Positions 1 to 33,727 of a DNA stretch of 33,727 nucleotides are shown one piece after another. The stretch is taken from assembly GCA_009992505.1 (NCBI GenBank), contig JAACVI010000113.1, forward strand, positions 1-33,727. Reading direction: 5' to 3'. Position 1 is the first letter of the stretch, and every line of letters begins with the position of its first letter. The position numbers and the translations under genes were made by a program. This DNA is from Myxococcales bacterium (GTDB lineage: Bacteria; Myxococcota_A; Polyangia; Polyangiales; Houyiibacteriaceae). Under the pieces are notes generated by a model. It searched no databases. It saw nothing but the letters and a program-made list of their open reading frames with translations, and was not told the DNA's origin.

Positions 1-52
1 CGACTGGGTCGGGGCTGTTGCCCTGAGGCGCCGGGCACCCTAACGTCTGGGC

Positions 53-964
53 ATGGCCGGGGGCGAGTTCGATTTTGGTGGTTTCGTGGCGTCGAGCAAT
101 CGACACGCCGGGCGCGAGCAAGCGGGCCGTGTGGCCTACGCCTACGAGGGCGATCGGGCGATGATGCGCACGCTCTCCAAGATGCCGCCCATCACGCTGG
201 CGGCGGCCGCTCTGGTGCGCGCCTACAAGCGCTTCTTGAAGAACCAGTACCTGGGCACCACGGTGCGGGTGTCGGAGCAGCAGTTCCCGCGCATCCACGC
301 CATCGCCGCGCGCTGCGCCGAGCGCTTGGACGTGGCGACGCCCACGCTCTACGTGGCCAACAGCCCCTTCCTCAACGCCTACACCTTTGGCACGCAGGAG
401 GACTCCTTCATCGTCGTGCACTCGGCGCTGATCGATCACTTCACGGAGGCCGAGCTCTCCTTCGTGATCGGGCACGAGACCGGCCACATCCAGAACCAAC
501 ACGTGGTCTACGGCACGCTCCTGCACGTGCTGCGCACCACGGCGTCGCTGCTCCTGCGCTGGATCTCACCGCCCATCGAGGTCGCGCTCCTCGCCTGGTA
601 TCGCCGCGCAGAGATCACCTGCGATCGCGCCGGGCTGCTCTGCTGCGGCGACGTCGAGGTCGCGACCAAGAGCTTCCTGAAGATGGCCACGGGCTCGCAG
701 AAGCTCTACGCCGAGCTCGACGCGGACGCCTACCTCTCGCAGCTCGAAGAGGGGCGCCACGGCTTCGGGCGTTTCACGGAAGCGTTCGCGACCCACCCCT
801 ATCTGCCGAAGCGCGTGTCGGCGCTGCGTCTCTTCACCGAGAGCGCGCTCTGCCGTGAGGCGCTCTCCCTGGGCGAGGGCGGCCTCTCCATGGAAGAGGT
901 CGACCGCCGCACCCACGACATCATTCAGATCCTGCGATCCCCCGGAGCCACGGAAGAGCCATGA
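53..964 (+). CDS. M48-family zinc metalloprotease
   Basis: Predicted zinc endopeptidase of the M48 (Ste24/HtpX-like) family, 303 aa. The zinc site is visible as HETGH at residues 141-145 and the third ligand as the E187-x3-D191 element. The C-terminal THPYLPKR segment is also typical, because M48 proteins usually carry a conserved 'HP' followed by basic residues near the end. There are two moderately hydrophobic stretches (about residues 47-57 and 157-182) but no clear signal peptide, so it is probably cytoplasmic or membrane-associated. Its stop overlaps the start of the downstream GTPase gene by 4 bases (ATGA at 961-964), which indicates translational coupling. No good Shine-Dalgarno lies before the ATG at 53. 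The family call is firm; the substrate is unknown. Confidence 0.88.
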   Translation: MAGGEFDFGGFVASSNRHAGREQAGRVAYAYEGDRAMMRTLSKMPPITLAAAALVRAYKRFLKNQYLGTTVRVSEQQFPRIHAIAARCAERLDVATPTLYVANSPFLNAYTFGTQEDSFIVVHSALIDHFTEAELSFVIGHETGHIQNQHVVYGTLLHVLRTTASLLLRWISPPIEVALLAWYRRAEITCDRAGLLCCGDVEVATKSFLKMATGSQKLYAELDADAYLSQLEEGRHGFGRFTEAFATHPYLPKRVSALRLFTESALCREALSLGEGGLSMEEVDRRTHDIIQILRSPGATEEP

Positions 965-2727
965 CTGCGAGCCCGAACGAATCCACGACCGACTCCGCCG
1001 GCGCCGGCTGGACCGAGCAGAAGCACGAGGCGCTGGCGAACCTGCGCGAGCTGGCCGCCTTGGCCACCGAGTCCGGGGCTGGCACCTTGGCGCGCAACCT
1101 GCGCGACGACCGCATCCCCAGGCTCGAGGCGGAGCGCCTGCACCTGGTCGTGTTGGGCGAGTTCAACCATGGCAAGACCACGCTCGTGAACGCGCTGCTC
1201 GGTGCGCCCGTGCTGCCCATGGGCGTCACGCCCACGACGGCGCTGATCCACCGCATCGTGTACGGCGAGACGCCCAGCGCGCACCTGCTGGCGGAAGATG
1301 GCAGCGAGGGCGAGGAGCTCGGCCTCGACGGCCTTTTGCGACTCACGGTGGAGGGCGGAGGCTCGGAGAAGGGCGCGCACGAGGTCGTCGTGCGCTATCC
1401 GGCGTCGCTGCTCGAGCGAGGACTGGTGCTCGTGGACACGCCCGGCGTGAACGACCTCGAGGACGCGCGCGCCGAGGTCACCTACGGCTACGTCCCGCGC
1501 TCGGACGCCGTGCTCTTCTTGCTCGACGCCGGTCAGATCCTGAAGGAGAGCGAGCGCTCGTTCCTGGAGCATCGTCTGGCGAAGCAGGCGCGCGGCCGCA
1601 TCTTCTTTGTGGTCAACAAGCTCGACGTGCTCGACGCCGACGAACAGCGCGAAGCCCTGGCCTATGCGCGCACCAACCTCGCGCGATGGATCGACGAGCC
1701 GCGCGTCTGGGGCATCAGCGCGGAGCAGGCCCTCGACGGCGCGGGCGAGGTCTCGGGTCTCGACGCCTTCGTGCAGGAGCTCGAGCGCTGGCTGACGCAG
1801 GAGCGCGTGCCGGTGCTGCTCTCACGAGCGCGTGCCGCGGGTCGCTCCGCTCTCAGCTCGCTGCGCGCGGGCCTGGAGGTGCAGCGCGCGGCGCTGGCCA
1901 TGGAGCAGGAGGAGCTCGCACGTCGTCTGGGGATCTTCGAGTCCGATCTCGAGGCCTCGGCCGAGCGCGTGCAGGCGCGGGAGCGCGCCCTCGGTCAATC
2001 CTTGGCGGCGGTGAAGGCCGTGGTCCGTGAAGACATGGAGCGCTTCGCCGAGCGCTTCGCCGCGGCGTTGCCGGACGAGATCGAGTCGAGCCAGGCGACG
2101 GACCTTCGTCGCTACCTGGCCGGCTTCATCGAGCAGAAGCTGCGCGAGCAGGTGGAGGACGAGGCCGAGGAGGTCGCGCATCGCCTGGAGCGCGTGGCCG
2201 ACGAAGCCGTGGCCTTCGTGACCGACGAAGCCCGCGCGCGCGCCGAGCGCTTTCGGGGATCCTTGGGCAAGGACGCACCCGTGCTCGATCTCGCGGTCGA
2301 CACCTTGGCCTACGACGTGGGCGTGTTCGCCGTGGGCGCCGTGGGCGTGACCTTGATGGTGCTCTCGAATGTCCTGCTCGGCGGCGCCATGACGCTGGCC
2401 GCGCCCGTGCTCGCTTACGTGCTGCGCGGCAGGAAGGACGAGCGGGTCAAGGAGCGCGCGAAGGAAGAGGCTCCGGCCCTGGTGCACAAGGCCACGCAGA
2501 AGGTGATCGAGGCCTTCGAGGTCCGCATCGACGAGTTCGGGCAGCACCTGCGCGACTTCCTCAATCAGGCCGACGACGAGACGCGCCGCTCCATCCTCGA
2601 GCTGGTCGGTGCCGCGCGCACTGCACAAGGAGCGGGTGCGGACGGCCGGCTCGCGCTCCAGCAGCGCATCGAAGCGAGCCTGGACCGCGTCGTCGAGTTC
2701 GAGCCGAAGTTCGCCGACGCGGACTGA
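961..2727 (+). CDS. dynamin-like GTPase with C-terminal membrane segment
   Basis: Large GTPase of the dynamin-like/bacterial DLP type, 588 aa. G1 is GEFNHGKT at residues 66-73, G3 is DTPG at 159-162 and G4 is NKLD at 219-222. After the GTPase domain come long Glu/Arg/Ala-rich helices (about 300-440) that look coiled-coil. A hydrophobic pair follows at about 449-489, rich in Gly/Ala/Val/Leu, then a basic and acidic helical tail. This G domain, stalk, membrane insertion and returning helix is the usual layout of bacterial dynamin-like proteins that bind or remodel membranes. It starts inside the stop of the M48 protease gene (ATGA), so the two are almost certainly made together. The role is inferred to be inner-membrane maintenance. 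YeeP/YfjP-type GTPases are an alternative family label. Confidence 0.85.
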   Translation: MTASPNESTTDSAGAGWTEQKHEALANLRELAALATESGAGTLARNLRDDRIPRLEAERLHLVVLGEFNHGKTTLVNALLGAPVLPMGVTPTTALIHRIVYGETPSAHLLAEDGSEGEELGLDGLLRLTVEGGGSEKGAHEVVVRYPASLLERGLVLVDTPGVNDLEDARAEVTYGYVPRSDAVLFLLDAGQILKESERSFLEHRLAKQARGRIFFVVNKLDVLDADEQREALAYARTNLARWIDEPRVWGISAEQALDGAGEVSGLDAFVQELERWLTQERVPVLLSRARAAGRSALSSLRAGLEVQRAALAMEQEELARRLGIFESDLEASAERVQARERALGQSLAAVKAVVREDMERFAERFAAALPDEIESSQATDLRRYLAGFIEQKLREQVEDEAEEVAHRLERVADEAVAFVTDEARARAERFRGSLGKDAPVLDLAVDTLAYDVGVFAVGAVGVTLMVLSNVLLGGAMTLAAPVLAYVLRGRKDERVKERAKEEAPALVHKATQKVIEAFEVRIDEFGQHLRDFLNQADDETRRSILELVGAARTAQGAGADGRLALQQRIEASLDRVVEFEPKFADAD

Positions 2728-3768
2728 GGCTGCGCTGCGGGAAGTCCGGTCCACGGTCGCGCGGACGAGCTCGACGCAGCGAGTCGAGGCTGGCCGCAAG
2801 CGACTGAAGCTGGGCTGGGTCGAGGATCAGCCGCGCCACCGCTTCGCTGCCCTCGGTGCGATATCGAATGGAGCGCAGGACGCGGGCCAATTCGGGCAGC
2901 GAGACCGCGATCCCGCTGGCGAACTCCTCGATCTGGGCCCTGTGGCTCAGCAGGGACGTGGCCCCGCCCGCCGTCGTGCTGCGAGCGCGCGCCTCGAAGT
3001 CGAGGCCTTGGGCGACGGCTGCCTGCGCCTGGAAGCTGCCTGCGCCTGGAAGCTGTCGAACACCACGTCGAAGCGCTGCGCCAGCTGGTCGCGCATGGCG
3101 GGCGTCTGAAGCGCGAGCACGTCCAGCGTGTGTTGGCCGAAGGCGTCCTCTCGAGCCAGCGCGAGCAGCGCGTCGACAGGCCCGTGCGCAGCCGCCGACG
3201 CGTCGGCGATCTGCAGGAGTCGTTCCGAGGAGACGCCGTCAGCAGCGACGATGGTCTCGGGATCGCTCGCGAGCAGGGTGAACTCGTCGTCCCTGTCGGA
3301 GCGCACCAGCAGGCGGCTGGCGCGTCGCTCGTGGTGCAGGTCGTTGCGAGTGGTCAGCGCGTCCGCCCAGCTCACGAGTTCCGCCTGGCGGTAGTGGCCG
3401 CTGCGGACCAACACCCACGCCAGCTGGTTCGAGTCTCGGGGCAGGGTGGCTCCGAACAGGATCCTGTCGGTGGCGCGCCACCAGGCCAGACCAGCCGCGA
3501 AGCCGGCGCGCGCTTCGGCGTCATGGGGCAGGGAGTCGCCCACGGTTGCAAGCCATCGTTCGATCGGTTCGGCCAAGGCCGGCTGGCGCAGGGAGTCGAC
3601 GTCCACACGCAGCATCAGCGCCGTGTCCGCGAGCAGATACGCCGTCGGTTCCACGCGGCTCGAAGCCGTCGCGTCGGCGGAGGACGCGCCTCGTGTGTCG
3701 GCGGTCGCGCCCCCACAGCCCGCGGCGAGCAAGAGGACGAGCGCCAGGGGCGAATGCAGGAGTCTCAT
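2561..3768 (-). pseudogene. lipoprotein gene frameshifted by a 17-bp tandem duplication
   Basis: The N-terminus is a lipoprotein signal with lipobox AAGC (C18), so the product would be a lipid-anchored envelope protein of unknown function. As it stands the frame stops at 2947 (273 aa), and its last ~28 residues turn abruptly into Arg/Pro/Ser-rich sequence. The switch point is an exact 17-bp tandem duplication (3018-3034 and 3035-3051). Removing one copy restores a natural-looking frame, with segments such as FDSFQAQAAVAQGLDF and LARVLRSIRYRTEGSEAV, which runs to a stop at 2561 (about 396 aa). The far C-terminus beyond about 2780 is again Arg-rich and lies antisense to the GTPase gene, so the original stop may have been nearer 2730. 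It starts 52 bp after lysA and is probably the last gene of that run. A recent mutation, phase variation or an assembly artefact are all possible. Confidence 0.7.
3018..3051. repeat. 17-bp perfect tandem duplication (2 copies)
   Basis: Two identical adjacent 17-bp copies (3018-3034, 3035-3051), with four more matching bases after the second. Since 17 is not a multiple of three, the extra copy shifts the minus-strand lipoprotein frame; one copy alone keeps it open. Confidence 0.95.
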
Positions 3769-3820
3769 CGGAGCTCGCGCGTGAGGTGTGCGCGACTGCT
3801 CTCGGTCTCCGCCCCGCGTG

Positions 3821-5101
3821 TCACGGCTCCTCGAGCGCCCAGAGCGAGGAGATGGTGCCGCGGCGGCGGACCATGCGCGTCTTCTTTCCGTCGACCAGGA
3901 TCTCGCGCGCGGCGGGCCGGCCGTTGTAGGTGCTGCTCATCTCGCGGCCGTATGCGCCAGCGCCGCGGATGGCGAGCAGGTCGCCGCGCTTCACCGCGGG
4001 CAGGGGCCGACCTCGGGCGAGGAAGTCTCCGGACTCGCACACCGGGCCGACCACGTCGGCGGCGGACCACTCACCGAGGTGTTCGCGCACCGGCATCACG
4101 GCGTGGTGCGCGCCATAGAGCGCCGGTCGCACAAGCTCGGTCATGGCGCCGTCGACGATCACGAAGCGCCTGCCGCCTTGATGCTTCTCGGCCAAGACGC
4201 GCACGAGCAAGATGCCCGCGTCTCCGACCAGGGCGCGCCCCGGCTCCGTCACGACCTCGAGCCCGGCGTCGCTCATCCCGGCGTCCGCGATGCCCGCGGC
4301 GATGGCCGCGCCAAAGGCCTGATGGGGCGGGAAGGGCGTCTCCTCCGCGCCGTAGGACATGGGCCAGCCGCCCCCAGGATCGATGCTGCGCAAAGGCGCG
4401 CCCGCGTCAAGACACTCGCGCGCGAAGAGCGCCAACAAGCGCGTGGCCTCGCGCAGCGGCACGGGTGAGTCGAGCTGAGAGCCCACGTGGCAGGCGACGC
4501 CTTCGAGGCGCAGCGTGCGGCTCTGCACCAGGCGCGGCAGCAGGCTGCGGGCGACCGCGACTTCGAGGCCGAACTTGGTCGAGTGTAGACCCGTGGACAG
4601 GTAGGGATGGGAGCCCGAGTCCACGTCGGGGTTGATGCGCAGCGCCACGCGTACGGGCGCGTCCGGCGAGCCGAAGCGCTCGAGCAGGTCGAGCTCCTCG
4701 ATGCACTCGATGTGGATCGCGCGCAGTCCTGCGCCCGCGGCGACCCGCAGCTCGCGATCGCGCTTGCCGACGCCACTCCAGACGATGCGATCCGCGGGCA
4801 CGCCCGCTCGCAGGGCGCGACGCAGCTCACCCTCGGAGACGATGTCCGCGCCGGCGCCAGCTTTGGCCAGGCGCGCCAAGATCGCGAGGTTGCCGTTGGC
4901 CTTCACGGCGTAGGCGATCAGATGGGGCGCGAAGCTCATGGCCTGGTCGACCGCGGCGTACGCCTGGTCGACCACGCGCGCGCTGTAGACCCAGGTCGGA
5001 CCACCCTCGTCGGCCAGATCCGTCAGCGGGACGTCGTCACAGTGGAGGATCCCGTTGCGATAATGGAAGGCGGTCGAGGGAGGGAAGTGCACTGCGGTCA
5101 T
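3821..5101 (-). CDS. lysA: diaminopimelate decarboxylase
   Basis: PLP-dependent decarboxylase that converts meso-2,6-diaminopimelate to L-lysine, the last step of lysine synthesis; 426 aa, the usual length. Fold-type III hallmarks are visible: YAVKANGN with the PLP lysine at K67, CHVGSQ with H205, DPGGGW with the glycine loop at 243-245, EPGR at 286-289, CESGD at 355-359 with the catalytic Cys contributed across the dimer, and a late Tyr (YNGRP). The ATG at 5101 was chosen because it overlaps the argH stop as ATGA (5098-5101) and gives a normal N-terminus; a much longer open frame extends upstream antisense-like but is not protein-like. It is translationally coupled to argH, and the broken lipoprotein gene follows 52 bp later. 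Confidence 0.96.
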   Translation of the reverse strand: MTAVHFPPSTAFHYRNGILHCDDVPLTDLADEGGPTWVYSARVVDQAYAAVDQAMSFAPHLIAYAVKANGNLAILARLAKAGAGADIVSEGELRRALRAGVPADRIVWSGVGKRDRELRVAAGAGLRAIHIECIEELDLLERFGSPDAPVRVALRINPDVDSGSHPYLSTGLHSTKFGLEVAVARSLLPRLVQSRTLRLEGVACHVGSQLDSPVPLREATRLLALFARECLDAGAPLRSIDPGGGWPMSYGAEETPFPPHQAFGAAIAAGIADAGMSDAGLEVVTEPGRALVGDAGILLVRVLAEKHQGGRRFVIVDGAMTELVRPALYGAHHAVMPVREHLGEWSAADVVGPVCESGDFLARGRPLPAVKRGDLLAIRGAGAYGREMSSTYNGRPAAREILVDGKKTRMVRRRGTISSLWALEEP

Positions 5102-6534
5102 CGTCCTGTCACTTTCACGCCGAAGCGCTCGGCGACCTCTGCGGTGTCCACGCCGCGAGCCATGAGCTCGCCCACGAGGCGTTCCGTCTGGCTCGTCACC
5201 TGAGCGCGTGCGGGACCTCCCACGAGCGCGCGTCGCTCCACGGCGCGTTCGAAGTCGAGCGCCTCGTACACGTCCTGGTCGAAGGCCTCGTGGGCAGCCT
5301 TCAAGACCTCGAGGCTGAGCTCCGAGAGCACCTTCTTCTCCGCGCTGGCGCGCGCCACCAGAGCGCCGACGACGTGGTGTGCCTCGCGGAAGGGCACGCC
5401 TCGGGCGGCGAGGTAGTCGGCAAGCTCGGTCGCATCGGCGAAGCCTTCGCGCAGCGCGGCTCGCATGCGATCCCCGTCGAAGCGCGCCGTGGCGACGCAG
5501 CCCGTCAACACCTCGAGCGAGTCGTCGACGGTGTCGAAGGCGTCGAAGACCGGGCGCTTGTCCTCCTGCATGTCGCGGTTGTAGGCGAGGGGGAGCCCCT
5601 TCAGCATGACCAAGAGCGAGACGAGGTCGCCCACGACGCGTCCGGTCTTGCCGCGGATCAGCTCCGCCATGTCGGGGTTCTTCTTCTGCGGCATGATCGA
5701 CGAGCCCGTGGTGAAGGCGTCGCTCATCTCGACGAAGCCGAACTCCTGACTCGACCAGAGCACGAGCTCCTCGCCGATGCGCGAGAGGTGGACCGCGCAG
5801 TTCGCCAGCGCCGCCACGGCCTCGACCAGGAAGTCGCGGTCCGCGACGGCGTCCAGGCTGTTGCGCATGGGGCGACGAAAGCCGAGCGCGTGGGCGGTGG
5901 CCTCGCGATCGAGATCGAAGGTCGTGCCCGCCAGCGCGGCCGCGCCCAGGGGTGACTCGTTCATGCGGGCGGCGGCGTCGAGCATGCGTCCACGATCGCG
6001 GCCGAGCATCTCGGCCCAGGCGAGCAGGTGGTGGGAGAGGCGCACGGGTTGGGCGCGCTGCAGATGCGTGTAGCCCGGCATCAAGACGTGGATCTCGGTG
6101 CGCGCGCGCGAGGCCAGCACGGCCAGCACGGCGTCGATGGAGGCGGCCGTGTGCTCGCAGGCGCGCCGCGTGAACAGGCGCATGTCGGTGGCGACCTGGT
6201 CGTTGCGGCTGCGCGCGGTGTGGAGCTTGCCGCCCGCGGCGCCGATGCGCTCCGTCAGCGTGGCCTCGATGTTCATGTGCACGTCTTCGCGGGCGTCGGT
6301 GAACTCGAACTCGCCGGCGGCGATCTCCTCGGCGATGTGCGTGAGTCCCCGCTCGATGTTGAGCGCGTCCTCGAGCGGGACGATCCCGCGTTCGGCGAGC
6401 ATGCGCACGTGGGCGATGGAGCCCTCGACGTCCTCCGCGGCCAGGCGCTGGTCGACGTCGACGCTGGCGCTGAAGGCGAGGGCCTTGTCGTTCAACTCTT
6501 CCCCGAAGCGTCCGCCCCATGCCTTCTTGGTCAT
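5098..6534 (-). CDS. argH: argininosuccinate lyase
   Basis: Cleaves argininosuccinate to arginine and fumarate, the last step of arginine synthesis; cytosolic homotetramer of the aspartase/fumarase superfamily. It is 478 aa, the normal length. The signature loop GSSIMPQKKNPD lies at residues 277-288, HTARSRNDQ at 105-113 and GYTHLQRAQP at 154-163 (catalytic His at 157). The N-terminal KKAWGGRF is also typical. It lies 21 bp after the P-type ATPase-like gene and overlaps lysA by 4 bases. Adjacent argH and lysA is a recurring arrangement in delta-proteobacterial-type genomes (family knowledge). No promoter is obvious immediately upstream, so it probably depends on readthrough from the genes before it. 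Confidence 0.97.
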   Translation of the reverse strand: MTKKAWGGRFGEELNDKALAFSASVDVDQRLAAEDVEGSIAHVRMLAERGIVPLEDALNIERGLTHIAEEIAAGEFEFTDAREDVHMNIEATLTERIGAAGGKLHTARSRNDQVATDMRLFTRRACEHTAASIDAVLAVLASRARTEIHVLMPGYTHLQRAQPVRLSHHLLAWAEMLGRDRGRMLDAAARMNESPLGAAALAGTTFDLDREATAHALGFRRPMRNSLDAVADRDFLVEAVAALANCAVHLSRIGEELVLWSSQEFGFVEMSDAFTTGSSIMPQKKNPDMAELIRGKTGRVVGDLVSLLVMLKGLPLAYNRDMQEDKRPVFDAFDTVDDSLEVLTGCVATARFDGDRMRAALREGFADATELADYLAARGVPFREAHHVVGALVARASAEKKVLSELSLEVLKAAHEAFDQDVYEALDFERAVERRALVGGPARAQVTSQTERLVGELMARGVDTAEVAERFGVKVTGR

Positions 6535-6555
6535 CCAAACCTTCTCTCTCGGGCC

Positions 6556-8835
6556 TCAGCCGCGTGCGGGAATTCTGAGCGCGACACGCCTCAACAGGCG
6601 CGCCCCCGCGGGAAGCGTGAGCGCGTCCACGGCCACCGCAAGCAGAGCGGCCAGAGTCGGGTCGAGCAGGCCGAGCGCGGACGCCGTCACCATCAGCCCA
6701 CCGATGCCCACGGTCGCGATGGCGCCACGCCAGGCTCCGTCGCGTGCGGCGCGCGCGATCCAGATGGCCGCCGCCGCGTCGCGGATGTCGTGGGTCGTCA
6801 ACGAGACGGCGTGATCACCCGCGGGCGAGCCGGCGGCGCCGAGCACGATGGGCACGTCCGCCTCGGCCAGGGCGGCGCCGTCGCGCGCGGGATCACCGAC
6901 CAGGCCGACCAACCCGCCCGCATCTCCCAGGCGCGCCACCTCGGCGCCACGCTCGACGGGCGTGAGATCGGCCTTCACGTGGGTGATGTCTACGCGGGAC
7001 GCCAGCGCCTCGAGGGTGGTCCGATGATCACCACCCAGCAGCACGACCTCGACGCCCAGATCGAGCACCCGCTGGATGGCGGCGCGCGCGCCCGCGCGAA
7101 CCGGATCGCGGAGCGAGAGCAGCGCGCGCACCCGACCGTCGACGGCCATGAACAAGGCCGTGTGCCCCCGTGCTTCTTCCAGCTCCGCCTCGGGCTCGGC
7201 GGCGGCGACGGAGACGCCCTGCTCGAGCAGGAGCTGGCGGTTGCCGATGGCCACGGGTTCGCCGCCGGGGCCCACGGCCGTGACGCCGCGACCGGGCTTG
7301 CGCAGGACCCGGCGTACGGTGGGCAGGGAGAGCTTCATCTCGCGTGCGCGTGCGGTGAGCGCGCGGGCGATGGGGTGCTCCGTCAGCGTGGCTTCGCAGG
7401 CGGCGGCCAGGGCGAGGCTGGCGTCCGCCGAGGCGCCATCGATGGGGTGAATCGCCACCACGGTGGGCGCGCCCGTCGTGACCGTGCCACGCGCCGAAAG
7501 GGCCACCACGCTGAGGTGCCCCGCCGTCTCGAGGGCGAGCGCGTCGCGGAAGACGATGCCGCGCTCTGCGGCAGCGGCCGCGGCGGCTTCGAGGGGCAGC
7601 TCGGCGGAGCGGCGCGCGGCCAGCAGCGGTGCGGCCAGGAGCACTGCGGCGGCCGCGGCCAGACGACCCGCGAAGCCAGGCATGCCCGTCAACGCGAGGC
7701 CGCTGAGCGCGGCCCCGAAGGCGAACAGACCACCCCAGCGGGTGATGCGACCGGCGAAGCGCGCGGAGGCGGCTGCTCCTCGCCCGCGGTCGACCCCGAA
7801 GCGTGCCATGCGCAGCAGCGCGCGTTCGTCGCCCACGCGCGTCGCGAGCACGCGGATGGCGCCGCTCTCGACCCGTGCCCCGGCCAGCACCGGATCGCCT
7901 TCCTTGCGTGGGCTCGGGGCGGCCGCCGTCGGATGCAGCCAGACCATCGCGTCGCCCGCACGCACGACTCCGTCCACGGTCACGACCTCACCCTCGAGCG
8001 CCATCACCTCGTCGCCAGAGCGCACGAACTCGTCGCGCACTTCGTCGTAGGTCAGCGCCAGGGAGTCGTCGTCCCTTCGCGGCACCCGGGCGCCGCGTGG
8101 AATGCGCTCGGCCAAGCTCGAGGTCACGGCGTGCACGGGCGCGCGCGCGCGGCGGTCGAGCCAGACGCGGCCGACGACCGCCAGCGAGGCGACGCCCGCT
8201 CCTGCCAAGCCGAGCCACGCCGTGGGGTCGTCCAATCGTGCCCACAGGGCCGCTGCCGCCGCCAGGCTCGCGCCCAGGGGCGCGCCCAACCAGGCGGGGA
8301 AGCCGACCTCGCGCCGCAGACTCGCGCTCGAGCTCAAGGTCGCGAGGGAGGCGAGCAGCGTGGCTCCGGCGCTCAACCAGGCCGCCGCGAGGGAGGTGGC
8401 GGCGAGCCCGAGCACGGCAGCGAGCAAGCTGGCGATCAGGGGTAGGCGCAAGCCCTCTTCGGCGCTCTCGGGCTGGGCGGCCGTGGGTGCGCGCAGGGCG
8501 CCGGGCAGCGTGGTACGGGTCGCCTCGCGCACGAGCTCGGTCAGGGTGGGGTCACGCCGCGGCTGGCGAGGCTCCTCGTGAGGTCGCTCGCCTTCGCCGA
8601 AGTGCTTGCGGCAGGCCTCGTCGCACAGGAAGCGCAGCCCGGTCTCGAGCGCGACGACCTCGGCGGCCCTCAGCGGGTCGACCGGGCGCCCGCAGGCGGG
8701 GCAGGGTCGCGAAGGCGCCGTGGGCCTCGAGGGATGCACGGGGGCTGCGTACGTTTGAGCGAGCAATGCGTCAAGCCCGCGCCCTCGAGCGAGGCACGAG
8801 TCGAGTGCAGCGTGCGCGGGCTCGCGCGTGCGCAT
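6556..8835 (-). CDS. degenerate heavy-metal P1B-type ATPase (pseudo-enzyme) with Cys-rich N-terminus
   Basis: The fold matches a P1B metal ATPase: hydrophobic segments at about 130-222, 368-405 and 700-747, an actuator-like region at about 265-335, and an HP-loop nucleotide domain (EHPIA, H487-P488; GRGV near 515). Every catalytic motif is altered. DKTGT reads SARGT (the phosphorylated Asp is S447), TGE in the actuator reads HPT, the CPC ion site reads A402-P403-L404, and GDGxNDAPAL reads GDPARDGAAL (647-656). The frame is intact over 759 codons, so this is not decay by stop codons. The N-terminus has CPAC (45-48) and CDEAC (71-75) plus H78, like a TRASH/YHS-type metal-binding element. The start is uncertain: ATG at 8835, or GTG at 8739 giving 727 aa. 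It follows the L,D-transpeptidase gene by 24 bp and precedes argH by 21 bp. It may be a sensor or chaperone, or a non-transporting paralogue. Confidence 0.8.
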   Translation of the reverse strand: MRTREPAHAALDSCLARGRGLDALLAQTYAAPVHPSRPTAPSRPCPACGRPVDPLRAAEVVALETGLRFLCDEACRKHFGEGERPHEEPRQPRRDPTLTELVREATRTTLPGALRAPTAAQPESAEEGLRLPLIASLLAAVLGLAATSLAAAWLSAGATLLASLATLSSSASLRREVGFPAWLGAPLGASLAAAAALWARLDDPTAWLGLAGAGVASLAVVGRVWLDRRARAPVHAVTSSLAERIPRGARVPRRDDDSLALTYDEVRDEFVRSGDEVMALEGEVVTVDGVVRAGDAMVWLHPTAAAPSPRKEGDPVLAGARVESGAIRVLATRVGDERALLRMARFGVDRGRGAAASARFAGRITRWGGLFAFGAALSGLALTGMPGFAGRLAAAAAVLLAAPLLAARRSAELPLEAAAAAAAERGIVFRDALALETAGHLSVVALSARGTVTTGAPTVVAIHPIDGASADASLALAAACEATLTEHPIARALTARAREMKLSLPTVRRVLRKPGRGVTAVGPGGEPVAIGNRQLLLEQGVSVAAAEPEAELEEARGHTALFMAVDGRVRALLSLRDPVRAGARAAIQRVLDLGVEVVLLGGDHRTTLEALASRVDITHVKADLTPVERGAEVARLGDAGGLVGLVGDPARDGAALAEADVPIVLGAAGSPAGDHAVSLTTHDIRDAAAAIWIARAARDGAWRGAIATVGIGGLMVTASALGLLDPTLAALLAVAVDALTLPAGARLLRRVALRIPARG

Positions 8836-8859
8836 CGCCCCACGTCCAAACGGAGAACG

Positions 8860-10647
8860 CTAGGGCGCGGCATTCGCGGGTGTGCTGGCCGGAGGGGCCG
8901 CCCGCGTGATCCAGACCGCGGTGCCCGGCTCGCCCACGCGGGCGAACACGCCGTGCCAGGAGTCGGGCAGCGTCGGTAGGCTCCACTGGAAGAGATAGCG
9001 TGCGTCCGCAGGGGCCAGGTTCACACAGCCATGGCTCTTCACGTGGCCAAACGCGGAGTGCCAGAAGGCGGCGTGCAGGGCGAAGTTGCCCTCGAAGTAC
9101 ATCGTCCAGGGCACGTCCTCGATCAGGTAGGACTCCTCGCCTCGACCGAGGTCGTCCATGGTCGTCGACAGATGCTTGGACTGGATGTGGAACAGGCCGG
9201 TCGGCGTGTCGTGGCCCTCGCGACCGCTCGAGACCACCGTGGCGAAGTTCGGGTCGTCGCCCACGTAGGCGACCAGAGTCTGGGTATCGAGATCCACGTG
9301 GATCCAGCGCTCCTGCGGGCCGACGCCGGCGGGTCGTGCATGCACGCGAGCGATGCGCAGCGACGAGGAGCGCACCAGAAACCCGTCCGAGGACACGGCG
9401 TAGGGGTGGTCGCCGCGCCGGATCTCTTCCGCGACAGGGAAGGGCGTCAGGCGCGCGACGATGCCGTCGTCGGAGAGCCGACCGCTGCTGGGGTCGCGCA
9501 GCAATCGATGCGTGCCGTCGCGGTAGACGAAGGCCACGGGGAGCTGCCACGCGCCACCCAGAACGACGCCACGATGGTCGGGCGGATCGTTGGGCGTCAC
9601 GGCGTCCGCGCTCACGTAGCCCCCGCGGATCGTGCGCAGGAAGCGGCGATTCCCATCGCGCTCCTCGTGATCCACGCTGACGTAGAAGCCTCGACGCAGG
9701 ACGCGCCTCAGGATGCTGGGCATGGCCGGGACCCCGCCGTCCGTTGCGACTCCGGCGTCGGGCGCGCGCCTGATGGGGGCCGCGGTCACCGTCGCCACGG
9801 TTCCCTCTTCGGCCACCAGACGGTCAGCGTCGTCGCTGTCGTCGTCCGTGCCCGGAGGCGGAGGTGCCTCGACCCCGTCATCGCCAGCCGCGTCGTCGGG
9901 CTGGGACTCGGGCGTCGGGGCCGCCGGGGCCGCCGTCGCTGCGTTCGCGGCGCGCGCCAGGCTGCGCGCGATGGCCGCGCGTGCTTCGGCCTCTTCCGCG
10001 ACCGTGGGCAGGCGCCAGAACTCGGGTTCGTGGTCGTGGGCGACCCAGACGTAGGCGTAGGGCAGGGCGTCGTCGATGGCGGGCGGCACCGGCGAGGGCT
10101 CGAAGCTCTGCGGGTCCGCACCTATCTTCGTGCCTTCCCCGCGGCAGACGAAGCCTCCACCCGGCACCGGGAAGAATCCGCGAGCGCAGCCCACGCCTGC
10201 GGCGCGTTGTCCGGCACGGAAACGGGCGCCACGACGCATGTAGCCGATGACGGTCGCGTTCGCGTTGGGCTCGGCGTAGACGCGGGTCAGGAAATGGAAC
10301 GCGACGCCACCCATCGGCCAGCGCGTCTCGAAGGCGATGCGGTCAGCCTCGACGCGAGCGCGCTCTGCACGCTCGGCGCGCTCGCCCGCCGCGGCTTCGG
10401 CCTGCGGTCGCGCAGCTTCGAGGGCTCTCGCCCGTGCCCGCTGCTCACGTTCGGCGAGGCGGGCCTCCACGGCGCGGGCTCGGGCCGCGGCCCGGCGCTG
10501 GACTTGTAGCTCCGCCGCCGTGGGCGCACCTGCGTCGAGCGTGCCCGTGCCCGTGTCGGCGTCGGGGGCGCCGAGGCCACCCGTACAGGCCTGAGTCAGC
10601 GCCAGGGAGAGGACGAGGAAGAGGACGGACGCGCGCGCCGTGGACAT
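8860..10647 (-). CDS. lipoprotein L,D-transpeptidase (YkuD domain)
   Basis: Predicted to make or remodel meso-DAP cross-links, or attach proteins to peptidoglycan, using a catalytic cysteine; 595 aa. The N-terminus is a lipoprotein-type signal ending ALTQAC (C21), a slightly unusual lipobox. It is followed by an Ala/Arg/Glu-rich predicted coiled coil (about 45-105), an SH3-like stretch (VYAEPNANATVIGY), a low-complexity Ala/Pro/Asp-rich linker, and the YkuD domain. The active-site motif is SHGCVN with C541, and an upstream His lies in the LHAAF segment. The ATG at 10647 was chosen over a longer frame because it gives the signal sequence. The next gene on the strand starts 24 bp downstream. 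It sits next to the esterase/extensin fusion, suggesting a shared cell-wall role (inference). Confidence 0.88.
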   Translation of the reverse strand: MSTARASVLFLVLSLALTQACTGGLGAPDADTGTGTLDAGAPTAAELQVQRRAAARARAVEARLAEREQRARARALEAARPQAEAAAGERAERAERARVEADRIAFETRWPMGGVAFHFLTRVYAEPNANATVIGYMRRGARFRAGQRAAGVGCARGFFPVPGGGFVCRGEGTKIGADPQSFEPSPVPPAIDDALPYAYVWVAHDHEPEFWRLPTVAEEAEARAAIARSLARAANAATAAPAAPTPESQPDDAAGDDGVEAPPPPGTDDDSDDADRLVAEEGTVATVTAAPIRRAPDAGVATDGGVPAMPSILRRVLRRGFYVSVDHEERDGNRRFLRTIRGGYVSADAVTPNDPPDHRGVVLGGAWQLPVAFVYRDGTHRLLRDPSSGRLSDDGIVARLTPFPVAEEIRRGDHPYAVSSDGFLVRSSSLRIARVHARPAGVGPQERWIHVDLDTQTLVAYVGDDPNFATVVSSGREGHDTPTGLFHIQSKHLSTTMDDLGRGEESYLIEDVPWTMYFEGNFALHAAFWHSAFGHVKSHGCVNLAPADARYLFQWSLPTLPDSWHGVFARVGEPGTAVWITRAAPPASTPANAAP

Positions 10648-10799
10648 GTTTGAAGTGCTCTCACGGCGCCTCGGATGCGTAAAGAATTCGGCAGTACGTC
10701 GGGGTCGCATGACGGGAACAACCGCCGGCTCCGGCGCGCCGATTCCCGACCACGATCGACGCGCGCGTGTTCGAGCCGCGAGGCCGCGCGTCGGATGCG

Positions 10800-13502
10800 T
10801 CAGCGCAGGAAGAGCCGCGGGTCGTCGGGGCGGGCGTCGAGGTGAAGGTGGTCCCGATGGCCTTCGTTGTAGTTCGGCGTGAGCACGGACGAGAAGAGAT
10901 CGCTGCGGGAGATGGCGCAGGCGATGGCTCGCAGGCGTCGGGCCTTGGCGCCCGAAGGAGCCGGTCCCGTGCACGTGCCCTGGTCGGGCGTGGCCGCGTA
11001 GTCGTCGAGCACCGAGAGCCAGCCCGTGCTCGTCCAGAAGCGCGCGAGGTCGAGGCCGAGTCCCATGGTGTGGAAGCTCGTGCGCGGGTGATCGCGATAG
11101 GCCGAGAGGATGTCCACGCCCAGCACGCCCCGCTCTTTCAAGACACGCATCAGGGCGGGCAAGCGCGCCGCGAGCTCGCAGGAGATGACGAGCGGTCGCT
11201 CCGGATGCATCGAGCGCAGCCAGACGCCCTCGATCGGTCCCAGCAGCTCCACGGGCGTGGGCACGAGCGCGCTCTGCGGCGGGCTGGGTCGCATCAGAAC
11301 GCCCTGTTGGCGCAGGTCCTCGAGGCAGGCCTCGCTCGGGCGGATCGGGAAGCTCGCCTGTCGTCGCACGCGCCAGACCGCGCCCGGGACGAGCGCGCGG
11401 AAGTTCTCGAAGTGGGGGATCAGCTGCCAGATGGCGCGCGCCGCGTCGCCCGCCTGATCACCGGCTGGGGCAAGGAACTCACGTGGCGCGTGCGGGACGG
11501 GCGGCGCCTCGGGGATCGGCAAGCTCGAGGCGAGGGGGCTGCCGTCGTCGGGGCCCGCGCCCTCGCTCGGCGTCCGCGTGCCGGGGAGGCGCCAGAGGTC
11601 GTCGAAGTAGCCCACGTCCAGAGGACGATTCGGGCCGAAGACGCGTCGCTGAGCACCGCGCAGCGTGCGCGCGTCGAAGACCACCCAATCGCCGCCGAAC
11701 TCGGCCAGCTTGTTGGCGGCGCCAACCTGCTCGGGCGTGACCGCCGCCTGCACCACCACGTAGCGTCCTGGCGCGAGCGGGTTGGGGTAGATGAAGCGCA
11801 CGCCCACGTCGTCGCCGTCGAAGCGCCGGTCGCCGATGCTCACGCCGTGCGCGTCCACGTGGATCGGCAAGGCGCCGTCCATGCGCGTCAGGAGCGTGTT
11901 GTCCCCCGGTGAGCCGTACAGCACGATCGTGGCCGAGCGCATCATCTCGGGTGTCACCTCGCTGTCGGCGACGACCTGCTGCTTCAGATCCCAGGCCCAC
12001 AGAGGCCAACCGCGGGCGCCACGCTGCGCCGCGTCGCGCAGTGCATCCGTGTGCTCGGCGTTGGCCGTGCCGTAGACGTGGATCATGGCGTCGAAGTAGG
12101 CGTCCGTGATCGGGCCCGAGAGCTCCGGGCGCTTCTCCCTCGCGCGCGCGTCGGGGAATCCGCGCTGCCACTCGTCTCCACGTCTCACCAGATGCAGCGC
12201 CTGACCCAGTGCAGCGCGCGGGCCCGCGTAGACCTCCTGCCCGTCCGCGACGACGCGCACGGGGTCGCCCTCGAGAGGACAGCGGCTCAGGTCCACACGC
12301 AGCGCGCCGGCGCCGTGCGTCTCGAGCGAGAGCTGCGCGCCCTCCACGTGCCCATGCACGTTCGCCAGATCCGGATAGCTCTGGATGTGCGTCAGCCGAA
12401 GCCAATGTTGCTCGGCGGCGCGGTAGTCCCCCGACACCAGCAAGACGTCGTGGGGTCGCGGGTCGCGTCGCTCCTCGGCGAGCTGCGCGTAGATGCGACC
12501 GTGGCGATGCACGTAGTAGAGGATGTCGTGACCGGTGTCGTACCAGGTCGCGTGGTTGTCCATGCCCAGCTCGTCGAGGTGAGCCTCGAAGGCGCGCACG
12601 TAGTCCGGGCGCATGGGGCCGCCGTCGCGCAGGCCGTGGTAGTAGCGAAAGTGGGTGTTGGTCAGGTTCTTCGCCAGGTCCATGGCCGACCAGGGGCGCA
12701 CGGAGCGCTCGACCTCGGGCCGCGTGCGCCCGAGGTATTGCAGCCAGCTCGGCGCGCCCGACATGGCCTGCACCACGCTGAAACGTGAGGCGTGACGCGC
12801 GCCCACGGCGTAGGCGCCGACGCCGCCGTTAGACAGCCCACCCAGCACCACGCGGTCCTCGTCCACGTGGTAGTGGCGCTCCACGTCCGCCAGCACGTCG
12901 AGCAGATCCTGCTCGCCCATCCAGCGCCACATCACCTGCCCAAAGCCCGTGGGCGCGACCACGATCCACGCGGGCGACCACTGCGGCGTGTACACGTCGT
13001 ACAGGTGCTCGGGGTAGGTCAGCCAGTCCATGTTGTTCCCGAGCACGACACCCAGGAAGAGGTTGCCGTTGGACGAGCCGCCGTGGAGCGCGATGTACAC
13101 GGGGTAGGCGCGTGAGGGGTCGTAGTCCGGCGGCACGTACACGCCGTAGTTCTGCAGCGCGGGGCTGATGCGCGACTGGTAAGCGCGCACCGTGATCTCG
13201 CCCTTGGCCTCGGCGAAGGGATCGGCGCCCGCCTCGGCGCGCGTGAGGTAGTGGTCGGCGCGGGCTCGCCAGGCGTCGGACTCGGGCTCGTGCTCGTCGC
13301 GCATGCGCGAGGCCTGCTCCAGCTCGTAGCGGATCGAGGTCAACGCACCCTCGGGCACGGCGGCGGGGTGGTGCGCCTCCAGAGCTGCGAGGCGCTGCAT
13401 CAGGGCGTCGGTCCCCTGCGCGCGCGCCGGCCTGGCCGAGGCGGCGGTCAGGATCGCGAGGGTGAGAATCAGGAGCGGTCGGCGGGTGCCCATCGGGCGC
13501 AT
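10800..13502 (-). CDS. secreted esterase fused to extensin-like C-terminal (M15-like) domain
   Basis: 900-aa exported protein with two catalytic-type domains. After a signal peptide ending near ARAQG comes an alpha/beta-hydrolase domain (about 110-350) of the feruloyl esterase/PHB-depolymerase type: oxyanion HGG at 140-142, nucleophile elbow GLSNG with S224, and a candidate catalytic His in DTGHDI. A middle region (about 370-700) has no family I recognise. The C-terminus (about 730-900) matches the extensin-like C-terminal family, with SFHTMGLGLD and HRDHLHLD (H885-x-H887), a zinc site resembling M15/VanY peptidases. The ATG at 13502 is the longest start; the ATG at 13493 has AGGA eight bases upstream and may be the real one. 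The L,D-transpeptidase gene follows after 152 bp. The role is inferred to be envelope polysaccharide or peptidoglycan processing. Confidence 0.78.
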   Translation of the reverse strand: MRPMGTRRPLLILTLAILTAASARPARAQGTDALMQRLAALEAHHPAAVPEGALTSIRYELEQASRMRDEHEPESDAWRARADHYLTRAEAGADPFAEAKGEITVRAYQSRISPALQNYGVYVPPDYDPSRAYPVYIALHGGSSNGNLFLGVVLGNNMDWLTYPEHLYDVYTPQWSPAWIVVAPTGFGQVMWRWMGEQDLLDVLADVERHYHVDEDRVVLGGLSNGGVGAYAVGARHASRFSVVQAMSGAPSWLQYLGRTRPEVERSVRPWSAMDLAKNLTNTHFRYYHGLRDGGPMRPDYVRAFEAHLDELGMDNHATWYDTGHDILYYVHRHGRIYAQLAEERRDPRPHDVLLVSGDYRAAEQHWLRLTHIQSYPDLANVHGHVEGAQLSLETHGAGALRVDLSRCPLEGDPVRVVADGQEVYAGPRAALGQALHLVRRGDEWQRGFPDARAREKRPELSGPITDAYFDAMIHVYGTANAEHTDALRDAAQRGARGWPLWAWDLKQQVVADSEVTPEMMRSATIVLYGSPGDNTLLTRMDGALPIHVDAHGVSIGDRRFDGDDVGVRFIYPNPLAPGRYVVVQAAVTPEQVGAANKLAEFGGDWVVFDARTLRGAQRRVFGPNRPLDVGYFDDLWRLPGTRTPSEGAGPDDGSPLASSLPIPEAPPVPHAPREFLAPAGDQAGDAARAIWQLIPHFENFRALVPGAVWRVRRQASFPIRPSEACLEDLRQQGVLMRPSPPQSALVPTPVELLGPIEGVWLRSMHPERPLVISCELAARLPALMRVLKERGVLGVDILSAYRDHPRTSFHTMGLGLDLARFWTSTGWLSVLDDYAATPDQGTCTGPAPSGAKARRLRAIACAISRSDLFSSVLTPNYNEGHRDHLHLDARPDDPRLFLR

Positions 13503-13573
13503 CCTAGGTCAGCGCGGGCCCTGGTCAATTTGCGGGGGAGTTCTGGCCGCTTCCGGAGGCGTGAGCGGGCTCC

Positions 13574-13602
13574 TTTACCGTCGCGAAAGCGCGCGGTAGA
13601 GC
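13574..13602 (+). promoter_or_regulatory. candidate sigma70-type promoter for fumC
   Basis: TTTACC (13574-13579), a 17-base spacer, then TAGAGC (13597-13602). The match is moderate (four and three of six bases). Transcription would start about 10 bases before the GGAGG ribosome binding site, so the leader would be very short. Tentative. Confidence 0.35.
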
Positions 13603-13620
13603 GCGGCATCGGAGGAAATC

Positions 13621-15015
<1,395 letters not shown>

Positions 15016-15167
15016 GATCGACGGGAGCGCTCTGCGGCGGGTCGCCTTCGAGCGCATGCGAGGGCGGACTCTACGACCTGCACCCGTCGGGCTGTGCGTC
15101 CCGCTGACGCTCCAGGCGTCGTCTCTGGAGTCGCGAGCGGCGAAGGAACGGCCTAAGCTCGGTCCCC

Positions 15168-15470
15168 ATGCGTGCACGAGTCGTGTTGCCGGCCGTCGTG
15201 ATCGCCCTGCTGGCCGGGGCGGCGCTCCACCATGTCCTCGCCGGGGACGACTCTTCCGGGGAGGAGCTCGACGCGGGCCTCGGGCAGGGCACGGCGCTTC
15301 CGGACGCGCTCTCCACCTGCTTCGCGCAGGGGCTCTCGGGCATGACCACGGGCAGCTCGCCGGGGGAAGACGGCGTGCGTGTGTCCATGCAGATGCCCGC
15401 ACGTCGCGGACGTGATCAAGCCGGGCGTACATCGCGACCTCCCGATAGGGCGCCAGGAGAACAGCCATGA
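15168..15470 (+). CDS. possible small exported protein
   Basis: 100-aa frame beginning with a convincing signal or anchor segment (MRARVVLPAVVIALLAGAAL), then an acidic, Gly/Ser-rich body. The last ~25 residues are Arg/Pro-rich and not protein-like, so the true 3' end may be frameshifted or the frame may be spurious. Its stop overlaps the ATG of the FAD oxidoreductase (ATGA, 15467-15470), which favours a real coupled gene. No good Shine-Dalgarno is seen. I recognise no family. The 150 bases before it (15016-15167) contain no gene that I can support. Confidence 0.38.
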   Translation: MRARVVLPAVVIALLAGAALHHVLAGDDSSGEELDAGLGQGTALPDALSTCFAQGLSGMTTGSSPGEDGVRVSMQMPARRGRDQAGRTSRPPDRAPGEQP

Positions 15471-16771
15471 GCCAGAGTGTTCCGACCTCCTTGCCCGCCT
15501 CGGTCGATCTCGTCGTGGTCGGCGCGGGGACCGCGGGTGCGGCGCTTGCGGGAGCCGCTGCGGCGCGAGGCCTGAGCGTGCTCTGCCTCGAGCGGGGAGA
15601 CCTCGGCGCGGCGGGGGCGCGCTGGGTGAACGGCGTGTCGGACGAGGCCTTCATCGAGGCAGGCGTCCCGTTGCCGACGGGCGAGGAGCTGCTCAGCGAG
15701 GGCGGGAACTTCCACCTCCTGGCCGGTTGGGGACCGGAGCGCATCGTGATCGATCGACGTGGCCTGTACGAGGTGGACATGCGGCTGCTGGTCGCACGTC
15801 TGCAGGCGCGTGCGCTCGAGGCGGGCGCGCGGCTCGAAGGAGGCGTGCGCGTGGACGGCATCGAGGGCCGGCGTGTGTCGACCTCCGCCGGGCCGGTCGA
15901 GGCCGAGTTCATCGTCGACGCGTCCGGGCTCTCGGGGGCGCGCCTGCTCGCACAGCCGAAGACGCCGCCCTCCGACATCTGCTCCGCTGCCCAGGGCGTG
16001 TACGCCCTGAAGGACGTCGCCGCAGCGAAGGCGTTCTTGGCCGAACACGAGGTGGGCGAAGACGAGACCCTGTGCTTCGCCGCGGTCGAGGGCGGCTACT
16101 CGATCCTCAACATCTCGCTCCACGGCGACGAACTCAGCATCTTGACCGGCTCCATCCCCGCCGATGGTCACGCCTCGGGCGCGAAGATGATCGAGCGCTT
16201 CCTCGCCGAGCACGAGTGGGTGGGCAGGCGTCGCTTCGGCGGATCACGCGCGATTCCCCTCGGCCGTCCCCACGACCTATTGGCGAAGGGCTCCGTCGCC
16301 GTGCTCGGTGACTCCGCGCGTCAGGTCTTCTCCGCGCACGGTTCGGGCATCGGTCCGGGTCTGGTCGCTGCGCGCATGCTGGCCGAGGCGCTGGCCGAGG
16401 GACGCGGCTGCGAAGGCTACGCGCTCGATTGGATGCGAAGCCATGGCGGTGTCTTCGCGGGCTACGATTCCTTCCGGCGCTTCTCGCAGCGGCTCGGCGT
16501 GCCTGAGCTGCTGTATTTGATGCGCACCGGGTTGATGGATCCAGACAGCGCCGGGGCCGCCTTGGTCCAGCGCTTTCCGCGTCCGAGTCCCGGTCGCGCC
16601 CTCAGCCTCGCGCCCGCCATCGCGGGTTCGAGTCGTCTGCGTCCGCGCTTGATCTCCCTCGGCGCTGGCATCGTCGCGCTCACCGCCTTGTATGCGCGCT
16701 ATCCCGAGGCTGGCTTCAAGCGCGACGCCTGGCTGCGGGCCGTGCAGCGCGTCCATGGAGGCGCGGCGTAG
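15467..16771 (+). CDS. FAD-dependent oxidoreductase (geranylgeranyl-reductase/monooxygenase-like)
   Basis: 434-aa flavoprotein. The N-terminal Rossmann motif GAGTAG is at residues 19-24 with the ribose-binding acid E42 at the end of the second strand. The second FAD motif, VLGDSARQVFSAHGSGIGPGL, places a GD pair and a Gly-rich loop near the middle, as in the p-hydroxybenzoate hydroxylase/geranylgeranyl reductase group. The C-terminus ends in a mildly hydrophobic helix, possibly a membrane contact. The substrate cannot be told from sequence; lipid or isoprenoid reduction or an aromatic hydroxylation are options. It overlaps the small exported frame upstream by 4 bases and the next gene by one base, so the three form a tight unit. 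Confidence 0.8.
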   Translation: MSQSVPTSLPASVDLVVVGAGTAGAALAGAAAARGLSVLCLERGDLGAAGARWVNGVSDEAFIEAGVPLPTGEELLSEGGNFHLLAGWGPERIVIDRRGLYEVDMRLLVARLQARALEAGARLEGGVRVDGIEGRRVSTSAGPVEAEFIVDASGLSGARLLAQPKTPPSDICSAAQGVYALKDVAAAKAFLAEHEVGEDETLCFAAVEGGYSILNISLHGDELSILTGSIPADGHASGAKMIERFLAEHEWVGRRRFGGSRAIPLGRPHDLLAKGSVAVLGDSARQVFSAHGSGIGPGLVAARMLAEALAEGRGCEGYALDWMRSHGGVFAGYDSFRRFSQRLGVPELLYLMRTGLMDPDSAGAALVQRFPRPSPGRALSLAPAIAGSSRLRPRLISLGAGIVALTALYARYPEAGFKRDAWLRAVQRVHGGAA

Positions 16772-17406
16772 TGGCGGAGCTCGCGCCGTTGGTGCCGTCC
16801 GGGGCCCGCTTCGAGTTCGGACAAAGCCCCTTTCACGTCAAGGGCGTGCTCTACCGCAACACCCAGGGCTACTTGCGCGCCGAGGTCGACGGCGGGATGG
16901 ACACACTGCTCGCGGCCATCGAGGAGCCCGCTCTGCGCGAGTTCATCTCCCAGCCCTTTCTACCCTCGTCGAAGTACGACGTGATGCCCGTCCCGGCCCT
17001 GATCGATCGTGAGGCCAAGGCCACGGGACAGAGCCTCGAGGCCTACCTCGAGAGCCGTACCGCCTGGCAGGCGCGGCACGACATCCACGGCATCTATCGC
17101 ATGCTGCTCAAGCTCACGAGCCCCGAGCGAGTCATGTCACGCCTCCCCCGTCTGCTCGTGCAGCTCTTCGATTTTCCCGAGGTGACGTTCGACGCAACCG
17201 GTGAGCGCGCCCGCCTCTTGGAGTTCTCACGCATCCCGCAGCCGCTCGAGGCGTGGTTGCGCGTCGGCTTCCGCGTCTACGCCCAGACGGCTCTCGAGCT
17301 CGCGGGCGCGCGACAGGTGGTCAGCGACTTCGAGCGATCGGAAGACGGCCCCCTCGAGATGGGCCTTCGCCTGCGCACGATGCGCATGCACGTGTCCTGG
17401 AGCTGA
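16771..17406 (+). CDS. DUF2378-like myxobacterial protein (tentative)
   Basis: 211-aa soluble protein. The GTG start at 16771 shares its G with the TAG stop of the FAD oxidoreductase (TAGTG), so it is translationally coupled. Its layout resembles the myxobacterial paralogous family DUF2378/TIGR02265: an N-terminal FGQSPFHVKGVLYRN, a helical middle (LKLTSPERVMSRLP), and a C-terminal G-x-R ... HVSW ending. The similarity is by eye only and distant. No signal peptide, membrane segment or catalytic motif is seen. The role is unknown; coupling to a flavoprotein suggests an accessory partner. Its last 130 bases are overlapped antisense by the open frame of the minus-strand secreted protein. Confidence 0.6.
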   Translation: MAELAPLVPSGARFEFGQSPFHVKGVLYRNTQGYLRAEVDGGMDTLLAAIEEPALREFISQPFLPSSKYDVMPVPALIDREAKATGQSLEAYLESRTAWQARHDIHGIYRMLLKLTSPERVMSRLPRLLVQLFDFPEVTFDATGERARLLEFSRIPQPLEAWLRVGFRVYAQTALELAGARQVVSDFERSEDGPLEMGLRLRTMRMHVSWS

Positions 17407-17909
17407 GCCGGCACGCGCGGTGACACCGCCGACCCGACTCGACGCCGCGCCGTGGCCGTGAATCTCAACCGTCCGCTGCGCTCGGCGCCGCCGTGACCGC
17501 GCGAGTACACGCCGACGCTCAGCGTGCCGTCGTCTGCGGGTCGCACCAGGCAGAACTGCCCATGCTGCGTGCGCGGGCCGCACTGGAGCTGCGCGGACTC
17601 GCTCCGGGCGTGCCACAGCATCGTGCTCGGCCGATGGCCTGGGTCCATCGATCGTCCAAAGCGGTGTCGAAGCACGTTCATGTCGAGCTGCGCGGAGACT
17701 CGAAGGCCCGTGCTGCTCTGCGCCTCGATGCGCCAACGCTCGCCGGGCCAGGGCGTGGAACACCCGACGAGCGCGGCTCGCACGGCCCTCGGGATGCCGC
17801 GAGTCTGAGCGGCACCGAGCCTGGGCAGGGCGCCGCTCGCGACCAGCAAGACCAGACCACGGGCGGCGAGGCCGAGGGAAACTCGACGACGGGGACGAGG
17901 ACGAGGCAT
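17277..17909 (-). CDS. small secreted protein, unknown function
   Basis: 210-aa frame. The N-terminus has a basic n-region (PRPRPRRR), a hydrophobic core and a probable cleavage after LGAAQ, so export is likely. The mature part (about 40-160) has three Cys and alternating segments such as RWRIEAQS and GRLRFTATA that suggest a beta-rich fold. From about residue 168 on it lies antisense to the end of the plus-strand gene and becomes Arg/Ser-rich, so the real stop is probably near 17410 and may be lost to a frameshift. An earlier in-frame ATG exists, but the one at 17909 gives the signal peptide. It is divergent from the GNAT-like gene (105 bp apart). No family recognised. Confidence 0.5.
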   Translation of the reverse strand: MPRPRPRRRVSLGLAARGLVLLVASGALPRLGAAQTRGIPRAVRAALVGCSTPWPGERWRIEAQSSTGLRVSAQLDMNVLRHRFGRSMDPGHRPSTMLWHARSESAQLQCGPRTQHGQFCLVRPADDGTLSVGVYSRGHGGAERSGRLRFTATARRRVGSAVSPRVPAQLQDTCMRIVRRRRPISRGPSSDRSKSLTTCRAPASSRAVWA

Positions 17910-18014
17910 GAAGTTCGCGTGCGTCACCTCGTCGGGACGCACGAGCGCGCCATCGGATCCGAGACTGCCGCTCGCCTTGCTCCGTCTGACGGCCACGGGC
18001 ATGCTCCGCGCCTC

Positions 18015-19160
18015 ATGTCTATCGAGATTCGCGAGCATCGTCCCGGTAGGGATATCAAGGACTTCGTCCGTTTCCATCACACGCTCTACGCGAACGATCC
18101 GGCCTGGGTCGCGCCGCTCGACATGGAGCTCATGGACAGGCTCTCGCCGGGCAAGAACCCCTTCTTCGAGCACGCCGAGGTGGCGCTCTTCAGCGCGTGG
18201 AAGGACGGCCGCATGCTCGGCCGCATCTCCGCGCAGATCGATCACGAGCACCTGAAGCTGCACGACGATGGCGCCGCCTTCTTCGGCTTCTTCGACACCG
18301 TCGACGATCCCGAGGTGGCCAAGGCGCTGCTCGCGCGCGCCGAAGCCTGGGCTACGGAGCGCGGGATGAAAGTGCTGCGTGGACCCTTCTCCCTGAGCAT
18401 CAACGAGGAGTCGGGCACCCTGATCGAGGGCTTCGAGCATCCGCCCGTGGTGATGATGCCGCACGCCTTGCCTTATCAAGCCGGGCTCGCGGAGCAGGCC
18501 GGCTACGACAAGGCCAAGGATCTCTTCTGCTGGCGCTACGACGTGCAGAAGATCCCGCCTCGCGCGACCCGGGCGTGGGAAGCCGTCGACGCTTTGCCCG
18601 AGGTGCGCTTCCGCTCCGTCGACCGCAGCAACATGCTCTCCGAGCTCGAGATCCTGCTCGAGATCTTCAACGACGCCTGGAGCGAGAACTGGGGCTTCGT
18701 GCCCTCGACACCGGCCGAGGTGCGCAAGGCCGCCGCCGACATGAAGCTCCTGATCGATCCCGACCTGGCGTTCTTCGCCGAGATCGACGGGCGGCCCATG
18801 GGCATCTGTGTCTGCCTGCCGAACCTCAACGAGGCGACGCGCGACATCCACGGCAAGCTCTTCCCCTTCGGCTTCGCGAAAATGCTCTGGCGGTTGAAGG
18901 TGAAGGGCCCCAAGAGTGCCCGACTGATGCTGCTCGGATTGCGCAAGGAGTTGAGGGGCGTGAAGCGCTACGGCGCGCTCTCGACGGCGATGTACGTCGA
19001 GCTGACGCGTCGCGGTGTGCCGAAGGGCTACGAGTGGGCCGAGCTGTCCTGGACGCTCGAGGACAATCGACCCATCAACCTCGGCATCCGCGCCATGGGC
19101 GGCGAAATCTACAAGAAGTACCGCATCTTCGAGAAGGCGCTGCCCCAGGTGAACGCCTGA
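18015..19160 (+). CDS. GNAT-superfamily N-acetyltransferase-like protein
   Basis: 381-aa cytosolic protein with no membrane segment. It resembles the large two-lobed GNAT-like family that includes E. coli YghO: an early FVRFHHTLYANDPAWVAPL segment, a middle GPFSLSINEESGTLIEGFE stretch, and a C-terminal acetyltransferase-like end with ELSWTLEDNRPINLGIRAMGG followed by a KKYRIFEK strand. No substrate can be assigned. The ATG at 18015 was chosen because the longer upstream frame is Arg/His-rich and antisense to the secreted-protein gene. Its TGA overlaps the ATG of the next gene by one base (TGATG at 19158-19162), so the two are translated together. Confidence 0.78.
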   Translation: MSIEIREHRPGRDIKDFVRFHHTLYANDPAWVAPLDMELMDRLSPGKNPFFEHAEVALFSAWKDGRMLGRISAQIDHEHLKLHDDGAAFFGFFDTVDDPEVAKALLARAEAWATERGMKVLRGPFSLSINEESGTLIEGFEHPPVVMMPHALPYQAGLAEQAGYDKAKDLFCWRYDVQKIPPRATRAWEAVDALPEVRFRSVDRSNMLSELEILLEIFNDAWSENWGFVPSTPAEVRKAAADMKLLIDPDLAFFAEIDGRPMGICVCLPNLNEATRDIHGKLFPFGFAKMLWRLKVKGPKSARLMLLGLRKELRGVKRYGALSTAMYVELTRRGVPKGYEWAELSWTLEDNRPINLGIRAMGGEIYKKYRIFEKALPQVNA

Positions 19161-19576
19161 TGCAGCTCGATCTCGTGTTCCGCGCGCTCCACCTGGCCGC
19201 CGCCATCCTCTGGCTCGGCGGGCTGACGAGCGTGTCCCTGGCCGCCGCCCTGGCGCCTGACGCATCTCGTGCCGAGCTCGCGGGCATTCTGCGCAAGGTG
19301 GCCCTGCGCGTCGCGACCCCGGCGATGGTCGTCGCCTTCGTCTTCGGGCTGAGCGTGCTGATCCCGCATTTTCGCGAGCAGTACGCTCACGCCGGCTGGA
19401 TGCACGCCAAGCTGACGCTCGTGCTCGTGGCCTCCGCGCTCAGCGGCGCCGTCACGGGTCGCCTGCGCAGGGTCGCGGCGGGCTCGGCGGCGCCTGGTCC
19501 GCTGCGGATCTTCGGTATCCTGCTCGGCGTGCTGACGTTGCTGATCGTGGCCTTGGCCGTGCTCAAGCCCTTCTGA
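19160..19576 (+). CDS. HemJ/CopD-like integral membrane protein
   Basis: 138-aa membrane protein with four hydrophobic segments. The first contains ALHLAAAILWLGGL and the loop before the third contains GWMHAKL, both typical of the HemJ (UPF0093)/CopD-like group, where conserved His residues bind heme or copper. HemJ oxidises protoporphyrinogen IX; whether this copy does so, or is a paralogue, cannot be decided here. It is coupled to the GNAT-like gene by a TGATG overlap. No heme-synthesis genes lie in the window. No terminator with a T-run is seen after it; the lipoprotein gene begins 119 bp later. Confidence 0.68.
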   Translation: MQLDLVFRALHLAAAILWLGGLTSVSLAAALAPDASRAELAGILRKVALRVATPAMVVAFVFGLSVLIPHFREQYAHAGWMHAKLTLVLVASALSGAVTGRLRRVAAGSAAPGPLRIFGILLGVLTLLIVALAVLKPF

Positions 19577-19667
19577 GGCCCAGCCGAGTGCGCAGCTTCA
19601 CGCTCGCTGCGAGAACATCACTTCACGCGTGCCGGAGCTCCCCCTGGTAAACACTGGCGATCTTCCG

Positions 19668-19683
19668 TGGCATAGTGCTTGCT
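19668..19683 (+). promoter_or_regulatory. sigma54 (-24/-12) consensus-like site
   Basis: TGGCAT, five bases, then TTGCT: the GG and GC pairs and the 16-bp span match the sigma54 consensus TGGCAC-N5-TTGCW. It lies only 12 bases before the lipoprotein ATG at 19696, so a transcript from it would be leaderless or nearly so. It may be chance. Confidence 0.3.
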
Positions 19684-19695
19684 GTGAATATCTCC

Positions 19696-20193
19696 ATGCG
19701 CTTCGCCACTCATCGCCTCCTGCCCCTCTTCGTGCTCGTCTCCTTGCTCGGCTGCGCTCCGGATCCGCATCTGTCGGCTTCGGGCCTCGCCAGCGTTCAG
19801 GTCGGCAGCACGGTGTCGGGCTTCGACTTCGCCCAACCCACGCGCCTGTCCGAGGACGCCCTCGAGACTTTGCCCGCCGGCACCCCCGCGGGACGCTGCG
19901 TGCTCGGTCCCTCGGGTGTGAGCTTCGCCCTCGCGCGGGCCACCGCCGGCGTGCCCGGGAGCGTCAGCCTCGAGTCGCTCGAGGTCGTCGTCCACGACGT
20001 GGGCGATCCCGAGGTGCGCGTCTCTTTGAGTGACGGTCTCTACCTGCCGTCCGGAACCTGCGACGTCACGCTCGTCTACGCGAACCGCGCCGACCAGGTC
20101 GCCGCCTTCACGGCGAGCTGCGATCTCGACGGTCCCTCGGGTGCGGCCCACTTCGACGCCAACCTCGAGTACGCCGCCTGCCGCGTTCAGTGA
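19696..20193 (+). CDS. small lipoprotein, unknown function
   Basis: 165-aa exported lipoprotein. The signal peptide ends in a clean lipobox LLGC (C20). The mature part is beta-like (GSTVSGFDF, SLESLEVVVHD, CDVTLVYANRAD) and carries four more Cys, possibly two disulfides. The ATG at 19696 is preferred over the GTG at 19675 because the longer start adds residues before the basic n-region. Its stop lies inside the last codons of the converging comEC gene (7-base overlap). No family recognised. Confidence 0.72.
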   Translation: MRFATHRLLPLFVLVSLLGCAPDPHLSASGLASVQVGSTVSGFDFAQPTRLSEDALETLPAGTPAGRCVLGPSGVSFALARATAGVPGSVSLESLEVVVHDVGDPEVRVSLSDGLYLPSGTCDVTLVYANRADQVAAFTASCDLDGPSGAAHFDANLEYAACRVQ

Positions 20194-22508
20194 GTGGCGG
20201 CTCGTCGTTCTGACACATCCGGCCAGGGCAGGGTGGGCGTGATGCGGAGCGCGCGACCATCCGTCTCGACCATCACGCCTCCGACCGTGTCCGTGCGTAG
20301 CGCGTAGGAGGCCACGTCGCGCAGCCGCGCCAACGTCTCCAGGTGCGGATGACCGAAGCGATTCTGTCGGCCGCAGCTCACGATGGCCCAACGCGGCCGC
20401 ACGAGATCGAGGAAGGCCAACGTCGACGACGATCGCGATCCGTGATGCGGCACCTTCAGCACGTCCGCGTAGAGCGCGTGGCCCAGGCGCAGGAGCCCGT
20501 GCTCCGCGAGCGCCTCCACGTCTCCGGTGAAGAGCAGGCGATGACGCCCGTACTGGATCCGCAGCACGAGGGAGTTGTCGTTCAGGTCGTAGCCCGAGTC
20601 GTAGCCAGGGCACGGCGCGAGCACCTGGGCCACGGCATGCGCGAAGAGACGCGGCCGCCCACACAGTTCGGACGGATAGAAGATGCGCGTTCCTGAGTCG
20701 CGCGCGCGCCGGATGATGCGGCTCACGCTCTCTCCGGGCGCCTCCTGCTCCGACTGACGATTCAGCCACAGCTCGCGGATCGGCACGCCAGCGTCGAGCA
20801 AGGCCTCGAGTCCGCCGTAGTGATCGGGGTGTCCGTGGGTGAGCACGAAGACGTCCACGTGACCGCGACGCCTAGCTGCCAAGAGCGGCAAGATCACGCG
20901 TTCCGGCGCCTGGCCTTCGCGCGGACCCGCGTCGATCATCATCAGCTCGCCGTCGGGCAGGTCGACCATGGCGCCGTCGCCCTGACCGATGTCGAGGTAG
21001 GTCGCGCGCAACCGATCGTGGGGCCGCTCCTGCACGCGCAGGCTCCACTCGAGGCCGAACAGGGCGCAGACGAGCAGGCAGAGCAGCACGAGCCCATGGC
21101 GCGGGCGACGCATGAAGAGTCCGATGCCGCAGGCGATGGCCAGCACGAGCCCCTGGGCCCAGCTCAGCGGTGGGAGCACGGACGCGGGGCCCACGGACGC
21201 GGCGGCGGCGGACGCGGCGAGCAGCGCGCGCACGAGCTCCGTCAGGGGTTTGCCCGTGAGGGCAGCGACACTTGGCAGACCCAGCGCGAGTCCGGCGTGC
21301 AGCCAGGTCAGCGGCACCAGCACGAGCGCGAAGAGCGGCAGGACGAGCACGTTCACGAGCCAGCCCAGCAGCGGCGCCTGGGCGAAGACGTAGGCCGTGA
21401 AGGGCGTGGTCGCGAGCAACGCCCGTCCCGCGCTGCGAGCGAGGCGCTTGAGCGCGTCTCCGTCGCCGCCGCCCCCGAGCAAGGCCGAGGTGGCGAGCAC
21501 CGAGAGCAAGAGCGCGGGCGAGAGCGCGTCCGTCGGCGCCCAGAGCGTGAGCATCAGGATGGCCATGGCAGAGATGGTGGGGGCGTGGGCGCGCCGGCCG
21601 AGGACGCGCATGCCCAGCGCGAGGCCCGCCGTCAGCGCCGCGCGTTGCGCGCTAGGCGCGTTCCCCGCGAAGGCCGCCAGCGGCGAAGCGAGCACCAGCC
21701 CGAGCAGCGCGGCCCAGCGTCCCGCGTCCGCCACCACGCGACTCAGGAGCGCACGCCACAGGGCGACGAGAAGGCCCAGCAGCAACGTGATGTGCAAGCC
21801 CGAGACGGCCATCAGATGCGCGAGTCCGGCTGCTCGCACATGCGCCCGGTCCTCGGGATCGAGGGCGCCCCCTTCGCCCAGCAACAGCGCACGCGCAACG
21901 CCCACCACGTCGGCGGGCAGGCTGCGCTCGAGGGCACGTCGCGCGCGTCCTCGCGCCTGCTCGAGGGCATCGGCCGCGGCGCTTCGCGACAAGACGCGCG
22001 GCGCCACGCCTTCGACCCGCCGCGCGCGGCCCGCGATGCCTCCATGCGTGGGCCAGGCAGGGTGGGGCGTCTCGTCGTAGAAGCGGGCGAAGGGCCTCAG
22101 CTTGGCCAGCAGGCGCACGCGCGCGCCGACGGGCAGGGGCGAATCCAGCAACAGACGCGTGCGTGGCAGCGGGGCGCCGTCCTCCAGCATTCGGCCGCGC
22201 TCGATCTGGATCACCGAGAGCCGCTCGCTTCCGCGTGTGCGTTCCTCTACTACCCTGGCGTCGAGGCGCGCGGTCCCGGCGTGGATCACGGGCGCCTCGG
22301 CCTCGGGCGCGACGGCCAGGCCCGCGGAGAGCGCCGCGGCGAGCAAGAGCACGGCCGCGCGTTGTGGTCGGAAGAAGAGCCCCGTGCTCAGCGCCAACGC
22401 CAGCGCGCCGGCGGGCGCTCGCCAGGCGTCGGGCCACAGCCCCGAGAGCAGGAGGCCGAGGTACCAGGCCGCGACGAGTGCGGGCAGGGCGCGTGCATGG
22501 AGACGCAT
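20187..22508 (-). CDS. comEC: DNA internalization competence protein ComEC/Rec2
   Basis: Inner-membrane channel for uptake of single-stranded DNA in natural transformation, 773 aa, the usual length. The order is: N-terminal hydrophobic helices with a DUF4131-type soluble region (about 75-160), the Competence domain with GLAHLMAVSGLHI and several membrane helices (about 195-480), and a C-terminal metallo-beta-lactamase domain starting at YLDIGQGD. Its metal motif is H558-x-H560-x-D562-H563 (THGHPDH), followed by FTGDVEALAE and PHHGSRSS. All metal ligands are present, so the nuclease-like domain should be active. No other competence gene is adjacent. It converges with the lipoprotein at 19696-20193. 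It starts at the ATG at 22508 with no strong ribosome site. Confidence 0.93.
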   Translation of the reverse strand: MRLHARALPALVAAWYLGLLLSGLWPDAWRAPAGALALALSTGLFFRPQRAAVLLLAAALSAGLAVAPEAEAPVIHAGTARLDARVVEERTRGSERLSVIQIERGRMLEDGAPLPRTRLLLDSPLPVGARVRLLAKLRPFARFYDETPHPAWPTHGGIAGRARRVEGVAPRVLSRSAAADALEQARGRARRALERSLPADVVGVARALLLGEGGALDPEDRAHVRAAGLAHLMAVSGLHITLLLGLLVALWRALLSRVVADAGRWAALLGLVLASPLAAFAGNAPSAQRAALTAGLALGMRVLGRRAHAPTISAMAILMLTLWAPTDALSPALLLSVLATSALLGGGGDGDALKRLARSAGRALLATTPFTAYVFAQAPLLGWLVNVLVLPLFALVLVPLTWLHAGLALGLPSVAALTGKPLTELVRALLAASAAAASVGPASVLPPLSWAQGLVLAIACGIGLFMRRPRHGLVLLCLLVCALFGLEWSLRVQERPHDRLRATYLDIGQGDGAMVDLPDGELMMIDAGPREGQAPERVILPLLAARRRGHVDVFVLTHGHPDHYGGLEALLDAGVPIRELWLNRQSEQEAPGESVSRIIRRARDSGTRIFYPSELCGRPRLFAHAVAQVLAPCPGYDSGYDLNDNSLVLRIQYGRHRLLFTGDVEALAEHGLLRLGHALYADVLKVPHHGSRSSSTLAFLDLVRPRWAIVSCGRQNRFGHPHLETLARLRDVASYALRTDTVGGVMVETDGRALRITPTLPWPDVSERRAATH

Positions 22509-22644
22509 GCCCGCCCCGGTTCAAGCCCCGTGCCTAGCGCGGAGGTCGCGAACTCATGGCGCTTTCCCGTCACGCGCCCGGCGGTTGGCGGCGAAATCGG
22601 AAGCGTCCGCCAGGCGGCCGCCAGCCTTCCGCCCAAAGATCAGT

Positions 22645-22681
22645 GGCTCCGCGGCCCCAGTCGGCCCGCGACCGCGGAGCC
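22645..22681 (-). terminator. strong hairpin after the His-Thr-His lipoprotein gene
   Basis: A perfect 10-bp inverted repeat (22645-22654 with 22672-22681, loop 17 bases) begins 5 bases after the stop of the minus-strand lipoprotein gene. There is no clean T-run after the stem, only scattered T residues, so it may be an intrinsic terminator or an mRNA-end stabiliser. The rest of 22509-22686 holds nothing I can name. Confidence 0.5.
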
Positions 22682-22686
22682 GTGGA

Positions 22687-23151
22687 TCACGCGCACGAGA
22701 TGGTGACGTCGTGGGTGTGACCGTTGGTCAGGGACGACGTGATGGTGACGGGGCCGCCACCCTGGAGCGTGGTGAAGTCGGCCGCCGCGACCGTGAGGTC
22801 GTGCGTGTGGGAGGCCGTTCCCTGGATGTCGTAGACGACCTGCGCGCCCGCCGCGACATCGCTTCCCAGCACGTCCAATGCGTGTCCGTGGTTGGCGCTG
22901 ATGTTCGTCGTCGTGCCGGTGCACGCGGCCGTGCCCGTGTCGGCCGTGCCCGTGTCGGCCGTGCCCGTGTCGGCCGTGCCCGTGTCGGCCGTGCCCGTGT
23001 CGGCCGTGCCCGTGTCGGTCGCCGTGCCGGAGTCGGTCGCCGTGCCCGAGTCCGTGCCTGTGCTGTCGTCGCCACATCCGGTCATCGCGAGGACACCGAG
23101 CCCCACGCTGCCCACTGCCACTGTCTTCAAGAATCTTCGTCGAGTCGCCAT
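22687..23151 (-). CDS. Tat-type lipoprotein with DTGTA repeats and HTHD motifs
   Basis: 154-aa exported lipoprotein. The N-terminus contains TRRRFLK, an exact match to the twin-arginine consensus (S/T)RRxFLK, then a hydrophobic core and lipobox MTGC (C26). A spacer of repeated Asp-Thr-Gly-Thr-Ala units (about 30-75) follows, presumably a flexible stalk. The C-terminal ~75 residues are compact and His-rich: HGHALDV, then SHTHDLTVAAAD and GHTHDVTISC, apparently an internal duplication with two His-x-His sites and two Cys. A cupredoxin- or metal-binding-like fold is plausible but unproven. Tat export would fit a protein folded around a cofactor before export. The function is unknown. Confidence 0.78.
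   Translation of the reverse strand: MATRRRFLKTVAVGSVGLGVLAMTGCGDDSTGTDSGTATDSGTATDTGTADTGTADTGTADTGTADTGTADTGTAACTGTTTNISANHGHALDVLGSDVAAGAQVVYDIQGTASHTHDLTVAAADFTTLQGGGPVTITSSLTNGHTHDVTISCA
22931..23020. repeat. 15-bp tandem repeat array (6 units) inside the Tat lipoprotein gene
   Basis: Five identical 15-bp units plus one unit with a single change, 22931-23020. Each encodes DTGTA on the minus strand. Degenerate flanking units continue to about 23050. As 15 is a multiple of three, unit gain or loss would change only the stalk length. Confidence 0.95.
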
Positions 23152-23218
23152 GTTAGAACCTGCCCTGTTTGAGTTACGTCAATCGGGGCATGCTACCGGC
23201 CCTGCGGGGATCATGAAA

Positions 23219-23233
23219 GTTCCCTTAGGGAAC
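23219..23233. promoter_or_regulatory. 15-bp inverted repeat, candidate operator
   Basis: GTTCCC-TTA-GGGAAC, perfect 6-bp arms, in the gap between the Tat lipoprotein gene (68 bp away, minus strand) and tRNA-Arg (63 bp away). Read on the minus strand it runs into GGGAACTT, which resembles the -35 element GGAACTT of ECF sigma-factor promoters; a matching -10 is not clear. Confidence 0.4.
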
Positions 23234-23256
23234 GTGCACGGCCCACACGCCACGGC

Positions 23257-23285
23257 TTGCACGGAGCAGGCGCATCCGTTAGACC
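23257..23285 (+). promoter_or_regulatory. candidate promoter for tRNA-Arg
   Basis: TTGCAC (23257-23262), a 17-base spacer and TAGACC (23280-23285), ending 11 bases before the first base of the tRNA. Weak matches in both boxes, but the position is right. Confidence 0.35.
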
Positions 23286-23296
23286 GGCCACCCCTG

Positions 23297-23373
23297 GGAT
23301 GCTTAGCTCAGCTGGATAGAGCATCGGCCTCCGGAGCCGAGGGTCAGAGGTTCGAATCCTCTAGCATCCGCCA
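23297..23373 (+). tRNA. tRNA-Arg (anticodon CCG)
   Basis: A full cloverleaf can be drawn: acceptor GGATGCT/AGCATCC, D stem GCTC/GAGC, anticodon stem TCGGC/GCCGA with loop CTCCGGA (anticodon CCG at 23331-23333, reading CGG), five-base variable loop, T stem AGAGG/CCTCT with TTCGAAT loop, and discriminator G at 23370. The CCA end is encoded (23371-23373). Confidence 0.95.
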
Positions 23374-23427
23374 GCGGCCTTCTGCAGCGAGCCTCGCTGT
23401 ACCCGAGGTCGCCAACTGGGCCGCGCC

Positions 23428-24144
23428 ATGGGCGGGGTCATCGCGGGGGGCGACGAACGACTCGTGCAACTAGACGCCATCTTGACGCAACGCTTTGGGG
23501 TGGAACGCGCGCGGTTGGATGAAATCCGGCGCGAGGCGGCGCTCGCACGCTTGCCTTACGCCCAAGCTCTGGCGGCCGCCGGAGTCTGCACCGAGGAGGA
23601 TCTGGCGTCGGTTCTGGCGGAGGCCATCGGAGGCGTCGTGCTCGACCTGGCGGCGGGCGCCTTCGACGCGGAGGCCGTGGCGCTGCTCTCCGAGGCCGAC
23701 GCGCGACGCTTCTTGATGATCCCCGTCGCCCATGGACCTTCCGGCCAGAGCCTGCGTGTCGCCTTCGCCAATCCCCTCGATGAGGAGGCGGTCGTAGCGG
23801 TCGAAGCCGCCGCCGAATTGCCCGTGGAGTGCTCCGTGGCCGTGGCCACCGACGTGCTCGACGCCATCAATCGCGAGTATCGGCGCCGCGAGACCAAGGT
23901 CGTCTTCCGGCCCGCCCCGAAGCCCGTCGAAGCCAACCGCCTCCCGTTGCCGGTCGAGCCACCGAGCGAGCCCGCGCCCGAGCTGGTCGACGCCTCGATC
24001 ACGGCGCCTGCCCGTCGCCTCGACGGCGAGGCCTCGCTCGAGCTCAGGCACGAAGCACTCCTGTTGGCGCTGATCGAGCGCGGGCTGGTCACACGCGCGG
24101 ACTATCTCGAGGCGCTCAAGCGTTTGCTCGGACGCGAGGGTTAG
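23428..24144 (+). CDS. stand-alone MshEN/GspE N-terminal-domain protein
   Basis: 238-aa soluble protein whose first ~150 residues match the N-terminal domain of GspE/PilB/MshE secretion ATPases: a helical LASVLAEAIGG stretch, then LDL, DARRFLMIPVAH, and LRVAFANPLDEEAV ... INREY. There is no Walker A motif and no ATPase core, so it is not a secretion motor. After a Pro-rich linker (about 165-195) comes a short helical tail. In MshE this domain binds cyclic di-GMP; whether the ligand residues are kept here cannot be judged by eye. Such stand-alone copies are common in myxobacteria (family knowledge). The ATG at 23428 is the first good start after the tRNA. Confidence 0.75.
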   Translation: MGGVIAGGDERLVQLDAILTQRFGVERARLDEIRREAALARLPYAQALAAAGVCTEEDLASVLAEAIGGVVLDLAAGAFDAEAVALLSEADARRFLMIPVAHGPSGQSLRVAFANPLDEEAVVAVEAAAELPVECSVAVATDVLDAINREYRRRETKVVFRPAPKPVEANRLPLPVEPPSEPAPELVDASITAPARRLDGEASLELRHEALLLALIERGLVTRADYLEALKRLLGREG

Positions 24145-24420
24145 GGTCTACCTCGTCCGCTTCAGCTCGAGCGGCATCGGCCGTGCATTTGTTGACGAAA
24201 CGCCCGCCTCGTCGGAAGGGAATGTCCGACTGCGGACCGTTCCCGGACGCGTGGTGGGGCCTTCCTGCGTCAGGGAGGCGCTGGTGCGAATCGTGCACAG
24301 CAGCTGGCCCACGGCCCGGCGTGTGGCCCGTTCGTCGAGCTCCCGAGGCACTCCGTGTCGAGGTTCTCGTCGGGTCGGCACACGACGGAACGACCCCGGG
24401 ACACCCCTGGGGGCGACCGC

Positions 24421-24449
24421 TTGACACCCTTTCGCGCGCCGGGTAGCGT
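24421..24449 (+). promoter_or_regulatory. sigma70-type promoter P1 of the Cys-rich lipoprotein gene
   Basis: A perfect -35 TTGACA (24421-24426), a 17-base spacer and TAGCGT (24444-24449), about 95 bp before the ATG. The rest of the ~400-base gap (24145-24420) contains only Arg-rich, unconvincing frames and no recognisable RNA. Confidence 0.6.
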
Positions 24450-24460
24450 CGCGCGGATTT

Positions 24461-24488
24461 TTGACAGGCTTTCATTGGGATCTACGAC
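24461..24488 (+). promoter_or_regulatory. possible second promoter P2 of the Cys-rich lipoprotein gene
   Basis: A second perfect TTGACA (24461-24466), a 16-base spacer and TACGAC (24483-24488), 40 bases downstream of P1 and about 55 bp before the ATG. It is less certain because the -10 is poor. Confidence 0.4.
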
Positions 24489-24543
24489 CCGCTTGAAACC
24501 TGTCCAACGTCGGCCCGTTCCGGGCCGCGGAGGATGGATCGCT

Positions 24544-26112
24544 ATGGCTGAGATTTTCAGGATGACAGGACGGGCCGGCCTCATGGGTCTGGTTTGCGCC
24601 ATGGCCCTCGCGGGCTGTGGTGATGACAGCAGCTCACGCGCCGACTCGGGTTGCACGGGCATCTGCCTGGACGACGGCGGCACGGACAGCGCCACGATGA
24701 CGGACGCGGGTCCGGACACCGGCGTCATCGTCATCGACAGCGGCACGGACACCGGTATGCCGCCCAGCTGCGCTGGCGTCGGCGGCGCGTGCGACCCCGC
24801 ACGTGGTTGCAGCACCGGCGGCTGCTTGGCTGAGAACTCCACCAGCATCGGTGACGCCACCGACCCGATCGACATGGGGCCTGGCGGCGCCATCTCGATC
24901 CCTGCGATCTTCTGGCTCGGCGGCTACTGCTCGCCCAACATCAGCGAGACCGGCGGCCTCACCGCCTCCTGCGACGTGAACAACGCGGACGATCCCCTCT
25001 GCGGCGACTGCGCCACCTGCGTCAACGTGGGCGGCACGCCTCCCGCGGGCCTCTGCCTCGCCAAGTGCACCACGTCCATCACGGACAACGGCGGCTGCCG
25101 CACCGGCTACGACTGCAACCTCAGCATCGAGGCTTGCTTCCGGGGCTGCGGCGGCGACGACGAGTGCAAGGTCAACCGCCAGGACACCAACGGCATCGCG
25201 GGCATCCAGACGCCCACCGACTGCACGGGTGACTCGGCTCGCGCCGCAGCCGATCAGCTCTGCGGTGGCACGGACAGCAACTTCGACCACCTCGTCTATG
25301 ACGCGGCGTCGGCTTCGATCTGCGACACGCACACCTTCCGCTGCACCAACCCGGGCACGGCGGGCGCTCAGGGTGGTGACACCTGCACCGACGACACCCA
25401 GTGTGAGGCCGAGGGTCGCTGCCTCGACGAGGCCAGCTTCGACTGGCCCGGCGGCTACTGCACCAAGTTCCGCTGTGACCTCGCGGGCAACTCCTGCGCG
25501 GGTGACGCGGTCTGTCAGGATCGCCGCATCGGCGTCTCGCTCTGCCTCGGTGGCTGCACCGTCGCTGACGGCGCGACCATGGCCGACCAGGCCGCCTGGC
25601 TCACGAACCGTGGCGGCTGTCGCGACGGCTACTCCTGCACCTGGAACGGTGTCGGCGGCGCCGGTACGGCGAACAACGGCGCTTGCGTGCCCGGCAACTT
25701 CAACGCTGTCGCGGCCAACAACATCGGCGGTCCCTGCACGGCGGACGCCGACTGCTGGTCGCCCTTCGGCCAGGGCCTGTGCCTGACGCCGGCCGACGAC
25801 GGCTCGGGCTTCCGCAACGGCTACTGCACGGTGCTCGACTGCCTTGCCCCCGGCATGCCCACCAACACCTGTGGCACGAACGGCAGCTGCATCGATCTCG
25901 ACGGCTCCTCCGGCGACATCACGGGCTGCCTCCTGAACTGCACCGCGGCCACGGACTGCCGCCCGCAGTACGCCTGTGCCGACGCGGACGGTGACCCGAG
26001 CACCGCCGGCGGCCTGTGCGTGCCGAGCTGCTCCGCCTCCACGGAGTGTCGCAGCACCGAGACCTGCAGCATCCCCGCAGGTGACACGGTCGGCGACTGC
26101 GTCCCCATGTGA
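24544..26112 (+). CDS. large Cys-rich surface lipoprotein
   Basis: 522-aa lipoprotein with signal peptide and lipobox LAGC (C25), then an Asp/Thr/Gly-rich linker (about 28-72). The mature part has about 50 Cys in small repeated blocks such as GGPCTADADCW, GLCL, NGYCT and GGCRxGYxC, which look like many short disulfide-bonded modules. This is a common style of myxobacterial surface protein without assigned function. The ATG at 24544 has GGAGG ten bases upstream; the ATG at 24562 (M7) is an alternative that still leaves the signal. It is preceded by two TTGACA boxes and followed by a strong intrinsic terminator, so it is probably its own well-expressed transcription unit. Confidence 0.8.
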   Translation: MAEIFRMTGRAGLMGLVCAMALAGCGDDSSSRADSGCTGICLDDGGTDSATMTDAGPDTGVIVIDSGTDTGMPPSCAGVGGACDPARGCSTGGCLAENSTSIGDATDPIDMGPGGAISIPAIFWLGGYCSPNISETGGLTASCDVNNADDPLCGDCATCVNVGGTPPAGLCLAKCTTSITDNGGCRTGYDCNLSIEACFRGCGGDDECKVNRQDTNGIAGIQTPTDCTGDSARAAADQLCGGTDSNFDHLVYDAASASICDTHTFRCTNPGTAGAQGGDTCTDDTQCEAEGRCLDEASFDWPGGYCTKFRCDLAGNSCAGDAVCQDRRIGVSLCLGGCTVADGATMADQAAWLTNRGGCRDGYSCTWNGVGGAGTANNGACVPGNFNAVAANNIGGPCTADADCWSPFGQGLCLTPADDGSGFRNGYCTVLDCLAPGMPTNTCGTNGSCIDLDGSSGDITGCLLNCTAATDCRPQYACADADGDPSTAGGLCVPSCSASTECRSTETCSIPAGDTVGDCVPM

Positions 26113-26134
26113 CGCTGTAGCTGAATCTGCCATG

Positions 26135-26165
26135 GGCCCCGTCGCAACTCGCGGCGGGGCCTTTT
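26135..26165 (+). terminator. intrinsic terminator of the Cys-rich lipoprotein gene
   Basis: GGCCCCGTCG (26135-26144), a 7-base loop, CGGCGGGGCC (26152-26161), then TTTT (26162-26165). The 10-bp stem has one G-T pair. It lies 22 bases after the stop codon. Confidence 0.88.
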
Positions 26166-26353
26166 GCGTGCTGCGGACCGAGACGAGGCCGTTGAGCGGT
26201 GTTCCTCCGCGCCACGACCCTCGACGTACGTTCGTGCGCCTTCGGCCCGCGGCTGTGGGGGCGCTCGCGCCTCGACCCCGTCTGGGCCCGCGGAACCCAC
26301 CCGCGAAGGCGGGCGGTCGCCGCAAAAGATTGCTCGAGATCGCCTCAGATGGC

Positions 26354-26382
26354 TTGATCCTCGCGCCCGCATCCCCTATAGA
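26354..26382 (+). promoter_or_regulatory. sigma70-type promoter for the 49-aa protein and ppsR
   Basis: TTGATC (26354-26359), a 17-base spacer, and TATAGA (26377-26382), four of six matches in each box. It lies 21 bases before the ATG at 26404. It is notable for an AT-rich -10 in very GC-rich DNA. Confidence 0.6.
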
Positions 26383-26403
26383 GCCGCTCCCACCGAGGAA
26401 ACT

Positions 26404-26553
26404 ATGTACCTTCACGTCAAGCGCGATCCCCGCCTCAAGAAGCGCGGCAAGTCCAACCGTTACAAGGCCAAGGCCGCCGCCAAGAACAGGCGTCGCGTCC
26501 AAGGCATGCATGGCCGCACCGTCGGTCGCCGCGTCCGTCGTAACGCCGCTTAG
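26404..26553 (+). CDS. 49-aa highly basic protein
   Basis: 49 residues, 19 of them Lys or Arg (7 K, 12 R), with only one acidic residue (D8). It starts MYLHVKRDPRLKKRGK and continues with a KAKAAAKNRRR helix-like stretch. The ATG has GAGGAA four bases upstream and a good promoter 21 bases before it, so it is very likely a real gene. Composition suggests nucleic-acid or ribosome binding. I compared it by eye with L34, bTHX and the AURKAIP1/COX24 motif and found no convincing match. ppsR starts 41 bases after its stop, probably on the same transcript. Confidence 0.72.
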   Translation: MYLHVKRDPRLKKRGKSNRYKAKAAAKNRRRVQGMHGRTVGRRVRRNAA

Positions 26554-26594
26554 CCCTGCATACCCCAGATCAGGGAAGGCTCAGCGCCGTCACC

Positions 26595-27434
26595 GTGCAA
26601 GACAAGCCCATCTTCGTCGTCAGCGACTCCACCGGCGAGACCGCCGAGCGAGTCGTGCGCGCGGCCCTCTTGCAGTTCCCGCAGCATCGCGTGCGAGTGC
26701 GCCTCTTCACCCGGGTTCGCGACCGCGAGGCTGTGGCCGAGGTGCTGGAGAAGGCACGCGAGCAGGGCGCCATGGTGGTGTTCACCCTGGTGCGCCTCGA
26801 TCTGCGTGAGGACTTCCACCAGGTGGCGCACGAGCTCGGCGTCGAAGCGGTCGACGTGATCGGCTCGCTCATCCACAAGGTGGGCACCTTCCTCGAGGCG
26901 GCTCCGCTCAACGTGCCCAGCGCCCAGATGCCGCTCTCGGAGGAGTACTTCCGCCGGGTGGAGGCGATCGAATTCGCGGTCAAGAGCGACGACGGCAAGG
27001 AGCCGCGGAACCTCCGCCGCGCCGACCTCGTGCTCACGGGCGTCAGCCGCACCAGCAAGACACCGCTCTCCACCTACCTCGCGGGTCGCGGGTTGAAGGT
27101 GGCGAACGTGCCGCTCGTGCTCGGCGTCGAGCCCCCGCCGGAGCTGTACGAGGTCGCGCCGCACAAGGTGGTCGCCCTGACCATCGCCACCGACTCCCTG
27201 CGCGAGATCCGTCAGAAGCGCCTCGAGCAGCTCGGCATGCCGCCCGAGGCGAACTACGGGCTTCGCGATCACGTCCGAGCCGAGCTCGACTTCGCCCACA
27301 AGATCTTCAAGGCGCATCCCGAGTGGATGGTGATCGAGGTGACGGGTCGCGCCATCGAAGAGACGGCGACGATCATCCTCGAGGCGTTCAAGGATCGCGA
27401 CGAACGTCGGTTCGTAGCCGCGCCACCTGCCTGA
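26595..27434 (+). CDS. ppsR: PEP synthase / pyruvate phosphate dikinase regulatory protein (DUF299)
   Basis: Bifunctional kinase/phosphorylase of the DUF299 family that inactivates PEP synthase or pyruvate phosphate dikinase by ADP-dependent phosphorylation of a Thr and reverses it with phosphate. It is 279 aa, the normal length. Family hallmarks are IFVVSDSTGETAE at the start, the Ser/Thr-rich P-loop GVSRTSKTP (149-157), PLSTYLA, and the VPLVLGVEPP segment. The start is GTG at 26595. The target enzyme is not in the window, so whether it acts on PpsA or PpdK cannot be told. The upstream 49-aa gene is 41 bp away. Its stop lies in a three-copy 13-bp repeat. Confidence 0.92.
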   Translation: MQDKPIFVVSDSTGETAERVVRAALLQFPQHRVRVRLFTRVRDREAVAEVLEKAREQGAMVVFTLVRLDLREDFHQVAHELGVEAVDVIGSLIHKVGTFLEAAPLNVPSAQMPLSEEYFRRVEAIEFAVKSDDGKEPRNLRRADLVLTGVSRTSKTPLSTYLAGRGLKVANVPLVLGVEPPPELYEVAPHKVVALTIATDSLREIRQKRLEQLGMPPEANYGLRDHVRAELDFAHKIFKAHPEWMVIEVTGRAIEETATIILEAFKDRDERRFVAAPPA

Positions 27435-27465
27435 CTCGGCTGCCTGACTCGGCTGCCTGACTCGG
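27427..27465. repeat. 13-bp tandem repeat (3 perfect copies) over the ppsR stop
   Basis: Three identical 13-bp copies (27427-27439, 27440-27452, 27453-27465). Each copy carries a TGA, and because 13 is not a multiple of three the three TGAs fall in the three plus-strand frames. The first is the ppsR stop. The array fills the gap between converging genes. Confidence 0.95.
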
Positions 27466-27470
27466 CGTGC

Positions 27471-27998
27471 TCAGCTGCCGTCGCGCGGGGCCACGTAGGC
27501 GTCGGAGACCGTCGTCATGAACTGCGCCAGGATGCCGTCGGCGACTCGCAGGCGCCGGCTGAGTTCGCGCGCGATGTTCATGACCAGGAGCGAGTAGGCC
27601 TTGAGGTCGCGTCGATAGAGCAACCTGTCCACGTGCTCGCTGGTCATCTCCAACAACATCGTCGGCGCCACCGCGCGCACCGTGGCGGAGCGAGGCTGCA
27701 CGTCGAGGATGGACATCTCGCCGAACCAATCGCCGGGACCGAAGAGGGCCACGCGCACGTCTCCGGCGCCATGCCCGCGCTTGACGACCTCGAGCTCGCC
27801 CCCGATCACCAGATACATGGCTTGGCTGTGGGAGCCCTCTTCCACCACGGGCTCGCCGATCTCGACGTGACGCGTCGGCAGCTCGCGCGCCAACAGGCCG
27901 AGCGTCTCCTCATCGAGCCCGCCGAAGAGACCCATGTCCCTGAGCATGGCCGAGGTGACTCGAATGCTGCCGGCTCGGTCGCTTTCTCTCTTCGTCAC
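27471..27998 (-). CDS. cyclic-nucleotide-binding-domain protein
   Basis: 175-aa protein made of one cNMP-binding (CRP/PKA-type) beta-roll. The phosphate-binding cassette is visible as FGEMSILDVQPRSATVRA with R103, preceded by LYLVIGGELEV-type strands and the GPGDWFGE turn. After it come only helices (LLVMNIARELSRRLR); there is no helix-turn-helix, so it is probably not a DNA-binding regulator but a signalling module. The GTG at 27998 was chosen over the longer ATG frame because AAGGAG lies six bases before it (28005-28010). It diverges from the Ser/Thr kinase gene; the 249-bp gap holds both promoters. The partner is unknown. Confidence 0.82.
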   Translation of the reverse strand: MTKRESDRAGSIRVTSAMLRDMGLFGGLDEETLGLLARELPTRHVEIGEPVVEEGSHSQAMYLVIGGELEVVKRGHGAGDVRVALFGPGDWFGEMSILDVQPRSATVRAVAPTMLLEMTSEHVDRLLYRRDLKAYSLLVMNIARELSRRLRVADGILAQFMTTVSDAYVAPRDGS

Positions 27999-28157
27999 GT
28001 TCGGCTCCTTGGTGGGGAAATCGTCGCCCGTGTGGCACAGGCATAGCACAGCCGTCGAGGGCCGGGCAGACCTCCAAAGGGCTAGCCGTTCGATCCCGCC
28101 GGCTTCCTAGTGACGAGGGTGACGAGGAGCGTCCCCAGACACGGCCGCACGGGGAAC

Positions 28158-28187
28158 TTGTAGGCCATGGCTACCGCCGACTATGCT
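28158..28187 (+). promoter_or_regulatory. weak promoter candidate for the Ser/Thr kinase gene
   Basis: TTGTAG (28158-28163), an 18-base spacer and TATGCT (28182-28187), 60 bases before the ATG. A GGGGAACTT sequence resembling an ECF -35 overlaps it at 28151-28159. Neither is compelling. Confidence 0.25.
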
Positions 28188-28247
28188 CGGAGGGCTCGGC
28201 GACAGCCGCGTTTGGTCCTCTAGAACCCCCAGTCTCGCCGGCGACCC

Positions 28248-30650
28248 ATGGATCTCCCCAGGCCTTTCGGTCAATACAGCCTGTTGCGCCGCTTGGCCGT
28301 AGGCGGGATGGCGGAGGTCTATGTAGGCAAGGCGCGCGGTCTCGGTGGCTTCGAGAAGCTCGTGGCCATCAAGGTCATCCACCCGCGCTACTCCGAGGAT
28401 CCGCACTTCCTCGACATGTTGGTGGACGAGGCCAAGCTCGCGGTCCTGCTGAACCACGTCAACATCGCCCAGGTCTTCGACCTCGGGCAGCACGAGCACA
28501 CCTACTTCATCGTGATGGAGTTCGTCGAAGGCGCCGACACCTCGAGGTTGTTGGCCCGGACGCGCGAGCTCTCGAAGAAGCTGCCCTTCGACGTGTGCGC
28601 CCACATCGCGGCCGAGGTCTGCAACGGCCTCGACTACGCGCATCGTCGGCGTGACTCGGAGGGGCGCCCCCTCGGCATCGTGCATCGCGACATCTCGCCC
28701 CAGAACGTGATGGTCAGCTTCGCCGGCGAGGTGAAGGTCGTCGACTTCGGCATCGCCAAGGCCGCTCAGCGCTCGAGCGAGACCGAGGTCGGGGTGATCA
28801 AGGGCAAGTACTACTACATGTCGCCGGAGCAGGCCTGGGCCGATCCCGTGGACCACCGCAGCGACATCTTCTCCACCGGCGTCGTGCTCTACGAGCTGCT
28901 CACGGGCGAGATGCTCTATCAGGAGAACAACCTGCCAGACCTGCTGGCCAAGGTGCGCAAGGCGGAGATCGACCCACCGTCCAGCGTGCGCCACGGAATC
29001 CCCGAGGAGCTCGACGCCATCACCATGAAGGCGTTGGCGGCGCGCCCCGAGGATCGCTACCAGTCGGCCTTCGACTTCGGTCAGGCGCTGACCCAGTTCG
29101 TCTACGGCTTCAACGCCTCCTTCGCTTCCGGCCGCATGGCGGCGCTGATGGCGGAGGCCTTCTCGGACGAGCTGGCCAAGGCGACGGCGACCATCCGGCT
29201 GCCTTCGGCGGAGCAGGTGCTGACCTCCAACATGACGACCGACGGCGGTGGCTCCACGGAGGAGCACTCGCTGCCACCCATGAACGCGGACGACTTCCTG
29301 CCCGACTCGGCCAAGAGCGTGATCTTCGAACTCGAGGCGGACGAACGCGACCACATGACGCGTCGGGACATCCCTCCCTATCGGCGGCGCGCCAACCTCG
29401 CGGCCACGTCCGACGAGGCCCGACGGCAGACCGGTCCCGTGTCCATCGTGGAGTCCCTGCCCGCCGTCGACGAGGCCGACGAGGAGGAGGACCGGACGAT
29501 CGTGCAGACCGGTGGCCCGGAGCTGTGGCGTTCTCTGGGCATCGGGCGCCCGGCCGCACGACCGAAGGACGACGAGAGCGACACCAGCAGTCCGGGCTTC
29601 GCGCCGGAGCCCACGATGGTGGACTCCACCGGCGATCTCGCGCGGCGCGTGCGCGAATCGTTGTCCGACAAGCGCGCCGGTCGGGGCGTGGCTCCGCCAC
29701 CCGTGGCGCGCCCATCCGCGCCCCCACCCGTAGCCCGCCCATCCGCGCCCCCACCCGTAGCCCGCCTGTCGGCTCCGCCACCCGGGGTGATGCCGCCTCC
29801 GGCACCCATGCCCACGCCACGCCCTGCCGCAACGCTGCCCTGGGGAGGCGCCCCCGTTCACCACTCCCCACCACCGCCACCTGGTCCCGCGCCGCCCGGC
29901 TCGATCCCAGCGGCGGATCCCTTCGCTCCGCCTTCCTTCCCTGGGATGGATCCCTTCGGCCCGCCGCCCCCCCTCTCTGCCGAGCCGCTGCCCGCGGTGG
30001 CCAACTTCTCCGCCGCGAGCGCGATGGTCGCGAACCTGCGCCGGCGCTGGCGCTGGGTTCTGGGCCTGGTCGTCGTCGTGACCGTCCTCGCCTTCGCCTT
30101 CGGCGCGCTGCTCTCTCCGGGCTCCCCCGAGGCCACGCTCTCGATTCGCTCGACACCGGCGGGTGCCCGGGTGCAGCTCGACGGGCACGCGCTCCCCGGC
30201 CTGACGCCCCTGGCGAGCGTTCCCGTGGAGGTGGGCCATTCCTATCATTTGCGCGTCGAAGCCCAAGGCTATCGACCCACCGAGGTCGTGTTCACCGCTC
30301 GCGCGGGTTCCCAGGGGCAGACCGTGTCGCTACAGCGCCCGCGCGTGAGGCTCAGGGTCGAGGCCTCCACAGCGGAGCTACGGGTCAGCATCAACGGCTC
30401 GGAACCCCAACCTCCGCCTGTGGAGATTCCGGGTCTGCTGCCGGGCAGCAGCGTGCGCATCCTGGTCTCGGGACCTGGAGACGCGCCCGAGCGCGAGCTC
30501 TCGCACGTGGTCAGCACCGACGATCCCAACGTCCTGAACGTCGATCCGCCGCCGTCGGCCGCCGTCCCGGAGCCTGCGCCGCCTCCAGGTCGGCCACCGC
30601 GTCGGCCGGCGCCGCGTCGGCCGCACATCTTCCGGCTCCCGCGACACTGA
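28248..30650 (+). CDS. transmembrane Ser/Thr protein kinase with PEGA domain
   Basis: 800-aa Hanks-type kinase. The kinase domain is at about 8-285: Gly loop LAVGGMAEVYVG (16-27), VAIK with K42, alpha-C E61, catalytic HRDISPQN with D148, DFG at 166-168, and SPEQAW in the P+1 loop. All key residues are present, so it should be active. A long Pro/Ala-rich linker follows, including three nearly identical 9-residue APPPVARPS units (29691-29771), then one membrane helix at about 603-623 and a periplasmic PEGA domain at about 629-697 (TLSIRSTPAGARVQLDG). A Pro-rich tail ends in basic residues. The PEGA domain probably senses or binds the envelope. It diverges from a cNMP-binding protein and converges with panC with only four bases between. 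Confidence 0.93.
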   Translation: MDLPRPFGQYSLLRRLAVGGMAEVYVGKARGLGGFEKLVAIKVIHPRYSEDPHFLDMLVDEAKLAVLLNHVNIAQVFDLGQHEHTYFIVMEFVEGADTSRLLARTRELSKKLPFDVCAHIAAEVCNGLDYAHRRRDSEGRPLGIVHRDISPQNVMVSFAGEVKVVDFGIAKAAQRSSETEVGVIKGKYYYMSPEQAWADPVDHRSDIFSTGVVLYELLTGEMLYQENNLPDLLAKVRKAEIDPPSSVRHGIPEELDAITMKALAARPEDRYQSAFDFGQALTQFVYGFNASFASGRMAALMAEAFSDELAKATATIRLPSAEQVLTSNMTTDGGGSTEEHSLPPMNADDFLPDSAKSVIFELEADERDHMTRRDIPPYRRRANLAATSDEARRQTGPVSIVESLPAVDEADEEEDRTIVQTGGPELWRSLGIGRPAARPKDDESDTSSPGFAPEPTMVDSTGDLARRVRESLSDKRAGRGVAPPPVARPSAPPPVARPSAPPPVARLSAPPPGVMPPPAPMPTPRPAATLPWGGAPVHHSPPPPPGPAPPGSIPAADPFAPPSFPGMDPFGPPPPLSAEPLPAVANFSAASAMVANLRRRWRWVLGLVVVVTVLAFAFGALLSPGSPEATLSIRSTPAGARVQLDGHALPGLTPLASVPVEVGHSYHLRVEAQGYRPTEVVFTARAGSQGQTVSLQRPRVRLRVEASTAELRVSINGSEPQPPPVEIPGLLPGSSVRILVSGPGDAPERELSHVVSTDDPNVLNVDPPPSAAVPEPAPPPGRPPRRPAPRRPHIFRLPRH
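29691..29771. repeat. 27-bp tandem repeat (3 copies) in the kinase linker
   Basis: Three 27-bp units (29691-29717, 29718-29744, 29745-29771) encoding APPPVAR(P/L)S, with a few third-position differences, then a degraded fourth unit. In frame, so copy-number change would only alter linker length. Confidence 0.9.
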
Positions 30651-30654
30651 GACG

Positions 30655-31515
30655 CTAGGGCCGGGTGTCGACGCCGAGCCAGAGGTTGTCGATGAGCCGG
30701 GTCTTGCCCACGTGGGCGGCGATCAAGAGCACGCCTTCGTTGACCTCTCCGTCGACCCGTTCGAGCGTGTCGGGAGAGGCCAGCGCGACGTAGTCGATGC
30801 GATCGAAGGCCGGCTCCACCTCCTGGCGAACCAGCTTCGAGAGCGCATCCGCGTGGCGTGTCCCCGCCTGCCAGGCGTCGTGGGCCGAACGAAGACCGCG
30901 TGCGATCCCGAGCGCGCGTTCACGCTCGTCGCTCGAGAGGTAGCGATTGCGCGACGACAGGGCGAGGCCGTCCGCCTCGCGCACGATGGGCATGCCGACC
31001 ACGTCCACGGGCAGGTCGAGGTCGCGCGCCATGCGCTCCACGATGCGCCACTGCTGGAAGTCTTTGCGACCGAAGTAGGCGTGGCAGCGGCCCGTGTTGG
31101 CGAAGAGCTTGGCGACGACGGTGGTCACGCCGTCGAAGTGGCCGGGACGGTGCTCCCCCTCGAGTTGCCGCGTGATGCCCGTGACGCGGACCTCGGTCTG
31201 GAAGCCCGCCGGATACATCGCGTCTCTCGCGGGCGCGAAGACGAGATCCACGCCCAGCTCTCGGCAGGCGTCGAGATCGGCCTCGAGCGTGCGCGGGTAG
31301 CGATCGAGATCCTCGCCAGGCGCGAACTGCAGCGGGTTGACGAAGATGGTCAACGCGACGAAGTCGGCGCCGTCTCGGCGCGCCGCCCGCGCCAACGAGA
31401 GGTGACCTGCGTGCAGGGCGCCCATGGTCGGCACCAGGCCCACGCGTCCGCCCTCACCCCGAGCACGCTCGCAGGCTGCGCTGAACTCGGCGCGCTCGTG
31501 GCAGACCTCCATCAT
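30655..31515 (-). CDS. panC: pantothenate synthetase
   Basis: Condenses D-pantoate and beta-alanine with ATP to give pantothenate (vitamin B5), feeding coenzyme A synthesis; cytosolic, 286 aa, the normal length. The cytidylyltransferase-type HxGH motif is [10 protein letters not shown] (H35, H38), and the second nucleotide loop contains [24 protein letters not shown] and FGRKDFQQ are also typical. It starts at the ATG at 31515, overlapping the panB stop as ATGA; a second ATG follows directly at 31512. It ends four bases from the convergent kinase gene; a 6-bp inverted repeat (30642-30647/30665-30670) may serve both ends, but no T-run is visible. Confidence 0.96.
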
Positions 31516-32402
31516 CCGCGCGGGCCGTAGCCGCCGCCACGCGCCTCGACCAGGACGGGGGCGTCACGACGCACCTCGCCGAAGCCGTGCGCCTCTTCCG
31601 GGAAGGCGCCGCTCTTGACCTCTTCGCAGTAGCGCGCCGCCGCCTGGCGGCCGCTCTCGAAGAGCTCGGCGTAGCGCTTCACGAAGCGGGGCGCGAGATC
31701 CTGCGTCAGGCCGAGCAGGTCGTAGCAGACCAGGACCTGGCCATCGCAGTGCGGACCGGCGCCGATGCCGATGGTCGGGATCGAGAGCGCGTCGGTGATG
31801 CGCGCCGCCAGATCGGTGGGGATGCCTTCGAGCACGAGCGAGTAGGCGCCGGCTTCTTCCACGGCCATCGCATCCGCGAGCACGCGCTCCGCCGCCGCTG
31901 CCGTGCGACCCTGCACGCGGAAGCCGCCCATGGCGTGGACACTCTGGGGCGTCAGTCCGACGTGGCCCATCACGGGGATGCCCGCCCTCACGACTCGTTC
32001 GATGGTGGGCGCCGCGTCGATGCCACCTTCGAGCTTGATGGCGTGGGCGCCGCCCTCCGCCAGAAAACGCGCCGCGTTGGTGAGCGCCTGCTCGGGGCTG
32101 AGCTGCCAGCTCATGAAGGGCATGTCGCCCACGATGTGGGCGCGTCGCGTGCCGCGGGCTACGGCGCGGCAATGGTAGATCACCTCGTCGACGGTGACGG
32201 GCAGGGTGGAGTCTCGTCCCTGCACGACCATGCCGAGGGAGTCTCCGACCAAGAGCACGTCCGCGCCCGCTTCGTCGAGCATCCTCGCGAAGGTGGCGTC
32301 GTAGGCCGTGATCATGCTGATCCGCTCGCCCTTGCGCTTCATGCTGCGCAGGGCCGGGACCGTAACTCGGCGCACGAGGCGCTCGTCCGTGGTCTGAGTC
32401 AT
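31512..32402 (-). CDS. panB: ketopantoate hydroxymethyltransferase
   Basis: Transfers a hydroxymethyl group from 5,10-methylene-THF to alpha-ketoisovalerate, making ketopantoate, the first committed step to pantothenate; 296 aa. Family motifs and predicted Mg ligands are visible: [11 protein letters not shown] (D54), VGDMPF (D93) and IKLEGG (E125), together with [14 protein letters not shown] and [10 protein letters not shown]. The ATG at 32402 gives the normal N-terminus; the longer frame to 32486 adds unlikely sequence. It is translationally coupled to panC (ATGA). panE is not adjacent. Just upstream lies the decayed IS66 element, so its native promoter may be partly replaced or shortened. 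Confidence 0.96.
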
Positions 32403-32477
32403 GATGCTGTCGTTCGGCTGGTCGCGGCCGGGTCGAGTCCCGGTCCACGCCGCTACACGAGCACACCCTAGCGCGTC

Positions 32478-32792
32478 ATGACCCACGCGTCATGTGCTCT
32501 GGCGCAAGCCGGGATCGGGGGGCGTCGCTGGCAGGGCCCGAGGTCCGTTGCGAAACTCGCCGCGAAGCATGGAGCGGCGAAGTCGTCGCTGGATTGCTGG
32601 GGTTCGGAGTTCCCCGCGGAGGCCCGCGAGCGCCTCGACGCGGTCTCCGTTCCTGTCGAAGTCACCGAGTCGGCGCCGGCGACGGATCGCGACGCAGCGG
32701 TGCTGTGAGGAGAAAACGTGACGCTCCAGATCCTGGCGTCGGCGCAGGCGAACTGGCTGGTGCACGTGCTTCGCGCGCTGGATCGGTGCTGA
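32478..32792 (+). pseudogene. IS66-family tnpA (Orf1) remnant with internal stop
   Basis: The frame from 32478 reads a helix-turn-helix-like RSVAKLAAKHGAAKSSL, then FPAEARERLD, as in IS66 Orf1 proteins, and stops at 32706-32708. The same frame continues past the stop as GENVTLQILASAQANWLVHVLRALDRC and ends at 32790-32792, which fits the usual C-terminus of the family. So a single in-frame stop interrupts the gene, and the N-terminus is unclear. The end overlaps the tnpB remnant, as in intact IS66 elements. Confidence 0.62.
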
Positions 32793-32998
32793 CGCCGCTG
32801 TCCTCCATGCGGGTCTGGCTGGCGATGGAGCCTGTGCACATGGGCAAGAATGCGCTGCGGATGTTGATGCGGAGTTGGCGCCGCTTCGGACCAGCCTGGC
32901 CGACGAACCCGGAGTCGACTCGTCGCGATCCTGACCAACTTCTTCATCAGCCCCTTCCCTACTGTGGTGCGTATCCTGCGTACGTCGGATACTTGTGA
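32786..32998 (+). pseudogene. IS66-family tnpB (Orf2) N-terminal remnant
   Basis: From the GTG at 32786 the frame reads VLTPLSSMRVWLAMEPVHMGK, close to the IS66 Orf2 start whose hallmark is VRVWLATEPVDMRK. After about 22 residues the similarity ends and the rest to 32998 (71 codons in all; the usual length is about 115) is not family-like. It overlaps the tnpA end by 7 bases. No tnpC, no terminal inverted repeat and no target duplication were found, so this is a scar rather than a mobile element. Confidence 0.65.
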
Positions 32999-33196
32999 AC
33001 GTTCATCACGCGGAGCATGTGGACAGCCAATGCTTCCTGTCGGTTAGGTGCTTCCTGCATACCCGCTTGACGATCAGTCCTAAACTGGGCATCGTGGTGG
33101 ACACAAGCTGGAAGAAGACTGGGACAGTCTCGGTGCATAGATCAAGGTCGCTGCCAGCGTGGTATCCTAGTGCACGACTGGAAAGGCACAGTGAAC

Positions 33197-33727
33197 ATGA
33201 TATTCGATAAGAGACTCGACAGGCTGTGGCTCGGAGTTGTCTGTTTCCTCGTGCTTGCAGGATGTTCGTCTCAGGCGCCCGGTGTGGCGGCTGATGCTGG
33301 AGAAAATCCTGAAGTTAACAGGATGTTTTCGAGGCAGCGGTCACCAGATGACCGTGTCACTATTGGCATGACAACGACAGCTGCGCAGACGGACGCAAGC
33401 GATAATAGAGAAAACGCTCTTGGAGTATTGAGCGTCGGTCCAGACTATGTTGTCACCGGCTCCGATGCACATGTCACGTATGTGTATCAAGAGCCAACCG
33501 GGACGCGTATGCGCTATGGAGGTGGCGAGAGCGACTCTCTTCGAGCTGCCGGCGCATATCTCCGACCATCACAACGGATGGCGATCGGAGTCGTCGATCC
33601 ACACCCGTGGTATCCTTTGGGAACTCGACGGCGTATTCAAATACACATTGCCGATGTGGACCCTGACGTCCTGACACGACACACCCTATTGTCTGAAGGT
33701 CGGCTCACGGGGCCGGCGCCGTGGCGA
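33197..33727 (+). CDS. lipoprotein, partial (runs off the window)
   Basis: An open frame of 177 codons without a stop reaches the last base. The N-terminus is a good lipoprotein signal with basic residues (MIFDKRLDRLW), a hydrophobic core and lipobox LAGC (C23). The mature part is Ser/Thr/Gly-rich with segments such as VLSVGPDYVVTGSDAHVTYVYQ and RIQIHIADVDPDVL; I recognise no family. GGAAAGG lies about ten bases before the ATG at 33197. Base and codon use differ from the rest of the window (roughly half G+C by sampling lines, with many A/T third positions), which suggests acquisition by transfer. The gap 32999-33196 holds no gene that I can support. Confidence 0.7.
   Translation, partial: MIFDKRLDRLWLGVVCFLVLAGCSSQAPGVAADAGENPEVNRMFSRQRSPDDRVTIGMTTTAAQTDASDNRENALGVLSVGPDYVVTGSDAHVTYVYQEPTGTRMRYGGGESDSLRAAGAYLRPSQRMAIGVVDPHPWYPLGTRRRIQIHIADVDPDVLTRHTLLSEGRLTGPAPWR

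Follow-up and report, generated by a model that had tools for sequence, protein, structure and literature searches.

The window analyzed here, a 33,727-nucleotide stretch of DNA from a Myxococcales bacterium, contains on its minus strand, which the first-pass annotation had left unstated, a small lipoprotein gene, and the 136 unique relatives of its product settle that this open reading frame (22687–23151) is a real gene. Read directly from the N terminus, the protein consists of the motif TRRRFLK, the sequence LAMTGC with Cys26, a stalk, and a C-terminal domain of residues 77–154 (Table 1); the presence of this domain had been recognized correctly, its size being 78 rather than about 75 residues. 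The GC-rich hairpin just past the stop codon is a possible 3′ end, not a classical terminator, because it lacks a T run, and it was not picked up in the terminator scan. Behind this strong hairpin, comEC follows 178 bp downstream of the lipoprotein gene; an operon with comEC was rejected in view of the intervening 178 bp and hairpin and of a pairing that did not emerge as recurrent among relatives, the other neighbours being unrelated. Elsewhere in the window, a 13-bp unit (CTGCCTGACTCGG) is perfectly repeated in tandem (3.1 copies, 27427–27466) across the end of a gene and the space that separates convergent genes, and a 27-bp GC-rich repeat (3.3 copies, 29697–29784) lies within ORF 28248–30650.

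Table 1 Features of the lipoprotein locus, with window positions, strand, and basis or remarks.
Feature	Position	Strand	Basis or remarks
Complete lipoprotein gene, 154 aa, ATG start, TGA stop	22687..23151	-	ORF and relatives
Tat-type lipoprotein signal peptide, residues 1–25	23077..23151	-	Sequence; TIGR01409 above cut-off
Twin-arginine motif T-R-R-R-F-L-K	23125..23145	-	Sequence; family tally
Lipobox M-T-G-C with lipidated Cys26 (predicted)	23074..23085	-	Sequence; regex in relatives
Low-complexity stalk, residues 27–76: degenerate DSGTAT/DTGTA repeats, then pure array	22924..23073	-	
Pure array, six identical 15-bp units GACACGGGCACGGCC (DTGTA)	22927..23016	-	TRF and codon listing
C-terminal six-histidine domain, 78 aa	22690..22923	-	Not in Pfam, NCBIfam, PDB
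HxH motif 1, HGH	22882..22890	-	H12 83%, H14 99% of 156 copies
HxH motif 2, HTH	22801..22809	-	H39 and H41 both 100% of 156 copies
HxH motif 3, HTH	22711..22719	-	H69 89%, H71 99% of 156 copies
GC-rich hairpin just past stop codon	22645..22681	-	RNA fold -35.1 kcal/mol, z -2.9
tRNA-Arg (CCG), divergent, just upstream of lipoprotein gene	23297-23373	+	

The N-terminal region agrees with the Tat consensus S/T-R-R-x-F-L-K followed by a moderately hydrophobic stretch, and it scored 18.5 bits against the NCBIfam model TIGR01409 (cut-off, 16.7). The lipobox, with its invariant Cys and a Met at position −3 that is rarer, yet acceptable, has regex-positive counterparts in 118 of the 136 relatives. The exact Tat motif and the lipobox named in the first-pass annotation are thus both confirmed, supporting its identification of the product as a probable Tat-type lipoprotein. 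Its further proposal, that metal binding would explain Tat export, was rejected as unproven, since signal types vary across the family: in a regex tally of the 136 relatives, RR was found in 53, RK in 45, and another residue after R in 21, with 17 unassigned, some of which are genuine RR signals missed by the script, the tally not being that of a trained predictor. Moreover, a few members (L145, L147, L154, and L158) carry Sec-like lipoprotein signals and keep the histidines. A Tat signal therefore appears to be usual in the family, not obligatory, and so gives no proof of a cofactor.

The stalk contains a tandem array of high purity, delimited by TRF at 22926–23018 (period 15, 6.2 copies, 100% match); at least five identical units had been counted initially, and the actual number is six. 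All six DTGTA units are alike even at synonymous sites, for which the chance is about 1.5e-7 under local codon usage, pointing to a recent expansion at the DNA level and not only to constraint on the protein. The earlier suggestion of length change, drawn from the near-identity of the units, thereby gains signs of recent change, and the DSGTAT units on the upstream side of the array have already diverged. Among the relatives, stalks are between 1 and 193 residues long (median near 42), and some proteins have almost none; tandem arrays, of unrelated units, occur in the stalks of 61 of 126 relatives, and stalk composition or length differs between close relatives. The DTGTA repeat is also present on an unrelated lipoprotein of the window genome, and other lipoproteins with closely related DSG/DTG-type stalks were found both there and in a genus mate (sister genome). 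Within the window, a second lipoprotein (24355–26112, plus strand) fits this general theme of stalked lipoproteins: its signal is Sec-like, its DSG/DTG-type stalk is short, and it has a long repeat region rich in cysteine and no Pfam match.

These features raise the question of whether the stalk itself is the point of the locus, namely a phase-variable or contingency locus switching surface display. Such a role would accord with the synonymous identity of the six units, with the arrays in the relatives, and with the length differences between close relatives; we consider it very improbable, however, given that a 15-bp unit preserves the frame and leaves no on/off switching, that similar stalks are borne by unrelated lipoproteins of the window genome and its sister, and that some relatives nearly lack a stalk. 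With the frame preserved, stalk length would be tunable, and expression would not be switchable. Because it is borne by other families of the genome, is built from unrelated repeats in relatives, and has an array in the window that recently expanded, the stalk is best read as a generic, interchangeable, slippage-prone linker that is not specific to the six-histidine protein. Its length seems free to change, and the histidine domain stays while stalk and signal vary among relatives. The stalk may offer a clear example from nature of in-frame slippage shaping a linker whose head is fixed, and the domain, not the stalk, is the important part of the protein.

The family of this domain is directly documented by 136 unique ORFs with 156 domain copies, taken from the fetched loci and all from Myxococcota. 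Domain matches were obtained in 26 of 97 relatives and in 89 of 290 genomes of the class, the window genome having one copy, and the nine named loci recovered with the consensus query come from MAGs of Myxococcales, Polyangia, and Polyangiaceae, a kinship that assigns the window to Myxococcota. A divergent clade, linked to the main one by profile-profile comparison (E 2.7e-19), reaches other classes of Myxococcota; no relatives of the domain were found in the plasmids, phages, and viral contigs searched. In the genus mate the gene was not found, an absence that perhaps reflects an assembly gap, since the contig of that genome breaks inside comEC. Two tandem domains are present in some relatives (L090, L091, L099, L100, L116, L103, L107–L109, L114, and L115), which belong to one genus with very large genomes of about 11–13 Mb; in the members read, motif 1 of the second domain is DEH, not HGH, and some of these versions lack a clear lipobox although their signal is Tat-like. 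The domain thus occurs in about one-third of the sampled genomes of the class, often in multiple copies, yet has no entry in Pfam, NCBIfam, or PDB.

The conservation of the histidines is observed directly in the alignment. H14, H39, H41, and H71 occur together in 153 of the 156 copies and all six histidines in 113, while His makes up only 0.6% at the remaining domain positions. Redundancy does not explain these values, as they hold among 96 representatives below 60% identity (0.98–1.0 for the four histidines, 0.85 and 0.91 for H12 and H69). Moreover, among nine members of the divergent clade, which share 26–63% identity with the first row, no column other than those of the six histidines is invariant. 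Where H12 is lost, the usual substitute is Asp (9%), which is a metal ligand too. The first-pass annotation had listed HGH and paired HTHD motifs; the histidine pairs stand, as three HxH motifs, whereas the Asp following the second and third varies across the family, and HTHD was rejected as a motif. It had also taken the pairs as suggestive of metal binding, an idea that would have lost ground had the histidines been non-conserved; it passed this check, and the pattern, with four histidines almost always retained, looks ligand-like.

Histidine pairs can also serve as pH switches. The conserved histidines might accordingly be explained by pH sensing or by an acid-dependent conformational change; we find this hardly credible, since three spaced HxH pairs invariant at such low identity and the exchange of H12 mainly for Asp are both ligand-like traits. 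Among the other residues in the 156 copies, Y31 and G35 reach 90%, D22 82%, and C77 79%. C40 always occurs with C64 (8/8) and an N-terminal Cys with C77, a pairing that fits disulfides in an oxidised exported domain.

Structure prediction by AF2 on the window domain, with ten sequences, gave a best model of pLDDT 89.2 (the other four of five, 76–81), in which a compact fold is formed in the order strand, [HxH] short strand, helix, strand, [HxH] strand, helix, strand, [HxH] strand, each HxH standing immediately before a β-strand. The order was unchanged for a second member (pLDDT 83.7). The domain is thus predicted to comprise two β-α-β repeats followed by a last strand. Within the family consensus, HGHALTVPAADVA can be aligned with HSHTVTLTAADFA at a score that 7 of 5000 shuffles also attained; this resemblance of the two halves is no more than suggestive of a duplication, because the HxH motif itself drives the alignment score. 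Sequence searches of Pfam, NCBIfam, and PDB with the window domain and two profiles yielded nothing above cut-off, nor did Pfam searches with 23 + 9 family members, and Foldseek searches with two models against PDB and BFVD returned no match at E <= 0.001. Cupredoxin and other known periplasmic metal-binding folds, in particular, gave neither a profile match with the 23 + 9 members nor a fold match in PDB. The initial impression that no known family comes to mind agrees with these profile and structure searches.

The surroundings of the relatives' genes gave no functional link: their neighbours are of many kinds, recurring mainly within close relatives, and no recurring neighbour for metal transport or sensing was seen among these loci. 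In four loci of the divergent clade (L160, L162, L164, and L166), a gene for a conserved uncharacterised protein of about 350 aa lies upstream of the domain gene and one for an Ig/carboxypeptidase-regulatory-like lipoprotein downstream, a set that is possibly a conserved operon; L081 and L158 have upstream genes related to that for the ~350-aa protein. In the L062 locus, a molybdopterin oxidoreductase gene (L062:199-1497, plus strand) lies directly upstream, and an MtrC/MtrF-like cytochrome, predicted to be of the outer membrane, is encoded nearby (L062:2950-4689, minus strand). This last arrangement would suit a redox or catalytic centre, in which a His-only site with Fe or Cu deals with periplasmic oxygen species or electrons, as would the invariant histidines standing alongside nearly invariant Tyr31 and Asp22. 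A centre of this kind seems improbable, however, since the L062-type neighbourhood does not recur, an octahedral ion would have all its positions taken up by six histidines, with none left open, and no enzyme fold in PDB or BFVD matched.

Collectively, the six histidines very probably hold a metal ion, and we infer that the protein is probably a lipoprotein that binds a transition metal outside the cytoplasm, using a single-chain triple-HxH site on a flexible stalk, its metal binding, metal identity, and cellular role being deduced from the features above. Presumably, the Tat-type signal would carry the protein across the inner membrane, lipidation of Cys26 would tether it to a membrane, and the flexible stalk of about 50 residues would keep the small C-terminal domain off the bilayer. 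From the topology, the three HxH motifs are predicted to converge at one end of the fold, where a transition metal, namely Fe(II), Zn, Ni, or Cu, would be ligated by four to six histidines. The likeliest job would be extracytoplasmic capture, buffering, or presentation of metal at the envelope, and slippage in 15-bp steps would shift stalk length with the frame kept, altering reach alone. Because the octahedral six-His iron site of phage fibres and spikes takes one HxH from each of three chains (PMC6116203), three HxH motifs within one chain are chemically sensible. More tentatively, and with somewhat less than even expectation, the domain may represent a new Myxococcota family with a hexahistidine octahedral Fe(II)-type site held in one chain at the tip of a lipid-anchored stalk.

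The histidines could instead hold a metal that is purely structural, or have a function that involves no metal. The main rival to metal capture or buffering is a purely structural metal, the triple-HxH ion clamping a tiny domain whose real job would be to bind a glycan, peptidoglycan, or a partner protein. In the fibres of phages and pyocins, the iron held by HxH motifs is presumed to act in folding or stability (PMC6116203), a stalk with a small head looks like a device for presentation, some versions carry two domains in tandem, and no metal genes lie nearby; yet, His aside, the two clades share no strictly conserved residue, and Y31, G35, D22, and L53 look structural. We regard the structural alternative as unlikely, though deserving of weight. 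The conserved residues point to an unusual, all-histidine metal site that can be put to the test, and the structure of one such 78-residue domain would give an annotation to a whole family of small lipoproteins from myxobacteria and perhaps a new compact fold for metal binding.

Comparison with known systems places the window protein as follows. Its signal lies above the curated cut-off of the TIGR01409 Tat family, but this model covers the signal only, without the domain, and the second Arg is absent in about half of the relatives. For YmaF (PF12788), the distant member L084 matched the C-terminal half of the profile (E 7e-4), but at 20.5 bits, below the 27-bit cut-off, and as a single member of nine; neither the window protein nor anything elsewhere in the window genome matched, and membership in YmaF was rejected. 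The calprotectin-type site (S100A8/A9) is likewise a six-His transition-metal site, formed in an EF-hand heterodimer whose fold is unrelated to that of the window domain. Closest in ligand arrangement are the HxH iron sites of T4 gp37, P2 gpV, the phi92 spike, and R-pyocin fibres, which use six histidines as three HxH per ion (PMC6116203), as the window domain has, at the sequence level, six histidines in three conserved HxH motifs. In the fibres, however, three chains contribute one HxH each to a trimer, whereas the window domain carries all three in one chain within β-α-β repeats; searches for sequence or fold kinship to fibre or spike proteins found no convincing PDB match and no Foldseek match at E <= 0.001 (PDB, BFVD), so that the likeness is one of analogy, not membership. 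If the proposed reading is true, a single chain would here form the kind of hexahistidine site that is otherwise known from trimeric fibres.
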